Source: Bdellovibrionales bacterium (lineage in GTDB: Bacteria; Bdellovibrionota; UBA1018). Taken from it: a stretch of DNA of 64,000 nt. The stretch's first letter is position 1. Each line of letters begins with the position of its first letter. Below are positions 1-64,000 of the stretch, one piece after another. Made by a program: the position numbers and the translations under genes. The notes below the pieces were generated by a model that was not told the DNA's origin, made no database searches, and worked only from the letters and a program-made list of their open reading frames with translations. The stretch is taken from NCBI GenBank assembly GCA_016786465.1, contig JAEUWC010000002.1, positions 124,001 through 188,000 on the forward strand, written 5' to 3'.

Positions 1-560
1 TCAGCGGTTGAAATGAATAGAAAACCTTTGACCTGAATCCCAAAGTCTTTCAGGTGAATTTGGGTGCTTAGACGAACGTAGCCGTCATGAATTTCAAACG
101 GTATCCGAGAAACCTTTTTCGAAACGCCATGAATCGTCCACGTCCCGTCGGCAAGGTACCTGCCTGATTCTTTCGCGGGTGAAACTTGATCTAAGGAAAA
201 TACAATTTCCGGATAAGCAATCGAATCGGGGCCTTCTTTTGGCAATTGATCGTCGCTTGTACAAACATGAGATTTTGGAAACGCGGACTTTGAATAGTCA
301 ACGCCCATGGATTCTAAAAAATGGCACTTCAGTTTTCGATCTGAAATTTCAGCGTCTTCCAGTTTGACCTTAAATTGGCCTTTCCAGGTGAACGGATCTT
401 GAGTCCCGGAAATTTGCTTACTGATGGTCGAGAAAGTTCCTTCGTGCGTTCCCAGGGTGTAGCCAATTTTAAATCGAACCCAGGTATTGGAAGAAGCGAA
501 GGATATGTTCGCTAAATACATGAAAGCGATAGGGGTGATCGCAAAACGGAAATTCGACAT
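1..560 (-). CDS. YceI-like exported protein, C-terminal end cut by window edge
   Basis: Translating the reverse strand from the ATG at 560 gives at least 186 open residues that run off the left edge. The start is a signal peptide (MSNFRFAITPIAFMYLANIS, then FA-S). The body has the YceI layout: a strand-rich lipocalin-like barrel with V/I-R-F-K-I, a central EIVFSLDQV segment and the late DGTWTIHGVSKKV stretch, where YceI proteins read G.LTIHGVTKPV. YceI proteins are about 190 residues long and bind isoprenoid or amphiphilic ligands in the periplasm, so only a few residues are missing. Two cysteines near the middle could form a disulfide. Nothing further about its partners is visible. Confidence 0.72.
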   Translation of the reverse strand, partial: MSNFRFAITPIAFMYLANISFASSNTWVRFKIGYTLGTHEGTFSTISKQISGTQDPFTWKGQFKVKLEDAEISDRKLKCHFLESMGVDYSKSAFPKSHVCTSDDQLPKEGPDSIAYPEIVFSLDQVSPAKESGRYLADGTWTIHGVSKKVSRIPFEIHDGYVRLSTQIHLKDFGIQVKGFLFISTA

Positions 561-671
561 ATCGGGAAAGTGAAGCGCATGGGTGCCCTGAAGTCAAGGC
601 GGCGGGCCATGACCAAAGTAAAATGTGATAATCACTTGCGTAGGCGCCGATAGAAATTCTAGACTGCGCCC

Positions 672-1298
672 ATGATGCAAAGTTCGAATTCTGTTTTGTC
701 TGCTGAAGCAAAGAAGGCACTGGCGCGACTTGAAGAAGGAAATCGACGTTTCGTTTCCGACCTTCGGTCCGTCGAATCGATGATCAGTCGCGCGAAGATG
801 GCCGAACTGGCTGAAAAAGGGCAGTTTCCGTTTGCCATCGTTTTGACCTGTTCCGATTCAAGAAGTCCGGTGGAATTGATTTTTGACCAAGGTGTTGGCG
901 AACTTTTCGTGGTTCGTGTTGCTGGCAATGTCGTGGCCCCAAGTTTGATCGCCAGCATCGAGTTCGCAGCCACGCAGTTTGGTTCATGTTTAGTCCTAGT
1001 TTTGGGACACACCAAGTGCGGTGCGATCGGTGCTGCAATTCAGAACGTGAAGAACCCCGGAGTACCGCTACCTTCCGTGAACCTAGAAGACCTGCTTCAA
1101 CGTATTCGCCCTTCCGTTCGCGATTCAAACGGCAACGTGATCGCCGATATGGGGATCGCTATTGCGAATAACGTCAGAAACAGCATTGCGACGCTTCGCA
1201 GCCAAAGTCAGATTTTGACAAAATTGGAATCAGAAGGAAAAATCGGTTTTGTCGGGGGCGTGCTTGATATTTCCAATGGAAAAGTCGATTTTATTTGA
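672..1298 (+). CDS. Beta-class carbonic anhydrase
   Basis: This 208-residue protein should interconvert CO2 and bicarbonate in the cytoplasm. The zinc ligands and catalytic pair of the beta class are visible: Cys60 with the dyad Asp62/Arg64 in CSDSR, then His113 and Cys116 in HTKCGA. The N-terminal stretch LARLEEGNRRFV is typical of the family, and the length is normal. A second ATG directly follows the first. The DUF1275 membrane protein gene begins 25 bases downstream on the same strand, so the two are probably co-transcribed. Family assignment is secure; which pathway uses the bicarbonate cannot be told from here. Confidence 0.93.
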   Translation: MMQSSNSVLSAEAKKALARLEEGNRRFVSDLRSVESMISRAKMAELAEKGQFPFAIVLTCSDSRSPVELIFDQGVGELFVVRVAGNVVAPSLIASIEFAATQFGSCLVLVLGHTKCGAIGAAIQNVKNPGVPLPSVNLEDLLQRIRPSVRDSNGNVIADMGIAIANNVRNSIATLRSQSQILTKLESEGKIGFVGGVLDISNGKVDFI

Positions 1299-1323
1299 TC
1301 GGCATACAGGGGCAAAAATCTAA

Positions 1324-2067
1324 GTGTATCGTCTGGATCGAAAAGAATTTCTTGAGCCTGAGAAAATCGCACTTTGGACTTTGCTGGGCTTCCAGGCGGG
1401 CTTTATCAACGCCTTCGGCTTTTTCGCATCTGGACGCTACGTTTCGCACGTGACGGGTGTCGGTACTCAGATCGGTGCGGCGCTTGCCGCACATCATGAA
1501 GAATTCGCTTACGAACTTTTAGGTTTCCCACTTTTCTTTATCAGCGGCGCTGCCTTGAACGGCGTTTTGACCATCGCAAGGATCGAGAAAAAGCAAAGGC
1601 CGCACTTTGACTGGGTACTGGCTTTGATCGCGATTCTTTTGGGCGCCGTTGTATTGGGCGGCAACGAAGGATTTTTTGGCCAGTTCGGCGAGGAATTAGT
1701 AGGCGTCCGTGATTTTGCGCTTCTGTTTTTGCTGACGTTCATCTGCGGATTGCAAAACGGTTGCTTCGCCGTAATGACCAAGGGGCAGATTCGAACGACC
1801 CACCTGACGGGAATCAGCACAGATATCGGAACCGACGCTGCAAGGCTATGGTTTGGGAAACTGGACCGTCAAGAACTTAAGTTAACCCGTAAGACCAATT
1901 TTTCCAGGGTAATGACCTTTCTGGGCTTCACGATGGGGTCGATTATTTCCGCCCGATTCGGCGTGAAATTTCAGTTTGTAGCGATGCTTGTTCCGCTGGC
2001 GTCGTCGATTTTGGTTTTTCTTTGGGTCAGGAAAATCAGTCTGTACCTAGACCAGCGGGGGTATTAA
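1324..2067 (+). CDS. DUF1275 (YoaK-type) integral membrane protein
   Basis: This 247-residue hydrophobic protein has about six predicted membrane segments. The opening LLGFQAGFINAFGFF, followed by a glycine/threonine-rich stretch (SHVTGVGTQIG), and the later repeat of that pattern (TTHLTGISTDIG) match the DUF1275/YoaK family, which is of unknown transport or sensing function. Translation must begin at the GTG, because an in-frame TAA lies immediately upstream. It follows the carbonic anhydrase by 25 bases and probably shares its transcript, which hints at a CO2/bicarbonate or pH context, but that is only inference. Its end overlaps the end of the convergent barrel gene by four bases. Confidence 0.82.
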   Translation: MYRLDRKEFLEPEKIALWTLLGFQAGFINAFGFFASGRYVSHVTGVGTQIGAALAAHHEEFAYELLGFPLFFISGAALNGVLTIARIEKKQRPHFDWVLALIAILLGAVVLGGNEGFFGQFGEELVGVRDFALLFLLTFICGLQNGCFAVMTKGQIRTTHLTGISTDIGTDAARLWFGKLDRQELKLTRKTNFSRVMTFLGFTMGSIISARFGVKFQFVAMLVPLASSILVFLWVRKISLYLDQRGY

Positions 2068-2882
2068 AAAAGCCCCAAGTTCCTTTGTCCCATCCATTGG
2101 ATGAACAGCGCGAAAGTAATCGAATTTTTTAGGTGACTTGAATCATAGGTTCCTGCGCCCAGGGTTGTGTTCCATTTTCCAGAAAAGCGCGAAACATTGA
2201 CCATCAACGTTCGGTTCTGTGCGCCCGCATCGCCCGCATTTTGAAACTGCTGTCGATTCCAACTGGTCGTAACGGTCCAAGTCGGGTCGATCGTGTATCC
2301 AAGCATGACGGAAGTCGATTGAAGCCGATCTTGGGCGGCGGAACTGAAAAGCGAACTGGTTTCTTCCAAGAAAGGTCGTGAATCGGTTGAATTGTTGATC
2401 TGGTCCACGCGGGCTTGAAGAAGCACAAAGGCTCCCAATGCGCCGGCAAGGAATTGCCCCCGAACATAAGATCGCGAAAGGCCACCTTTGCACTGTTCGA
2501 TGATGCAATCATAGTTCGGGTTTTTTGAAAGCCGATGATGGACGCCGTATCCGGCAGCTAGGCCCAGAATTGAAATCGGAAAGAACTGAACTTCGGCAAA
2601 GGCGCGATTGGAAATTCCAATCGTTTGCACATTTCCCAAAACGCGAACGAAACCAAATTTCCAGTCCCCCAATTTTTTGGCCGGGCCGTTTTCGGGCAGC
2701 CATTCCATGGGGTTTGGCCCCCAAAGCAGCTTTCCGTACCCGACAGTTCCAAAAAAGGTTGCGCCCAGCGGGTAGCTGATGCCACCAAATCCAACCTGAT
2801 AGTCCAATTGGGTCGTAGCGTGGGCAGCTGGGGCCAATGCCAAGCCGGCAACCAGAAATAGAACATTTCGAATGGGATTCAT
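2064..2882 (-). CDS. Exported protein, probable small outer-membrane beta-barrel
   Basis: The 272-residue product starts with a clear signal peptide ([20 protein letters not shown], cut after AHA). The rest alternates hydrophobic and polar residues and is rich in Gly, Tyr, Trp and Phe, with the chain ending in an aromatic residue (NLGLF), as expected for an outer-membrane barrel. Two cysteines about residues 124-129 are close enough to pair. I recognise no family. Its ATG overlaps the TGA of folE by four bases, so it is translated from the folE transcript. No functional link to folate or pterin synthesis is apparent. Confidence 0.6.
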
Positions 2883-3517
2883 CTTTTGACTGAACCCAAT
2901 CCTCCAAGAAGGTGCAACAGTTCTTTTCGGGTGGTGGCGTCCGTTCGGAATACGCCCAGCATCGAACTGGTGATGGTGTAGCTATTTTGTTTTTCAACGC
3001 CACGCATCATCATGCATAGGTGGACGGCTTCGATGATGACGGCGACTCCCATGGCTCCTAAACGTTCCATCAAAGTTTCTGAAATCTGGGCAGTCAGTCG
3101 TTCTTGAACCTGAAGCCGGCGCGCAAAAGCGTCCACGATTCGGGGAATTTTGGATAACCCAATGATCTTTCCGTTGGGGATATAGGCCACGTGGGCTTTT
3201 CCCCAGAAAGGCAGCATGTGGTGTTCGCACATGGAAAAAAGTTCGATATCGCGAACGATGACTAGGTCACTGCTTTCTGCCTTGAAAAGCGCCTTTCCGA
3301 TGATTTGGTCAACATCGGTACGGTAGCCGGACGTCAGAAACTGCATGGCCTTGGCCACGCGTCGTGGGGTGTCTTTTAAGCCTTCGCGGGTCGTATCTTC
3401 ACCCAGCAAACGGATATTGGCCGCCGTATGGTTCATGATTGCTTCCAGATCCTTGCCTGAAAGCGGTGGGGGCGGGAAATCCAGGGTCGGTCCTTGCGGT
3501 CGTTTGCCTTTTTTCAT
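2879..3517 (-). CDS. folE: GTP cyclohydrolase I (FolE)
   Basis: This enzyme converts GTP to 7,8-dihydroneopterin triphosphate, the first step to tetrahydrofolate and related pterins. The 212 residues include the zinc ligands Cys97, His100 (in MCEHHMLPF) and Cys168, the Ser/Lys-Ile-Pro-R segment [14 protein letters not shown], and QERLT, all typical of type IA FolE. The N-terminal 20 residues (proline-rich) precede the conserved core. The gene overlaps the downstream barrel gene by four bases. Seventeen bases separate it from the divergent bfd-like gene, so the promoters of the two must overlap or lie inside coding sequence. Confidence 0.95.
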
Positions 3518-3534
3518 AGACCTTTCTATACCCC

Positions 3535-3738
3535 ATGGGAGACGAATCTACAGACGAAACTGTGATCATCTGCTTTTGCTACAACGTCCGCAAAAAGCAG
3601 ATTCTAGAGGCGATCGCCCAGGGGGCGACGACTTTGGAAAAGATTCAAGACACCCTTTGCGCGTCAACGGGATGCGGGGGATGTGAAATGGACGTTCGAG
3701 AAATTTTAGCCCAGGACAAAAGCCTGGAAAAGAAATGA
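3535..3738 (+). CDS. Bfd-like [2Fe-2S] cluster protein
   Basis: This 67-residue protein matches the bacterioferritin-associated ferredoxin (Fer2_BFD) domain. It has C13-x-C15 near the start (ICFCYNV) and C47-x2-C50 (GCGGC), with the intervening helix [18 protein letters not shown]. Such domains bind one [2Fe-2S] cluster and either pass electrons to bacterioferritin or act as small Fe-S modules. No bacterioferritin gene is nearby. Instead the Fe-S carrier ATPase Mrp starts ten bases downstream, so a role in iron-sulfur assembly or transfer is the better contextual guess. The extra Cys42 is not part of the usual motif. Confidence 0.85.
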
Positions 3739-3748
3739 GAGGCCCCAA

Positions 3749-4852
3749 ATGCCCGCTAATTCTATGCATGAAGAAGTTTTGAACGCCCTTCGTAAAGTCG
3801 AAGATCCTGATCTGAAGCGCGACCTGGTCAGCTTGAACATGATTCAGGATCTGGAAATTCTAAATGGTCAGGTCAAACTTCGCGTGGTTCTGACAACACC
3901 GGCGTGCCCGATGAAAGCCAAGATCGAAGCTGACGTAAAAGCGGCCGTCTTGTCCGTTGAAGGAATCCAAAACGTCGAAGTAAAAATGGATTCCAGGCCG
4001 CGTGGATCCACGATTCAAGGATCAAATTCAATTCCCGGTGTCAGCCACATCATCGCCGTCAGCAGCGGCAAGGGCGGCGTGGGAAAAAGCACCGTCGCAG
4101 TGAACCTGGCCGTGTCGCTTGCGCGCGCAGGCGCGAAGGTCGGCATCTTGGATGCAGACGTTTATGGCCCGAACATTCCGACGATGATGGGAGTAACCGA
4201 AGGTCCCCAAATCGAAAATCATCCTACAAAGGGCGAATTATTTTTGCCGCCCACTTCACACGGCGTGAAAGTCATGTCGATGGGCTTTTTGATTCAAGGC
4301 GATCAGCCCTTGGTTTGGCGCGGGCCGATGCTTCACAACGTGGTCAGCCAGTTCTGCCACAAGGTGAATTGGGGAGAATTGGACTATTTGGTCGTCGATA
4401 TGCCTCCGGGCACGGGTGACGTTCAACTAAGCCTGGCGCAGCTGGTCCCAGTCACTGGAGCCGTTTTGGTTTCGACACCCCAAGAAGTGTCGATGCAGGA
4501 CGTTCGCAAGGCGTACCACATGTTTGAAAAAGTCCGCGTGCCGGTCATGGGATTTGTTGAAAACATGTCTTACTTTCAAGCGCCCGGATCCACGGAAAAA
4601 CATTACATCTTTGGAAAAGAAGGCGGACAGATCTTGGCCAAGAAATTCGGCGTGGATCTATTGGCTCAGATTCCGATTGAACAAACCGTTCGCGAAGGCG
4701 GCGACGAAGGTCGTCCGATTTCGGTTTCGCAAACGTCGTCAGATATCGCGACGAAGTTTGCGGATCTGGCCGGTCAGGTCGTTCGTAAAGTTTCGGTTCT
4801 AGCCAACCAGGCGATCGATCCTTCGCAGATCGTTCAAATTGGAAAGTTCTAG
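3749..4852 (+). CDS. mrp: Mrp/ApbC-family Fe-S cluster carrier ATPase
   Basis: This 367-residue cytoplasmic P-loop protein should carry and insert iron-sulfur clusters. Residues 5-80 form the MIP18/DUF59 domain with the TTPACPMK motif. The deviant Walker A SGKGGVGKST is at 106-115 and the Mrp signature LVVDMPPGTGD at about 214-224. The C-x-x-C that many Mrp/ApbC proteins carry after NMSYF is absent: residues 271-293 read ENMSYFQAPGST, then IFGKEGG. Cysteine-free versions occur in other bacterial groups, so this is probably a subfamily trait. GAGAGG-like purines precede the ATG. The bfd-like gene is ten bases upstream. Confidence 0.93.
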   Translation: MPANSMHEEVLNALRKVEDPDLKRDLVSLNMIQDLEILNGQVKLRVVLTTPACPMKAKIEADVKAAVLSVEGIQNVEVKMDSRPRGSTIQGSNSIPGVSHIIAVSSGKGGVGKSTVAVNLAVSLARAGAKVGILDADVYGPNIPTMMGVTEGPQIENHPTKGELFLPPTSHGVKVMSMGFLIQGDQPLVWRGPMLHNVVSQFCHKVNWGELDYLVVDMPPGTGDVQLSLAQLVPVTGAVLVSTPQEVSMQDVRKAYHMFEKVRVPVMGFVENMSYFQAPGSTEKHYIFGKEGGQILAKKFGVDLLAQIPIEQTVREGGDEGRPISVSQTSSDIATKFADLAGQVVRKVSVLANQAIDPSQIVQIGKF

Positions 4853-4868
4853 ATTTTCGATTTTCGAA

Positions 4869-6593
4869 TCAGGCGGCGTCTCGTTCTAGCTTCGTATCGG
4901 TTCGGTAGCGGGGTAGAACCACAATGAAACGCGTGTTTTCGCACTGATTATCAATCAAAAGCTGGCCGTTGTGGGCTTCGACGATTCCTTTGGCGATCGA
5001 CAAACCTAGGCCTGTGCCGCGGTTGGTGTCCTTGGTCGTGAAAAAAGGTTCCATGATCTTTTCTTGGATTGCGCGCGGGATTCCTTTTCCAGAATCCGTC
5101 ACCGAAAGGTGCATTTCGTCTTCGGTGACCTTCAGATCCACCTGGATCCATCGGTCGTCCAGCGTTTCAGTCGCATCGTGCGCATTGTTCAAAAGGTTCA
5201 AAAGAATTTGCCCAATTTGAACCGGACGGCAGTCAACCGTCCACCGTTCGTCGACATTTTCCGGCAAGCGAAGATCAATCCCATGTCCCTGAATTCTGGC
5301 CTGACAAAACGAAAGGGTGTCATCCAAGATGTCGCAGACTTTCGCGCGAATGACAGGGTCTTTTTCGCTGTCACGCGCAAATGCGCGAAGCCCCTTGATG
5401 ATCAAACTGATCCGATTTCCCGTTTGCCGAATCGATTCAGCGAAGGTCCGAATCTTTGCGGGATCGATGCGGCCTTCATCCAACCAATTCTGAATCTGCT
5501 GGGCGCGTCCGATGATCACGGTCAGCGGGTTATTGATTTCATGGGCAATGCCGCCTGCCATTTCACCTAAAGATGCCAAGCGAGCAGCCGCTTGATTGAC
5601 GACGCGTTCGTGTTCCAGTTCTTCCCGGTTTTTTCTGGATTCGTCGATATCCAGCGAAAGAAGGATTGCTCCGTTCATGGGAAAGTTCAGCCGGCGAAAG
5701 GTGATCAAGTGCCAACGGTTGCCGAATTCAGGGCCCAGCTGAATTTCGGTCGATGTTGTGTCCCGCGACGACCAAAGAAAGGATTGAACCGCAGATGCAA
5801 GCGTGGACCCCGGAAAGACTTCTCCGACCGGAAGATTGTGCCAGGACTTTCCGATAATCTGACTTTGCATGTTGTGATTCACTGAAACGATTTTGGAATC
5901 GGCCGAAAAAATCGCGACGTAACCGGGAACCGTATTCATGAAGACCTGCGAACGGTTCACTTCTTCCATTGCCATGAATCGATTGACTAATGATTGGCGT
6001 AGAACTTTGTTCTGAAAATACCCCTGATACGACATGATTGCGCTGTAGACCGCGATCAATCCCGCCAGGACCCAATAGGGGGCTTCGGTTCTAAAAAGAA
6101 GGGGTGTGATCGAACAGACGGCCAGGCCCACCTGAAACAAAAGCAGGCCGATCAGATTTCCGGCCATCGCCGTAGTCGCTGTAGCGCCGATTGCGGCACC
6201 GCAAACCAAAACCAATGTCGTGTGCGGATCCGAAATTCCCAAAACGATGCAATGAGCAGCTGCCAGATTTCCCCAAGCCATGGCCGTTGCAAATGCCAGG
6301 GTCGAAAGAATCTGGATCAAACCTCGATCGGTCGACTGTGAAGCCCGCGAAATGAAGAAGATCAGAACAGTCCTAAGGAACGAAAAAAACCCCACGGCAA
6401 TCGCCGAAAAGCGCACATAATTGCTGTCCAGCGCTTCTTTTGGGCAAAGAAGTAGGATCAGTAAAAGCGGCGCAAAGTGAAGCGGTCCAACCCAGCGGGT
6501 GCGCTTTAGGAATTCACGACCCATCTGGGTTTCAACCCAGTCAAAGGTGCGGCGGATCCTTTCAGAATTGGTGATTCGAGCAGTACCTGGCAT
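4869..6593 (-). CDS. Membrane histidine kinase with PAS domain (orphan)
   Basis: This 574-residue sensor kinase begins with about six or seven membrane segments (residues 35-190) that could themselves sense a signal. A PAS domain follows (about 215-318), then the HisKA helix with phospho-acceptor His351 in GGIAHEINNPL, and a HATPase domain with the N box (LLNLLNNAHDA), DSGKGIP and GTGLGLSIAKGI. All catalytic boxes look intact. No response regulator adjoins it, so the partner must be elsewhere or be one of the regulators in this window. It ends 16 bases from the convergent mrp gene. Confidence 0.9.
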   Translation of the reverse strand: MPGTARITNSERIRRTFDWVETQMGREFLKRTRWVGPLHFAPLLLILLLCPKEALDSNYVRFSAIAVGFFSFLRTVLIFFISRASQSTDRGLIQILSTLAFATAMAWGNLAAAHCIVLGISDPHTTLVLVCGAAIGATATTAMAGNLIGLLLFQVGLAVCSITPLLFRTEAPYWVLAGLIAVYSAIMSYQGYFQNKVLRQSLVNRFMAMEEVNRSQVFMNTVPGYVAIFSADSKIVSVNHNMQSQIIGKSWHNLPVGEVFPGSTLASAVQSFLWSSRDTTSTEIQLGPEFGNRWHLITFRRLNFPMNGAILLSLDIDESRKNREELEHERVVNQAAARLASLGEMAGGIAHEINNPLTVIIGRAQQIQNWLDEGRIDPAKIRTFAESIRQTGNRISLIIKGLRAFARDSEKDPVIRAKVCDILDDTLSFCQARIQGHGIDLRLPENVDERWTVDCRPVQIGQILLNLLNNAHDATETLDDRWIQVDLKVTEDEMHLSVTDSGKGIPRAIQEKIMEPFFTTKDTNRGTGLGLSIAKGIVEAHNGQLLIDNQCENTRFIVVLPRYRTDTKLERDAA

Positions 6594-6656
6594 CGAGTAT
6601 TGGCCTTCAGGTACGTTTCGGCATTTTTAGGACAGAAATCGAGGGTCTTAATACTT

Positions 6657-6682
6657 AAAAAAACCAGTTATTTCAGTGGTTT
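6657..6682 (-). terminator. Intrinsic terminator after the ferredoxin gene
   Basis: On the minus strand a six-base-pair stem (AAACCA/TGGTTT, arms 6677-6682 and 6661-6666) with a ten-base loop runs straight into seven T residues, five bases past the ferredoxin stop codon. The stem is short, so efficiency is uncertain. Confidence 0.55.
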
Positions 6683-6687
6683 GTCGC

Positions 6688-6915
6688 TTATTCGTTGCCA
6701 ATGGCTTCGACGGGGCAAGCTTCCATGGCAGCCTTGCTTCGCGCTTCTTCTTCTGGGGTTTCAGGCTGCTTATAAACGTAGCTGTAACCGTGCTCGTCGT
6801 TACGGGTGAAGTTATCGGGTGCTTCCGTTCGGCACGCATCGCAATCGATGCACTGATCATCTACAAAGTAACGCCCGGCGACGTTGTCGCCCCATTTTTT
6901 GCTTTTATCCGCCAT
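6688..6915 (-). CDS. Small single-cluster ferredoxin
   Basis: The frame stays open well upstream, but the ferredoxin starts at the ATG at 6915 (MADKSKKWGD) and has 75 residues. C22-x2-C25-x2-C28 followed by TEAPDNF, and Cys67 before Pro (EACPVEAI), describe a single [4Fe-4S] ferredoxin. The sequence between the clusters resembles the acidic, monocluster ferredoxins (COG1141) that accept electrons from dehydrogenases or feed P450s and desaturases. Acidic residues dominate. The gene stands alone, divergent from the phosphoesterase gene 78 bases away, and has a terminator behind it. No clear Shine-Dalgarno sequence precedes the ATG. Confidence 0.87.
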   Translation of the reverse strand: MADKSKKWGDNVAGRYFVDDQCIDCDACRTEAPDNFTRNDEHGYSYVYKQPETPEEEARSKAAMEACPVEAIGNE

Positions 6916-6993
6916 AACGCGGTCTTGCTTATCAGGTTGGCTGGGCGGGGTCCAGACTAGAAATAGGCCAGAATTGGCTTTAGTCTTGATGGG

Positions 6994-8115
6994 ATGGAGC
7001 ATTTTAAGATCATCGTCAGCGACTGCCACCTTTCGGCAGGCCGGGTTTTCGAGGGGCGGCAGAACCCCCACGAGGACTTTCATTTCGACGAAGAAATGAG
7101 TGATCTTTTCGAGCATTTTTCGACCGGACGGTACGGCGCAAAGCCTGACGGGACGCCCGTACCAGTCGAATTGATTATCAACGGAGACTTTCTGGATCCG
7201 TTGAATGTTCCGGTGGACGGAGAATTCGAAGACGCGGTCACCGAAGCCCTTTCGTTGAAAAAAGTGAAAGCGATTTTGGCAGCGCACCCCAGGGTCAGCG
7301 CTGCGATTCGAAGATTTGCTGCTTTACCTGGAAAAACAGTCACTTACTTGGTGGGGAACCACGACGCCGATCTTTTCTTTCCGCGCGTTCGCGAAGAAAT
7401 CACCCGCGCTTGGGACCCCGAAGGGCGCTACCCAAGCCCCAAGGTGAAACTTGAAGTCGAAAAGGATCGCCTGACTTATCCCGAAGGGGTCGAAATCCGG
7501 CACGGAAACCAGCTAGAAGCCGGAAGTCACCTGAACTTTGAAAAGCCGGTTTTGACGGATTTCTTGGATGAACCGGTTTTGAACCTGCCTTGGTCCAGCA
7601 TTTACGTTTTGAAAATCATCAACCGCATGAAGTGGGAACGCGAATACATCGACAAGATTCGCCCCGTGAAGGTCTATGTCTTTGTGGGCCTTCTTTTCGA
7701 TACCTGGTTCACGCTGCGCTTTGTGTTTTTGTCCGCATTTTACTTTATCAAAACGCGTTTTTCGTTCAGCCCGACCAAGCGATCCAGTTGGCAAACAACC
7801 CGAAACATTTTGAAGCAAGAAAGCCGTCTTTTCTTGGACCTTGAAGATGAAGCTCGCCAGATCTTGGACGAAAGGTCGGATCTGAAGACGATTATTTTCG
7901 GGCACACGCACAGGCCCATGAACAAGCTTTACGCCGATGGTAAGCAGTACATCAACACCGGCACTTGGACCAAAATGGTTCACCTGGATTTCCGTGGAAT
8001 CGGGCACCAAGTCCGCCGCACTTTCGCGTTCCTCCACTTTTTTGACGGCCAAGCAAGGTGCGAACTTCGTCAGTGGGTAGGGGAACATTCCCCTCACGCG
8101 CATTTTGATGTTTAG
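6994..8115 (+). CDS. Calcineurin-like metallophosphoesterase
   Basis: This 373-residue protein carries the dimetal phosphoesterase motifs in order: SDCH (residues 9-12), NGDFLD (about 62-67), GNHD (about 120-123), a later HGNQ, and GHTHRP (about 304-309). They sit in the order seen in LpxH-like UDP-2,3-diacylglucosamine hydrolases and related calcineurin-type enzymes. A hydrophobic insert at about 225-250 (VYVFVGLLFDTWFTLRFVFLSAFYF) could dip into the membrane, which favours a lipid-linked substrate. The substrate cannot be assigned from sequence alone. The ATG follows a GGGATGGAG-like purine run. The gene is divergent from the ferredoxin gene. Confidence 0.85.
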   Translation: MEHFKIIVSDCHLSAGRVFEGRQNPHEDFHFDEEMSDLFEHFSTGRYGAKPDGTPVPVELIINGDFLDPLNVPVDGEFEDAVTEALSLKKVKAILAAHPRVSAAIRRFAALPGKTVTYLVGNHDADLFFPRVREEITRAWDPEGRYPSPKVKLEVEKDRLTYPEGVEIRHGNQLEAGSHLNFEKPVLTDFLDEPVLNLPWSSIYVLKIINRMKWEREYIDKIRPVKVYVFVGLLFDTWFTLRFVFLSAFYFIKTRFSFSPTKRSSWQTTRNILKQESRLFLDLEDEARQILDERSDLKTIIFGHTHRPMNKLYADGKQYINTGTWTKMVHLDFRGIGHQVRRTFAFLHFFDGQARCELRQWVGEHSPHAHFDV

Positions 8116-8118
8116 CGG

Positions 8119-8394
8119 TTACGGATTTGGCTTCAAAGAATACGTCGACGAGGACTGGAAGCGGCTTGGTTCGATCTGATGCTGACACACAAAATCCTTG
8201 TGACTCAATTGCTTGACTTCATTTGATCGATAGTAAGGGTTCTTGATCAGAACCCCTTTGACGACCCTCCCTTGGATCTTGAAGTAACAGGGGGTCGGTT
8301 CTTTATCTTTTTCCTGCGCAAAGATCGAATTCGGCGGGTCCAGCCCCACAAGCAGAACTAAAGCCCTCGTCCAAAGAATGAGTGTCGTTTTCAC
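8119..8394 (-). CDS. Small exported protein of unknown function
   Basis: The frame opens at an ATG at 8415, but the GTG at 8394 is the better start. AGAGG lies eight bases before it, and the protein then begins with a regular signal peptide (VKTTLILWTRALVLLVGLD, then a likely cut after FAQ). The mature part is about 65 residues, basic, with two cysteines that could pair and a PYYRSNEVKQLSHKDFVC stretch. I recognise no family. The gene ends three bases from the stop of the convergent phosphoesterase gene. Confidence 0.5.
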   Translation of the reverse strand: MKTTLILWTRALVLLVGLDPPNSIFAQEKDKEPTPCYFKIQGRVVKGVLIKNPYYRSNEVKQLSHKDFVCQHQIEPSRFQSSSTYSLKPNP

Positions 8395-8425
8395 AATATA
8401 TGCCTCTGGAATCATCTTATCCGAG

Positions 8426-8441
8426 GACGAAAGTTTTCGTC
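8426..8441. repeat. Inverted repeat between divergent genes
   Basis: GACGAAAGTTTTCGTC has perfect seven-base arms around a two-base centre. It lies between the divergent starts of the small exported protein (8394) and the Hpt protein (8505), where an operator would be expected. No binding protein is implied by the sequence. Confidence 0.3.
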
Positions 8442-8504
8442 GACTTGTGTCTTTTTTGACCCCTTCCCATTAAGGAATGGAGTGTCATCGTCGATAAGAC
8501 GTTG

Positions 8505-9227
8505 ATGTCCGTTTCCACACGCGCGCTTCAATCCTTTCTGGTCGATTCCTTCAAGCTTCTGGCGCAAGCCTATGAAATCCTGACGGCCACCGAAAAAGCG
8601 TGGGCGGATGGTGTTGCCGTCGACCCCGAAGAAATCCGAAAGTTCTTTCACCGCGTGCACACTTTGAAAGGCACTTCGACCATGATCCCGGGTGGGGATT
8701 TCATCGTGTCGGCACTGACGACCCTTGAAGATCAGGTGTTTTCACGTCCATTTGCGGAAGTTGCCGCGGATTGGTCCTGGATTCCATTTGCGAAAAAGCG
8801 CCTGGAACTTTCCAAGCGTGCATTGATCGCTTTGAAGGAAAGAATGGTCACCACGCCGACGCCCATGGTTCCGCAAGACTATGGCATTGTGGCGAAGGTC
8901 GTTCTTTCAGACGAATCGTTCTTGGTTTGGTTTCCAAATTCCAGCCTGACCCGTGTGATCAGCCCCGAAGAAATTCAGGGGCAAGAAAAGCTATGCCTTT
9001 CAGGTGAATGGGTTCCGGTTCTGGGCCGCTCAAGCAGTCCTGAAACCTTTCGAATTCCATTCGGTCTAGGCGTTCGTTTCGAAGGTCGACAACTGGTCTT
9101 GGCTGTCCAAGAATTTGTTCAACTGACCGGATGGCGCGAAGCATCGCAAGTCGGCGCACGCGAAGGGATTTCGTTTCTGATGCACTACGCCAATCGAAAC
9201 CAAAAGCAGCCTAGCGAAGCGGCTTAG
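8505..9227 (+). CDS. Hpt-domain phosphotransfer protein with extra C-terminal domain
   Basis: About 240 residues. The first 110 form an Hpt helix bundle with the phospho-acceptor in FFHRVHTLKGTST (His52), the motif used in multistep phosphorelays and by CheA. The remaining 120 residues (about 125-225) are strand-rich, and the segment GLGVRFEGRQLVLAVQEFVQL resembles a CheW-like fold, though weakly. There is no kinase domain, so this is a stand-alone phosphotransfer module. ATG at 8505 is used; a TTG directly before it is possible. sdhA starts 20 bases downstream, but a shared function is not evident. Confidence 0.75.
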   Translation: MSVSTRALQSFLVDSFKLLAQAYEILTATEKAWADGVAVDPEEIRKFFHRVHTLKGTSTMIPGGDFIVSALTTLEDQVFSRPFAEVAADWSWIPFAKKRLELSKRALIALKERMVTTPTPMVPQDYGIVAKVVLSDESFLVWFPNSSLTRVISPEEIQGQEKLCLSGEWVPVLGRSSSPETFRIPFGLGVRFEGRQLVLAVQEFVQLTGWREASQVGAREGISFLMHYANRNQKQPSEAA

Positions 9228-9247
9228 GACGGTTTATAAATAGATTC

Positions 9248-11059
9248 ATGACGCAACCTCATGGATCTTCTGCACCCAAATCCAATCGCATTGCAATTGT
9301 CGGCGGCGGTCTTGCCGGACTGATGACGACGATCCGAGCCTGCGAGGCCGGAATGGAAGTCGATCTTTTTTCGGTCGTTCCTGTGAAACGTTCACACAGT
9401 GTTTGCGCACAAGGCGGAATCAACGGCGCCGTGAACACCAAGGGCGAAGGCGACAGCCCTGCAGAACATTTTGACGACACCGTTTACGGCGGTGACTTCT
9501 TGGCCAACCAACCGCCGGTTCAGAAGATGACCGACATGGCGCCAGGAATTATTTATCTGATGGATCGCTTGGGTGTTCCGTTCAATCGCACCGCAGAAGG
9601 GCTTTTGGATTTCCGTCGTTTCGGCGGAACAAAACACCATCGTACCGCTTTTGCCGGAGCGTCCACAGGTCAGCAACTTTTGTACGCTTTGGATGAACAA
9701 GTTCGTCGCTTTGAAGCCGAAGGAAAAGTTCGCAAGTTTGAAACCTGGGAATATCTTCAGACCATCGTCGACGAAGACGGCACTGCTTGCGGAATCGTCG
9801 CGACCAACGTTTTTTCGATGGAAGTTCGTTCGTTCCCAGCCGCTGCGGTCGCACTGGCGACGGGCGGCCCCGGAATGCTTTTTGGAAAATCCACGAATTC
9901 GATTATCAACACCGGTGCTGCTGCGGCAGTCACGTATCTTCAGGGCGCATCGTACGCCAACGGTGAAATGATTCAGATTCACCCGACCGCGATTCCCGGC
10001 CCCGACAAGCTTCGCTTGATGTCGGAATCCGCGCGCGGTGAAGGCGGACGCGTCTGGGTGCCCAAAGACGGAAAGCCTTGGTACTTCCTAGAAGAAATGT
10101 ATCCGGCGTACGGAAACTTGGTTCCACGCGACATCGCCACCCGCGCGATTCACAAAGTCGTTTACGACATGAACCTGGGCCTAAACGGCGAAGCGGTCGT
10201 TTACCTGGATCTTTCGCATATTCCTGCCGACACTCTTCGCAAGAAGTTGGGCGCGATCATGGATATCTATGAAAAGTTCATGGGCGACGATCCAACGAAA
10301 GTCCCAATGAAAGTTTTCCCTGCGGTCCACTATTCGATGGGCGGACTATGGGTGGATTACAATCAAATGACGAATATCCCAGGCTTGTTTGCGGTGGGTG
10401 AATGCGACTATTCGATTCACGGCGCAAACCGATTGGGCGCGAATTCGCTTCTTTCCTGTATTTATGCGGGAATGGTCGCGGGTCCGCAGATGGCGAAGTT
10501 TGCCAAGAACCGCAAGCGCGCCATGGACAAGGTCGCTTCCAGCATTTTCGAAACCGCAGCGAAGGCCCAGATCCAGCAAATCGAATCGGTGAAGAAAATG
10601 GATGGAACCGAAAATCCGTACAATTTGGGACGCGAACTGGGCGATTGGATGACCCGAAACGTGACGGTGACCCGTTACAACGACAAGTTGAAGCAGACCG
10701 ACGACAAGATCCAAGAACTGCAAGCGCGTTGGCACAAGATCGGAATTGCGGACAAGGGCGGTTGGGCGAATCAAGCGGTTCACCAAACCCGTCAGCTTTG
10801 GTCGATGCTGCAGCTTGCGCGCGTGGTAACCATCGGCGCACTAAAACGCGATGAAAGTCGAGGAGCCCACTACAAACCCGATTTCCCGAATCGCGACGAC
10901 GAAAAATTCATGAAGACCACCATGGCGAAGTATCAGGGTAACGGTGCTGCGCCTGGATCGAAGGACGCGGGACAGCCGACTTTCAGTTACGAAGCGGTCG
11001 ATGTGTCGCTAGTGAAGCCACGGCCCCGGAAGTACGACGTCGATAAACAGAAAAGCTAA
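9248..11059 (+). CDS. sdhA: Succinate dehydrogenase/fumarate reductase flavoprotein subunit
   Basis: This 603-residue flavoprotein oxidises succinate to fumarate or runs the reverse reaction. It has the dinucleotide-binding GGGLAGL (19-25), the histidine that binds FAD covalently (His50 in KRSHSVCAQGG), the active-site stretch HPTAIPG with SESARGEGG, and HGANRLGANSLL. It resembles the B-type enzymes of delta/epsilon-like bacteria and Bacillus. sdhB follows 11 bases later. No cytochrome b anchor gene is present on either side, which is unusual. TATAAA at 9235-9240 sits only eight bases before the ATG and there is no evident Shine-Dalgarno sequence. Confidence 0.95.
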   Translation: MTQPHGSSAPKSNRIAIVGGGLAGLMTTIRACEAGMEVDLFSVVPVKRSHSVCAQGGINGAVNTKGEGDSPAEHFDDTVYGGDFLANQPPVQKMTDMAPGIIYLMDRLGVPFNRTAEGLLDFRRFGGTKHHRTAFAGASTGQQLLYALDEQVRRFEAEGKVRKFETWEYLQTIVDEDGTACGIVATNVFSMEVRSFPAAAVALATGGPGMLFGKSTNSIINTGAAAAVTYLQGASYANGEMIQIHPTAIPGPDKLRLMSESARGEGGRVWVPKDGKPWYFLEEMYPAYGNLVPRDIATRAIHKVVYDMNLGLNGEAVVYLDLSHIPADTLRKKLGAIMDIYEKFMGDDPTKVPMKVFPAVHYSMGGLWVDYNQMTNIPGLFAVGECDYSIHGANRLGANSLLSCIYAGMVAGPQMAKFAKNRKRAMDKVASSIFETAAKAQIQQIESVKKMDGTENPYNLGRELGDWMTRNVTVTRYNDKLKQTDDKIQELQARWHKIGIADKGGWANQAVHQTRQLWSMLQLARVVTIGALKRDESRGAHYKPDFPNRDDEKFMKTTMAKYQGNGAAPGSKDAGQPTFSYEAVDVSLVKPRPRKYDVDKQKS

Positions 11060-11070
11060 GGAAGGCCACC

Positions 11071-11820
11071 ATGAGTGAAAACAAGACGATCGAAATTCAA
11101 GTCAAACGCCAAGAAGGCCCCGGAAAGCCATCGCATTGGGAAACCTTCAAGATTCCATACAAGCCGAACATGAACGTGATCGCTTGCCTGATGGAACTTC
11201 AGATTTCGCCGGTGAATGCTGAAGGCAAGACGTCAACACCGCCTGCCTGGGAAGCCGCTTGTTTGGAAGAAGTTTGCGGAACCTGTTCCATGATCGTGAA
11301 CGGCCGCCCCCGCCAGGCGTGTACGGCATTGATCGATAAGCTGGAACAACCCATCCGCCTAGAACCCTTTTCGAAATTTCCAATCGTTCGCGATTTGATT
11401 ACGGATCGCACGCGGATGTTTGATCACTTGAAGCAAGTGAAAGCCTGGATCAACATCGACGGAACACACGATCTGGGTCCTGGACCCAAGTATTCGCAAG
11501 AACTGGCGCTGTCGCGCTACAAGATGTCTGAATGCATGACCTGCGGATGCTGTTTGGAAGCTTGTCCGAATTACGGTCCGCAGTCGAAGTTCATCGGACC
11601 GCAAGCGATCAACCAAGTCCGTCTTTTCAACGATCACCCCAGCGGCGAAATGAACGCTTCCGAACGTCTGGAAGCCGTCATGGGCGAAGGCGGCGTGAAC
11701 GATTGCGGCGATGCCCAGAACTGCGTGAAGGCTTGCCCCAAGCAGATCCCGCTTACGGAATCAATTGCGACCATCAGCCGCGATACAACCCGCTTGGCAT
11801 TCAAAAAGCTTTTCGGATAG
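11071..11820 (+). CDS. sdhB: Succinate dehydrogenase/fumarate reductase iron-sulfur subunit
   Basis: This 249-residue subunit passes electrons from SdhA towards quinone through three clusters. The [2Fe-2S] ligands are Cys64, Cys69, Cys72 and Cys84. The [4Fe-4S] motif is CMTCGCCLEACP, and the [3Fe-4S] set begins CGDAQNC and ends KACPKQIP. All cluster ligands are present. An AAGGAAGGCC run precedes the ATG, and the gene is 11 bases behind sdhA. The subunit normally docks on a membrane cytochrome b, whose gene is missing here, so either the anchor is encoded elsewhere or the complex is unusual. Confidence 0.95.
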   Translation: MSENKTIEIQVKRQEGPGKPSHWETFKIPYKPNMNVIACLMELQISPVNAEGKTSTPPAWEAACLEEVCGTCSMIVNGRPRQACTALIDKLEQPIRLEPFSKFPIVRDLITDRTRMFDHLKQVKAWINIDGTHDLGPGPKYSQELALSRYKMSECMTCGCCLEACPNYGPQSKFIGPQAINQVRLFNDHPSGEMNASERLEAVMGEGGVNDCGDAQNCVKACPKQIPLTESIATISRDTTRLAFKKLFG

Positions 11821-11825
11821 GGCAC

Positions 11826-11858
11826 TTACGGCAGTTACAAACGGTTACAAAGATTTAC
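11826..11858 (+). promoter_or_regulatory. Four phased TTAC boxes, probable OmpR/CpxR-type regulator site
   Basis: TTAC occurs at 11826, 11835, 11845 and 11855, so the steps are 9, 10 and 10 bases and all boxes face the same side of the helix. The middle two extend to GTTACAAA. OmpR/PhoB-family regulators bind such tandem direct repeats, and CpxR uses GTAAA repeats at similar spacing. The site is 65-97 bases upstream of an operon that itself encodes an OmpR-family regulator, so autoregulation is the natural reading. Inference only. Confidence 0.5.
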
Positions 11859-11888
11859 CTGGCTGAAAAGACCCAGCGCCTGCGGAGT

Positions 11889-11905
11889 CGTATTCTGGGA
11901 ATACG
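11889..11905. repeat. Inverted repeat in the leader of the Spy/CpxP-like gene
   Basis: CGTATTC-TGG-GAATACG is a perfect seven-base inverted repeat ending 17 bases before the ATG. The left arm contains TATTCT, a possible weak -10 element. It could be an operator or a short hairpin near the ribosome binding site. Confidence 0.35.
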
Positions 11906-11922
11906 AAAGAAGGAAACAATCT

Positions 11923-12378
11923 ATGAAAACTCCGTATCACGCATTTAGGAAACTGGGCTTTGTCGTTCTAGGAATTGCGACCCTGGGGATCGCGCCACTG
12001 GCATTCAGTGGGTGCCGCCACCATCGTTCACCCGAACATCGGGCTGAATGGGTCGTTAAAAAAATCAAAGGTGAATTGGATCTGACTGAAGTTCAGGTCG
12101 CCAAGTTGAATTCGATCAAGGATGAATTCTTGGCTGAACGCAAAGCGCACGATTCCAAGCGTCGCCTGGCCATGGACGAATTCTTGAAACAGGTTCGTAG
12201 TGACAAGATGGACACTGCAAAAATTCAAGGGTTGATCGACGAAAGACGAACCCACATGGATCAGGTGGGTCCTAAGATCGTCGCAAGAATTGCAGAATTT
12301 CATGCGATGCTGACCCCCGAGCAACGCAATAAGGCGGCTGACAAACTTCAGAAGTTTGCAGATCGATTCAACGACTAA
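11923..12378 (+). CDS. Spy/CpxP-like periplasmic protein, probable lipoprotein
   Basis: The 151-residue protein has a signal sequence ending in AFSGC (Cys31), a possible lipobox. A helical body follows with the two hallmarks of the Spy/CpxP family: LTEVQ at 54-58 and LTPEQ at 130-134. Spy is a chaperone, and CpxP is both an adaptor and a negative regulator of the sensor CpxA. The response regulator gene starts only five bases downstream, and its kinase follows, so a CpxP-like job of restraining that kinase is a reasonable inference. Strong AGAAGGAAA purines precede the ATG. Histidines directly after the cysteine (CRHHR) could bind metal. Confidence 0.8.
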   Translation: MKTPYHAFRKLGFVVLGIATLGIAPLAFSGCRHHRSPEHRAEWVVKKIKGELDLTEVQVAKLNSIKDEFLAERKAHDSKRRLAMDEFLKQVRSDKMDTAKIQGLIDERRTHMDQVGPKIVARIAEFHAMLTPEQRNKAADKLQKFADRFND

Positions 12379-12383
12379 ATCGT

Positions 12384-13088
12384 ATGCGATCGATCTGGAT
12401 CATTGAAGACGACGCAAAGATTGGGAAGCTTTTGTCGACCTATCTTTCCGGCTTCGGATTTCAGATTCAGCTTCGTACGGGGGTTTCCCCGGAATCTTGG
12501 GCCGCGTTTTTCGATGAATTGAAGAACGCGGCCCCAAGCCTTTTGGTGATCGACATCATGCTACCGGGACTGGACGGACTGGAAATCTGCCGGCGCATTC
12601 GAAAAAGTTCCCAGTTCCCCGTGATCTTGCTTACGGCGCGAGGAGAACTTCCCGACCGAGTCGCAGGCCTGGAAGTGGGCGCAGACGACTATCTTTCCAA
12701 GCCATTTGAACCCCGCGAATTGGTCGCCCGTATCGAAGCCGTTTTGCGTCGTACTGAAAAATCGGCGTCGGCCGGTGATTCAAGCGGCATCGAAATCATC
12801 GGGCCCTTCACATGGTCACGTTCCAAAATGGAAGTCACTTTGAACGGAAAAGCCATCGAACTGACGTCCGGAGAATATGACCTTCTGGCATGCCTGATGT
12901 CCGATCCCGGAAAAGTATTTTCGCGCGACGAATTGATGGATCGCTTGAAGGGTCAGGATTTTGAATCCTTTGATCGTTCCATTGATATTGCCGTTTCAAG
13001 AATTCGCCAAAAGTTGGGGGATGATCCCAAAACTTCCAAACTGATTAAGACCATTCGAGGGAAGGGCTATGTCCTTCTGAAACCGTGA
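12384..13088 (+). CDS. OmpR-family response regulator, CpxR-like
   Basis: This 234-residue regulator has a receiver domain with the acidic pair EDD (8-10), phospho-acceptor Asp57 in VIDIMLPG, the Thr in LLTARGE and Lys in LSKPF. A winged-helix DNA-binding domain follows (about 130-232; VFSRDELMDRLKGQ and the closing TIRGKGYVL). It is five bases behind the Spy/CpxP-like gene and overlaps the kinase gene by four bases, so the three form one Cpx-type envelope stress unit. The phased TTAC boxes upstream of the operon are its likely target. Confidence 0.93.
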   Translation: MRSIWIIEDDAKIGKLLSTYLSGFGFQIQLRTGVSPESWAAFFDELKNAAPSLLVIDIMLPGLDGLEICRRIRKSSQFPVILLTARGELPDRVAGLEVGADDYLSKPFEPRELVARIEAVLRRTEKSASAGDSSGIEIIGPFTWSRSKMEVTLNGKAIELTSGEYDLLACLMSDPGKVFSRDELMDRLKGQDFESFDRSIDIAVSRIRQKLGDDPKTSKLIKTIRGKGYVLLKP

Positions 13089-14443
13089 TGAAAGCCCACT
13101 TAAATTTTTTCCCAAGAGCATTTCGGCTGGGTCTTTTGTGGAAACTATTCACGGTCTTTCTTCTTGCGGGCCTAGCCGGAGCCTTGGTGATCGGAGCGTA
13201 TTTTCGCTGGGTTTTTAATCCCGCTTATCATTCCAACAGCCCAGCTGTTCAGAATTTGAATCAGTATGCGGACTACCTTTTGAAGGACATGGGCGAACCC
13301 CCGATCCCTGAAAAAGCAAAGCCGCTTGCGCAGAAGCTTTCTTTGGGGATTCGGATTTCCGATTCCAAATCCGATTGGGCCACGGATGATGGCGTTCCTA
13401 GTTGGATTGACATTGAAAGCAAAAGCCACTTTCGCCACCATGCGACCGCGTCGGATCGGGGTCCTGTGTTGGTGGGGCGTTACCAACGGTTTCCTTTCGC
13501 CATTTTTGAAAGAAACGGACGCAAAGTCTTCATTATGGCCAGGGTTAGAACCCCAATGGAAGACGGTTCAGGGTTTCCTATCGAAGCGGGTGTCTTTCTT
13601 TTGGTGGGTCTGCTTTTGGTCTTCTTTGGGTTGTTCTGGTCCGTGCGCAGGATGCTTCGACCGCTGGTCGTCTTAAACGATGCGGTTCACCAGGCCGGGC
13701 AGGGGCAGCTAGGCATACGGGTTCCTGTCACAGGTCAGGATGAAATCGGTCGTTTGGGAAATTCATTCAATGAAATGTCCTTGAACCTGAAACGAACTTT
13801 GGAATCTCGCGATCAACTTCTTCGCGACGTTTCCCACGAATTACGGACCCCGTTGACCCGGATTCGTCTGGCGACCGAACTTCTCAAGTCAGGTTCCGAG
13901 CGGGATTCCATTCAAGAAGATCTTCGGGAACTGGACACCTTGATCGGTCGGGTTCTGGACTATTCAAAGTTTGATGCATCCAAAGCACAGTCCCCGGTCA
14001 TTGTTCAATCTGACGACGCAGTTCGCGAAGCCTTGAAGTCTTTTTCCGCGACGGAAAAAGCCAAGGTTCAGTTGAAAGTCACCAGCGTTTCTTTCACCTT
14101 TCAAGGTGAGGTTTTTTGGTTGGCTCGAGCCTTGCGCAACGTCATTGAAAACGCGCTGAAGTTCAGTCCCGAAGATCGGGCGGTTGAACTTGAAGTCTTT
14201 TCCGAAGGGGGCCAGGTGGTTTTCCGGATTGTGGATCAGGGTGAAGGAATTTCGGCAGAAGACCAGAAGAAGATTTTTGATCCGTTCTTTCGTTCAGAAC
14301 CTTCTCGTAGCAAGAAGATCGATGGCATCGGCTTGGGTCTGAGTCTGACCAAGCGGGTGATTGAAACGGGCGGTGGAAAAATTCAGATCCAAAGCGAAAA
14401 AGGCCAGGGGACCCAGGTGCGGATCGATTTTCCGAAGGCGTAA
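13085..14443 (+). CDS. Envelope-sensing histidine kinase, CpxA-like
   Basis: This 452-residue kinase has two membrane segments (about 18-40 and 168-188) enclosing a periplasmic region of roughly 125 residues. A HAMP domain follows (about 190-245), then the phospho-acceptor His251 in DVSHELRTPLTRIRL and a HATPase domain with VIENALKFSP, DQGEGIS and GIGLGLSLTKRV. The periplasmic part contains a His cluster (SHFRHHA) that might bind metal. The partner is the preceding regulator, whose stop codon overlaps the start. GTG at 13085 or ATG at 13088 could be used. Confidence 0.92.
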   Translation: MMKAHLNFFPRAFRLGLLWKLFTVFLLAGLAGALVIGAYFRWVFNPAYHSNSPAVQNLNQYADYLLKDMGEPPIPEKAKPLAQKLSLGIRISDSKSDWATDDGVPSWIDIESKSHFRHHATASDRGPVLVGRYQRFPFAIFERNGRKVFIMARVRTPMEDGSGFPIEAGVFLLVGLLLVFFGLFWSVRRMLRPLVVLNDAVHQAGQGQLGIRVPVTGQDEIGRLGNSFNEMSLNLKRTLESRDQLLRDVSHELRTPLTRIRLATELLKSGSERDSIQEDLRELDTLIGRVLDYSKFDASKAQSPVIVQSDDAVREALKSFSATEKAKVQLKVTSVSFTFQGEVFWLARALRNVIENALKFSPEDRAVELEVFSEGGQVVFRIVDQGEGISAEDQKKIFDPFFRSEPSRSKKIDGIGLGLSLTKRVIETGGGKIQIQSEKGQGTQVRIDFPKA

Positions 14444-14449
14444 AGTCGA

Positions 14450-15688
14450 CTAGCCCGCAAGAACCGCAGCGATTTGTTCCACGATCAAATCGCATTCTTC
14501 GATTCCAATGATTAGGGGCGGAGTAATCCGCATGGTCTGGTCGTGTGTGTCCTTGCAAAGGATTCCGCGAATGGCCAATTTTTCACAAACTGCGCGAGCC
14601 GGGCCGTATTCTTTCTTGAATTCAATTCCGATCATCAATCCTTTGCCCCGAACTTCTTGGATTGCGTGGGGTGCCTGAATTTCCCGGATTTTTTCGATCA
14701 AGTAGGCGCCCATTTCAGCTGAATTTTCGACCATCTTTTCGTCTTCCAACGCATTTAAGGCGGCCAACCCGATGGCTGCGGCCATGGGGTTTCCTCCAAA
14801 GGTGCTTCCGTGATCGCCTGGGTTGAAAACACCCATCACTTCTTTCGATGCCAGTGCAGCCGATACGGGATAGACGCCGCCGCCTAGGGCCTTGCCCAAA
14901 ATCAGTACATCGGGCTTGGCGTCGTCGTCGTGCTGATAGCAAAAGGTCCGGCCCGTACGCCCAAGGCCCGTTTGAATTTCATCGGCCATCAATAGAACGC
15001 CATTCTTTCGGCAAATTTTCGCGGCTTCGGTCAGGAATCCCTGCGGAGGAACGATCACTCCACCTTCGCCTTGAATCGGTTCGTAAAGGAAAGCGACCGT
15101 ATTTTCGTGAATCGCGGCCTTTAGCGCCTGTAGGTCGCCATACGGAATAACCCTAAAGCCAGGAGTGAAGGGGCCAAAGCCCGCGCGGTACTGGTTTTCG
15201 GTCGAAAAGGAAACGATCGTGGTGGTGCGCCCGTGAAAGTTGTTTTCGCACACGATGATTTCGGCACGGTCCTGGACGACTTTCTTTTTCAGGTAACCCC
15301 ACTTGCGCGCCATTTTGATGGCCGTTTCAACAGCTTCTGCGCCCGTGTTCATCGGTAGCGCCATTTCCATTCCGGCGACCTGGCAAAGTTTTTTTAGAAA
15401 GACCCCCATCTGATCGTTGTGAAACGCGCGGGAACTTAGGGTCAGGCGCGAAGCCTGGTCGTTCATCGCGGCCAAAATCTTGGGGTGGCGGTGACCATGG
15501 TTTAAGGCCGAATAGGCGGACAAGGCGTCCAAGTACTTCTTGCCTTCCGTGTCCCAAACATAAGCGCCTTTGCCTTTGGACAAGACCACGGGCAAAGGTT
15601 TGTAGTTTTTTGCGCTGTAATTTTCGACGTCCTTAAAAACTTGATCTTCTCCGGGACGGGCTGCGGTCCATTTTTTCCAGAAGCTCAT
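14450..15688 (-). CDS. rocD: Ornithine aminotransferase (class III)
   Basis: This PLP enzyme transfers the delta-amino group of ornithine to 2-oxoglutarate, giving glutamate semialdehyde. The 412 residues align with ornithine-oxo-acid transaminases rather than acetylornithine ones: the N-terminal NYKPLPVVLSKGKGAYVWD, then LSAYSALNHGHRHPK, NTGAEAVETAIK, the FHGRT motif, DEIQTGLGRTG and the PLP lysine in ILGKALGGG. It overlaps the upstream M20 peptidase gene by four bases, suggesting a linked job in amino-acid breakdown, for example using arginine or ornithine from peptides. Other class III aminotransferase functions cannot be fully excluded. Confidence 0.9.
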   Translation of the reverse strand: MSFWKKWTAARPGEDQVFKDVENYSAKNYKPLPVVLSKGKGAYVWDTEGKKYLDALSAYSALNHGHRHPKILAAMNDQASRLTLSSRAFHNDQMGVFLKKLCQVAGMEMALPMNTGAEAVETAIKMARKWGYLKKKVVQDRAEIIVCENNFHGRTTTIVSFSTENQYRAGFGPFTPGFRVIPYGDLQALKAAIHENTVAFLYEPIQGEGGVIVPPQGFLTEAAKICRKNGVLLMADEIQTGLGRTGRTFCYQHDDDAKPDVLILGKALGGGVYPVSAALASKEVMGVFNPGDHGSTFGGNPMAAAIGLAALNALEDEKMVENSAEMGAYLIEKIREIQAPHAIQEVRGKGLMIGIEFKKEYGPARAVCEKLAIRGILCKDTHDQTMRITPPLIIGIEECDLIVEQIAAVLAG

Positions 15689-16884
15689 GGTTGGGTGCTC
15701 TTTTTTCTGTGGGTGGGGACCTTACTTAGAAAGTCTGCCAAGGCTTCCGACCTTGTTTTCAAACTTTCCAAGAAAATCGTTTCTGTTTTTTGATGCATTC
15801 CAAATCCGGTGGCACCCAATCCATCCAAGATGATCAGTCCAGGACGGCTCATGTAGTTCACGTCGGCGGACCCTCCGCCTGAACCGGCTTTCAAAGTCTT
15901 CCCTTCGGCTTGCCCAAGACTTTTTAAATATTCATCGACCCATCGTCCCGTATCGGGTGAAGGACTTGGGACGGGTGGGCAGTCGTCGTCTAGGGTTAAA
16001 GAAATCTGAGCCCGCTTGCCGTCGACTGAAGGACGCGTGGATGGACGCGACATCAAGTCTGCGATTCGGGAATGGACCTGATCGCGTGATCCGAAATCGG
16101 AATAGCGCACATCGACCCGCGCATGCGCATGTCCGCAAACCACGTTCGTTCGTGTCCCGCCTTGGATGATTCCGGTTTGAACGCTGGCGCCAGGACTTTC
16201 GATACCAATTTTTTCTAATCCCACGATCTTGTGTGCCAGTTCGTGTGCCGCATTCACGCCTTTTTCCGGCTCGCGTCCTGAATGCGCTTCGGCGCCCTGA
16301 ACATCGATTCGATACCACCGATTCCCGCGACGGGTTTGAATGATGTCGCCCGTTTCCAAAGCGGGTTCAAACCCCAGTGCCATCCAGGTTTTTTTGCCGG
16401 TTTCAGCCAAAAACCCATGAAATCCTGGCGATCCGATTTCTTCGCTAGGCGCACAAATGAATTGAAGTGTGATTTCGGCAGACGCCTTCTTGGGTAGTCT
16501 TGAAAGAAAAAGCCTAAGGCCTTCTAGGGCGATCACGATTCCGCCCTTGTCATCAATGACGCCCGGGCCGGTTGCAGTTTTCCGATCTTTCGAAACTTTA
16601 AAGCCATGAAAACCGGAATCAAAAACGGTATCGGCGTGAGTAATCAGGGTGATGACGGGTGCGGAAACCGACTTTGATTTCATTTCGGCAAAAAGGAGCG
16701 CAGGAGACTTGACTGCTTTTTCAGGTCGGATTCGTCGGGTCTTGAAGCCCAGGCGTTTCAGTTCTGCTTCCGTCCATTTCAAAACTTTTTCGACGCCTTT
16801 GAAATCCGAAGTCGGTGAATCGATTTCGACCAATCGCTTTAAGCGTCCAATCAGGTCCGGTTGCTTGTCTTTCGAGCGTGCCAC
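15685..16884 (-). CDS. M20-family metallopeptidase, glutamate carboxypeptidase-like
   Basis: This 399-residue enzyme resembles carboxypeptidase G2 and related M20 peptidases. The metal-site motifs are visible: THADTVFDSGF (His/Asp), GPGVIDDKGG (bridging Asp), APSEEIGS (catalytic Glu) and a C-terminal histidine in TGFGMHQKTE. The lid domain has GNRWYRIDVQGAEAHSGREP. There is no signal peptide, so it should act in the cytoplasm on small N-acylated or peptide substrates. It shares a four-base overlap with rocD and follows the dacB gene by 14 bases, so all three could be transcribed together. Confidence 0.87.
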   Translation of the reverse strand: MARSKDKQPDLIGRLKRLVEIDSPTSDFKGVEKVLKWTEAELKRLGFKTRRIRPEKAVKSPALLFAEMKSKSVSAPVITLITHADTVFDSGFHGFKVSKDRKTATGPGVIDDKGGIVIALEGLRLFLSRLPKKASAEITLQFICAPSEEIGSPGFHGFLAETGKKTWMALGFEPALETGDIIQTRRGNRWYRIDVQGAEAHSGREPEKGVNAAHELAHKIVGLEKIGIESPGASVQTGIIQGGTRTNVVCGHAHARVDVRYSDFGSRDQVHSRIADLMSRPSTRPSVDGKRAQISLTLDDDCPPVPSPSPDTGRWVDEYLKSLGQAEGKTLKAGSGGGSADVNYMSRPGLIILDGLGATGFGMHQKTETIFLESLKTRSEALADFLSKVPTHRKKSTQP

Positions 16885-16898
16885 GCCCTTAGTCTAAG

Positions 16899-18608
16899 CT
16901 AGGGGACGGCTCTTACAAAGTTTGAAAGCGAAATGCAGGCTTCGTTAGCCGTTTGTCTGGCCTGGGTGCCAAAGGCGCCAGTCGTTTGATTGATCATCAC
17001 GAACGGAATGTAGCGCAGGACTTTTCCGGAAAGGTCCGTTTCAGGAACATAGCCGCTTAGGTTGTAAGTCCCAGTCAGGGTTCCGGTCTTGGCGCGTAAG
17101 TATCCTTCGGCCTGGGTTCCCTTCATCCGGGAAGCCAGGGTTCCATCCCGCCCGGCAATTGGAAGCGATGACCAAAGGGTTGGAAAGTCAGCACGTTCGC
17201 GCAGGGCGATCAAGGTTGAAAGCAGGGTCAAAGGCTGAACCCGATTGTCGTGTGAAATGCCTGAACCGTCTTCCAGGTAAAAGTCAGAAATTCCTGCGTT
17301 TCGAAGCGTAACTTCCATCAAATCAGCGCCCGCTTTCCAAAGATTGGGTTCGGCCGGGGACTTTAGCGATCCTAGGTAGCGAAAGAATCCATCGCCCACC
17401 AGATTGATGCTTAGTTTCATGAAAGGAACCAGAATCTGACCCAACGTTCTTGAAGCGTAAGAATGGGTCAAGGTTAGGCCACTTGAAGGAAGGGTCGTGT
17501 TTTCTTTTTCAAAGACCACGCCCTGCTGAGTCAGTTTCGTGGTTAAGACGTTGATTGCCCACTGGGTCGCATTGGGAATGGGCAGAACGAAATTTGGGGT
17601 GGCTCCAGCGATCAAGGTTCCGCTGATCGTGTATGAAATCGGCTGTTCACGCGCGTCCATTTTTGCGGTCAAGACCAGATCCGTGACGGTCCCTGTGGTC
17701 GCTACGACCTTTACGGGAATCGGAACGCCCGTTTCCAGCCATTTGCCGGTGGTGTTTCCAGTCACTTGGTAGGTTGCGCAGTTGGCCTGAAGATTCACGG
17801 CTTGGTACGCGGTTCCGTAACACGCGATCGTGTCGCCAAAAGACCAGCCGCTTGGAATGCGAAGGTCATTCAGGCGACTGTCTTTGGCCTGGACTGAAAC
17901 GGGGCCCAGAACTTTTTTTACTCCTAGGTACCGAAGCGATGCGGCCAAAGAAGTCAGTTCCGGAAAAGTCCCGACTGCGGCGCTATCCCAAAGTCCCCAA
18001 GAAGGATCGCCTGATGCGTGAAGGGTCAGTTTGCGAACGACGCCATCGGATTTTTTTCCCACCCATTCAGCCGTGATTTCAGTGCGAAATCGAAACTGAG
18101 TTCCCAGTTCCGTAAGTGCCAATAGGGCCGAAAAAAGTTTGGCGTTTGAAGCGGGCTTGAACGAAACTTTTTCGTTCAACGACCAGGCGTCCGGCCAAGT
18201 GCCACTGACTTCATTGATGTGAACGCCAAACTTGATCGAAGAAAGTTTTGGCGCTTGGAAAATTCCGGCCCAGTCCGGCTGAACCAAGGTCGCTTGCGCG
18301 TCGGCGGGTAGGCGAATGGTGGTTCCACTTTCATGAATGACCGGATCAAAGAAACGCATCCCGTATTCTTGGACGGGAATCAGTCGGCTGGTCATCTGGC
18401 GGGGTTCTTTAAAAGTACTTGCGTTGGGAAGATCGGCTGCGAAGCCTTCTGGATAGGGGGCCCAGGTGGGTTGGGTCTGTTCGCGGTAACGGGCAAGGTC
18501 GTCTGAAATCAGCCAAGTTTTTTCGATTCCGGGCGGTAGCGCGTGTGAAATCGAAGCTTGGATCAAAGCCACCCAAGAAAAGGCGAGAATCGCAGAACGG
18601 ATGCGCAT
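16899..18608 (-). CDS. dacB: D-alanyl-D-alanine carboxypeptidase/endopeptidase, PBP4 type
   Basis: This 569-residue exported S13 peptidase trims or splits peptidoglycan cross-links. A signal peptide (MRIRSAILAFSWVALIQASI, cut after SHA) is followed by about 100 residues without a recognised motif. Then come the penicillin-binding triad: SNAK (Ser154, Lys157), the S-x-N region in DGSGISHDNRVQ, and AKTGTLTGTYNLSGYV. The overall length is at the upper end for the family because of that N-terminal extension. It lies divergent to mltA, a second murein enzyme, with a 133-base gap that must hold both promoters. Confidence 0.92.
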   Translation of the reverse strand: MRIRSAILAFSWVALIQASISHALPPGIEKTWLISDDLARYREQTQPTWAPYPEGFAADLPNASTFKEPRQMTSRLIPVQEYGMRFFDPVIHESGTTIRLPADAQATLVQPDWAGIFQAPKLSSIKFGVHINEVSGTWPDAWSLNEKVSFKPASNAKLFSALLALTELGTQFRFRTEITAEWVGKKSDGVVRKLTLHASGDPSWGLWDSAAVGTFPELTSLAASLRYLGVKKVLGPVSVQAKDSRLNDLRIPSGWSFGDTIACYGTAYQAVNLQANCATYQVTGNTTGKWLETGVPIPVKVVATTGTVTDLVLTAKMDAREQPISYTISGTLIAGATPNFVLPIPNATQWAINVLTTKLTQQGVVFEKENTTLPSSGLTLTHSYASRTLGQILVPFMKLSINLVGDGFFRYLGSLKSPAEPNLWKAGADLMEVTLRNAGISDFYLEDGSGISHDNRVQPLTLLSTLIALRERADFPTLWSSLPIAGRDGTLASRMKGTQAEGYLRAKTGTLTGTYNLSGYVPETDLSGKVLRYIPFVMINQTTGAFGTQARQTANEACISLSNFVRAVP

Positions 18609-18741
18609 GAAAACTTCCCCCGCGGCAGCAGTAACCCAATGAAATTATTTTCTCAAACTGTTTGCCGATCTTGACGGACGAACAGGCGCGACATAACTTC
18701 GAAGCACTTCTGACCGTGAAAGTTTTTCAGGATCAAGGTGT

Positions 18742-20118
18742 TTGCTGCGGCGCGTCTTATCCTGGGTTATGCTTAGTTTTTGGGGGGGATTCTTGAAATC
18801 ATTTTTTCACCTGCTTTTGAGCAGCTGGGTTTCCACATCCGTTTTCGCTTCTGAACCCACCTTTTGGGATTCAAGCCCGCACTGGAATTCGCAGTCGACA
18901 CCCGAATTTCAGTCGTTGGGCCTGGGGCAAGACCTGGGCAACATCGGCACTGGAATCTTGTCGAAAAAGACGAAGACGTCTTCGCAGTCAGCACCGTCGA
19001 CCGTAAAAGTTTTGCCCGCGGATCTTCCCAATCTGGTTCCGGACGGATCGATGTCGGATTTTCGTTTGGCCGTCGACCGTCAGCTGGCTCGATGTGCGCA
19101 GCTGAATGCACGCGACGTTTGGTATGTCGACGGTAGAATTTTAAGCCGTAAGCAGTGGTGCACTGAAACGGGCAAGGCGATCATTGGGATCTTGAATCGT
19201 TCGGCCGATTGGGCAACCTATTACCAAATCGCGAAGACCGAATTGGAATGGTACAAATCCATTGGTCGCGATCAAAAAGGCGAAGTTCTTTACACCGGCT
19301 ACTATCTTCCGACTTTGAAAGCCAAGCGCGTTGCCGACGCGACCTTTAAGTACCCCTTGTACAGTCATCCTGCGGATCTGGTTCAAACGACAGTTTCAGG
19401 AAAGCTGGTTTGGCGTCGTAAGCTACCGGATGGAAAGTTGGTACCTTACTACAAGCGATCCGAAATCGACGGTGACGGACAGAAGCCAGGTGCGCTTGCA
19501 GGGCAGGGGTTAGAAATTTTGTACACGGACGATCTTTTCGCGAATTTTATTTTGCAGATTCAAGGATCGGGAATTGCCGAAGTCACAGAAAAAGACGGAA
19601 CCCGCCGTACAGTATCGATTAATTACGCGGCTCAGAATGGGCATCCTTACACTTCGATCGGATCCTATTTGAAATCGCAGGGCGTGGATCCGTCCTATCT
19701 GACGCTTCAGGGAATGCGCCGTTATTTTGCGCTTTATCCGGGTCAGCTGATCCAAGTATTGAACGTCAACGAAAGTTACGTGTTCTTTCAAGAATCGCCG
19801 GTAGGTCCTTACGGCGCGGCGGGAACGGTGATCGTGCCTTGGCATTCGATCGCGGTGGATCTTTCCCAGTTTCCAACCGGTGCATATTCGATGGTTCAAA
19901 CCCAGCGGCCGATGAAAGTCGTGGGCGACCAGGGGACCGATTGGCAGCCCTTTTTGCGCATGACCGTGAATCAAGACACAGGCGGAGCAATCCGGGGTCC
20001 GGGACGCGTGGATATTTATTGGGGTGGGGACGCTTACGCGGAAATCGTCGCGGGGCAGACCGCTCATACAGGGTCGCTGTATTTTGCGGCCGCCCCCGAA
20101 ACGAAAAAGAAGCCTTAG
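18742..20118 (+). CDS. mltA: MltA-type lytic transglycosylase
   Basis: This murein hydrolase cleaves the MurNAc-GlcNAc bond and leaves anhydro-MurNAc. The 458 residues open with a signal sequence ending near VFASEP. The MltA barrel follows, with YTGYYLPTLKAK, LFANFILQIQGSG, RRTVSINYAAQNG and YTSIGSYL. The 3D domain ends it, with NVNESYVFF, then NQDTGGAIRGPGRVDIYWG, whose aspartates are the catalytic ones. No lipobox is seen, unlike E. coli MltA. The start is uncertain: TTG at 18742 has AGGA nine bases upstream, while ATG at 18769 would shorten the signal peptide. TTGACG at about 18673 is a candidate -35. Confidence 0.92.
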   Translation: MLRRVLSWVMLSFWGGFLKSFFHLLLSSWVSTSVFASEPTFWDSSPHWNSQSTPEFQSLGLGQDLGNIGTGILSKKTKTSSQSAPSTVKVLPADLPNLVPDGSMSDFRLAVDRQLARCAQLNARDVWYVDGRILSRKQWCTETGKAIIGILNRSADWATYYQIAKTELEWYKSIGRDQKGEVLYTGYYLPTLKAKRVADATFKYPLYSHPADLVQTTVSGKLVWRRKLPDGKLVPYYKRSEIDGDGQKPGALAGQGLEILYTDDLFANFILQIQGSGIAEVTEKDGTRRTVSINYAAQNGHPYTSIGSYLKSQGVDPSYLTLQGMRRYFALYPGQLIQVLNVNESYVFFQESPVGPYGAAGTVIVPWHSIAVDLSQFPTGAYSMVQTQRPMKVVGDQGTDWQPFLRMTVNQDTGGAIRGPGRVDIYWGGDAYAEIVAGQTAHTGSLYFAAAPETKKKP

Positions 20119-20121
20119 GGC

Positions 20122-20709
20122 TTAAAACAAGAAGGTCAGGGAAATCGGCATCGCCGCAATGTTGACGGTGAATGCAGATGCCGTGACCAATCCAATCGCC
20201 AACTCAGGCGACCAGCTGATTTTCTTGGTCAGCTCGATCCGCTTTCCGAAAACCGGACGAATCACGAAGTCTGTGGATCCAGCCACGATCGAAAGTCCCA
20301 ATCCCAAACGGGTGAAAAACGCATCGTTCAGGCTGTCGCCGCCGAAATTGAAGCTGGCTTCGGGGACGATGAAGAAGCGGGTGACTGTCCCACCTGCGCT
20401 CAAGGACTTGATCGAGAAAAGCAGGCCGAATTCCAAGCCGCTAGGAAGGATCCATCCAGCGTCAGCGCCAAAATCCACAAAAGTTAGGCTTCCGGCTGAA
20501 GAGGTGCTGAGGTCCAGACCCTCGCTGGTCGTCGAAAGACGGAAGTTGCCATCCAATTTTGAACCACCGTGGCTGGAATAGGAGGATGTGGGGGCGTCAT
20601 CCGTCTTTTTTGCAGCTGCTTTTCCGGCCTTTGCGGCCAGGGCTGCGGGCGCCAGAATTAGACTCATCGCGGCAATAACTGTCATTTTCGTTGTCAATTT
20701 TTTGAACAC
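20122..20709 (-). CDS. Exported protein, probable small outer-membrane barrel
   Basis: This 195-residue protein is read from GTG at 20709, which follows AAGGAG by six bases. A signal peptide ends at ALA-AKA, and a Lys/Ala/Ser-rich linker leads into strand-like repeats. The chain ends with PISLTFLF, an aromatic final residue as in outer-membrane barrels. About eight amphipathic strands can be picked out (for example FVDFGADAGWILPSGLEFGLLFSI). The family is not recognised. It converges with mltA, with three bases between stop codons, and is divergent from the TPR-protein operon. Confidence 0.6.
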   Translation of the reverse strand: MFKKLTTKMTVIAAMSLILAPAALAAKAGKAAAKKTDDAPTSSYSSHGGSKLDGNFRLSTTSEGLDLSTSSAGSLTFVDFGADAGWILPSGLEFGLLFSIKSLSAGGTVTRFFIVPEASFNFGGDSLNDAFFTRLGLGLSIVAGSTDFVIRPVFGKRIELTKKISWSPELAIGLVTASAFTVNIAAMPISLTFLF

Positions 20710-20810
20710 AGAGAACTCCTTTTTTTAAGTAGGACGCCCACTTACCAACAAAAACGTCTCAAGTCATCCGTCCCCTTGGCCGATGCGCTTGAAGAGATGG
20801 AGCGTACCTT

Positions 20811-21656
20811 GTGAGCAATCGTTCGCAAAATAACGGAATGGGCAAAGGCTTGATTTGGGGAGCATTTTTCATGGTGGTCATCCTGATGGGTGTCTACGTG
20901 GGCCCTCACGTCGGCTGGATGTTCAAAGGTAAAAAGCGCCCCGGACAAAACGGTGAATCGGCTTCATTCATGGAGCGCTTGGTGGATACCTATGCCGCGT
21001 CCTTAAAGTCCATTGATCGCAAGATGCGCCAGTTGGACCATTTGGAAGCCGACAATGCCAAGCTTCGCGCCGAATTGGATAAGTTGCGTGTTTGGTCGGA
21101 AGGTTTGGACAAGACCTGTCGCATGAAAGAAGGCGAAGCCAAGACCCTGGCCGCAAAGAAGCAGCTGGAAGAACAGACCGGCTCGGTCGCAGGCCGCACA
21201 TTGGCGCAGATCGATTATCGATCGCCTGAAAGTTTGAATTCAACCCAGCTTTTCACCTTGGCCGTCAGCTATTTCAAGGCGCGCGAAGATGAAAAAGCAT
21301 CCGTCATTTTGTCGCAATTGGCAGAAGACGGCGAAGACCCCAATCTGCGATCTGCGCGGACGTACTTGATGGCTGGCGTTTCTTTCTACCGCCTAGATCA
21401 CTACAAGCAGGCGTCCGAATACTTCGACAAAACTTTAAAGACCGAAGCAAATGCAGACAATCTGAAATTTCATGCGCAAGCGCGACTTTGGCAGGGCCTA
21501 ACGGCACTGAAGCTGAAAAAGCCGCAGCTAGCACAACAGTGGTTTGGTGAATTGATTGATCACCACCCCAAGTCGCCGGAAGCGAGATGGGTGAATTCAG
21601 CGCAAGCTAAAAACAAGGAGGCGTCCCGTGTTCCTGCCCATTCGGAAGAGCCTTAG
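20811..21656 (+). CDS. Membrane-anchored TPR protein with coiled coil
   Basis: The 281-residue protein starts at GTG with GGAG eight bases upstream. One membrane segment (residues 12-34; LIWGAFFMVVILMGVYVG) is followed by a coiled coil (about 58-125) rich in Lys, Glu and Leu. TPR-like helix pairs then run from about 145 to 265 (LFTLAVSYFKAREDEKAS, YLMAGVSFYRLDHYKQASEYF, ARLWQGLTALKLKKPQLAQQWF). The layout recalls YbgF/CpoB, but with an uncleaved anchor. It overlaps the FecR-domain gene by 29 bases and heads a four-gene envelope operon. Exact function unknown. Confidence 0.7.
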   Translation: MSNRSQNNGMGKGLIWGAFFMVVILMGVYVGPHVGWMFKGKKRPGQNGESASFMERLVDTYAASLKSIDRKMRQLDHLEADNAKLRAELDKLRVWSEGLDKTCRMKEGEAKTLAAKKQLEEQTGSVAGRTLAQIDYRSPESLNSTQLFTLAVSYFKAREDEKASVILSQLAEDGEDPNLRSARTYLMAGVSFYRLDHYKQASEYFDKTLKTEANADNLKFHAQARLWQGLTALKLKKPQLAQQWFGELIDHHPKSPEARWVNSAQAKNKEASRVPAHSEEP

Positions 21657-22740
21657 GCTCTGGATTGCAGCAACATTCATTTCAGCCGTAACAGCTATTG
21701 CCGCAGAAACTGCGCCCAAGCCCGCATCGGTCTGCGCGGTGATTGAAGAATTCGGTGGAAAAGTTCAGGTCTTGGATCCGAATCGCACGACGATTCTGGA
21801 CATTGACGTTCGTTCGGGAATTCCTTGTGGTTCATGGATTTCAACCGAAGACGGATTCTTCAAGATCATTCATCGTGACGGGTACCGCGTAACTGCGGGA
21901 TCCAGTACTTTCCTGGAAGTCGTCGATGATCAAGTCGAAACAGTAGCCGCAAAACCATTGCCGCTGGCACAGCCCCTGGATCAGCTGGTTTTGTACAAAG
22001 GTCAGCTGAAAGTTCAGGCAGGTGCCGGTGTCAGTTCCGGAGAATTGAAGATCGTGACCCCCCACGCGCGCGCACGAATCAAGCGCGGTCGCGCGATTCT
22101 GATTTTCAGCAAAGAACAAGAAGAAACCCAGCTGATCACCCTGGATCAGGTGGCTTCGCTTGAGAATCGCTTTGAAAGTTCGCGCGCAGTTCGCGTGAAA
22201 GAAGGTGAAGCTTCGTCTTTGAACTTTAAAGCCCTTCGCGTTCTTCCTTCGATTCCGCAAGCCGTTTCGCTTTCGGGACTAAAGCAAAAGCTAATTGATC
22301 TGCGTCTGGATGATCGTACCCGTCACGAAGTCTTGGGTGTCGTGAAAGGACGCCAGGAAAGAAAGTTCGCGACCGTTTTGGACCGTGGCCAAGGGCATTC
22401 GGACGATATGATGGATTACGATCGCAGAAATGCAGGCGCTGAAATTGCGAACCGCAAGCCGTCGGCCCTGGAATTTCAGACTGGTGAATATCGCCGTCAC
22501 CCTCCGAAAAAGGATGATGAAGTGGCGAAGACACTTTGGACCCGTCGCCTAGTCGGCGATCAGACCGATGGCGAAAAGATTCTTTACCCCGACCGCTTTT
22601 ACGGAAAGGCCGGCGCTGTGAATCTTCAAGTTCGGGATCCGAATCCTGAAAAGAAGATCACCGCGAAATCACTGCGTTCAGAAGAAGAAGCCGAAAAGGA
22701 AAAACTTCTTCGTGAACTTTCATCGATTCGGGTAGAGTAA
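21628..22740 (+). CDS. Exported FecR-domain protein
   Basis: The 370-residue protein begins at GTG, preceded by a very strong AAGGAGG, inside the end of the TPR gene. After a signal peptide (cut near AIAAETA), residues 35-150 match the FecR-like beta domain: a signal-type GGKVQVLD, SGIPCGSWISTEDGFFKI, and GSSTFLEVVDD. Here the domain is not tied to a TonB receptor; such exported FecR proteins usually occur with TPR or barrel partners. The C-terminal 120 residues are charged and look poorly folded. An N-terminal Cys pair may form a disulfide. Its stop overlaps the next ATG. Confidence 0.72.
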   Translation: MFLPIRKSLRLWIAATFISAVTAIAAETAPKPASVCAVIEEFGGKVQVLDPNRTTILDIDVRSGIPCGSWISTEDGFFKIIHRDGYRVTAGSSTFLEVVDDQVETVAAKPLPLAQPLDQLVLYKGQLKVQAGAGVSSGELKIVTPHARARIKRGRAILIFSKEQEETQLITLDQVASLENRFESSRAVRVKEGEASSLNFKALRVLPSIPQAVSLSGLKQKLIDLRLDDRTRHEVLGVVKGRQERKFATVLDRGQGHSDDMMDYDRRNAGAEIANRKPSALEFQTGEYRRHPPKKDDEVAKTLWTRRLVGDQTDGEKILYPDRFYGKAGAVNLQVRDPNPEKKITAKSLRSEEEAEKEKLLRELSSIRVE

Positions 22741-23312
22741 TGAAGTTTCTAACGGGTCTAACGATTCAGCTAGCGATCGGGGTCGTAGGGTTGGGTGCCT
22801 TCAGTTCAGCACACGCCGGTGTGGTCGAACTTTCGACCGGCTTTAGCTACAGTCGTTCGAACTATGCAGCTGGAAGCTATACCTGGAACCGCCGAATCGG
22901 CGGATCGGTGGCTTATCATTTTTCAGCGACATCTGGGATCGAATGGGCCTTTCAAATGATCGTTGACCGAACGGTGATCGCCAATGGCACTTTGCAAGAC
23001 ACGACCTTTAACGACCGGGTCTACAGTTTGAACTGGGTTCAGTCCTTCCTTCCTAGAGAATCGGTTTTTCAGCCTTACGTGAAGATTGGAATTGGTCAGT
23101 TGAACCGCGACGCGGAAGGGACCTATTCAGGTGGGGTTTCGCCACCAGCGCGTTTGGATGCGCTGACGGGTGTAGTAGGAATGGGTTTTCGCCTTTATCT
23201 GACCAAAACTTTCGCCATCCGCGGTGAAGCGACGACGTATCTGCAAGGAGCAGAACTGAGAACTTGGCAAGACAACCTGGGCTTTACTTTAGGAACGTCC
23301 TTCTACTTGTAA
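22740..23312 (+). CDS. Small outer-membrane beta-barrel protein
   Basis: This 190-residue protein has a signal peptide (cut after AHA) and then about eight alternating strands (VVELSTGFSYSRSNY, SYTWNRRIGGSVAYHF, VYSLNWVQSFL), ending GTSFYL. That is the design of OmpX/OmpW-sized barrels. ATG overlaps the stop of the FecR-domain gene (TAATG), so translation is coupled. No catalytic motif is seen, and the family is not named from sequence. Neighbours suggest it is the outer-membrane part of the TPR/FecR set. Confidence 0.68.
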   Translation: MKFLTGLTIQLAIGVVGLGAFSSAHAGVVELSTGFSYSRSNYAAGSYTWNRRIGGSVAYHFSATSGIEWAFQMIVDRTVIANGTLQDTTFNDRVYSLNWVQSFLPRESVFQPYVKIGIGQLNRDAEGTYSGGVSPPARLDALTGVVGMGFRLYLTKTFAIRGEATTYLQGAELRTWQDNLGFTLGTSFYL

Positions 23313-24313
23313 TGAGTTTGCTATCGGTCCTTGGGTCGGCTTGTTCGACCGCATCCTACCTTTGGCAGGCGGGGATGGGGCAGATGGAGCTTTTCAATCG
23401 TGCCCGTCCCATTTCAGAAGTGATCACCGATGAAAAAACTTCGCCAAGGATTCGGCAGCTTCTGGCCGATGTCGCTATAATGAAAAAGTTTGGCGAAAAA
23501 ATGGGGTTAAAGCCCACTAGAAACTACGAACACTACGTGCGCCTGGATCGAAAGGTCGTGGTTTATGTGGTCAGTGGAAGTCGTCCTTTGGCCTTTAAAC
23601 CCTATGAATGGAGCTTCCCAATCGTAGGAAGCTTTCCGTATTTGGGATTCTTTGATCGCGAAGATGCCTTCCGATATTCGCGCACGATCGAAGACCAGGG
23701 TTGGGACGTGGACGTTCGCGGTGCCCAGGCCTATTCGACTTTGGGTTGGTTTCGCGATCCGGTGCTTTCCAGCATGATTCCCGAAGGGGATGAAGCGTTC
23801 GGTGAACTGGCCAATGTGATTTTGCATGAATCGGTTCACGCGACCTATTATGTGAACGACCAGTCGACTTTTAACGAAAGCTTAGCCAGCTTTGTGGCCG
23901 ACGAAATGACGCCGGTTTTTTTAAAGGAAAGGTTCGGAGAATCTTCCGTCGAATACAAATCCTATCGCGAGGCGGATGAAAAATCAGAAAAGCGCGGCAA
24001 GAAGATGCACGAAGCCTATGTAAAGCTGGAAAAGCTTTACGCATCAAACGCTTCGGAAGCCGACAAGAAGACCGAAAAAGATCGAATCATCGCGGGCCTA
24101 AAGGAAGAACTGAAGTGGCCCAAAGAAAGAGCCATGAACAATGCAACGCTTTTTCAGTTCAAGACCTACGGCGGTGGCAGCGAAGCTTTTAAAAGTCTTT
24201 TCGCTCGTTGCGAAAAGAATTGGACTCAGTTCTTTTCGAAGATTTCAAAGGTGAACGAAAAGTCTTTTTCCAAGAAGCAATCCGAAGATCTCGGTTTTCT
24301 CGGAAATATATAA
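23264..24313 (+). CDS. Predicted aminopeptidase (COG4324), probable lipoprotein
   Basis: This protein matches the predicted aminopeptidase family of DUF2265/COG4324: YLWQAGMGQMELFNRARPI near the start, AYSTLGWFRDPVLSSM, and the zinc motif HESVH followed by FNESLASFVADE (third ligand Glu). The start is a choice between TTG at 23264 and ATG at 23312. TTG gives a proper basic n-region and hydrophobic core (RNVLLLVMSLLSVLGSAC) and has AAGGAG 13 bases upstream, but it overlaps the barrel gene by 49 bases. The ATG forms a TAATG junction but a very short leader. I prefer TTG. Confidence 0.78.
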   Translation: MARQPGLYFRNVLLLVMSLLSVLGSACSTASYLWQAGMGQMELFNRARPISEVITDEKTSPRIRQLLADVAIMKKFGEKMGLKPTRNYEHYVRLDRKVVVYVVSGSRPLAFKPYEWSFPIVGSFPYLGFFDREDAFRYSRTIEDQGWDVDVRGAQAYSTLGWFRDPVLSSMIPEGDEAFGELANVILHESVHATYYVNDQSTFNESLASFVADEMTPVFLKERFGESSVEYKSYREADEKSEKRGKKMHEAYVKLEKLYASNASEADKKTEKDRIIAGLKEELKWPKERAMNNATLFQFKTYGGGSEAFKSLFARCEKNWTQFFSKISKVNEKSFSKKQSEDLGFLGNI

Positions 24314-24336
24314 GGCTCGGCCGAAAAAAAAAAAGA

Positions 24337-24367
24337 AAAGGCCACCTTCATCGTGAAGGTGGCCTTT
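24337..24367. terminator. Strong bidirectional intrinsic terminator
   Basis: A perfect 14-base-pair stem (AAAGGCCACCTTCA and its complement) with a TCG loop lies between two convergent genes. On the minus strand the hairpin is followed by TTTTC and eleven T residues, so it is a textbook terminator for the lipoprotein gene at 24412-25158. On the plus strand only a short CTTT tail follows, yet the hairpin should still end the aminopeptidase operon. Confidence 0.9.
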
Positions 24368-24411
24368 CTATGCGTCGTGAGGAGAATCTCTAAACCGGTT
24401 CTGGGGCCGAT

Positions 24412-25158
24412 TTAGTAGGTGAACACTTCTAATCCGCCGTTAACGGTGTGGTTTTTAAACACCGACCGCATCGGGCAATAAGTCGTGTAATAGTTGTACG
24501 TGAAGCTCGAGCAGCTCGAGTCGTACATGTACGGGTAGGTCTGACAAGCCATCCAGATGATGCAGTAGAAGTCGTATCGAGGTGATTCGACTTTGACCGA
24601 GTAGTTCGAAACGCCGGGTTGCAACCGGTCCGAAAAGTCGATCGTCTGCGAAGCGACGCCGTCTGGGCAGCTGGTCGAAGGAATTCCGCCCACCAGAAGT
24701 TTCTGGGTTTGGACAGAACGCCCGCCGACGGTAACCGTGAACTGAGCGCAGCTGTAGTTGGCCGTGAAAGGCGAACTACCGGTTGAAATCGTCAATGGCC
24801 CTGCCGAATCCGCGGTGACTTTCACTTTCAAAGTCGTGTCCGCATTCACGTTCATCGTGTACGAAGTCGTGACGCCGTTGACGCCGTTTAGGCTGAAGTA
24901 GCCTGAATACGAAGGGGTGTTATTCGTATTCGGTGAAGTCGACGGGCTAGGGGTTGGGCTAGGGGTTCCCGTAGGCCAAGGATACGGATTGTAGCTTGGA
25001 TACGGCCACGGGTACTGAGGGTACTGTGGGTTTTGGGGCCATGGGTTATTTGTGAAAGTGGGGGTCGGTGCTCTTTGGACCTGACCACCACAAGCTGAAA
25101 GAATCAGGGCCGCTAGGCCGAATCCAATCAACGTCTTGTACTGAGTATGCGTTTTCAT
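24412..25158 (-). CDS. Lipoprotein with Pro/Tyr/Trp-rich linker
   Basis: Translation begins at ATG 25158, since GAGGAGAAAGT precedes it; a further upstream ATG lacks such support. The 248-residue protein has a good lipobox (LILSAC, Cys at about 24). A flexible linker follows with P-x-P, NPQYPQYPWPYP-type repeats and then Thr/Ser/Pro repeats (about 30-80). A compact domain at about 85-248 contains nine cysteines, probably in disulfides, and is rich in Tyr, Ser and Thr. The family is not recognised. The linker would let the domain reach through or beyond the cell wall. A consensus sigma-54 promoter lies about 82-97 bases upstream. Confidence 0.68.
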   Translation of the reverse strand: MKTHTQYKTLIGFGLAALILSACGGQVQRAPTPTFTNNPWPQNPQYPQYPWPYPSYNPYPWPTGTPSPTPSPSTSPNTNNTPSYSGYFSLNGVNGVTTSYTMNVNADTTLKVKVTADSAGPLTISTGSSPFTANYSCAQFTVTVGGRSVQTQKLLVGGIPSTSCPDGVASQTIDFSDRLQPGVSNYSVKVESPRYDFYCIIWMACQTYPYMYDSSCSSFTYNYYTTYCPMRSVFKNHTVNGGLEVFTY

Positions 25159-25240
25159 ACTTTCTCCTCTGGGTTTCACAGGCATCCAAAACGGGACCCA
25201 GTCCTTGGGGATTTTGGAATTCTGCTTACCTAGGGATAAA

Positions 25241-25255
25241 GCAAGCGCGGTGCCA
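25241..25255 (-). promoter_or_regulatory. Consensus sigma-54 promoter (-24/-12)
   Basis: Read on the minus strand, 25255-25240 is TGGCAC-CGCGC-TTGCT, an exact match to TGGCAY-N5-TTGCW with the required GG-N10-GC spacing. The transcript would start near 25230 and leave a leader of about 70 bases before the lipoprotein ATG at 25158. No enhancer motif was identified. Confidence 0.75.
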
Positions 25256-25384
25256 GGGGGCTAGTGATTAAATAGTTGTTATTGAAAGGTTTTCTTGACT
25301 GCCTGGGTTGGGTTGTCGAAAACGAAGTCGGCGGGTGTCTACGAATTAAACAGTCCCGCATCGGAAGGGAGAGATAAAATGAAT

Positions 25385-25663
25385 TCAATGACCGTGAATG
25401 GCGTGAATCGGACCTGGATACAGCTTGTAGCTTCCACCTGTCAGAACGGGCTGACCGTCTGGGGCACCCGCGGTGCCCTTTATTTTATATGAACCCCCGG
25501 TGACCACTCCGCCCCCGGAAGCGGCTCCGAAGCCGGGCGAAACTTCCGCATTCTTCACTTCGGATTCCCACATATAGCGAGCCCGGATCCCGCAGCCCGA
25601 AGTCATACCCATCGCCCAGGCAGCGATCACAATCCAAGCTCGATTTCGTCGGGTAAAGCTCAT
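25385..25663 (-). CDS. Small lipoprotein with two TGGSYK repeats
   Basis: This 92-residue protein is preceded by AAGGAG eight bases before its ATG. The leader ends in MTSGC (Cys24), a likely lipobox. The C-terminal half holds two copies of a short repeat, VVTGGSYKIKGTAGAP and PVLTGGSYKLYPG. These resemble the G-x-Y-x-L-x-G-T-x-G-Q-P repeat found in some secreted proteins, often near cell-surface anchors. It is divergent from the sigma/anti-sigma-like gene. TACAAT at about 25710-25715 on the minus strand is a plausible -10 element. Confidence 0.6.
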   Translation of the reverse strand: MSFTRRNRAWIVIAAWAMGMTSGCGIRARYMWESEVKNAEVSPGFGAASGGGVVTGGSYKIKGTAGAPDGQPVLTGGSYKLYPGPIHAIHGH

Positions 25664-25748
25664 GACAAAGACTCCTTAGGTACCTATCGGGCCGATCCAC
25701 CTTTTATTGTATGACGGAATACCCAGTCCCCAAAACTGTGTCGCCGCT

Positions 25749-25786
25749 GACCCAGTCTGGGTCTTGAGCTTCGTCAAGTCCTTGAC
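25749..25786. repeat. Cluster of short inverted repeats between divergent genes
   Basis: Three overlapping inverted repeats occupy 38 bases: GACCCA/TGGGTC (25749-25763), CTTGA/TCAAG (25763-25778) and GTCAAG-TC-CTTGAC (25773-25786). They share arms, so alternative hairpins are possible. There is no T run, so a terminator is unlikely; an operator for one of the divergent genes is possible. Confidence 0.3.
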
Positions 25787-25842
25787 TTGGCTTGTGTTTG
25801 CCCAGGAATGCGGCTAGCCTTTTTCCCAAGGCAGGGGGTTTC

Positions 25843-26739
25843 ATGTCCAATTCAACCGAAACACTTCGTTTCCGTTCGACGCGCCCACCAGTCATTGACT
25901 CTGCGGCTTTGAACGAACTGCTGGTCATTTCCCAATCTCTTTTTTCAGACACCGAAGAAGCAACTGAACAACTCAGCGAAGTCGTTAGCCTGATCGCTTG
26001 GCTGGACGTCGATAGCGAAGCATTAATTCGAAAATCGGCGCGTCTTTTGTTTGAACGTGCGGAAGCCCGCGGTCCGCAGGCCGTTGCAACACAAGCGAAT
26101 CAACCTTTCTTTCGCCTGCTTCCGATCGAAAGGTTTACTTTGGTCGCGGTCACATTGCTTCATTGGTCGTATTCACAAGTGCTTTCAGTTTTGGAACCGA
26201 CGCTGAAAGGCGAAGCGAACCTTCAAGAACTACTTTGGTCAACGCGGCTGCAGCTGGCGTACGCCCCTGAATCCCAGGTTTTTTTGAAAAGAAAAATGCC
26301 GCAAGGGCTGATTCATCCTTCGGGATCTTCGATTTCTGGCGCCCATTGTCCGGAATACCTGGCGCTTCGGCCCTGGCCCCAGCGATTGATCGATCGTGGC
26401 TACGTCGGTAAAGAAAAGGCCTTTCTGGAATCTCATGTTCTTCGCTGTTCAACCTGTTCGAAAGCGGTCGAAAGAACTCGGGTGTTGATCTATGCGGTTC
26501 AGTCGATCCTGGATGCGGCAGGGTTAAAATCACCAGAAGAAGTCGCCCGAAAGATTGAATCCCGTGTGGTTCGACGAATTGCGCGCGCTGAAATTTCTTT
26601 GATCGATCGATCCGGCGTAGCTGCGGTTCGCACTTTGGGTGACGCTCTTTCAATTTTTATACGCCGTCCAATTGGCCAGTTCTTTGTTTTTGCCCTTTCG
26701 GCTTGGGCGGTGATTTGGGTGGTCTATCTTTTGGGTTGA
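25843..26739 (+). CDS. ECF sigma-like domain fused to zinc anti-sigma domain and membrane anchor
   Basis: I start this at ATG 25843, which follows CAGGGGG; an upstream in-frame ATG lacks a ribosome site. In the 298 residues, about 20-75 resemble sigma region 2 (LNELLVISQSLFSDTEEATEQLSEVVSLIAW), and 92-138 resemble region 4 (LPIERFTLVAVTLLHWSYSQ, then TRLQLAY). Next is a ZAS-type zinc motif: Cys169, then His198-x3-Cys202-x2-Cys205. A membrane segment at about 278-296 ends the chain. No family with exactly this order comes to mind. The sigma half is weakly conserved and may be inactive. The end overlaps the TonB-like gene by 16 bases. Confidence 0.5.
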   Translation: MSNSTETLRFRSTRPPVIDSAALNELLVISQSLFSDTEEATEQLSEVVSLIAWLDVDSEALIRKSARLLFERAEARGPQAVATQANQPFFRLLPIERFTLVAVTLLHWSYSQVLSVLEPTLKGEANLQELLWSTRLQLAYAPESQVFLKRKMPQGLIHPSGSSISGAHCPEYLALRPWPQRLIDRGYVGKEKAFLESHVLRCSTCSKAVERTRVLIYAVQSILDAAGLKSPEEVARKIESRVVRRIARAEISLIDRSGVAAVRTLGDALSIFIRRPIGQFFVFALSAWAVIWVVYLLG

Positions 26740-27662
26740 ACTTCAAACGGGGACTTGTACTGGGCCGTCCCCAGTCCAAGCGTTGAAGTGATTCTAAAGT
26801 GAATCATCCCGTCCGATTCTTTCCAATCCTTGGGCGGGTTTTGAAAGGCTTTGGACTGCACCATCGCGTATCGCAAGCACTGATCGATTTCCGGAACCCC
26901 AGAAGACCGGGTGATCAAGACATCCACAATTCTGCCGGTGTCGGGTTCTAGAACGATTTCCGCTTCAGTTACATATTCGCCGGCAGGGGTGTTGGAAGGA
27001 ATCTTCGATTCACGGACCAGCGAATGCCAGATCGGCGATGCCACGAAAGCGACTCGGTCGTAGAAAGTCGAATAGACGGATTCTCGGGTATTCAAAATCG
27101 TTTCGGCGCCGACTTCGATATCCTTATCGGGCATCCACTGTGGAACAGCTTCTGCACCATCCAGGGCTTCCTGGGGCGGAGCAACCGCGCTCATTCCGAT
27201 GGGAACTCCAAACTTTGAAAGAGGTCCCTTGGGTTGCCGAATGTTTCCCAAAGACTTCGGGGTCTGCACGCGCGGCCGAGTCGGAAAGGCTCCCCCCCAG
27301 TTCGAGCGTGTCTGCTTTTTCACTGTTTGGTTACGCCCCGATAAAAAAGCTTCGTCCTTGGGTTCTTCCTTTGTCGCGCCTTTCATTTCCCGGTCGACCA
27401 CAAAACCGCGGTCTTTCTTTTCCCAGGCTTTGCGAATGTTTTCGATCTGATCCGAAGAAATAGGAACGACACTGACTCGGTTAGGATGCATCGAGTCCAA
27501 CCAAGGTACGGCCCGAAAGGTCAGCAGATGGATCAGCAAAGCGAGAATTGCCGCAATGATCCAGGGGCGCCAAGAACGTGACGTCTCGAAACCTTCGATT
27601 GCAATCAGGGGTGCAATCCCGGGAGCAATTGCGGAAGCTGCCGATTTTTCGTGCACGCTCAT
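26724..27662 (-). CDS. TonB C-terminal-domain protein, energy-transducer-like
   Basis: About 312 residues from ATG 27662. One membrane segment (about 31-49; PWIIAAILALLIHLLTF) is followed by a long charged and proline-bearing periplasmic region. The C-terminal TonB-like domain (about 235-300) has EYVTEAEIVLEPDTGRIVDVLITRSSG, then VPEIDQCLRYAMVQSKAFQNPP. That order matches TonB and the TonB-like parts of gliding or adventurous-motility proteins. No ExbB/ExbD genes are present. The start is uncertain: ATG at 27698 would overlap the divergent gene by 13 bases. Convergent overlap with the sigma-like gene is 16 bases. Confidence 0.68.
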   Translation of the reverse strand: MSVHEKSAASAIAPGIAPLIAIEGFETSRSWRPWIIAAILALLIHLLTFRAVPWLDSMHPNRVSVVPISSDQIENIRKAWEKKDRGFVVDREMKGATKEEPKDEAFLSGRNQTVKKQTRSNWGGAFPTRPRVQTPKSLGNIRQPKGPLSKFGVPIGMSAVAPPQEALDGAEAVPQWMPDKDIEVGAETILNTRESVYSTFYDRVAFVASPIWHSLVRESKIPSNTPAGEYVTEAEIVLEPDTGRIVDVLITRSSGVPEIDQCLRYAMVQSKAFQNPPKDWKESDGMIHFRITSTLGLGTAQYKSPFEVQPKR

Positions 27663-27685
27663 AGACTCAGATTTAGCCTGAAAGA

Positions 27686-29353
27686 ATGATTCGGGCATCC
27701 GAATTCCAATTAGATCCCGCGAAGATCCAAATATTTCTGATCCAGCCCCTGGGCGCCGCATTGCAGGGATTCCAAGCCAAGATCGACGAAGAGCCCACGT
27801 GGCAAGGGGTGCTTTTTGATTCCGTCATCGAAGCAATCCGCACGATTCGCCTGGTCGAAAGCTGCGTGATCTTGGGGCACATCAGTGATCCAAATCGTTT
27901 TGCTGAATACTTAAGTCTAGCCAAGCACCTGGCTCCGATCCTTCGATCGGGTCGGATGAAAATGCTGCTGCTTTATCCACGCGAAGCGGCGGGACGGTTG
28001 CCGATCGAACGACTTCAGATGTACGGCGTTCAAGATCTACTTCCCGAACCCGTCCAGGAACGCACCATTCTTTTCAAACTGACCCGTGCGATCAAATCGA
28101 TGCCCAAGAAACTTCACCAGCGAGACGGAACCGCCACGGTCGAGGCGTCTGGAAAGAAGGGGGCTACCCAAACCATTCATCAGCTGGACCCGATTTCCAT
28201 TCAAAGTGAAGTCTTTCTGTTGACCAGTGGCGGAGCAAAGAAAGTTCAAGACCGTTGGACGATCCGTCTGGCGGGTCCGGCGCCGCAATCAGGCAAATGG
28301 GCAGAAATCGATCCCAGGACCGAAGGGCAGAAATCCTGGCAGTGGAATCCTGCTGATCCGGCGCAGGACACTTTGCATAAAGAAGAAGGGGCGTGGACTT
28401 TTTCGGGGCAAAAGCCGCCTGAATTTTCAGGAGAACACTGGTGGTTTTCAGGGCAAAAGCCTTTATTGGAATTCGTTTACGACAAACAGGCTTACGCCAA
28501 AAAATTTGAAGTCGACGAAACCGGCGCATTGAACGTTGCTAAGGATTCACCCCAGGCGCCAGGGATTTTGGCTGAAATTCAGAAGACCTTCAAAAAGATG
28601 TATCGCAAAGCCGACACAGGTTCTGCGGTCACGCAAATCCCAGTTGAACCTTCTTTTGATGGACCTGTCGAAACTGAAAGTTTGGGTGCGGCGAGCACAC
28701 CTGCACAAGCCCAGACGGCAGCGGCAGACCATTCTTCTGCTCCTTCTTCACAGGCCACCGGAACCCTAGCGCAACCGTCTAGGGTGGACACGTCGGACCT
28801 GGGCCCGCAGGGCGATGTGGATTCCATATTGGCAGGGGCAGCGACGCAGGCGCAGTTTGCCCCGGCTGTAGAATCCGACGAACCGGTCTTGGATCTTCCG
28901 GACCGGGTTTCCGCACTTCAAATGAATTTCTTTGCGTCCGAACTGATTCGAAAGCGAACCATTCCCGGTGTTGAAATGGCGAAGCGTTTCTGCGGATTTA
29001 TTTCGCGAGGACTTTCGGATCCCGGTCGAATCGTACGAGTCGAACTTTGGGTCGAAGACCAGAAAAAGTGGGTCTGTATTTCTGCCAGTGACGGAAAACT
29101 TTCGCAGCTTCAGATTTCAGTTCGTCGTGCCAACGAACACGGCGGGTTTGAAAAAGACGTTTTGGTGTCTGGTACATTTACCGACGAAAGTATTTCTTGG
29201 ATCGGACGATTAGCGATTCAAGGCAAGGGGATCAAAAGTCTTTCGCCCGCGCACTTGAAGGATCTGGGCGAAGCTTCTTGCGGAATCATCAATTCGTTCT
29301 TGGAAGACCGCGACCCGAAGAAACGGCCTGCGCCGAATGTTACGAGGCCTTAA
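27686..29353 (+). CDS. Protein of unknown function with receiver-like N-terminal domain
   Basis: 555 residues, cytoplasmic. The first 130 residues alternate strands and helices like a response-regulator receiver (KIQIFLIQPLG at the start, VLFDSVIEAIRTI, VESCVILGHI, MKMLLLYP), but the acidic acceptor motifs are not clear. Residues about 185-285 hold a Trp-rich domain, and an Ala/Pro/Gln-rich linker covers about 310-390. The C-terminal 140 residues (MNFFASELIRKRTIPG, then FCGFISRGL) look like a compact mixed fold of GAF size. The function is not recognised. It converges on the HD-GYP gene with a 14-base overlap. Confidence 0.55.
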   Translation: MIRASEFQLDPAKIQIFLIQPLGAALQGFQAKIDEEPTWQGVLFDSVIEAIRTIRLVESCVILGHISDPNRFAEYLSLAKHLAPILRSGRMKMLLLYPREAAGRLPIERLQMYGVQDLLPEPVQERTILFKLTRAIKSMPKKLHQRDGTATVEASGKKGATQTIHQLDPISIQSEVFLLTSGGAKKVQDRWTIRLAGPAPQSGKWAEIDPRTEGQKSWQWNPADPAQDTLHKEEGAWTFSGQKPPEFSGEHWWFSGQKPLLEFVYDKQAYAKKFEVDETGALNVAKDSPQAPGILAEIQKTFKKMYRKADTGSAVTQIPVEPSFDGPVETESLGAASTPAQAQTAAADHSSAPSSQATGTLAQPSRVDTSDLGPQGDVDSILAGAATQAQFAPAVESDEPVLDLPDRVSALQMNFFASELIRKRTIPGVEMAKRFCGFISRGLSDPGRIVRVELWVEDQKKWVCISASDGKLSQLQISVRRANEHGGFEKDVLVSGTFTDESISWIGRLAIQGKGIKSLSPAHLKDLGEASCGIINSFLEDRDPKKRPAPNVTRP

Positions 29354-30494
29354 GAAGCCCACGGATCTGGCTTTGAACGACTTCGATGGCCCGTGATCCT
29401 GCGTCGGCGCCCGCTTCGCTTTTGACCCATTTTAAGACTGCGGAAAGAACGTCTGGATTGAAAAACTGAGGGTGCGTTCGGGTTTTCTCAAGCCTTTCGA
29501 TTTCTTCGATGGCTTGCTTGCGAGACCGTTTTTTTCCGTCCCATTGCCCGCTTGAAATTTCTTCCAGAAGATTTGCCATGGCCAAAAGCTGTGCAACGTC
29601 GTCGACGTGAAATCCCTGAAGACTTTGCGGGAATCCGCTGCCATCGAATTTTTCATGGTGCTGTTCCAAAAGGGTTTGCACCCGCAGGCTGGCTTCCGTT
29701 CCATGTTTGCGAAGGGTCTTCAGCCCCAGCTCAACGTGTTTTCGGTAGTTTTCAGTCATTTGCTGGGGATCCGAAAGTTGCTCGGGAATGGACCACCTAG
29801 AAATCGACGACAATCCGATGTCGTGCAAAATTCCAGCAAGTGCAATATCGCCCAAAAGATCATTGTCGATTTTTCCAAACGCCATGGACAAAAGAACAGC
29901 GTACGCGCCCACATTGATTCCGTGATTCAAGGATTCGTCTTCGGCGGAAACGCTCCACAGTTCACCGATCATTTCCATGGTGTTTTCCGCAGTCTGATCC
30001 AGGATGTCTTTCACGGTCGAACGAATCTTTGCGTCCATTTGCGCTTGTTTTTCCAAGCTTCCCGTTGAAAACGCGCCTGCGACCAAAGTCTGTGCGTGGT
30101 TCAACAAAAGTTCTTCGCGCTGTTCTGGCGTGATGTCGGGTGGGGGTGGGGTAGCTTCTGGAAGATCCGCGGGCGGTACCACTTTTAATCCCGGCATTTC
30201 CGGGGCCGGGGTACCCACAGCAACGATCAGTGATTCAATCGGTGCGGGGGGGGCTTCTTCGCCTTTTAGATAGGCCTGATAGGCGTCGTAATACTTTTTA
30301 TCGATCCAAATCGAACCGATGCCTTTGTACTTTTCCATGAATTCGGCGGTTGGAGCGTCCCCCGAACGTTTCAAAACCACCAAGTGGTTATTGCGCTTGA
30401 AATAGATGCAGACGTCAAAGGTCAATTCCCGGTCGGCGACCAGGCTTAGGAATTGAGCTTCAAAGTACTGTTCTAGATTCTTTACCGAAGACAT
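29340..30494 (-). CDS. HD-GYP-like protein with altered metal and GYP motifs
   Basis: This 384-residue protein has a PilZ-sized N-terminal domain (1-80), a proline-rich linker, and an HD-GYP fold at about 150-370. Visible are His191, the HD pair 224-225 (ILHDIGLSS), His253, and HHEKFDGSGFP at 279-289. HD-GYP enzymes hydrolyse cyclic di-GMP, but here the Lys after HDIG is Leu, GYP reads GFP, and the late IAD-type motif reads MANLLEE, so activity is doubtful. An unconventional HD-GYP protein without the GYP tyrosine is known from Bdellovibrio (Bd1817). Its ATG overlaps the stop of the upstream coiled-coil gene. Confidence 0.8.
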   Translation of the reverse strand: MSSVKNLEQYFEAQFLSLVADRELTFDVCIYFKRNNHLVVLKRSGDAPTAEFMEKYKGIGSIWIDKKYYDAYQAYLKGEEAPPAPIESLIVAVGTPAPEMPGLKVVPPADLPEATPPPPDITPEQREELLLNHAQTLVAGAFSTGSLEKQAQMDAKIRSTVKDILDQTAENTMEMIGELWSVSAEDESLNHGINVGAYAVLLSMAFGKIDNDLLGDIALAGILHDIGLSSISRWSIPEQLSDPQQMTENYRKHVELGLKTLRKHGTEASLRVQTLLEQHHEKFDGSGFPQSLQGFHVDDVAQLLAMANLLEEISSGQWDGKKRSRKQAIEEIERLEKTRTHPQFFNPDVLSAVLKWVKSEAGADAGSRAIEVVQSQIRGLLKAS

Positions 30495-31924
30495 TACGAA
30501 TCGCCACCTGCCTTGCGGTCTGATTTCGCGTAGCTTTCCAGGACCTTCTGAAGCTTTTCAATCCAGTCTTTTTCCAGTCGAGTCAGTGCCGTGACCCGCT
30601 TTTGTAGCGCTTCGATCTGTGCCGGCGTCGCACCGTTGTTCTTCGCATTCTCAAAAGCGACTTCGACTTTTCGAATTTGAAGCTGCGCTTCGAAATACCG
30701 TTCCGTGAACGCATCCAAAAGAGACGACGTGTCCGGAGGGGGAAGGGGCTGTGCGGTTCCGACTCCTCCGGAACGCAATTCACGAATGACCTTGTCTTTA
30801 TCCAGAATCGCCGTCTTCAGTTCCTGAAGTTTGACCGACGCTTGTCCCAAAAGTTTTTTCAGTTTATCGGTTTCTGGATTTGGACCGTTGGCGGTAGGTG
30901 CTGGAAGGTGCGCGAATGTCCCGGGTTGAGTCAATGCGGCCGGGGACCCTTTTCCAGATCCAGGCGCCAAAAGCGGTTCAACTAGTTTAGGCGAAATCGG
31001 ATCGACCCAAAGCTGGCGAACTTTCTGTGGCGCCAGTTTTGACGGAGCGCTGGCCTGCAAAGTCACTGTGATTTCCACGTCGCTGGAATCGCCCACGATG
31101 TGCACACGCACGGAATCTGCGTAATTGAAAATGGCGTTGGTTGCGCCGCCGGGAACTGCGGCAGCTGGCCAGAAGGTTCGAACGGCTTCAACCCATCCGT
31201 TCTTTTTCCAACCCGGCATTCCATAACAACAGCGCATGGCCAGCGTTTGGGAATCCAAAGTCACTTGAAGCTGCGCTTTGGCTGCCTTCGCTCCACCAAG
31301 ATCCGAAAGCTTGCCCGGGCCTTCATCAAAGATCAGTGACCAAAGACCCATGACCAGCATTCGCACGGAACCCATGCGTTCTTTCCACGGCGATTCTTGA
31401 AGTTGGGGAATGCGCATGATTCCATCCAAAGTCGGTCCCGGTGACGAATCTCCGAACCAAGCCGCACCAAAAACCGCATTTCCGTCGCGCACCAAAGGCA
31501 AAATTCCTGATCGGCGGTTTTCGTCGGCAAAGGATCGAAGCCAGATTGCGGCTTCATGCGCGTTCATATGTGTCCAATCCAAAAGAATCAGCCGGTCGCG
31601 CGAAGGTTCGGCCCCCAATTCCTGTGCGCTGATGGGTTCCGCGAAATAGCCGCCAAACGAAGGACCACTTTGCCGTTTCAACCCAAACTGCGCTTCGATC
31701 TTCAACGCTTTCAAATAGCGATGCCATGGCATCAACAAAACGGAAACGGGTCCGCGGTTCAGGCGTTCCAGGATCTGCGCTTCTGAAGCGTCACCTTCCA
31801 TCAATTCGATCGGAAGCTTTTCTTTCAGCGACGCCAGAAGACGGCTTAGGGCGTGTGCCCTTTCGGGGGCCAGCCTTTCGTCCTTCAGAATCAAGATCGG
31901 GTGCTGATGCAACGCGTTCTCCAA
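30494..31924 (-). CDS. Coiled-coil protein of unknown function, HD-GYP partner
   Basis: I place the start at TTG 31924, because GAGGAG lies seven bases before it; a TTG at 31939 is also in frame. The 476-residue product begins with a receiver-like stretch (HPILILKDERLAPERAHAL, then VSVLLMPWHRYL) that echoes the N-terminus of the unknown protein at 27686. A mixed region with many Trp and Pro follows, and a coiled coil from about 355 to 470 ends it. It overlaps the HD-GYP gene by one base (TAATG-type junction). The pair probably acts together; no enzyme motif is visible. Confidence 0.55.
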   Translation of the reverse strand: MENALHQHPILILKDERLAPERAHALSRLLASLKEKLPIELMEGDASEAQILERLNRGPVSVLLMPWHRYLKALKIEAQFGLKRQSGPSFGGYFAEPISAQELGAEPSRDRLILLDWTHMNAHEAAIWLRSFADENRRSGILPLVRDGNAVFGAAWFGDSSPGPTLDGIMRIPQLQESPWKERMGSVRMLVMGLWSLIFDEGPGKLSDLGGAKAAKAQLQVTLDSQTLAMRCCYGMPGWKKNGWVEAVRTFWPAAAVPGGATNAIFNYADSVRVHIVGDSSDVEITVTLQASAPSKLAPQKVRQLWVDPISPKLVEPLLAPGSGKGSPAALTQPGTFAHLPAPTANGPNPETDKLKKLLGQASVKLQELKTAILDKDKVIRELRSGGVGTAQPLPPPDTSSLLDAFTERYFEAQLQIRKVEVAFENAKNNGATPAQIEALQKRVTALTRLEKDWIEKLQKVLESYAKSDRKAGGDS

Positions 31925-32032
31925 GGGGGTGCTCCTCAATCGTTTATCGGCATTCCTGGGGCTACCAGTAAGGAAAAGGTGGGGAAAAATCAGGGATAGA
32001 CAGGCCTAGGTGCGTCGTCTAACCTTTGCCCC

Positions 32033-34027
32033 ATGAGCGGACGGAATCCTCGTTCATTACGCCGTAGGATGATGGCATTTGTGGGAGCTTTGGTGCTTTT
32101 GACGCTCCTGGGCTCAAGCCTGAGCTTGGTCAGAATTTCAGAAGTCTCGCGACGTCTGGATTCGATCAACCACGTCACATTTCCGCTTGGCAGATTATTG
32201 ACGCAAATCCAGTCGGACGCCGAAATTTTCCAGCGGGAACTGGAACGGCGCTTGGGACGGGACCATTGGTCGGCTTCCAAATGGAAAGCGCGCCCCATGC
32301 CCAGGTGGGTGGAAGACGTTCTGATTCAGGAATTCAATCGGGCTCGCCAAATCATTCAAAAAGATCAGTCCACGCTTTTGAACCAGGTTGAATGGGAAGC
32401 GTGGGTTACCAAGGCCAGCGATGGTCTTCGGCTTTTGATGGAAGATTCGGCATCCCTAAACCAGGCGTTAGCGGTTCACGGGAATTCAGAAGCTGCTTTG
32501 GAAATTTCTTCAAGGATGAATGGCCAATTGATCGAATGGCTGAATTCCATCGAATGGGCCGTCAACGAACATGAAGCTTTGGCAAGGCGAACTTTTTCGG
32601 AATCGGAAAGTCGCGTGGCCAACCTTCGCACAGGCCTTCAAGTGATCTTGATGGTCGTGATTTCGCTTTCGCTTCTTTTGCTTTGGTTAGGAGAACGCGC
32701 GCTTCGCCCCATTGACGAATTGAGCCGACTAGCGCGACAAATCGCGACCCGCGGCCTTCGCCGCGAGGACAAAGAATCATTACCGCATCTTCTGACGGGC
32801 GCAGTGGGGCAGGGGGACGAAATTTCCCAGCTTTCGCGCGAGTTTCACGGAATGGCGACGGCATTGTTAGAACGCGAGAAAGTCGTCGAATCCCAAAAGA
32901 CCCGACTTGAAGAACAAAACCAATTGCTACGGGATCTGGGTGCGCTGAACGAAAGCGTTTTGAAATCGATGAATTCGATTCTGGTCGTGGTCGATGCGGA
33001 CGGGACGATTCGAAAAGTGAATTCGCAATTCGCCAGCTGGACGTCGAAACATTCGCCCACCGACAAGGCAGTCAGCGCTGTCGGATTGCGTTTGGATCAG
33101 ATTCAGTGGCTTCGCGGGGCACTAGGAGCCTTTCAGGACCCAAGCATCGCCGAAGCCGAAGTGGACCACGAATGGTCGGGACGAAAACTGAAAGTTCGCG
33201 TGGCGCCGCTTGAAATGGGTTGGGTCATCGAAGTTTTCGATCGAACCGAAGAATTGGAACTTTCCGAACGTCTTCGAAATGCGGAACAGTTCGCAGCCGT
33301 GGGCCGGCTTTCGGCTCAGGTGGCCCATGAAATTCGGAACCCGCTTCATTCGATGGGCTTAGAAGCCGAACTGGCGTTGGAACAGCTTCCAAAACAGCCG
33401 GAAACTTTGGAAGTTCGCCAAAGCCTTCAATCGATTCAGGCATCGATCGAAAGGCTGGCAAAGATCACCGAAAATTATCTGAAGCTTTCGCGTCTTTCGT
33501 CTGGAAAGAAGTCGCGAATGGACCTTGGACAGGTCGTAGAAGAAGTCTTGGCTTTGTATTCACCCATGCTTCAAGCGCAGAAGATTCAGATGGATTGGGC
33601 GCGTACCGGCACCCAAGCTGAAGGCGCGTATTTTTGGATTCAGGGCGATCAAGATCTTCTGGAACAGGCGCTGGGGAATCTGATCAAGAATTCCATGCAG
33701 GCGCTTCAGGAAACCGAAGAATCCCATCGCAAGATTCGCGTCGGTCTGGATTTTCAAGATCACAAGTGCTGCGTTCGTATCGAAGATTCCGGGCCAGGAT
33801 TACCCCAGGAAGTCGAAAGCCGGCTTTTTTCCCCGTATGTGACGACCAAGGCAAATGGGACGGGCTTGGGGCTTTCTTTTGTGAAGCATGCCGTTGAAGA
33901 ACAGGGTGGAACGGTTCATTATTCACGCTCGAAGGATTTGGGCGGCGCAAGTTTCGAATGGCGAATCCCAGCGGTAGCCGCCCAGTCTGTGGACACGAAA
34001 TCCGAGGTCATGAATGAACTCTCGTAA
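32033..34027 (+). CDS. NtrB-like membrane histidine kinase
   Basis: This 664-residue kinase has two membrane helices (about 13-33 and 202-219) around a helical periplasmic sensor of roughly 165 residues, then a HAMP domain (about 220-275), a coiled coil, a PAS-like domain (about 308-405), and the His432 motif VAHEIRNPLHSMGLE. Its ATP-binding domain has LIKNSMQAL, DSGPGLP and GTGLGLSFVKHAV. The paired regulator gene overlaps by 14 bases and is sigma-54 dependent, so the pair should switch on sigma-54 promoters in response to an envelope or external signal. No convincing Shine-Dalgarno precedes the ATG. Confidence 0.92.
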   Translation: MSGRNPRSLRRRMMAFVGALVLLTLLGSSLSLVRISEVSRRLDSINHVTFPLGRLLTQIQSDAEIFQRELERRLGRDHWSASKWKARPMPRWVEDVLIQEFNRARQIIQKDQSTLLNQVEWEAWVTKASDGLRLLMEDSASLNQALAVHGNSEAALEISSRMNGQLIEWLNSIEWAVNEHEALARRTFSESESRVANLRTGLQVILMVVISLSLLLLWLGERALRPIDELSRLARQIATRGLRREDKESLPHLLTGAVGQGDEISQLSREFHGMATALLEREKVVESQKTRLEEQNQLLRDLGALNESVLKSMNSILVVVDADGTIRKVNSQFASWTSKHSPTDKAVSAVGLRLDQIQWLRGALGAFQDPSIAEAEVDHEWSGRKLKVRVAPLEMGWVIEVFDRTEELELSERLRNAEQFAAVGRLSAQVAHEIRNPLHSMGLEAELALEQLPKQPETLEVRQSLQSIQASIERLAKITENYLKLSRLSSGKKSRMDLGQVVEEVLALYSPMLQAQKIQMDWARTGTQAEGAYFWIQGDQDLLEQALGNLIKNSMQALQETEESHRKIRVGLDFQDHKCCVRIEDSGPGLPQEVESRLFSPYVTTKANGTGLGLSFVKHAVEEQGGTVHYSRSKDLGGASFEWRIPAVAAQSVDTKSEVMNELS

Positions 34028-35363
34028 AATTTTGGTGATCGAAGATGATCCGCAGGGATTGGCTTCCGTTTGCAAAATCTTGCAACACGCCGGACATGTC
34101 GTGTCGACGGCCAGCAACGGCCGAATTGCGTTGGATCTGATTCGATCGGAAAGTTTTGATTTGATTTTAAGCGATGTCCGCATGCCCGAAATGACAGGGC
34201 TTGAATTTGTAAAAGCCTTGGCACTGATTGCCGATCAAACGCCGGTGATCTTGATGACCGCTTTTGGAAAGGTCGAAGACGCGGTCTGGGCGATGAAACA
34301 AGGTGTGGTCGATTTTTTGACCAAACCTTTCAAAAGAACAGAACTTTTGGATTCGATTGAAATGGCGGCAAAAAGGTCGAACCGAGCCACGCATCATTCG
34401 ACAGGCGCGACGTCCTTGGGATCAAATGACGGGCCACGCTGGCTTTCGGCGGTAATGCAGGATCTGGATCTGAAAATAGCGACTGTGGCCCGGACTTCAG
34501 CATCCGTGCTTTTAATGGGTGAAAGTGGGTCTGGGAAAGAACGTGTCGCCCGTCGAATTCATGAACTTTCCAGCCGCAGCAAGACCGGAAAGTGGGTTGC
34601 CCTGAACTGTGCGGCCCTTCCCGAAAACCTGATCGAATCCGAACTTTTTGGTTACGAAAAAGGCGCCTTTACGGGTGCGACTCAATCCAAGGTCGGTCTT
34701 TTTGAATTGGCCGACGGGGGGACACTTCTTTTAGATGAAATTGGCGATATGCCGCTTTCACTTCAATCGCGCCTGCTTCGGGTTTTGCAAGAAGGCGAAG
34801 TTCGCCGGGTGGGCGGAACGGTTTCAAAGAAAATCGATGTGCGAGTGATCGCAGCGACCCACCGTGATTTAAAAGAAGAAGCCCTAAAGGGAACGTTTCG
34901 CCAGGATCTGCTTTTTCGCCTGGAAGTGATTCAGTTGAAACTTCCTTCGCTTCGCAGCCGCAAAGAAGATCTGGAACTTCTGGTAAACGAAATCTTGGAC
35001 GTTTTCGCGAAGAAGCACGAAAAGCCGGGGCTTCGACTGGCTCAGGGTGTGATCGATCGACTGCGCGCCTATCCTTGGCCAGGAAATATTCGCGAACTTT
35101 CAAACGTTCTGGAACGGGCAACCGTTTTTTGCAGCGATGGTCAGATTCGCCTGGAAGACCTTCCGGATCATCTTTTGCGCCTTGAATTGGCCCCCTCGCC
35201 GGAATCTGGGGTTTTGGAAGTTCGTGTGGGGACACCCCTTAAAGACATTGAAGATCTGATGATCCGAAAAACTCTGGAAGCGACCCAAGGGGATAAGAAC
35301 CTTACAGCTAGGCTTTTGGGGATCAATTCACGGACGATTTATCGGAAACTGGAAAAATCCTAG
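34014..35363 (+). CDS. NtrC-family sigma-54-dependent response regulator
   Basis: This 449-residue activator has a receiver with Asp54 (LSDVRMPEM) and an AAA+ domain with Walker A GESGSGKE at 169-176. The sigma-54 contact loop GAFTGA is at 217-222, Walker B is GGTLLLDEIGDMP, and the R-finger region is intact. A Fis-type helix-turn-helix closes the chain (ATQGDKNLTARLLGINSRTIYRKLE). It will activate promoters of the GG-N10-GC type once phosphorylated by the overlapping kinase. Three such promoter elements occur elsewhere in this window, in front of exported-protein genes, and are candidate targets. Confidence 0.95.
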   Translation: MNSRKILVIEDDPQGLASVCKILQHAGHVVSTASNGRIALDLIRSESFDLILSDVRMPEMTGLEFVKALALIADQTPVILMTAFGKVEDAVWAMKQGVVDFLTKPFKRTELLDSIEMAAKRSNRATHHSTGATSLGSNDGPRWLSAVMQDLDLKIATVARTSASVLLMGESGSGKERVARRIHELSSRSKTGKWVALNCAALPENLIESELFGYEKGAFTGATQSKVGLFELADGGTLLLDEIGDMPLSLQSRLLRVLQEGEVRRVGGTVSKKIDVRVIAATHRDLKEEALKGTFRQDLLFRLEVIQLKLPSLRSRKEDLELLVNEILDVFAKKHEKPGLRLAQGVIDRLRAYPWPGNIRELSNVLERATVFCSDGQIRLEDLPDHLLRLELAPSPESGVLEVRVGTPLKDIEDLMIRKTLEATQGDKNLTARLLGINSRTIYRKLEKS

Positions 35364-37048
35364 ATCAGGTCCGCTTTGCTTTGGTTGATTTTTCGGGTCT
35401 TGGCTTTCATGGCGATTTCGACCAGACGGTCACGGTATCCCGCGCGGCTAGTTAACAAAAGTCGACGGATTTCACTGATATCTAGGTTTTCTTCGACAAA
35501 GGCCTGATAGCAGCGATGCCCGATGATTCGGCCAATCAGCTTTGCGGGTTCCAGCCTTTGTTTGGGGGGAATGGGTTTGGATCGTTTGGATTTTTTTAAA
35601 AAAGAAAAACCGACTTCATCTTCCCAAAGTTTTTCTTTTTCCAGAATCCGGATGGAAGCCCGAATCATTTCAGATTCTTTTTTGCGTTTGCGAAGGTCTT
35701 TTAAAAAGTCGCATTTGCGATTGGGATTCAGAAGCAGGCTTCCCCAAAAACCAAAGGCCTGCATCAAAACTTCGCGGCAGAAGTCTTCGTCGCTTTGAAT
35801 GGCGATATCATAGGTGCGGTTCTGCCTTCGCCAAAGCAGAAGCGCTGACACTTCCGAAAGAAGATTCAGGGACGGGGTTCGGTAGAAGACCAGTCCGGTT
35901 TTGGCCAAATAGAAGTCCTTGCCCAACCGAAACAAGGATTCAAAGTGGGACCTTTCGAAAGCAGTCAGATCCGCGCTTCGAAGGTGATCGGCGACCAGGT
36001 CCGCTTGACCTAGATTTCGAAAAGTCAGGCTTTCAAAACCTGGTGAAGGCAATTCAATGGTTTTAAAGATCGTGTCGGAAATTTGCTGAATCAAAGAAAG
36101 AAGATCCGTTTCCGGTTCCCATTCGTCTTCGTCATCGGTGTCCGGGGAGCGTGCCTGTGGCCCTTGGATCAGTACTTGGTCGTGCTCGATCCAATTCAGC
36201 CACGAAGAAAGCTTGGCCCAGGGTGGGGCTGAAAAAACGCAGTAAACGCCTTTGCGCAAAAGCAGAATATTTGTTGTCTTCAGAATTTCGCTTTTGCTGG
36301 GCGATTCCGCTAGCTTCCAAAACGTCCGGTCGTGGTTTTGGTGAATCACGATCGAATCAGGCAGGTCCGATTTGATGGATTGTTTCTTCCAGTACTTCTG
36401 GGAAACCGTTTTCAGTTCAGTAGGCAGGTGCGAAGTCGCGACGTGCAGTTCACCGTAAAGGACAACGATCTTCAGATCGGGGTCTTCAGCAAGCCGATCC
36501 GTTAGAATTCCCGCCGCCCAGCGATCACGTTCTTTCAGGTCGCTTTCCTTCAAAAGGTTCGCAAATTCCGACGGGCGATTCAGTGCGATCATGGAAATTC
36601 GGTGGGTTTTCGCCCATTCAAAAAGCGGAGAATAATTTTCCCACGGGAATCCCCAGGATTCGTTGTAATTGATTCGCTTTCGGAATTCATCGGCTTGAAT
36701 TTTTCCGGCTATGAAATCGTCCAAAACGTTCTGGTGTTTGGATGGAACCAGTTCCAACCCGATAGCCCAGTTTTCGCCCGGCTTGACGCTGGATCGCAGG
36801 ATTCGAAGTGCCGTGCGCTGCGCTTGCTGAAAAGTGTGAAAGTCGGCGATGAAGGTGACTCGATGCGATCGGACGTCGGCAATCAGATCAGCTTTCTTTT
36901 TGAAGTCGCCGGGAGATTTCTTACTAAAGTCTTTTTCGAATTCGGAATGGTACTTTCGGATTTCCGAAGGTTGCTGAACCAGAAGTTCTTCGGATTCTCG
37001 CTTCCATTGGCGGTACAGCGCCTTCTGAAGCTTGACTAGATCGACCAT
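35360..37048 (-). CDS. ChaN-like domain protein, cytoplasmic form
   Basis: 562 residues without a signal peptide. Residues about 60-230 match the ChaN/DUF399 domain: VTFIADFHTFQQAQRTALRIL, then IGLELVPSKHQNVLDDFIAGKI, YNESWGFPWENYSPLFEWAKTH and ALNRP. The domain is haem- or metal-linked in the lipoproteins that carry it, but here it is intracellular, which is unusual. The remaining 330 residues are helical and unrecognised, with many Lys and Trp residues at the end. It overlaps the upstream unknown gene by 13 bases and faces the NtrC-type gene with a four-base overlap of stop codons. Confidence 0.7.
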   Translation of the reverse strand: MVDLVKLQKALYRQWKRESEELLVQQPSEIRKYHSEFEKDFSKKSPGDFKKKADLIADVRSHRVTFIADFHTFQQAQRTALRILRSSVKPGENWAIGLELVPSKHQNVLDDFIAGKIQADEFRKRINYNESWGFPWENYSPLFEWAKTHRISMIALNRPSEFANLLKESDLKERDRWAAGILTDRLAEDPDLKIVVLYGELHVATSHLPTELKTVSQKYWKKQSIKSDLPDSIVIHQNHDRTFWKLAESPSKSEILKTTNILLLRKGVYCVFSAPPWAKLSSWLNWIEHDQVLIQGPQARSPDTDDEDEWEPETDLLSLIQQISDTIFKTIELPSPGFESLTFRNLGQADLVADHLRSADLTAFERSHFESLFRLGKDFYLAKTGLVFYRTPSLNLLSEVSALLLWRRQNRTYDIAIQSDEDFCREVLMQAFGFWGSLLLNPNRKCDFLKDLRKRKKESEMIRASIRILEKEKLWEDEVGFSFLKKSKRSKPIPPKQRLEPAKLIGRIIGHRCYQAFVEENLDISEIRRLLLTSRAGYRDRLVEIAMKAKTRKINQSKADLI

Positions 37049-37734
37049 TTCACCCGCACTTTGGCGTCGGGTTCGGTCAACCGAGCGCTGTCAAAATCCA
37101 TTTTGATTCCAGGCAAAAAAGTCGAAAGGAATCCGCGAATCCATTCCGCTTTAACTCGCTCGAAAAGCACGCGGCTTTCAGGATTGGCGGGGAATCTTTC
37201 GGGGGTGCCAAAATCAATTTCAGCTGTATCGCGGGTCACGCGACGGGCAATCCAAAGGCTTTCTTCTGCCCACGGGCTCCACTTCAAAAGTTCGGGCACG
37301 ATTCGAAAGTCTTTCAGTTCTAGCTTCGGAAAGCGCTTCAGCGCGGCTTCGAAGCCTTCACGAAACGCAGCTTCTTCCAAAAGCAGAAGCTGGGTCGGGC
37401 GGTCGTCTTCAGTATCTTCGGACTTGGATTTCTTATCGTCGCGCGAAAGGACTTCGATTGCTCCTAATTGAATCGCATGGACGCAGTCCCGAATTCGGTA
37501 CAACGATTCCTTCGGGTCGACTTCGGTTTCAAATGGGATTCCTGACTTCATCCAACCTTCAAAGGCTTGAAGAAGTGCGCCTTCTGATTTCAGAACTTCA
37601 GGCAGGAAATCTTGCGATCTCTTTTCTTGTTCCAAAAGCCAGCGCAGGGTCAGACGGTGGCGGGATGCCAAAGTTTCGGCAGCCAAAAGAACGTCGTAGT
37701 TCCAATCTTTCCTATCCCAAGTATTCGTCGGCAC
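37036..37734 (-). CDS. Unknown cytoplasmic protein, partner of ChaN-like protein
   Basis: 232 residues, mostly helical, charged and without a signal peptide. It opens MPTNTWDRKDWNYDVLLAAETLASRH and ends with an amphipathic stretch KVRVKWSI. No motif of a known enzyme is visible. Its last 13 bases overlap the ChaN-like gene start, so the two are translated together and probably work together. The 43 bases behind its start, before the convergent-strand lipoprotein end, hold nothing notable. Confidence 0.6.
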   Translation of the reverse strand: MPTNTWDRKDWNYDVLLAAETLASRHRLTLRWLLEQEKRSQDFLPEVLKSEGALLQAFEGWMKSGIPFETEVDPKESLYRIRDCVHAIQLGAIEVLSRDDKKSKSEDTEDDRPTQLLLLEEAAFREGFEAALKRFPKLELKDFRIVPELLKWSPWAEESLWIARRVTRDTAEIDFGTPERFPANPESRVLFERVKAEWIRGFLSTFLPGIKMDFDSARLTEPDAKVRVKWSI

Positions 37735-37777
37735 GGACCCATTCTATCTGGGCTTCTCGCTTTGGGAAAGAGAGGGC

Positions 37778-38413
37778 TTAGCGGCGGCGAAGGTCGTTTC
37801 CGAAAACCAGATCCTGCGAGGTGTTCAAGCAGGTAGAAGTGTTCGACACGCTGCAGTCTTTGGTGATGATTCCCGAATTTGGGCCATCAAACTGTCCCTG
37901 CTGATTCACAGCCAGGTAAAGTTGCAAAGCAATCGGAGAATCGCTGAGTTCCGGCATCGAAAACGATGGGGTCGCAAACTGGAAGTAGCGACCGTAGACC
38001 GGTTGTGGGTTTACGCCCAGATAGGTCGTGCTGCGGACTTCAGGAAGATTTCCGGTGGCCAATAAAACGATTTCAATGCTTCCCCATGAACGAAAGCCAG
38101 AATTTGTGTTGTTCTGATTACGGGTCAGGGTCAGTTGCGCTGTGCGAACCGTGCGGTTCCAATTGTTCGTATAGGCGGGTTCGATTTGAACGCTGACGGT
38201 GTACCCGCCCATCAGTTGGTTAATGATGGTCGAGTACTGGCTTGGGACCTGCGAAAAGTCGCCGGTGTAACCTTGACCTGGAAACTGGAGCTGGCCTTGT
38301 CCAGGAGGCGTTAGCGTTGCTGGGCTTGTTGCAGGAGCACAAGAAGCAATGCCAAAGGCCAGGGCTGGGGCGAGCAGGGTTAAACCGATTTTTCCAAAAG
38401 TCGAGATCTTCAT
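37778..38413 (-). CDS. Lipoprotein of unknown function
   Basis: The frame stays open to 38650, but the protein starts at ATG 38413, where a typical lipoprotein leader begins (MKISTFGKIGLTLLAPALAF, then IASC). 211 residues. After the lipid-modified Cys the chain is rich in Gln, Asn, Ser and Thr, with strand-like repeats and a C-terminal pair of cysteines (KDCSVSNTSTC). It looks like a secreted beta-sandwich and resembles no family I know. AGGG is ten bases before the ATG. A sigma-54-like element sits directly upstream and would give an almost leaderless transcript if used. Confidence 0.62.
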   Translation of the reverse strand: MKISTFGKIGLTLLAPALAFGIASCAPATSPATLTPPGQGQLQFPGQGYTGDFSQVPSQYSTIINQLMGGYTVSVQIEPAYTNNWNRTVRTAQLTLTRNQNNTNSGFRSWGSIEIVLLATGNLPEVRSTTYLGVNPQPVYGRYFQFATPSFSMPELSDSPIALQLYLAVNQQGQFDGPNSGIITKDCSVSNTSTCLNTSQDLVFGNDLRRR

Positions 38414-38427
38414 AACGCGCCCTATAA

Positions 38428-38442
38428 GCAGGATTGGTGCCA
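38428..38442 (-). promoter_or_regulatory. Sigma-54-like element close to lipoprotein start
   Basis: On the minus strand this reads TGGCAC-CAATC-CTGCT, with GG-N10-GC exact and one mismatch in the -12 element (CTGC for TTGC). Transcription would start near 38416, three bases before the ATG, which would leave out the AGGG ribosome site. It could be real and leaderless, or coincidental. Confidence 0.35.
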
Positions 38443-38584
38443 ACGTTTTCGTGCTGCAGTTCGATTTAAGGCGATTTTGGCTAAAGGGGTTCGGCGTGAA
38501 CTGTTTAAGGTTTCGACAGACTGCCAACGCATTGGCGTTTTCGCTTGTACAGACCTGGCCGGATAGTTCCGATAAGTCGGCTAG

Positions 38585-39055
38585 ATGGAACCGATTTTTC
38601 GATTCTTCAAAAGCCAAGCTTGGGTCATTTGCGGGATCTGGATTCTGCAATCGTGTGCCCCTATCGCGGGTCGGCCCACGGCGACTGTGGGTTTGAAAAC
38701 GCGAACTGTAAAGGACTTGGTTTTAGAGAAGGGTCAACCGCAAGAAAAAGAAGAAAACGCTTTGGATCGGGGCCTTCAAGTCTATCGCTATTCGGGCGAA
38801 GAAAACTACCAGGTCGACCCTGCGACTCAAGTGGTGCAGGCCCGCTTTCGGAATCCTGTGGGGTCTGAAGAAAAAGTCCAATATTGGCTTCACGAATTTC
38901 AGAACTGCAAGACGCGTCGAGAAGAAACGCGTTCAAAGGACCTTCATCAGACTTCTGTCGAAGTTCAACTGACTTGCGCCGAGCGGGGCACAAGTGTCCT
39001 TTTTGAAGCAGGAAACGGTTACGTCAAGCGGGTGATTGAGCATGGCCAGGAATAG
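38585..39055 (+). CDS. Small lipoprotein of unknown function
   Basis: 156 residues. The leader MEPIFRFFKSQAWVICGIWI ends in LQSC (Cys24), a good lipobox. The mature part is charged and helical at first (VKDLVLEKGQPQEKEENALDRG), then strand-like (YQVDPATQVVQARFRN, YWLHEFQNC), with two cysteines that may pair. It shares no known family. The gene is divergent from the lipoprotein gene at 38413 and overlaps the large HExxH protein gene by 14 bases, so it may help that protein fold, localise or act. Confidence 0.6.
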   Translation: MEPIFRFFKSQAWVICGIWILQSCAPIAGRPTATVGLKTRTVKDLVLEKGQPQEKEENALDRGLQVYRYSGEENYQVDPATQVVQARFRNPVGSEEKVQYWLHEFQNCKTRREETRSKDLHQTSVEVQLTCAERGTSVLFEAGNGYVKRVIEHGQE

Positions 39056-42000
39056 GCGCACCGTTCTTAGAAAAGCCGCTGGGTTGACCGAGACCGCACG
39101 CTCCTTGATTTTATTTTCAGGCATGATTGCGCTGAGCTTCGTGGGCTACTGGCTGCAGAACCTCAGACAAGATGCGTTCTCGATCCGTGCTCCCGGGTTG
39201 GCCTATGGACGATTTCCGGCGCAGGCTGAAGCGCCCGAAGATCCAAGTGCTGCTGCTTGCTTCATCGACACGTTTAACCTGGCAAAAATACGAACCGAAA
39301 TTGCGCAGATGGAATCGGCCTGGCCCAAGAAGGCGGCCTATACTTTGCCGTCCAACTTTTCGTTTCTGAAGAATGCGAAGCCCCCGGAAATCGAATACCT
39401 TGCGCGCTTTGGTCGTTGGGTGACGGTGACCAAGGATGCCGCAGCGAAGTGCAAGGATCTGCCGTGCGTTTTGAATTCAGCCTATGGTCGATTGGACGGA
39501 GAAGAAGGGTATCGCATCTACCACTTTTTTTTACGGATGGGATACCCATTGGGTACGGTCCGCGAAAATCCTCAGATCGGCGATCGAAATCCTGCGCCCC
39601 TGATTCAATATCTTTTCAAGAACGCCGAACTTGAAATGTTCAATTTGGTTTCGGAACTTCTTCCGGCCGGCTATCGCCAGATGCCCAGACTGACTTCGAT
39701 CCATCGGATTCGGGATGGACACTTACCGGGTTGGGCGGCGGGTGTGTATTCGTATTACGAAGGAAGTCCTGGAACCATCGTCGTCAAAGATCCAACTGAT
39801 CCAAGTGTCAGGCGCGAAGGAAACGTTTATACCGACTACGCTTTTCACGTGATCACCCATGAAATGAGCCATGCGTATGATCGAAACGTTGGCGAAGTGA
39901 AGCTCAAGACGGGGTATTGGTATTCGCAGCTGAAGGAATGGAAAGACAAGGATTGGAAAAAGTACGAATTAGCCAAGCATGGAAAGATCATCGCAGTCGA
40001 CATGCCCGCTCCTCGCGCAGGCGAATTCGTGACCGCGTATGCCAAGACCAGCACCAAGGAAGACTTTGCAGATACAGCTGCGCTCACCTTCCACGATCCG
40101 GCTTTACTACGCAAAAATGCGCCCAACAAAGGGCGACTTTACGTCTACATGTCGCAGTATGGGCGCGAACTTCATTGGGACGAATGGAAGAATTGGGCAA
40201 GTGCCGGAATCTATGAACAGATGCTTCCCCAGCTTCCCTTGGCTTTAGGGGCTTGTCTGCAGAACGGACGGATTCCAGGAGACGACGAAGTTTCCGACCA
40301 ACTTCTAGGCGAAGAATACGGCTTTTTTACGGCTGCGCTTCGTCGCTGCCTTCAATCGCAGTTGAATCGGGCTTTCGATGCGGTGGGCGCGAATCTGAAT
40401 CGAAACGAATACTGGGCTTGCAACTATCTTGGGCAACCCAAGAAGAAAGAATATTTGCAGCAGACCGTTTACCGTGCTTTGGCGAATCCGACCCGCGCTT
40501 TGGCTGAAAACACAGAAGGGTTCAAAAAACTTTTAGATTTGTATGACCAGGCCAAGAAAGCATTAGACACCTGCGACGCAGACGAAGCCCACGTTCGGCT
40601 TTGGGATGTGGTCGACGGCGCTAACCAGCACAAACAAGAAATGGAAAGCTGTGTGGACGGAAAGCTGGCGCTTTTCCCGGACGTCGTTCGTGAATTTCCG
40701 GAACTTCGGGAACAGGTTCTAGCAGAAAGGACTTGGCAGCGGGCCTCGGAACGAGTCCGCGCGCGAATCAACGAAGCAGGAAAGGCTCTGCCGGGGATGC
40801 TGAAAGCATCTGCGCAGAACGCCTGGTCTGCCTGCTTTGCAGCCGCGCCTGTGGTTGCGGACGCTTCGCTTCAACCTCAAGTTCTAAATCCCTATGACGG
40901 GGGATCCACTTTTCTGAGCGTCGAAATGCTGCATTGTCTGAACGCGCGTGCACAGCCGGATTACGACCGCGAGGCCTTGGCGAACTTTCAAGGTACGGCG
41001 GTGAATCTGGGAAATGTTCAGATGCGTTCGCTGGTTCAGTCCATGTACCTGGGGCACTGGTTAGAAGGTTTGAAGGCCTTACAAGGCGAAAGGTCCAAGG
41101 CCGAAGCCGCAATGAATTTTTCGGCAAGTGTCGACGCCTACGGCAAGGGACGGGCCGCAGACTTGGTTTTCATCAAGCGGCTTTTTGATATGACAGGAGA
41201 CTTTCGGGCGAACTGCCAGGCTGAAGTTTCCACGCCGGTACTGGACGAACTTAAAAGGCTTCTGGCAGTTCAGAAAGAAAAGTGGATCACGATCCCGCCA
41301 GGACCTTGGACTTCGTCCGCCGTTGAAAGCGTCTGCGGAAAAGTGGGTCAAGCCCTTTCGGGCTTTATGACCGAAGAAAAAAGCCGTTTGGAAGCCCTTC
41401 TGGCCGCAGCCAAGAAAGTGCTGGAATCCAAACTGAAGTCAATCCGCAGTTATATTCCGGTGGGAGCAACGTCGGGAAGTTTTGCGGCCGCTTGTCGGGC
41501 CGACCTTTTGCCTTTAGTCACAGTGGAAATCGACGGGCGTTTAACGGGGAAGACGTTTCGGTTTTTTTCGCCGACGGACTATTCGTCCCAAACGACAGAA
41601 CAGTTCTGCCAAGAATACTGGCTGAAGGCGATCGCCGAACAGAAGTCCTTGCGCGCTCGCGAAGCGGATCTTTCCGAAGTTTTGGTCAAGATCCTTAGAC
41701 AAGATTTAAATTGGCAGGACGACATCTATAGTCTGGGCGACCACCTTCGCGCCTGCCATTCTTATTATGATCGCAGTGCTTTGGCAGCGATTTCAGGATC
41801 GGCCTTTCAAGCTGTTGCAAGTCAAGACTGGACTCGGTTCGAAGATTTGGTTTCTGCGCTGAAAAAACCTGCCTGTTCGTCGTTGCAGAAATTTTGGGTA
41901 TTGGACCTTGAGGCAAGTTTGGTTCCAACTGCGCCATTGGCGATCAAGATCGCAAAGCAGGCGCGTGAGACCTACGAAAACCTAAGACGTCAGAAACTTT

Positions 42001-42263
42001 CTGGCTGTATTGCCGCATTCCCACGGGCGGAACTGGCTTTCACTCGCTTCCAAAGAAAGAAGTGCGCAACTGACACGGTTTTCTTGGAATCCCAGTTTTC
42101 CGATGTCGCTGAAAGCTGGGAATTCCAGCACGAAGGTGCTCACCCGGCGTTTGTGAAGATGGTTGTCCAGGCAGTCCAAGCTTGGGTAGCAGAAGACAAG
42201 CTGAAAGCCGAAGCCCTGATCGCCGACTTGGACGCTCAGGGCGGCGGATTGATCAAAAAGTAA
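39042..42263 (+). CDS. Very large membrane-anchored HExxH protein, putative zinc protease
   Basis: 1073 residues from ATG 39042; a TTG six bases earlier is possible. A single membrane segment (about 20-41) places the rest outside. The first third carries HVITHEMSHAYDRNVG (HExxH at 273-277) and, about 65 residues on, STKEDFADTAALTFH with a Glu that could be the third zinc ligand. That arrangement recalls anthrax-lethal-factor-like metallopeptidases. The remaining 700 residues are helical, with many cysteines at long intervals, several in repeats of the type C-x-N-x-R or A-C-F. The upstream lipoprotein overlaps its start. No homolog is named with confidence. Confidence 0.62.
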   Translation: MARNRRTVLRKAAGLTETARSLILFSGMIALSFVGYWLQNLRQDAFSIRAPGLAYGRFPAQAEAPEDPSAAACFIDTFNLAKIRTEIAQMESAWPKKAAYTLPSNFSFLKNAKPPEIEYLARFGRWVTVTKDAAAKCKDLPCVLNSAYGRLDGEEGYRIYHFFLRMGYPLGTVRENPQIGDRNPAPLIQYLFKNAELEMFNLVSELLPAGYRQMPRLTSIHRIRDGHLPGWAAGVYSYYEGSPGTIVVKDPTDPSVRREGNVYTDYAFHVITHEMSHAYDRNVGEVKLKTGYWYSQLKEWKDKDWKKYELAKHGKIIAVDMPAPRAGEFVTAYAKTSTKEDFADTAALTFHDPALLRKNAPNKGRLYVYMSQYGRELHWDEWKNWASAGIYEQMLPQLPLALGACLQNGRIPGDDEVSDQLLGEEYGFFTAALRRCLQSQLNRAFDAVGANLNRNEYWACNYLGQPKKKEYLQQTVYRALANPTRALAENTEGFKKLLDLYDQAKKALDTCDADEAHVRLWDVVDGANQHKQEMESCVDGKLALFPDVVREFPELREQVLAERTWQRASERVRARINEAGKALPGMLKASAQNAWSACFAAAPVVADASLQPQVLNPYDGGSTFLSVEMLHCLNARAQPDYDREALANFQGTAVNLGNVQMRSLVQSMYLGHWLEGLKALQGERSKAEAAMNFSASVDAYGKGRAADLVFIKRLFDMTGDFRANCQAEVSTPVLDELKRLLAVQKEKWITIPPGPWTSSAVESVCGKVGQALSGFMTEEKSRLEALLAAAKKVLESKLKSIRSYIPVGATSGSFAAACRADLLPLVTVEIDGRLTGKTFRFFSPTDYSSQTTEQFCQEYWLKAIAEQKSLRAREADLSEVLVKILRQDLNWQDDIYSLGDHLRACHSYYDRSALAAISGSAFQAVASQDWTRFEDLVSALKKPACSSLQKFWVLDLEASLVPTAPLAIKIAKQARETYENLRRQKLSGCIAAFPRAELAFTRFQRKKCATDTVFLESQFSDVAESWEFQHEGAHPAFVKMVVQAVQAWVAEDKLKAEALIADLDAQGGGLIKK

Positions 42264-42265
42264 CC

Positions 42266-42285
42266 CTCGAGTTTCGTTTCTCGAG
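42266..42285. terminator. Possible short hairpin between convergent genes
   Basis: CTCGAG repeats 14 bases apart form a six-base-pair stem with an eight-base loop, just after the stop of the large HExxH gene and before the end of the convergent small gene. There is no T tract, so termination is weakly supported. Confidence 0.25.
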
Positions 42286-42305
42286 TTCCCGATCGTGTAG
42301 ATCGA

Positions 42306-42668
42306 TCAGTTCATTTGTCTTTCGATTTCTGCGAATGTTGGTCCGTAGCAATAGCCAGACAGCTTTTTAATTGTGCCACTGGCGCAAACCAAAGTGTATT
42401 CGCCCATGATATCGGCTTTTTTCGAATTTTCCGTGCATTGATTGCTTACGGAATAGTGAGGATTAATGATTCCCAATTTCTGGCCTGAAACAATGAATGT
42501 TTTTCCGGCGGAAGTTTCAAGTGCTTCTGGATTGTAGTTCAATACACCTGACCAAATCGGCGATCCTGCGTGGTTGTAACACTTAATTTCTGCGACCTGT
42601 GAATCACCTAGGGCAATCAAGGGTAGGTTCAATAATCCAAGGACTAAAGCAATATAGATTCTGTTCAT
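42306..42668 (-). CDS. Small exported protein of unknown function
   Basis: 120 residues with a signal peptide (MNRIYIALVLGLLNLPLIAL, cut after GDS or nearby). The mature 98 residues are strand-rich and hold four cysteines, which could make two disulfides. IWSGVLNYNPEALETSAGKTF and GYCYGPTFAEIERQMN are the notable stretches. AATAGGAAAAT precedes the ATG. It follows the exported protein at 42701 by 32 bases on the same strand and is probably in its transcript. No family recognised. Confidence 0.58.
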   Translation of the reverse strand: MNRIYIALVLGLLNLPLIALGDSQVAEIKCYNHAGSPIWSGVLNYNPEALETSAGKTFIVSGQKLGIINPHYSVSNQCTENSKKADIMGEYTLVCASGTIKKLSGYCYGPTFAEIERQMN

Positions 42669-42700
42669 ATTTTATTTTCCTATTGGGTATTTTTCTTGGG

Positions 42701-43780
42701 CTATTTCAGGATTGCCTGAATAAACGCCTTCTTGCCCATCGGCTTCGAGATGTTTTCGCAAAGCGTTCCTGCTTGATCCAGCTGAGCAACACGAAGACTG
42801 ATTTCGTCCATGGTCAATTCGCGGACTTTTTCAGCCGGAAGTTTCTTCTGGGCTTCTTCCAAGATGTCCGCAGTCAGGCGGATCATGCTTTTCAGTCTCC
42901 ACTTCAACTTGGCGTCTTTCTGGTCCACCATCGCGGCCCAGGTCAAAGCGTCGTATACCGGATGGCTTCCGTCGATCTGGCTGGTGATATCAAAAAGGCA
43001 TTCGGCGTATGCAATCCGCTTTCGTTCCGCCATGTCGGTTGGGCGCATGTCTTTTAGGTTGTAGTATTTCTGAAAAATATTGGATTCCACATAGGCCATG
43101 TCGCCTTTGCGTAAGCCCTGTTTCTTAAAGCTTTTTTGGCAGGCTTTGACCTTTTTCGATTCAAACCCTGCTAATGCGGCCGAATAAACCAGCATCGAAG
43201 TGACGGTCGCGTCGTCTGACTGACCTAGGCTTGCGTCTTGGCGGACAGTCGCAAAATTCAAAAGGTTCATGGTGTCGAAGTAATTCGTTGCCAAAGGCAG
43301 GCGAACCATCGGCAGTCTTTCGTCATAACCATTTGGGATCTGAACGCCGGCGATGACTTCGCCTTCTTTCCAGTCGGTCACAAAGTCATAACCTTCATAA
43401 CCCAGGCCAACGATTCCGCCGATAACGGCCAAAGCACCCAGTCCAGCGATGCCGCCACCCAGGGTCACGACTGATCCGCCCAAGCCTAGATTTCGATTCA
43501 GGCGTTTGGCTTTTTCAAAATAGCTTTTTGAGCAAGTCGAATGCTTCGAATCATAAAGCGTATCAGTGAAGATCTTCGATGAAGTCAGCTGGCCAGGCTT
43601 ATAAGGAGAAGCCTGTACAGGTTCAGAAGCGACTTCTTCGTTTGCGTCAGTTTCTTCATCGCCTTCGTCTTCTTCGATGACGACCTTTTCAGGTTGCGAT
43701 TGCGCAAACACCGGAAGGGTCGTGTTCAGGAAAAATACGAAAGCCATCGCAGGGATCGACGCACGGTAAATCTTTTTCAT
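42701..43780 (-). CDS. Exported protein with hydrophobic Gly-rich segment, function unknown
   Basis: 359 residues with a signal peptide ending VFAQ. An acidic linker follows (EEDEGDEETDANEE), then a lone glycine-rich hydrophobic stretch (about 98-128; GLGGSVVTLGGGIAGLGALAVIGGIVGLG) that could insert into a membrane, and a helical C-terminus with paired cysteines. No family recognised. A sigma-54 element ends 13 bases before the ATG, and the only purine run (AAAGG) is too close to the ATG to act as a normal ribosome site, so the mRNA may be leaderless. Confidence 0.6.
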   Translation of the reverse strand: MKKIYRASIPAMAFVFFLNTTLPVFAQSQPEKVVIEEDEGDEETDANEEVASEPVQASPYKPGQLTSSKIFTDTLYDSKHSTCSKSYFEKAKRLNRNLGLGGSVVTLGGGIAGLGALAVIGGIVGLGYEGYDFVTDWKEGEVIAGVQIPNGYDERLPMVRLPLATNYFDTMNLLNFATVRQDASLGQSDDATVTSMLVYSAALAGFESKKVKACQKSFKKQGLRKGDMAYVESNIFQKYYNLKDMRPTDMAERKRIAYAECLFDITSQIDGSHPVYDALTWAAMVDQKDAKLKWRLKSMIRLTADILEEAQKKLPAEKVRELTMDEISLRVAQLDQAGTLCENISKPMGKKAFIQAILK

Positions 43781-43792
43781 GCCTTTGAATCA

Positions 43793-43807
43793 GCAAGCGT
43801 TATGCCA
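43793..43807 (-). promoter_or_regulatory. Consensus sigma-54 promoter, leaderless geometry
   Basis: On the minus strand this reads TGGCAT-AACGC-TTGCT, matching TGGCAY-N5-TTGCW with GG-N10-GC. Counting from the -12 cytosine puts the transcript start at about 43781, one base before the ATG of the exported protein at 43780. Confidence 0.65.
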
Positions 43808-43881
43808 CGATTCTAGGCTGAAATCGCACTGATGCCAGCTGGCGCAAAAGTACAAAGGGCGGGTGTCTAAACTTTTGACAG

Positions 43882-46533
43882 TTAAATTTTCTTTGAACAA
43901 AGATCCAAAACGGCTTGAAGCGTTTCCGATTTATTGCGAGCGATGAAGACTTCTCGAAGCACGTCAGACGCCATGGATTCGGCAACTTCCAGGTGGCGAG
44001 GTAGGTTCCAGATTTGACAAAGTTCATTCCAAGTTGGGCAGCGCACGCCGTCCAGCTGGTCCATTAGGATTTCGACCAAACGGTTTTGGTGAATGGCCAA
44101 GTGAAGGCTTAGGCCGGATTCAGTCGCAAGCAGGATTCCTGGGCTAGGCAAACGCACTTTTTCAATTCGACCAATCGGAATGTGGGGCGGAAGTTTCCCG
44201 CTCAGTTTCACTTCCGAATGCAGGCTGGCCGGAACGCGTTCCGAAACCGGAAGCACTTCCATCAGATTTTTCCAGCAGATCGAAACGGCCTTGGGGTTTT
44301 TCGGGTCTGGAACACGGATCATTCGCGAAACTTTCTGAATTTGGCCTTCCCAGTGGCTGAGCCACCGCGACGCGCGCGCGAAAAGTGCCGCATGCACTTC
44401 GGCCGAAGCCGAAGCCGTATCCTTCTGAAGTTCGGACAAAAGGCGCGACGGTTCACTGCCCAGGTCTGAACAAATCTTTTCCCACTCGGTCGGAAGGGTT
44501 CCGCCTTGCAGTTCCAAAAGCAAAGTCTTTGGAACCGGTATGAACTTAACCAAGGCTTCCGTCAAAACGGTCCGATCATTCTTTCTTTCGGCCTTGTACT
44601 GCAGCCAGGTTCGAATGGGTGATGAATTCAAATACGCTTGGATCGGCGCAACCCAGCGATGATCGGGAAGAAGAATCTGGATTGAAAAACTTTTAGAAGC
44701 GACTTCGCCGGATCCGATGGTTGTGACCACCCAAGGGTGGGTTTCGGAATGCGACGGCGAAACCAAAATTCCGTGAACGGCAGTGCTGTTGCTGGGGTTC
44801 GATTTCTGAAGTCTTTCGGCATCGGCTGCTGAAAGTTGCTTAATCGTGGCGAAAGACGCCAACGGCTGTGAACGGACGGTCAGTCGATCTAATTCCAACA
44901 GAGTTTCAGGTTCAGCGGCATCTGGCCAATGCGTCATCCAATCGCGCTGGGTCAGATGGCTGGGTAGAACATGGATTTGGGTGTGGGCTTCTCCGTGCGC
45001 AAGATCTGCGGTCTGGGGCTGCACAACACTTTGAAATACCTGGTCCAAGATTCCCGGCAGTTCGATCTGGCTTCGAAGCGATCCTCGTGCAGCGATTCTG
45101 CGCGGCTTATGATTCAATCGATTTTGAAATTCGGTTTCCCGCTTGAAAACATAAACGTACTTCGGAAGTGGGGTTTCTGATCCAGGGCCGGGTAGCACCA
45201 GATTGGAAAGATCGATTTCAGCCAGAAGGCACCCTTTGTCCAAAAAGGCTGAAAGAAGGCTTTGCCCATCTTGTGACTTTAAAGGTTCTTCGCGGATGAA
45301 GAAAAGCAACCCACCTGGACGAAGCTTGCCCAAGCTGACCAAGGTTTGAAACATTCCTAAAGATGCGCCGGGACTTCTTAGGCCTTTCCACTGCGTGATC
45401 GAATCAATCAGCTTTCGAATCGCTGGGTAACGAACGCAGGATTCTTCCAAAACGAAAGCGCCTTCGAAGGCTTCCATTTCAGCAAGTCGCAAAGCCATCG
45501 TGGGTTTGGCAGGTGCCAGTTTAAATTGAAGTTGGTCGCGCTTCAGTTCTTCTAGACCCGTGCCTTGCGCCCAAAGGGGCGGAGCCGAAGGCCCCCACCA
45601 AAGCTGAACCAGTTCCGCAGTCAAAAGGTCGTACGTGTTTTGCTCAAAGCCGCTGGTGGAAAACCCGGTTGGGTTCAGGTGCGTTCCATCGCGCAAAGTC
45701 GGGCAGAAAAAGTGCAACGGCTTTCCAACGGGCGAAGTGGGGACGTCCAGTTTTTCCAGATTCTTCCAAATGGCTTCGAAGAACCGCGAATCGTAACGAA
45801 ATTTCTTTCGTTGGTGAGAATCCTGTCCGTCACCTAAGCTTTGAAGAAACTGGAAAAGAATTCCGGGACCTTCGTCGCCCAGTCGAATTCCTGAAACCAC
45901 TCGCCAAATTTCCTGTTGAAGAGCGGGTTCTGGCGTGTACCAGGAATAAAGATTTCGGCTGGTCAGTTGCCAACCTTCGCGGTCTAACGGAATAAACGGA
46001 CGAAGAGTCGACGAAAGTGTCCAGTTCAGATTCGCCAAATCTTTTTCTTCCGCGATTCGAATCCCGCGATCAGACCACGATTTTAAAAGAATGACCTGGC
46101 CCAAGAAAACTCGCGCGACTTCTTCAAAGTACAGGCGAAGGGCTCGGTTTTCTTTCGGCCCGCGGGGTCCAGTGACCCACTTTTGAATGGCAGATGCTTG
46201 ATTTTCAGAATCTTCAAAATCCGACTGCGCAATTCCCATCAGTTTTCCCAAATGAGCGGCAGTTGCGTCGCGTCGAGACGGGTTCAGCGCCAATAGGCGA
46301 TTGGGGTTGGCTTCCAGTTCTGCTGCGATGCGCCCAGCCAAAGTCGCGATGGTCGTCAGGCGGCTCCAGGAAGAAGTCTGCTGGTTCAAAGAAGTCGGGC
46401 TAGGGGAGTGGCTTTTAGGCCGTTGTGAGGCCGGCTGTGCAAGCCACTGTGAAAGTTCATGAGCGGCTGAAGACTCGTGAATTTCGGTACGTGTCTGTAG
46501 CCAGCGTGCTGGTACGAGTCCACGGTCGTGCAT
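43882..46533 (-). CDS. Large protein resembling a decayed adenine-specific DNA methyltransferase
   Basis: I start at ATG 46533, preceded by GGGGGGGAATC; an ATG at 46617 is in frame. The 883-residue protein has the general order of type I/IIG adenine methyltransferases: a helical N-terminus, YSWYTPEPALQQEIW and QRKKFRYDSRFF where such enzymes have the YTP motif, then KLRPGGLLFFI with LSNLVLPGPGSETPLPKYVYVFKR. Late parts (AYLNSSPIRTWLQYKAERKNDR, then FIPVPK) look like a target-recognition domain. The SAM-binding glycine motif and the catalytic NPPY are not found. So either a catalytically dead relative or a chance likeness; no partner nuclease is present. Confidence 0.35.
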   Translation of the reverse strand: MHDRGLVPARWLQTRTEIHESSAAHELSQWLAQPASQRPKSHSPSPTSLNQQTSSWSRLTTIATLAGRIAAELEANPNRLLALNPSRRDATAAHLGKLMGIAQSDFEDSENQASAIQKWVTGPRGPKENRALRLYFEEVARVFLGQVILLKSWSDRGIRIAEEKDLANLNWTLSSTLRPFIPLDREGWQLTSRNLYSWYTPEPALQQEIWRVVSGIRLGDEGPGILFQFLQSLGDGQDSHQRKKFRYDSRFFEAIWKNLEKLDVPTSPVGKPLHFFCPTLRDGTHLNPTGFSTSGFEQNTYDLLTAELVQLWWGPSAPPLWAQGTGLEELKRDQLQFKLAPAKPTMALRLAEMEAFEGAFVLEESCVRYPAIRKLIDSITQWKGLRSPGASLGMFQTLVSLGKLRPGGLLFFIREEPLKSQDGQSLLSAFLDKGCLLAEIDLSNLVLPGPGSETPLPKYVYVFKRETEFQNRLNHKPRRIAARGSLRSQIELPGILDQVFQSVVQPQTADLAHGEAHTQIHVLPSHLTQRDWMTHWPDAAEPETLLELDRLTVRSQPLASFATIKQLSAADAERLQKSNPSNSTAVHGILVSPSHSETHPWVVTTIGSGEVASKSFSIQILLPDHRWVAPIQAYLNSSPIRTWLQYKAERKNDRTVLTEALVKFIPVPKTLLLELQGGTLPTEWEKICSDLGSEPSRLLSELQKDTASASAEVHAALFARASRWLSHWEGQIQKVSRMIRVPDPKNPKAVSICWKNLMEVLPVSERVPASLHSEVKLSGKLPPHIPIGRIEKVRLPSPGILLATESGLSLHLAIHQNRLVEILMDQLDGVRCPTWNELCQIWNLPRHLEVAESMASDVLREVFIARNKSETLQAVLDLCSKKI

Positions 46534-46671
46534 GATTCCCCCCCGGGATAACTGCATGGATTTTCGGTGTGTGTCAGAAAGTTGACGTTCCCCCGTCGTA
46601 CTTTCCCCCACCGACATTCCGCGATTGAGATGGCGGACGGTCTTCCTAGCAGCGGAGATTGAATCCCGCGA

Positions 46672-46691
46672 GAGAAAAAATCTTTTTTCTC
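46672..46691. repeat. AT-rich 20-base palindrome between divergent genes
   Basis: GAGAAAAAATCTTTTTTCTC has nine-base perfect arms with a TC centre. It lies 49 bases before the ATG of the Ala/Pro-rich protein and 139 bases before the divergent 46533 start. It may be an operator or simply an A/T tract bend. Confidence 0.35.
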
Positions 46692-46739
46692 AACCTAGCG
46701 AACTTATTGACCGAAAGGATGAGTGTTGAGGAGATCGCA

Positions 46740-47669
46740 ATGAGCGCGGATAACAAGAGTGTACCAGCCAAAGCAGCGCCGAAAGCAGCAGCACCTGCTG
46801 CAGCTGTCGATCCACAAGATGAAATTAACGAGATCATGAACGAGATCGAGAGCTTGCAGAAAAGTATGTCGGGTCCGGAAACGGAAATCGAAATGCCAAA
46901 AGCCGCTCCAGTCGCAGCTGCCGCGACTTCGCGCGCCGCTCCGGCCGCAGCGCCAGCTCCGAAAGCCGCTCCAGCTGCGGCAGTAGCCGCACCGGTGGCA
47001 CCCGTTGCTGTCGCCGAAGATCCTTTGGTATCGGAACTCGAAGCGGACCTTGCGGATTTCCGCGGAAGTGGCGACGACGCTTCAATGGAAGAAACCTTGG
47101 GCTCGATGCAAGCCGAGCCGGCAGCGAATAGTATTTTGGACGATGATTTGAAATCGCAGATTGAATCTGAACTTCAGCAAGAACCTCAAAGCGAAGTGGA
47201 TTCGCTTCTGGAAGCCGAAATGGCAGCCGAGACTAGCCGCAATGTTGAAGAAAAAGCGGTCGCTGAAACCAAATTTGATAGCGATGACGAATTGCTCCAG
47301 GAATTGGAAGCCATCACGCCTCCGGTTCCGACGAAGAAAAAGCCAGCTCCTGCGCTTCCTCCGGCGAAAGCCGAAGCTTATGTCGCAGCGCCCGATCATC
47401 TGGCAGACGACTTAGCGGATTTGGCTCCGACTGACACGGCAACTAAAACAATTCGCAGCCCTGCAGAAACTTCGTTTGGTGGCGGTGAAAGCACCGATGG
47501 CACTTTGACCATGAGCGTTGCCGGCAGTATGCAGCTGAAGCTGAAGTACGAATTTGACGGCCAGGAAGTGACTTTGTCTTTCTCGGACGGCGCTTTGAAG
47601 ATTTGCCTGATCGACGGTACTGAATTCAAAGTTCCAGTCGGACGCGCGCGAAATTTGCGAGCCGCCTAG
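46740..47669 (+). CDS. Ala/Pro-rich protein of unknown function
   Basis: Translation starts at ATG 46740 with GGAGA seven bases upstream. The 309 residues contain long runs of Ala and Pro (about 10-30 and 60-100), like flexible periplasmic or cytoplasmic linkers, then acidic helices (about 105-210; many EL, EAEM), and a compact C-terminal domain of about 60 residues (SMQLKLKYEFDGQEV, then TLSFSDGALKICLIDGTEFKVPV) that looks like a small beta-sandwich. No signal peptide or membrane segment is seen. rsmD starts 20 bases downstream. Function unknown. Confidence 0.6.
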   Translation: MSADNKSVPAKAAPKAAAPAAAVDPQDEINEIMNEIESLQKSMSGPETEIEMPKAAPVAAAATSRAAPAAAPAPKAAPAAAVAAPVAPVAVAEDPLVSELEADLADFRGSGDDASMEETLGSMQAEPAANSILDDDLKSQIESELQQEPQSEVDSLLEAEMAAETSRNVEEKAVAETKFDSDDELLQELEAITPPVPTKKKPAPALPPAKAEAYVAAPDHLADDLADLAPTDTATKTIRSPAETSFGGGESTDGTLTMSVAGSMQLKLKYEFDGQEVTLSFSDGALKICLIDGTEFKVPVGRARNLRAA

Positions 47670-47689
47670 TTTCAGACTAGTCTGCGTTC

Positions 47690-48274
47690 ATGCTGAAAAT
47701 CACGGGCGGCGACCTTCGAGGTCGTACGGTCCTGACACCCCCTGACGACAAGACTCGCCCATCTGGCGCAAAAGTCAGACAAGCTTTGTACAATTCCATT
47801 CAAATGCGCACGGCCGACGCGCGTGTTTTGGATCTTTTTGCGGGAAGCGGTGCTCTGGGTTTTGAAGCCCTTTCGCGCGGAGCCAGGCACGTCTGCTTTG
47901 CAGAAAACTGGAAAGTCGCGCTGAAGTGCTTGGATCAGAATATTTCCACATTGAAGGTGAAAGAGCAGGTTCAGGTCATTCGCGAAGACATTCTTAGTCC
48001 TGCTTTTAATAAGAAGCTGGACTTTGAAATCCAGAAGGACGGACTTTTCGATCTGGTCTTGGCCGACCCGCCGTACGCAGACGACTGGGAAATGAAGCTT
48101 TTGAATTTCTTTCCGTGGGAAAAGGTCATGGTGCCCGGAGGCCTTTTTTTCTTGGAATGGGGAGCAGTGAAATCCAAGGTAGAATCTTTGCCCGACCAGA
48201 CCCCTTTCCTTGTCAAAGTCCGCGAGAAAAACTATGGTGATACCTGGTTAACCACCTTCGAAAGAAAATCATGA
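47690..48274 (+). CDS. rsmD: 16S rRNA (guanine-N2)-methyltransferase RsmD
   Basis: This enzyme methylates G966 of 16S rRNA (E. coli numbering) using SAM. The 194 residues show the family start LKITGGDLRGRTV, TRPSGAKVRQALYNSI, the SAM motif LDLFAGSGALGFEALSRGA, and the catalytic LADPPYADDWE. The gene lies directly before coaD with a four-base ATGA overlap, an arrangement conserved in many bacteria. GTTCATG lies at the start, with no strong ribosome site. Confidence 0.93.
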   Translation: MLKITGGDLRGRTVLTPPDDKTRPSGAKVRQALYNSIQMRTADARVLDLFAGSGALGFEALSRGARHVCFAENWKVALKCLDQNISTLKVKEQVQVIREDILSPAFNKKLDFEIQKDGLFDLVLADPPYADDWEMKLLNFFPWEKVMVPGGLFFLEWGAVKSKVESLPDQTPFLVKVREKNYGDTWLTTFERKS

Positions 48275-48810
48275 GAGCCATCTACCCAGGGTCTTTCGAT
48301 CCAGTCACCAACGGCCACCTGGACATTTTGGACAGAAGCCTAAAGCTATTTGACGAAGTGATCATTGTCGTCGCGGGCACTGGGCGCAAAGATCCTCTCT
48401 TTACGCCCGATGAACGGGTTGAACTGATTCGTGAAGTCGTGGCGGATCGCCCGATGGGAGAAAAAGTTCGTGTCGATCGCTGGCAGGGTCTGATCATGGA
48501 TTACGCCAAAAAGAACGAGATTTCAGCCGTGATCCGGGGGCTTCGCGCAGCCAGTGACTTTGAATACGAATTCATGATGGCGTCGATGAACAAGGAAATT
48601 AATCCAGAAGTCGAAACCGTCTTCATGATGACGGGACAGAATCTTTTCTTCGTCAGTTCTTCGATGATCAAAGAACTTCACCGTTACGGGGGCGATATTT
48701 CTCCGTATGTGCCGGCGCAGGTCATTCGTCGACTGAACGATAAAATAGGGGGCGAAAATGAAGGCAGGATCATCCGGGAATCCCACCGCAAACTTAAGCG
48801 GCGGCGCTAG
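48271..48810 (+). CDS. coaD: Phosphopantetheine adenylyltransferase
   Basis: This enzyme joins ATP and 4'-phosphopantetheine to give dephospho-CoA, the fourth step of coenzyme A synthesis. The 179 residues open AIYPGSFDPVTNGHLDIL with the nucleotidyltransferase H-x-G-H, and include GRKDPLFTPDERVELI, VIRGLRAASDFEYE and the late FVSSSMIKELHRYGGD. All catalytic residues look intact. It overlaps rsmD by four bases, and the aminotransferase gene starts inside its last 53 bases. Confidence 0.95.
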   Translation: MRAIYPGSFDPVTNGHLDILDRSLKLFDEVIIVVAGTGRKDPLFTPDERVELIREVVADRPMGEKVRVDRWQGLIMDYAKKNEISAVIRGLRAASDFEYEFMMASMNKEINPEVETVFMMTGQNLFFVSSSMIKELHRYGGDISPYVPAQVIRRLNDKIGGENEGRIIRESHRKLKRRR

Positions 48811-50068
48811 CGCGTTCTTAGCCAAAAGGCTGAACGGCGTTTCTGAAAGTGCGACCTTGAAGCTAAACGCCATGGTTCAGTCCATGAAGGCGCAAGGGAT
48901 CGATGTCGTGAATCTGACCGCGGGCGAACCCGATTTCAATGTGCCTGACGCCGCAAAGGAAGCGATTCAAAAAGCTTTGGCCGAAAACAAATCCAAGTAC
49001 ACTCCGGTGCTGGGCATTCCAGAACTTCGCCAGGCGGTCTTGGAAAAGACGCACAAGCAGCAACCTGAAATTGGTGCGAAGAATCCTTGGAAAGTTGACG
49101 AAGTCTTGGTCACTAACGGCGGAAAACAAGCGCTGTACAACGCCTTCATGGCGCTTTTGAATCCAGGTGAAGAAGTTCTGATTCCAAGCCCGTTTTGGCT
49201 GAGCTACCCGGAAATGGTGAAATTGGCCGAAGGAAAACCGGTCACTGTCGACACCCGGTACGAAGAAGGTTTTAAGCTGAAACCTGAAACCCTTCGTGCG
49301 GCGATTCGTGATTCGGCTTCACGAACAGGTGGGGCAGGACCGAAAGTTCTGGTCTTGAATGGCCCCGGCAATCCAACCGGCGTGGGTTATTCGTTGGATG
49401 AACTTCGCGCGCTAGGAAAAGTGATTTTAGAAATGCGCGATTCGGGTCACGCCAAGAATCTTTGGGTGATTTCGGATGAAATCTACGACCGAATTGTTTT
49501 TGACGGAAAGCCTTTTGTTTCTTTTGGTGCCGCATGTCCCGAACTTCGCGATCAGTTGATCACCGTCAACGGAATGTCAAAATCGGCTGCAATGACGGGA
49601 TGGCGAATTGGGTGGTCCATTGCGCGAAAGGAATTGACCCAAGCGATGATGACCATCCAAGGTCAGTCGACTAGCGGGATTAATTCATTGGCCCAATGGG
49701 CAAGTCTTGCCGCTTTGAAGCTGCCTGAAAGCGTATTCGAACACCAAGTCAAATCCTTCCAAAAGCGCCGCGATCTTACGTTGGAAATCTTGGGAAAAGC
49801 TGACAAAATCAAGGTTGTACGTCCGACTGGCGCCTTCTACGCGTTTGTCGGAATCGGATCCTTCCTGAACGACGGGGAAGATTCGATGGGATTTGCTGAA
49901 AGACTTTTGCAGGAAGCAAAGGTCGCCGTCGTTCCGGGAACTCCGTTTGGAGCCCCCGAGTTTTGTCGACTCAGTTATGCCACGGATGAAGCGTCCCTTG
50001 CCAAGGGATGCGAAAGGTTGGTTGAGTTTTGTCTGAAGCAAGGAGCCAAAAGAAGTTCCAATTCTTGA
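48758..50068 (+). CDS. Class I aspartate/aromatic aminotransferase
   Basis: This 436-residue PLP enzyme resembles bacterial subgroup 1b aspartate aminotransferases. It has LTAGEPDFNVPDA, the SKYTPVLGIPELRQAV stretch, NGGKQALYNAFMALLNPGEEV, NGPGNPTGVG, SDEIYDRIVF and the PLP lysine in NGMSKSAAMTGWRIGW. It should swap amino groups between aspartate and 2-oxoglutarate. The start GGGGGCGAAAATG is preceded by a good purine run and lies inside coaD. The end overlaps the next lipoprotein gene by 40 bases. The first 30 residues (KAGSSGNPTANLSGGASAF) are longer than usual. Confidence 0.9.
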   Translation: MKAGSSGNPTANLSGGASAFLAKRLNGVSESATLKLNAMVQSMKAQGIDVVNLTAGEPDFNVPDAAKEAIQKALAENKSKYTPVLGIPELRQAVLEKTHKQQPEIGAKNPWKVDEVLVTNGGKQALYNAFMALLNPGEEVLIPSPFWLSYPEMVKLAEGKPVTVDTRYEEGFKLKPETLRAAIRDSASRTGGAGPKVLVLNGPGNPTGVGYSLDELRALGKVILEMRDSGHAKNLWVISDEIYDRIVFDGKPFVSFGAACPELRDQLITVNGMSKSAAMTGWRIGWSIARKELTQAMMTIQGQSTSGINSLAQWASLAALKLPESVFEHQVKSFQKRRDLTLEILGKADKIKVVRPTGAFYAFVGIGSFLNDGEDSMGFAERLLQEAKVAVVPGTPFGAPEFCRLSYATDEASLAKGCERLVEFCLKQGAKRSSNS

Positions 50069-51081
50069 TCACCGCGATCGCGGGGCTGGTTGGCCTTGCG
50101 GGTTGCGCGATTCCTGGCAACGACATCGGAACAGAACTAGGACGCCAGAACATTCTGGAATCCACGCACAAAGCGCTGACCAACGGTGAATGTGCTCTCG
50201 CCATCAATCTGATCGAACCGCTTTACAATTCCGTGCATTCAAACGACGCCGTTCGAATGGCTTACGCGGCTGCGCATGGCTGCAACGCCGGCATTAATTT
50301 TTTCCAGCTTTTGGATGTTTTCGTTGCGACGCCGCCCGTAGGAACTGCGTTCTGGACCACGATGGCTGAAAACTTCTACCACACGGATCTGAATTTCTTG
50401 GATCAACGTGTCGAATCCACCCGGCGCGCCACTTACGCACTTTTTTCAGTCATCGGGTACGGGATCGTCGTGCCTTTAGCCAATCAGGTGAATTGGTCCA
50501 GCTTCAATCCAGGTTCTTTGCTTGCGGTGGATCGTTCACCGGATTCGAATCTGTACAACGTGCTGATCAGCGCTGCGCGGATTGGCGCACTTCAGAATCG
50601 GTATTCAGCACCCGATACCACGACGTGGAACAAGACCCAAGTCGTTGGCTATACCGTTGGAAACCCCAACGGTTGGCAAGACGCGACTTTGACAGCGGAT
50701 CACGGTTGCCAGTTTGCTTCGGCGTTTCTGAATTTCATCGATAGCGTGGATCAGATCGCTGTGAACCCAGGCGGATCTTCGGGCGCGGCGATCGCAACAG
50801 TGACTGCCGCGATCAAGCCGGTCATCGGCGAAGCTTGCAACTATGGTTGTCAGGGAAATGCGGCAGGTGTGATCGGAAGCGCGCCGCCAGAAGTGATCGA
50901 TTTTTCAGGAACAGGGTGTGCGTTTGCCGACAATATCTGTGCGGGTACCGCTTCAGTGCCGTGCCCACAAGCGCTTCGTGATGCGACGGCATGTACGGGG
51001 CTGGTGACGGACCGAAATTCCTGTGCCGCTGCCGGGATTGCACGGTTTGTGAACATGCACACGACCCTGGGGTGGCCGTGA
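50029..51081 (+). CDS. Exported lipoprotein of unknown function
   Basis: 350 residues starting at TTG 50029, inside the aminotransferase gene; AAAGG lies 11 bases before. The leader has two lysines and a hydrophobic core ending in the lipobox LAGC (Cys26). The mature part begins with TPR-like helices (ILESTHKALTNGECALAINLIEPLYNS, then AVRMAYAAAHGCNAGINFF) and later strand-like regions with about 13 cysteines, probably in disulfides. No family recognised. Its end overlaps the downstream barrel gene start by four bases, so both share one transcript with the aminotransferase. Confidence 0.62.
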   Translation: MSEARSQKKFQFLITAIAGLVGLAGCAIPGNDIGTELGRQNILESTHKALTNGECALAINLIEPLYNSVHSNDAVRMAYAAAHGCNAGINFFQLLDVFVATPPVGTAFWTTMAENFYHTDLNFLDQRVESTRRATYALFSVIGYGIVVPLANQVNWSSFNPGSLLAVDRSPDSNLYNVLISAARIGALQNRYSAPDTTTWNKTQVVGYTVGNPNGWQDATLTADHGCQFASAFLNFIDSVDQIAVNPGGSSGAAIATVTAAIKPVIGEACNYGCQGNAAGVIGSAPPEVIDFSGTGCAFADNICAGTASVPCPQALRDATACTGLVTDRNSCAAAGIARFVNMHTTLGWP

Positions 51082-52160
51082 CGCGGGCGGCCCCGATTTT
51101 CGCAGCTTTGTTTTTGGCTTTTTTTGCGGGGGCGCAGCCTTCGGCCTGGGGAAGCGAACTTTTGGAAGCGTATCGAAGCACTCGTCACATGGCGATGGGT
51201 GGAACTTCGATTGCGTTTCCTGAAGATGAAGCGTCATTGTTTATGAATCCTGCTGGCTTGGCCGGGAACACCCAGACCCGATTTCACCCAGTCCTTTTGG
51301 ATCTTTCGCTTTCGCAAGATGCGATCAAATCCTATGGCCCGGTGATGGATGCCATGAACAATCCATCCGGAAATTCTTTAAACGTTCTGATGGGCAAGGA
51401 CATCGCCGTTCGTGCATCGCTCGCACCAACGCTGATTTCAAATAATTTTGGCTTTGCCGTGATCGAGGATCGGCAGTTCGCCCTTTTGGCCGAAAACCAG
51501 GCTTTGCCGCAACTGGAATACGGTTACATGACCACGCGTGGGCTACAGACGGGGCTTGGGTTTCGATTGGGACGAAAGAAATCCAAGCGCGCGGAATTCC
51601 GAATGGGTCTGGCTGGAAAACTACTTTGGCGCCAGGGTTCGTATTCGATGCTTCCGACATCCCAGCTTTTGAATATTAGCCAACAGACTTTTGAAGATCG
51701 CTTGGGAAACTTTGCGATGGGTTACGGATTTGACCTAGGGACGCAAGTACTGATGCCGGTGGGGAAGGCGGTCACGCTTTCGACGGCTTGGGTGATCCAA
51801 GACATCGGTGACACCAGCTTTGGAAGTTTAGCGCAGCCGATGAAGATGAATTTGTCTTGGGGTGCTGGTGCACAGGTTCGCATGGGATCAGCAAGTCGTT
51901 TGACTTTGATGTACGAACTGCGGCAGCTGAATCGTGAAACGGATTGGCGCAATCGTTCCCACTTGGGGTTTGAATACGTACTTCCTGTTTTGACCATTTA
52001 CGGGGGCCTTAACCAAGCGCGATTAAGCTATGGTGCGGCCATTGACGTCTGGCTGGCCAGAATTACGGCGGCCTATTATACGGTTCAGACGGGCGCGCAG
52101 ACTTTTGTGGATCAGCAGACACGTTGGGCGATTCGCGCGGATGTGAAATTACCGCTTTGA
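51078..52160 (+). CDS. Outer-membrane barrel protein, PorV/UPF0164-like
   Basis: The start is GTG 51078, overlapping the stop of the upstream lipoprotein (GTGA), with GGGGTGG just before; the longer frame upstream is not needed. 360 residues with a signal peptide ending SAWGS. The stretch RSTRHMAMGGTSIAFPEDEASLFMNPAGLA is the signature of FadL/PorV/UPF0164-type barrels. Then come repeated amphipathic strands ending in WAIRADVKLPL. Most of this group move lipophilic molecules or act in secretion. The cytochrome gene converges with a 12-base overlap. Confidence 0.72.
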   Translation: MTRAAPIFAALFLAFFAGAQPSAWGSELLEAYRSTRHMAMGGTSIAFPEDEASLFMNPAGLAGNTQTRFHPVLLDLSLSQDAIKSYGPVMDAMNNPSGNSLNVLMGKDIAVRASLAPTLISNNFGFAVIEDRQFALLAENQALPQLEYGYMTTRGLQTGLGFRLGRKKSKRAEFRMGLAGKLLWRQGSYSMLPTSQLLNISQQTFEDRLGNFAMGYGFDLGTQVLMPVGKAVTLSTAWVIQDIGDTSFGSLAQPMKMNLSWGAGAQVRMGSASRLTLMYELRQLNRETDWRNRSHLGFEYVLPVLTIYGGLNQARLSYGAAIDVWLARITAAYYTVQTGAQTFVDQQTRWAIRADVKLPL

Positions 52161-53894
52161 TTCTGATTCGAACAAAAGCCGAATCATGATGATTCTTTCT
52201 TCATCACCCAGTTGGTGATCTGCAAATTCGGGCGGCATCTGATGACTTTCCAGTTTTTTGCGTGCCAGGCCATCGCGGTAACGGCTAATCGATAAAGGAT
52301 CGCTAAAGTTGATTCCCAATTCAAACCCGCCTTCTTGCGAATGGCATTGGGTGCAGCTTTTGAAACCCGATAGTGCTCGACTTTTTTCTTCCGCATTGAG
52401 GGGCTGATCCAGGATCTTGTCGGCAATTTCCTGAACTTGGTCTTGAAGATTCTGGATCTGATCAAGAAGGTTTTCAGCGCCCTTCGCTTTGGCGTGTGAA
52501 ACAGATTCGCAGGGGATATCCTTTCCTTCTTGGATTTGCTTTAGACTTGAATACCAAATGTCTTCTTGCGACTGCCCACGTCGGCGAAGCAGGGCATCCA
52601 ACTTTCCTGAATCCGTCCAGGCTTTCAGTGTTGCTTCGTCTTTGACCTGTGCCAATAGTTCTCTGATTCTTTTCGAGTCAGGGCCGCAAGCGCTGGGCAT
52701 GACGTTTGAAGTCAGAAGTTCCCAGCCATCGGCAATAGTCAAAGGGTAAACCTTGGGTCTTGGCGTTTTGGGATCTGCCTTAGCCAGCCATTTCGGATCA
52801 GCGCTCAGGATTGAAGGAACTTCCAACGATTCGGGCCGACCTCGTGCCAGTTCTTCGTCAAATAGAAGTCCTTCAACGGTTCGAACTTTTGCGATGGTTC
52901 TTTGGTTCAGGCGTTCTTCCGCCGACGCCTGGGATTCACCTTGCTGAATCGAAAAAAAGGAATCTGGAAGAAAATTCTTTTCCGGGTTTAGCGAACCTTC
53001 AGGAAACTGGGAGACTTCAACTTTTCCGGTTCTTGGGTCGCGATCCAAGATCGCCGAGCTTGGGTAGGAATACCCTTGCGCGGGCCACTGCGACTTTGCT
53101 TTTTGGTAAAAGTCTGAAAACCCCGTTAGCGAAGCGACGAATCTTCCACCAGGGCGATGACGTTCGGCAACACCATAAATGGGATTACCAGTCGCGCCGT
53201 CATAGGCAACTAATGTGGTGCTGCCAGCGTTTCTTAGGCCAAGTAACTGCGCTAATAAAAGGGTACGCTCGCAACCGACGTCGTTTGGGTCCATGCAAAA
53301 GGATTTACAGATTTCGGCTTTTTGCATGCCACGCGCGGAATCGCGGACTTCCCCGTCAAAATCAGCTGATTCTGACGAAAAAAAATTCTTTGAATCCAGG
53401 TCAAGCCCTTCGCCTTCAGCTGGTTCACGCCAGGGACCCCGTGAAAAAATGGGACCGCCGTGTTGGTGGCATACGGTGCAAGTTTCCCGAGGGGGTTCAT
53501 GGATTTTTGGGGATAGGCTCGAGGGTTGAGTCACCACAAAGAAACGGTAAAATTTTTCTTCATTGTCCCACTGAATGACTTCCAAGCCGTCAGTCTTGTG
53601 GACGTATCCCATGTAGCTTGCGGGCGAGTATTCATCGAACTGCGATCGACTCAGGTATCGGGGTGACGCGATGCTGGCATTTGATTTTTGAAGCGATCGT
53701 CCGCGAGGGACTTTAAGAATGGAGATGGATTCGTGCGGTCGTGTGCCTTCTGAATAGTTGCGACTGATGAATTTTCTGATTTTTTGCTCGATCGTTTTTT
53801 CTTTCGAAAAAGGGGACAGATCAAGACCGGGGGCCTGAGCCCAAGAAACCGAAATCCCAAGCAAGATCAGTAGCGAAGACAGACGGTGCATCAT
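52149..53894 (-). CDS. Exported dihaem cytochrome c-type protein
   Basis: I start at ATG 53894, the first of two adjacent methionines before a signal peptide (HRLSSLLILLGISVSWAQ). About 581 residues. Two c-type haem sites are visible: CTVCHQHGG (Cys139, Cys142, His143) and CTQCHSQEGG (about 514-518), and a late Met in HQMPPEF could be the distal ligand. The 370 residues between them are unrecognised but include a Cys-rich stretch (ICKSFCMDPNDVGC). It may be an electron carrier or peroxidase-like redox protein in the periplasm. The gene is divergent from the sulfur operon. Confidence 0.75.
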   Translation of the reverse strand: MMHRLSSLLILLGISVSWAQAPGLDLSPFSKEKTIEQKIRKFISRNYSEGTRPHESISILKVPRGRSLQKSNASIASPRYLSRSQFDEYSPASYMGYVHKTDGLEVIQWDNEEKFYRFFVVTQPSSLSPKIHEPPRETCTVCHQHGGPIFSRGPWREPAEGEGLDLDSKNFFSSESADFDGEVRDSARGMQKAEICKSFCMDPNDVGCERTLLLAQLLGLRNAGSTTLVAYDGATGNPIYGVAERHRPGGRFVASLTGFSDFYQKAKSQWPAQGYSYPSSAILDRDPRTGKVEVSQFPEGSLNPEKNFLPDSFFSIQQGESQASAEERLNQRTIAKVRTVEGLLFDEELARGRPESLEVPSILSADPKWLAKADPKTPRPKVYPLTIADGWELLTSNVMPSACGPDSKRIRELLAQVKDEATLKAWTDSGKLDALLRRRGQSQEDIWYSSLKQIQEGKDIPCESVSHAKAKGAENLLDQIQNLQDQVQEIADKILDQPLNAEEKSRALSGFKSCTQCHSQEGGFELGINFSDPLSISRYRDGLARKKLESHQMPPEFADHQLGDEERIIMIRLLFESESKR

Positions 53895-53933
53895 CGACTG
53901 ATCGGCTGTTTTAACCCGGCCCTTAAATATTAC

Positions 53934-53962
53934 TTGCACATAATATTATGTTCATGTAATAT
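53934..53962 (+). promoter_or_regulatory. Promoter and palindromic operator of the persulfide operon
   Basis: TTGCAC (53934-53939) and TAATAT (53957-53962) are 17 bases apart and make a plausible sigma-70 promoter. Between them sits ACATAATATTATGT (53938-53951), a perfect 14-base palindrome that extends to TG-n-14-n-CA (53935-53954). A repressor there would block polymerase, as ArsR-type sulfur sensors do. Transcription would begin near 53969, at the second ATG of the ArsR gene, so the message might be leaderless. Confidence 0.6.
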
Positions 53963-54274
53963 ATGTTTATGTTGAATCAGTCCTTATCGCAGGCTCTTTT
54001 GGATCGATGTAACGAAGTCAGTGGTGTTTTTGGATCATTGGCGCATCCGGTGCGCTTGAAAATCCTTTGTCAACTTTTGGACGGGGACCGGGGCGTGAAT
54101 GAATTGACGGAATTTTGCGGGATTTCGCAATCGGCGATGTCTCAGTTTTTGAATCGAATGAAAGCCGAAAAAGTCGTGGAATCCCGGAAACAGGGAACAC
54201 GGGTCTTTTATCGGATCGCCGACGCCAAGCTGGTTTCTTTGTTGCGTTCGGTAAAGAAAATCTACTGTGACTAA
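53963..54274 (+). CDS. ArsR-family repressor, persulfide-sensing type (SqrR/BigR-like)
   Basis: This 103-residue winged-helix repressor has an ArsR DNA-binding core (LTEFCGISQSAMSQFLNRMKAEKVVESRKQGTR). Cys36 (in LKILCQLLDG) and Cys102 (near the end) are 66 residues apart, the same spacing as the Cys41/Cys107 and Cys42/Cys108 pairs of SqrR and BigR, which form a tetrasulfide with reactive sulfur and let go of DNA. The genes behind it (rhodanese, persulfide dioxygenase, rhodanese) and the palindrome in the promoter fit that role. ATG at 53963 or 53969 could start translation. Cys16 and Cys52 are extra. Confidence 0.85.
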   Translation: MFMLNQSLSQALLDRCNEVSGVFGSLAHPVRLKILCQLLDGDRGVNELTEFCGISQSAMSQFLNRMKAEKVVESRKQGTRVFYRIADAKLVSLLRSVKKIYCD

Positions 54275-54299
54275 GGTCTGAGGAAGGAACGGAATACGT

Positions 54300-54653
54300 A
54301 TGGATGCATTGGATTTACAGCGCTACGCTTTGCCCGCTGCAATCGTGTTTTTCTTGGTTTGGCGAAGTTTTCGAAACAGAAAGGTAAAAAAGCAAATGCC
54401 ATCTTTAATTGAAGCAGGTGCAATCATTGTCGATGTCAGAACGCCGGGCGAATATGCTCAAGGATCTGCGGCCGGAAGCATCAACATTCCGTTGGATGAT
54501 CTTGAAAAACGCGTTTCAGGTTTGGATCGAGCAAAAACGGTGATCGTTTGCTGTGCGTCCGGTGCCAGAAGCGCGATGGCGGCCACGATTTTAAAAAGCA
54601 AAGGCTTTCAAAAGGTCGTCAATGCCGGTCCTTGGCAAAACGCCTGCGTCTAA
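54300..54653 (+). CDS. Membrane-anchored rhodanese-like sulfurtransferase
   Basis: 117 residues with one N-terminal membrane segment (about 10-22; YALPAAIVFFLVW). The single rhodanese domain is at about 34-115: IIVDVRTPGEYAQGSAAGSINIPL and the active loop CASGARS with Cys85. It takes sulfane sulfur from thiosulfate or persulfides and passes it to a thiol. It stands between the sulfur-sensing repressor and the persulfide dioxygenase, so glutathione or protein persulfide is the likely relay. An adjacent Cys84 is unusual. Orientation across the membrane is not certain. Confidence 0.88.
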   Translation: MDALDLQRYALPAAIVFFLVWRSFRNRKVKKQMPSLIEAGAIIVDVRTPGEYAQGSAAGSINIPLDDLEKRVSGLDRAKTVIVCCASGARSAMAATILKSKGFQKVVNAGPWQNACV

Positions 54654-54669
54654 TTTTTAGGAGGTTCAA

Positions 54670-55401
54670 ATGAGCTCAACACATGTGAAGTCACTTGAAG
54701 AAATTTCGTATGGAAAGTGGGCTTTGCCCAAAGACTTTCAGGTTCAGGTGATCGTCAACGACGACAATCTGACCTATCTGGCCTATCACCCGGAAAGTCG
54801 GCAAGCGATCGTGGTCGATCCGATGCAAGACGATTGGGAAGTCTTGGTTCGTGAAACCGATCGCCTTCAGGGTTACACCTTCTTGGCGGTGCTTGACACC
54901 CACACTCATGCCGATCACATCAGTTGTGCCGCGAAACTGGCCAAGAAACTAAATTGTCCGCTGGTGATGCATGCAAACGCGGTTTCTCCGAAAGTCGACC
55001 TTCGAGTATCGAATGAAACCCATATTCCGACCGCGGCGGGGCCCCTGCGCTTGGTGCCAACCCCTGGGCACACGCGCGACAGTCTATTCATTCAGTGGGG
55101 CCCTTTTGGTTTTACGGGCGACACGATCCTTCACGGCGATACGGGAAGGGACGATCTACCCACGGGAAATCCGGCCCAGCACTTTGAAAGTCTTCTGAAG
55201 ATCAAAGAATTGATGACGATGAATTCGATCTTGTTGCCAGGTCACGACGCCGAAGGCGGCCGTGCAAGCGTTTGGTCTCAGCAGTTGGAACTGAATTCTT
55301 CATTGAAGCAGTCCCGTGAAGAATTTATTCGCGACGCCGGCGCCTATGTCGGTCCTTCACCCAAACTTTTGAAAGAATCACTTTTCTATAATTTCCAATG
55401 A
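54670..55401 (+). CDS. Persulfide dioxygenase (ETHE1-like, MBL fold)
   Basis: This 243-residue metallo-beta-lactamase-fold enzyme should oxidise glutathione persulfide to sulfite and glutathione with O2. The metal-binding set is THTHADH (His78, His80, Asp82, His83), His134 in PTPGHTRDS, Asp151 in FTGDTILHGDTGRDD, and His in LLPGHDAEGG. These agree with the mono-iron ETHE1/Blh group rather than glyoxalase II. GGAGG lies six to seven bases before the ATG. Flanking rhodaneses supply or use its substrate. Its stop overlaps the next ATG by four bases. Confidence 0.88.
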   Translation: MSSTHVKSLEEISYGKWALPKDFQVQVIVNDDNLTYLAYHPESRQAIVVDPMQDDWEVLVRETDRLQGYTFLAVLDTHTHADHISCAAKLAKKLNCPLVMHANAVSPKVDLRVSNETHIPTAAGPLRLVPTPGHTRDSLFIQWGPFGFTGDTILHGDTGRDDLPTGNPAQHFESLLKIKELMTMNSILLPGHDAEGGRASVWSQQLELNSSLKQSREEFIRDAGAYVGPSPKLLKESLFYNFQ

Positions 55402-55772
55402 AGAAATCACTAAGACGAAACTGGCCGTATCTTTTTCCGCTTTTGGTTCTGTCCTGGGTCATCGCCAACGGACCGCTAGCCACGTGGTCCGTTGAAACGA
55501 TTCCGACTGACGAAGCTTGGGCTTTTGCCAAAAGCGATCAAGCCGTCTTTGTGGATGTCCGCGAACCCGATGAAACCCAAAGCGGGTATCTGCCGGGTGC
55601 GATTCTGATGCCCCTGTCTCGTTTCGAAGAAAATCTGGATCGACTTCCTAAGGACAAGCTCTTGCTGACGTACTGTCGATCTGGTGCGCGTGCAAAGAAG
55701 GCTTCGGCAATGCTCCTTAAGGCAGGATTCAAGACCAAGGCAGCAGGCGGGTATGCTCAGCTGAAACATTGA
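55398..55772 (+). CDS. Membrane-anchored rhodanese-like sulfurtransferase, second copy
   Basis: 124 residues. A membrane segment or uncleaved signal (about 11-27; YLFPLLVLSWVIANGPL) is followed by a rhodanese domain with VFVDVREPDETQSGYLPGAI and the active loop CRSGARA (Cys93). It likely works with the persulfide dioxygenase on sulfane sulfur at the membrane. It is translationally coupled to the dioxygenase gene (ATGA). The two rhodaneses differ in loop sequence (CASGARS against CRSGARA), suggesting different donors. Confidence 0.87.
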   Translation: MKKSLRRNWPYLFPLLVLSWVIANGPLATWSVETIPTDEAWAFAKSDQAVFVDVREPDETQSGYLPGAILMPLSRFEENLDRLPKDKLLLTYCRSGARAKKASAMLLKAGFKTKAAGGYAQLKH

Positions 55773-55882
55773 CTCGTAAAGTCATTCTTTTTGGCAGACT
55801 CTTTTTCCGGAATCCCGCTAATGGTTTGACACTGCTTTAGAAAACCGTCTACCCTTTGACGTAGGGGGGTCATCGGACGACC

Positions 55883-57205
55883 ATGCGCAAAGCCTTCATC
55901 CTCGATACCAACGTACTTCTTTTCGATCCCAACGCAGTTCTAAAATTCGGCAACAACGATGTCGTGATTCCAATCGTCGTGATCGAAGAAATCGATCGCT
56001 TCAAGCGGGAAATGAGCGAAAACGGGCGACATGCTCGTCACTTTTCTCGTTTGATCGACGACATGAGAAAGACCGGCGAACTTTCTCGCGGAGTGAAGCT
56101 TCCTAGCGGAGGGTTACTGACCGTCGAACTGGGCGGAAACGCGACGCTGCCATTGGAACTTCCGATGGACAAGGCCGACAACCGAATCCTTGCGCTGGCG
56201 ATGGCTTTGAAAAAAGAGCAGCCTAAGCGCCCAACCGTTTTCGTCACTAAAGACGTCAACCTTCGAATCAAAGCCGACGCACTTGGAATTTTGGCTGAAG
56301 ATTACGAACCGTCCAACGTCGAACCCGATCAGCTTTACACCGGAATTCTGACCCTGAACGTTGACCCGCACATGGTCGACGATTTTTACCAGCAGAAGCG
56401 ATTGGTTCTGAAAGACGGCCCTCAGAATTTAAAGCCCAATCAGTACTTGATTCTGAAGGATTCAGCGAATCCCAATCACACGGCGATGGGTCGCTATTCC
56501 AAAGAATTGGATTGTGTCGTTCCGGTTTACAAGCCGGCTGAGGGTCTATGGGGAATTTTCCCAAAGAACGCAGAACAATCGTTTGCCATCGATGCGTTGA
56601 TGAACGACGACATCAAGCTAGTCAGCTTGGTGGGTAAAGCCGGTACCGGTAAAACGCTTTTGGCCATTGCTGCCGGACTTGCCAAGACGGTCGACGAAGG
56701 CGTCTATCAACGTTTGCTGGTTTCGCGTCCAGTTTTCCCGCTGGGTAAGGACATCGGATTCTTGCCAGGCGATATCGAAGAAAAACTGAATCCTTGGATG
56801 CAGCCGATTTACGACAACATCGACTTCCTATTCGGAGCCACCGGCGCCAAAGGCCGCCGCGGAGTCGGCAAAGGCGGACAGGAATTGATGAACCAGGGCT
56901 TGCTTCAAATTGAACCGCTGACTTACATCCGCGGTCGTTCGATTCCGCAGCAGTACTTGATTGTCGATGAATCGCAGAACTTAACGCCTCATGAAATCAA
57001 GACGATCATCACTCGTGCCGGCGACGACACGAAAATCGTCCTGACCGGGGATAGCTTCCAGATCGATAACCCTTACGTCGATGCCGCCAACAACGGCTTG
57101 GTGTACTGCGTGGAACGGTTCAAAGACGAATCGATTTCTGCGCACATCACCCTGACCAAGGGCGAACGCTCGAAGCTTTCGGAATTGGCGTCGAACCTGC
57201 TTTAA
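55883..57205 (+). CDS. PIN-PhoH family ATPase (PhoH2-like)
   Basis: This 440-residue protein joins an N-terminal PIN RNase domain (FILDTNVLLFDP, acidic Asp8; then VIEEIDRFK and DNRILALAMAL) to a C-terminal PhoH AAA-like domain with Walker A GKAGTGKT (about 253) and Walker B IVDESQNLTPHEIKT. Such PhoH2 proteins unwind and cut RNA. It is usually stress-linked. No antitoxin gene is next to it. TTGACA at 55826-55831 is a perfect -35 hexamer but the matching -10 is poor. It has no obvious ties to the sulfur operon in front. Confidence 0.88.
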   Translation: MRKAFILDTNVLLFDPNAVLKFGNNDVVIPIVVIEEIDRFKREMSENGRHARHFSRLIDDMRKTGELSRGVKLPSGGLLTVELGGNATLPLELPMDKADNRILALAMALKKEQPKRPTVFVTKDVNLRIKADALGILAEDYEPSNVEPDQLYTGILTLNVDPHMVDDFYQQKRLVLKDGPQNLKPNQYLILKDSANPNHTAMGRYSKELDCVVPVYKPAEGLWGIFPKNAEQSFAIDALMNDDIKLVSLVGKAGTGKTLLAIAAGLAKTVDEGVYQRLLVSRPVFPLGKDIGFLPGDIEEKLNPWMQPIYDNIDFLFGATGAKGRRGVGKGGQELMNQGLLQIEPLTYIRGRSIPQQYLIVDESQNLTPHEIKTIITRAGDDTKIVLTGDSFQIDNPYVDAANNGLVYCVERFKDESISAHITLTKGERSKLSELASNLL

Positions 57206-57208
57206 ACG

Positions 57209-57520
57209 TTACGGGCGGGCCTTCTTGACTTCGGCCAGTTCCATTTCCAGGTGTCGGCGATACGAGCGGGTCAGGATGCGCAGTTCCTGGGTTTCGGCGT
57301 GTTCTTCCAGTTGCTTAAAAAGGTAGTGGCCGCGGATCATCATTTCGACGCTCATCTTGCCGGATGCTGCGTTGGCCTTTTCTTCTTGGAAGCGAACCAT
57401 TTCTTCCAATAGTTGAAGTTTATCCATGCCTAGGATCCGGGCCTTGTAAGCCATTTCCTGGTCTTCGGCCGCCTTTAGAACTTTGAATTTCGATAGAGAT
57501 ACAATGTTGTCTGCGCTCAT
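57209..57520 (-). CDS. Small coiled-coil protein of unknown function
   Basis: The best start is ATG 57520 (MSADNIVSLSKFKVLKAAED), giving 103 residues; an ATG at 57532 is in frame. The protein is a nearly continuous helix (KLQLLEEMVRFQEEKANAASGK, then HYLFKQLEEHAETQELRIL), with no membrane segment. Many Met residues and Lys/Glu alternation suggest a coiled coil. The stop is three bases from the end of the convergent PhoH-type gene. No family recognised; no strong ribosome site. Confidence 0.55.
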   Translation of the reverse strand: MSADNIVSLSKFKVLKAAEDQEMAYKARILGMDKLQLLEEMVRFQEEKANAASGKMSVEMMIRGHYLFKQLEEHAETQELRILTRSYRRHLEMELAEVKKARP

Positions 57521-57701
57521 GGCGCTGGGCATAGAGCAATTCAGATGCCAGAACCGATCAGCGCAAAATGGCTCTGAAACACCCTTAAAACCCAGATGGT
57601 GACCCCAGATCTGCTCAGAACTGTTTAGGGTTTGGACAGGGTAGGGAAAAAGTTCAGAACGGCATTCCCTTCAGAAATGCTACTCTTCCCAAAGCAAAGC
57701 G

Positions 57702-59105
57702 ATGACGAAACGACTGATTCCGTGGCCATTCATTCTCGGAGTGATCCCTGCTGTTGTGGGGTTTTCGATCTTTTTTCCAGGTTTGATGTCCTGGGATTCG
57801 TTCATTTTATTAGGGCTAGGGCTGAACCGCGAAATCAATACCTGGCATCCACCGCTGGGCGGAATCCTTTTCCGATTATTCAGTCACCTGGGTCCGGTCC
57901 AACCCATATTTCTGGCGTTTCATTTTCTGATTTTAGGGATGGGCTTGGGCCTATTTTCCCAAGCCTTTTCCGGGCTTTGGGTCCGACAGTTGGGTGTCTT
58001 CCTTTTGCTCTTTTTTCCTCCGCTGCTTGGGTTTGCAGGTTCAATCCTAAAAGATCCGGGCCACGCCTTTGCGCTGATTCTGGTGTGGGGATCTTTATTG
58101 GTTTCGGCAAAGACGAAATTGAATCGCCGGCTTTTGGGCGTCTTTTTGTTTGGAAGTTTTTACGCGATGGAAATCCGCTATTTTGGTTTCGTTCCGCTTT
58201 TGCCTGCGATTTGGGTTTTCTCTAAGATTCATTTTCCAAGGTATACGGGCAGGGCTTTCATTCTGGGGCTTTTGGGACTTTTCGTGGCTGATTTCGGTGT
58301 TCAATGGGCGACCTCGCGTGAACCGCCCTTGATCCGACATATGGGGATCACTTTTGATTTAGCCGGAATGACCCGGGTTTCTGGCAAGTGGATCATTCCC
58401 GATAGTCTTCTGGATCCGGCGCAAAAGAAATTCGCCGATCAAAAGGGCTGGCTGATTGAAAAAAGTCCACGCCTTTTCGATTCGCTTTTTATCGAGCACA
58501 CCATCGGTCAGTTCTACCGTTGCGATCAGTTCATTTCGGAAGGAGTACTTCGTCCTTGTTTTGATTTTCGGCGCGGCGACGCCCTTCAGGCAGCGACCTG
58601 GCAGTATATGAAAGTCGTCCTTTCAAATCCCCTGGCCTACATGGGCCACCGCTTTTCTTACTTTCGAGCCCACCTGGGCCTGGACCCCCTAAATCGGCGA
58701 GTCTATCCGTTTGATGAAGCAAAGGAAGTCAGCCCGTATCGGCTGGATTACTCTAGAAATTCGCCGCTTTTATGGGTGCATCGCGGGCTGAAAGTTTTGA
58801 CGGAAAGTCCGCAGGCTGCATTTCTTTTTGTCTATTGGCCCTACCTATTGATGTCTGCGGTACTTCTGATCGTGGGGATGCGGCAAAACAATCTTTGGAC
58901 GACGTCGCTGGCAGCCAGTTCACTTTTGTGTCTAGCGGTTCTACTTTTCTTTTCGCATTCGCTGGCTTTTCGTTTGGGCTACTGGTCCATTTGGGCGTGT
59001 CTTCTTTCAATCCTTTGCGTCGGGCAAGGAAAGTGGCGGAATCTTGACGCTCGTGTTTCAGGTAACCTGGCAATGTCCGGCAAGCTGATGAAACCCAAGT
59101 CCTAG
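57702..59105 (+). CDS. Multi-spanning membrane protein, GT-C glycosyltransferase-like
   Basis: 467 residues with about 11 membrane segments. The first loop holds FPGLMSWDSFILLGLGLNREINTWHPPLGGILF, in which the acidic residue and the HPP stretch recall the catalytic loop of GT-C enzymes that use lipid-linked sugars. A large loop at about 215-345 and a further membrane block complete the shape. Substrate unknown; it might modify lipid A, glycans or a lipoprotein. The 169-base gap before it holds a short inverted repeat (GCATT/AATGC) and no clear promoter. Confidence 0.62.
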   Translation: MTKRLIPWPFILGVIPAVVGFSIFFPGLMSWDSFILLGLGLNREINTWHPPLGGILFRLFSHLGPVQPIFLAFHFLILGMGLGLFSQAFSGLWVRQLGVFLLLFFPPLLGFAGSILKDPGHAFALILVWGSLLVSAKTKLNRRLLGVFLFGSFYAMEIRYFGFVPLLPAIWVFSKIHFPRYTGRAFILGLLGLFVADFGVQWATSREPPLIRHMGITFDLAGMTRVSGKWIIPDSLLDPAQKKFADQKGWLIEKSPRLFDSLFIEHTIGQFYRCDQFISEGVLRPCFDFRRGDALQAATWQYMKVVLSNPLAYMGHRFSYFRAHLGLDPLNRRVYPFDEAKEVSPYRLDYSRNSPLLWVHRGLKVLTESPQAAFLFVYWPYLLMSAVLLIVGMRQNNLWTTSLAASSLLCLAVLLFFSHSLAFRLGYWSIWACLLSILCVGQGKWRNLDARVSGNLAMSGKLMKPKS

Positions 59106-59127
59106 ATCTTTCCTTAAGTTCCTTAAG

Positions 59128-59170
59128 CCTGTGTCCGATAGGCCACAGGAGAAGGTGCGAGAAGTGCACC
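59128..59170 (+). other. Two tandem hairpins in the leader of the cupredoxin-fold gene
   Basis: CCTGTG (59128-59133) pairs with CACAGG (59144-59149), and GGTGC (59154-59158) pairs with GCACC (59166-59170). Then AGAGGG precedes the ATG at 59186. They could protect or regulate the message; no known riboswitch class is recognised. Confidence 0.35.
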
Positions 59171-59185
59171 TAAAAGAGGGATCTT

Positions 59186-59911
59186 ATGGAAAAGGTCAGA
59201 TTGATTCGTGAAAAATTAAAACGAAAGAGGCTCTGGGTTTCAGCAGGCTTGGTCTTTAGCGTCGTCATGTCGCCAAGCCAGGTTTTGTCTGACGGGGGTG
59301 GCGCAAACCGCGGACGACAGCTGATCCAAGAAACCTATTCGGCAACTGAAGAAGGGCGCGAGGAAATCTATGCAGAATCCCGATTCGGATTCGCGCCGCC
59401 CAAGGGTGGGACCAAGGTCCTTCCCGTGACGGATGAAGAAGTTCCAAAAGCGCGCCCCGGCTGGTCGAACCTGGATGGCGATCGCGGCGATGCTTACGCA
59501 TCGGGTACGCGCGAAACGACCCGTGCGGTTGGATCGCCAGCAGGACGTTCTCCAGCTGGATACCGCGTTCAGGGTGAAACCCGTGTGAAGTTTCAAGACA
59601 CGGAAGAAACCGTCGCGCTTCGTAAGAATGGAATTCAAGAAGTCGCGTTGATCGCGGGCGATCTGGGATTCTTTCCAAAGACCGTCATGGTGACCCGAGA
59701 CATCCCGGTACGCATGTTTGTAACGGGTGCTTCAAAAGGCTCGCTTTGCATCATGATGGATTCCTTCCAGGTGCGTAAACAGATCCGAACGAACCGGATC
59801 GAGGAAATCGTTTTCACTCCGAACCGCGCTGGCCAGTATCGTTTTTACTGTCCTGTGAATGGAACGGAAGGAAACCTGGTTGTCAGCGAATACGGCCAAA
59901 AAAACCAATAG
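59186..59911 (+). CDS. Exported cupredoxin-fold protein lacking histidine
   Basis: 241 residues. The opening MEKVRLIREKLKRKRLWVSA is followed by a signal cut near LSDGG. A low-complexity Gly/Arg/Glu-rich region spans about 35-145. The last 95 residues (GIQEVALIAGDLGFFPKTV, then ASKGSLCIMMDSF and GQYRFYCPVNG) match the Cupredoxin_1 fold in order and in the Cys positions. But the entire protein contains no histidine, so the usual copper site (His, Cys, Met/His) cannot form as such. It may be a non-metal structural relative. cpaF-type ATPase starts 16 bases downstream. Confidence 0.62.
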   Translation: MEKVRLIREKLKRKRLWVSAGLVFSVVMSPSQVLSDGGGANRGRQLIQETYSATEEGREEIYAESRFGFAPPKGGTKVLPVTDEEVPKARPGWSNLDGDRGDAYASGTRETTRAVGSPAGRSPAGYRVQGETRVKFQDTEETVALRKNGIQEVALIAGDLGFFPKTVMVTRDIPVRMFVTGASKGSLCIMMDSFQVRKQIRTNRIEEIVFTPNRAGQYRFYCPVNGTEGNLVVSEYGQKNQ

Positions 59912-59927
59912 GCGGTAGCAGACCCAA

Positions 59928-61103
59928 ATGGGTGTTTTTGAAGATTCAGTCAACACATTCCTAGCTGTCGTGAAACCGTATCTGGACGATGATGCGGTTA
60001 GCGAAGTGCTATGCAACGGACCGCAGGAAATCTTCATCGAAAAGCGCGGTCTTTTGGAAAAAGTTCCGGTGCAATTCAAAGACGAACAAGCGCTTCAAGC
60101 GGCGGTTCGAAACATTGCCCAGTTCGTCGGCCGTACGGTCGATGAAGACAATCCAATCTTGGATGCACGTCTTCCTGACGGAAGCCGGGTTGCGGCCGTT
60201 TTGCCGCCCTGTTCACGAAAGGGCACGACCCTTTCAATTCGTAAGTTTTCAAAAGGCAGCCCTAGCTTCGTCGATCTGATCAATCGCGGGTCGATTTCCA
60301 AGGAAGCGGCTCGTTTCCTAGACGTCTGTATTTATCTGGCCAAGAACCTGATTATTTCTGGGGGTACGGGTTCAGGTAAAACGACGCTTTTGAACGTCCT
60401 GGGATCCCGAATTCCGGGAACTCAGCGCCTTCTGATCATCGAAGACGCGTCGGAATTGAAGATCAAGACCGACCACGTGGTCTATATGGAAACCAAGCAC
60501 CCGGATGCCTTTGGCAAAGGTGCGGTCACGATTCGTGACCTGATCAAGTCCGCTCTTCGTTTGCGTCCAGACCGAATTGTCGTTGGGGAAGTCCGGGGAT
60601 CTGAAGCCATGGACCTGGTCACGGCCATGAACACCGGTCACGGCGGTTCGATGGGGACGACGCACGCGAACACTCCGTACGACGCGCTAGTCCGTTTGGA
60701 AACCCTAGCCATGATGGGTGATTCAAACGTCCCGGTTGCCGCGATTCGCCGCCAGATTTCAGCAGCCATTCACATGGTGGTTCAGATCAAGCGCCTAGAC
60801 GACGGTTCGCGTAAGATCACCGCGATTTCAGAAGTCCTGCCTGAAGTCGACGAACAGGGGCGGTACAGCATTCGGGATATCTTTCGATTTGTGCAGCGCG
60901 GAAAAACCCCGGAAGGGAAAATTGTCGGAGAGTTCGTTCCCACGGGCTACATCCCAACCTTCATGCACGAAATTGAAATCAATCGCCTGCCCTTTCCCCG
61001 GGAAAGGTTCAATCCGCCGGATTGGTACAAGGCTCAGATGGCACGTGAAGAATCGCAAACCAAGAAGCTGGGTGGCGGTCACGGATCTGGCCACGCCGCC
61101 TAA
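59928..61103 (+). CDS. cpaF: CpaF-type secretion/pilus ATPase, unlinked
   Basis: This 391-residue hexameric ATPase powers type IV-like (Tad/Flp) pilus assembly or secretion. It has an N-terminal domain ([18 protein letters not shown]), Walker A GGTGSGKT at 145-152, the Asp box [11 protein letters not shown], Walker B-like [12 protein letters not shown] and the His box [14 protein letters not shown]. No tad/cpa genes for the pilin, platform or secretin are nearby, so it either serves a distant system or has a different job. It is 27 bases before sthA. C-terminal residues are rich in Gly/His. Confidence 0.9.
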
Positions 61104-61130
61104 TTTAGGTTAAAACGGTTCCATCTTCAC

Positions 61131-63997
<2,867 letters not shown>

Positions 63998-64000
63998 CCG

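Follow-up and report, generated by a model that had tools for sequence, protein, structure and literature searches.

The window, that is the whole stretch of 64,000 nucleotides analysed here, carries a gene whose product is, with high confidence, an ECF-type sigma-like protein made of regions 2 and 4 only, fused to its own zinc anti-sigma domain, of class I, and ending in an inner-membrane tail anchor. Both domains are predicted to be cytoplasmic, and the protein is homologous by sequence, fold and neighbourhood to pairs of adjacent separate genes. We propose that this fusion forms a self-inhibited latch whose sigma half does not read an ordinary -35 box, a reading to which, taken as a whole, we give a probability of about 0.55.

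Architecture and predicted fold of the fused protein

The fused gene is present as a single copy in its own genome (3.6 Mb, 97% complete, 30 contigs) and comprises the following parts.

25833-25838, + strand: possible Shine-Dalgarno sequence AGGGGG, just 5' of the ATG of the fused gene
25843..26739, + strand: fused sigma-like/zinc anti-sigma/tail-anchor protein, 298 aa, ATG start (open reading frame and conserved family)
25900..26094, + strand: region-2-like helices, residues 20-84 (20-33, 37-51 and 58-84; AlphaFold model, Foldseek to ECF sigmas, split homologues aligning over region 2)
26104..26262, + strand: region-4-like helix-turn-helix, residues 88-140, with invariant F89, R91, R97, W132 and R135 (Sigma70_r4_2 matches, hhalign to ECFs)
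26347..26610, + strand: class I anti-sigma domain, residues 169-256, with ligands C169, H198, C202 and C205 (zf-HC2 matches, weak RsiW profile match, hhalign to split anti-sigma)
within 26347..26610, + strand: helices of the anti-sigma domain, residues 178-183, 189-201, 203-225 and 232-256 (AlphaFold model)
26668..26733, + strand: C-terminal transmembrane helix, residues 276-297, with essentially nothing after it (model helix, Kyte-Doolittle, tail length 0)

A first reading made from the letters alone (hereafter the sequence-only reading) had pointed to a Cys169, His198-x3-Cys202-x2-Cys205 pattern and to a C-terminal membrane segment. The pattern is present at exactly those positions, and the segment corresponds to hydrophobic residues 280-298 (Kyte-Doolittle 2.22) and to the model helix 276-297. 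The Hx3Cx2C motif defines zinc class I anti-sigma domains (PMC7406223), and here it comes with an upstream fourth ligand, C169.

The same reading had described region-2-like and region-4-like helices and suggested searching with the sigma70_r2, sigma70_r4 and zf-HC2 profiles. Taken alone, the window protein gave no Pfam or NCBIfam match at E<=10, and phmmer against the PDB returned only noise. On this sequence alone, the sequence-only reading would thus have fallen by the refuting outcome that it named itself, a lack of profile matches to sigma regions. At the level of the family, region 4 and zf-HC2 were both recognised: when 30 members were scanned singly, zf-HC2 was found in 26 (best E 5e-6) and Sigma70_r4_2 in nine (best E 1.4e-3), the Pfam region-2 model being recognised in none of the 30. 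Genome searches with the zf-HC2 model placed several orthologues above the Pfam curated cut-off. The only match of the family profile among PDB sequences was RsiW, the zinc anti-sigma of SigW, at a weak E of 0.17, and hhalign matched the sigma half of the fused proteins to 25 ECFs from the same genomes over region 4 (probability 94.6%, E 7e-8). The proposed helices, silent in the single sequence, thus emerge with the family, through Sigma70_r4_2, hhalign and Foldseek. Since the window protein escapes Pfam and NCBIfam, such regulators are probably under-counted.

AlphaFold2, run with the family alignment, gave a model of the window protein (pLDDT 90.5, pTM 0.81) with three helices at residues 20-84, a region-4-like set at 88-139, four helices at 178-256 and a C-terminal helix at 276-297. 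Structure prediction was another check named in the sequence-only reading, and it came out in favour of the sigma assignment: searching the PDB with this full-length model by Foldseek, we found ECF sigmas as the top nine matches, with probabilities of 0.91-1.00, yet E-values above 0.1. SigW bound to RsiW ranked first, the other top matches including RpoE bound to NepR, SigJ and SigG1, with PhyR lower.

These matches bear on whether the protein could instead have nothing to do with sigma factors and be a helix-turn-helix regulator that is anchored in the membrane, bears a zinc knuckle and follows a ToxR/CadC-like logic. Weak HTH_38 and HTH_23 (Pfam) scores in a few of the 30 members and the failure of Pfam to see region 2 in any of them would fit such a regulator. 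However, Sigma70_r4_2 and zf-HC2 predominate, the structural matches are ECF sigmas in an anti-sigma-bound arrangement, region 2 included, and the split homologues described below pair a sigma-like gene with an anti-sigma gene, which makes this alternative very improbable.

A conserved family with fused and split members

By tblastn, homologues with 25-38% identity were found in 42 of 58 genomes, one in each, and in 27 of 37 genera; judged on this sequence conservation, the family is beyond chance. A profile search of 291 genomes of the phylum was positive in 43 of the 55 genomes of the window's order, nearly always with one homologue per genome, and gave only weak or partial matches beyond that order; as many of the surveyed genomes are incomplete MAGs, gene absences carry little weight in these counts. 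Public genome contigs scanned with the single protein yielded no homologue, and 34 loci were found with the family alignment. Almost every named relative is a MAG that carries the label Bdellovibrionales, Oligoflexia, Bacteriovoracaceae or Bdellovibrio, which places the window's genome in Bdellovibrionota.

In the 30-member alignment, F89, R91, R97, W132, R135, C169, P170, P177, W178, D184, C202 and C205 are invariant, and H198 (>=90%), Q196, H104, W108 and Y110 nearly so. At 25-31% identity to the rest of the alignment, the window protein belongs to its more divergent sequences. Together with the loss of DNA-contact residues described below, this divergence would be expected of a decaying, functionless remnant of a sigma/anti-sigma pair. 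Such decay is hardly credible: most genomes of the order retain the open frame, and its invariant residues, zinc ligands and neighbourhood are conserved.

In the bacterial family f15, elsewhere in the phylum, the two halves occur as adjacent same-strand genes, coding for a sigma-like protein of 130-167 aa and then a zinc anti-sigma-like protein of 124-197 aa. Compared by hhalign, these align with the fused sigma half (E 2.4e-7) and the fused anti-sigma half (E 8e-12). Among 115 f15 genomes, the sigma-like gene was detected in 93 and the anti-sigma in 62. Sixty of 63 anti-sigma matches lie directly 3' of the sigma-like match on the same strand, with a median gap of 48.5 nt between match ends, in a set that takes in a few single-frame fusions. 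The anti-sigma is therefore encoded with its sigma in both situations, as expected of the class I type: within the same chain in the window's order and beside it in f15.

The split sigma-like profile and canonical ECFs aligned across both regions 2 and 4, along 134 columns (hhalign 95.5%, E 1.6e-8), whereas unrelated neighbour profiles used as negative controls stayed below 1%. The split sigma-like model (pLDDT 90.9) matched RpoE-NepR (E 2.6e-4) and SigW-RsiW (E 4.8e-4, query-normalised TM 0.75) in Foldseek. The predicted fold of the split homologue and its alignment with ECFs independently support region 2 of the fused protein. The sigma half thus shows the ECF layout of regions 2 and 4 only in a sigma fold, region 2 being recognised through the fold and the split forms and not through Pfam.

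Both states are found close together. The genus g62 has a fused member in one genome (G243, 270 aa) and a split one in another (G085, 159+103 aa, 2 nt apart). More fused members occur in f15 (G222, G159, G200 and G179) and in f2 (G035 and G040), and f7 and f8, other families of the window's class, show the split state. On the sigma-half gene tree, parsimony gives four changes between the fused and split states, of which strongly supported branches force only one.

Bd0881 and Bd0743 of Bdellovibrio, small ECF-like sigmas from the same phylum (PMC3464611), were considered as the split sigma and set aside. Neither reportedly has an anti-sigma beside it, and the G-T-x-K-S-R residues lost in the fused and split family are still present in Bd0881 (PMC3464611). 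We also observed a second, distinct sigma-like/zinc anti-sigma gene pair with overlapping ends in the window's own genome (L187:1529-3048, on contig G000:C5) and in several genomes of the family (L184, L186 and L188), with basic residues retained in the region 4.2 helix.

The neighbourhood of the fused gene in the window is as follows.

23264..24313, + strand: putative aminopeptidase (PF10023, Pfam E 1e-79), conserved in the wider locus, with the same family beside split loci L179 and L180
24412..25185, - strand: divergent gene for a secreted lipoprotein, a candidate target conserved beside the fused gene (cluster c1, found at 9 of 21 loci; hhalign to the split-locus lipoprotein)
25385-25663, - strand: small ORF of 92 aa that begins like a secretion signal and lies between the lipoprotein and fused genes, absent from the other loci examined
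26724..27761, - strand: convergent TonB_2-like membrane protein gene, conserved neighbour (Pfam TonB_2 E 1e-3, below cut-off; hhalign to the split-locus TonB-like protein)

The TonB_2-like gene shares 16 bp at its 3' end with the fused gene. Of six split loci that we read completely, all have the divergent lipoprotein gene and five the convergent TonB-like gene. The lipoproteins of fused and split loci are homologous (hhalign 96.6%, E 6e-10), as are the TonB-like proteins (98.3%, E 1.6e-14). This shared gene order indicates that the fused and split forms occupy the same locus and are not convergent look-alikes. At the level of sequence comparison, this evidence, namely the two halves encoded as adjacent separate genes at the same locus, is decisive for the identity of the fusion. 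The one-chain architecture of ECF-sigma-like part, zinc anti-sigma and membrane anchor put forward by the sequence-only reading was thus right, and is strengthened by these split genes.

The neighbours are not universal, as in family f5 a cytochrome-c-like gene and gltX are the divergent genes in place of the lipoprotein gene. The f5 loci (L005, L012, L014, L016, L017, L021, L025 and others) also carry a strongly conserved TATGACAACAATCTTAGCACTTACTGTCAAG stretch upstream of the fused gene. Beside split f15 loci, we noticed a conserved membrane protein of about 450-480 aa with a G-[LIV]-x-T-C-F-x-R-[LIV] motif, encoded at the following positions.

L175:395-1750: motif-bearing membrane protein gene, split f15 locus
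L176:374-1825: motif-bearing membrane protein gene, split f15 locus
L180:4907-6337: motif-bearing membrane protein gene, split f15 locus
L273:3507-4868: motif-bearing membrane protein gene, split f15 locus

State of the sigma half

The residues with which E. coli RpoE reads the -35 element include R171, S172, R173, R176 and R178 (PMC3464611). Taking V170 as position +0, we compared 25 ordinary ECFs from the same genomes with 30 fused and 41 split proteins. First, a K or R at +1 (RpoE R171) is found in 96% of the ECFs, in 0/30 fused and in 0/41 split proteins. Second, at +6 (R176) the proportions are 100%, 23% and 17%, respectively, so that neither the fused nor the split forms keep the pair of basic region 4.2 residues at the R171 and R176 positions. 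Third, +8 (R178) is basic in 48% of the ECFs, 100% of the fused and 93% of the split proteins, and +3 (R173) does not discriminate (20%, 17% and 7%). The net charge of the helix is 2.72 in ECFs, 0.87 in fused and 1.05 in split proteins (Mann-Whitney p 4e-7 and 3e-10, which are optimistic since the rows are related).

The loss of these residues in both states suggests that it is older than the fusion or fission events. It leans towards the idea, raised in the sequence-only reading, of a sigma half that has ceased to be an ordinary sigma. We infer that it no longer reads an ordinary -35 box and is probably not a conventional promoter-reading sigma. The invariant R135 and the conserved H104 and Y110 could provide other DNA contacts. 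In our alignments, the acidic position of region 2.2 is mostly retained, so that the sigma half may still bind RNA polymerase through region 2.

By eye, no shared ECF-type -35/-10 pair was found in the upstream regions of the family. A 19-bp palindrome, CTGTCAA-N5-TTGACAG, recurs in several relatives (L004, L007, L013, L018, L022 and L029) in the stretch that separates the fused gene from the divergent lipoprotein gene. In genome G007 it is also found 5' of three other secreted or lipoprotein genes (L258, L265 and L269; sites in L255-L272), and it is possibly an operator to which a dimeric regulator binds. The window lacks it, the score there being at chance (7/14). As the palindrome was picked after viewing the sequences and occurs elsewhere in those genomes, we kept it out of the evidence.

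These observations weigh on the possibility that the protein is a working, membrane-tethered ECF sigma with an unusual promoter, held by its fused zinc anti-sigma until intramembrane proteolysis and then activating its own locus. The intact sigma fold, the retained region 2.2 acidic position and the conserved divergent lipoprotein gene sharing the intergenic region would all suit such a factor; its parts are moreover ordered as in ECF48, ECF52 and ECF53, and sigma is joined to anti-sigma as in IutY (PMC8999054, PMC5826349). Nevertheless, the basic residue at the R171 position is gone in every fused and split member tested, there is no periplasmic domain for receiving a signal, and no common ECF-type promoter lies upstream, the recurring element being the palindrome that the window lacks. 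We therefore regard a working tethered sigma as doubtful.

PhyR offers another comparison, as its sigma-like domains are among the structural matches of both the full-length fused and the split sigma-like models. PhyR resembles the fused family in that its sigma fold serves to bind an anti-sigma; it differs in having a receiver domain and in working with NepR, an anti-sigma of another class, where the partner in the fused family is a class I zinc domain of the same protein. Neither Pfam nor the AlphaFold model showed a receiver domain in the window protein. A PhyR-like mimic would never meet RNA polymerase; its sigma-like half would occupy the anti-sigma domain, in cis here and in trans in the split species, and its displacement would free the anti-sigma to inhibit a real ECF. 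The lost DNA-contact residues and the presence of at least one ordinary ECF in the window's own genome are compatible with this scheme. We nonetheless consider it improbable: a fused anti-sigma stays permanently beside its partner and would be inefficient at titrating others, the protein has neither a response-regulator domain nor any other switch domain, and the co-inherited matching pairs (60/63 adjacent) suggest a dedicated pair.

A possible membrane-side latch and its relation to known systems

In all 30 fused members, only 0-9 residues follow the hydrophobic segment and basic residues precede it, and the segment reaches a hydrophobicity of 1.6 or more in only 17 of the 30. By the positive-inside rule, these basic residues give both the sigma and the anti-sigma domain a cytoplasmic location and leave no sensor outside. 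A signal must then arrive by the zinc site, the membrane or a partner, and any signal for cutting would need another protein, as there is no extracytoplasmic domain.

Class I anti-sigma domains have four helices, of which a three-helix bundle binds region 4 and the fourth reaches region 2. The anti-sigma part of the fused model has four helices of suitable length. Working at the membrane, the anti-sigma domain would clamp regions 2 and 4 within the same chain, just as RsiW does with SigW, and the clamped chain would constitute the self-inhibited latch that we favour. The latch might open by a zinc or redox change, or by proteolysis triggered via another envelope protein. The freed sigma half would then most likely bind RNA polymerase or a partner without reading an ordinary -35 box; its likeliest partners or targets would be the two conserved neighbours, lipoprotein (divergent) and TonB-like (convergent).

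Neither zinc nor the anchor is found throughout the split forms. Only 24 of the 41 split anti-sigma proteins (about 60%) end in a transmembrane segment. In several f15 genera, and in f7 and f8, the anti-sigma partner has no zinc ligands; several of these partners keep a YLDGxLS-type start and one matches zf-HC2 at E 2e-3. In several f15 genera, zinc-less and TM-less partners of 99-105 aa, with a Y-[LF]-D-G-x-L start followed by THPEF, stand beside the same sigma-like gene.

L273:2138-2455: zinc-less, TM-less anti-sigma partner
L277:1942-2259: zinc-less, TM-less anti-sigma partner
L287:2602-2913: zinc-less, TM-less anti-sigma partner
L276:1967-2266: zinc-less, TM-less anti-sigma partner

Zinc sensing and membrane anchoring are thus not universal in the system. 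As class I anti-sigma domains are known to include mixed groups, with and without zinc (PMC7406223), the metal may have a structural role.

SigW-RsiW, with other ECF/class I anti-sigma pairs, resembles the fused family by the sigma fold, which is closest to SigW bound to RsiW, by the RsiW profile match and by the Hx3Cx2C motif; it differs in that its proteins are separate and that SigW reads promoters. The sequence-only reading had held that sigma factors and anti-sigmas are normally separate proteins. Most known sigma/anti-sigma regulation does involve separate proteins, the fused cases being few and mostly actinobacterial.

Fusions of a sigma, a zinc finger and a TM helix have already been described in ECF48, ECF52 and ECF53, and IutY (ECF243) is a sigma fused to a membrane-bound anti-sigma and proteolysed (PMC8999054), so that a sigma/anti-sigma fusion is not in itself unprecedented. 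For the ECF52 protein SCO4117 of Streptomyces coelicolor, activation by proteolysis has been proposed (PMC8999054, PMC5826349). Like the fused family, ECF48, ECF52 and ECF53 combine in one chain an ECF sigma domain, a zinc finger (likely a ZAS) and one or two TM helices. However, they are actinobacterial with extensions of up to about 400 residues, whereas the fused family belongs to Bdellovibrionota and measures about 250-300 aa. ECF52 bears proline-rich and carbohydrate-binding extracytoplasmic parts, in contrast to the 0-9 residues past the TM helix here. The fused family follows the ECF52-type order of parts, with a working sigma domain doubtful: its sigma half is strongly divergent and without the -35-reading residues, and its own phylum includes split homologues. 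In Pseudomonas putida, IutY likewise joins, by description, a sigma to a membrane-bound anti-sigma, but it has a cell-surface-signalling anti-sigma for siderophore uptake and a working sigma released by Prc and RseP. Our literature search found no description of the fused family; a numbered ECF group may exist, the main ECF classification lying outside that search.

What is new here is therefore the phylum, the small size, the lack of an outside domain, the divergence of the sigma half with loss of its -35 residues, and the split homologues at the same locus. As both states occur at homologous loci within one phylum, and even within one genus, the consequences of joining sigma and inhibitor in one chain are directly testable. 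Should promoter reading be lost from the sigma half, this would be an example, apart from the PhyR system, of a sigma factor converted to a switch that works through protein interaction. More broadly, and with somewhat less than even confidence, the fused and split forms may together make up one conserved pseudo-sigma/anti-sigma module of Bdellovibrionota, which one order carries as a fusion and others as separate genes, in some cases without zinc. Such a module would keep the fold and the partnership without -35 reading and act as a membrane-side switch tied to an envelope locus of lipoprotein and TonB-like genes. If this is true, a sigma/anti-sigma pair would here serve a purpose beyond ordinary promoter selection.
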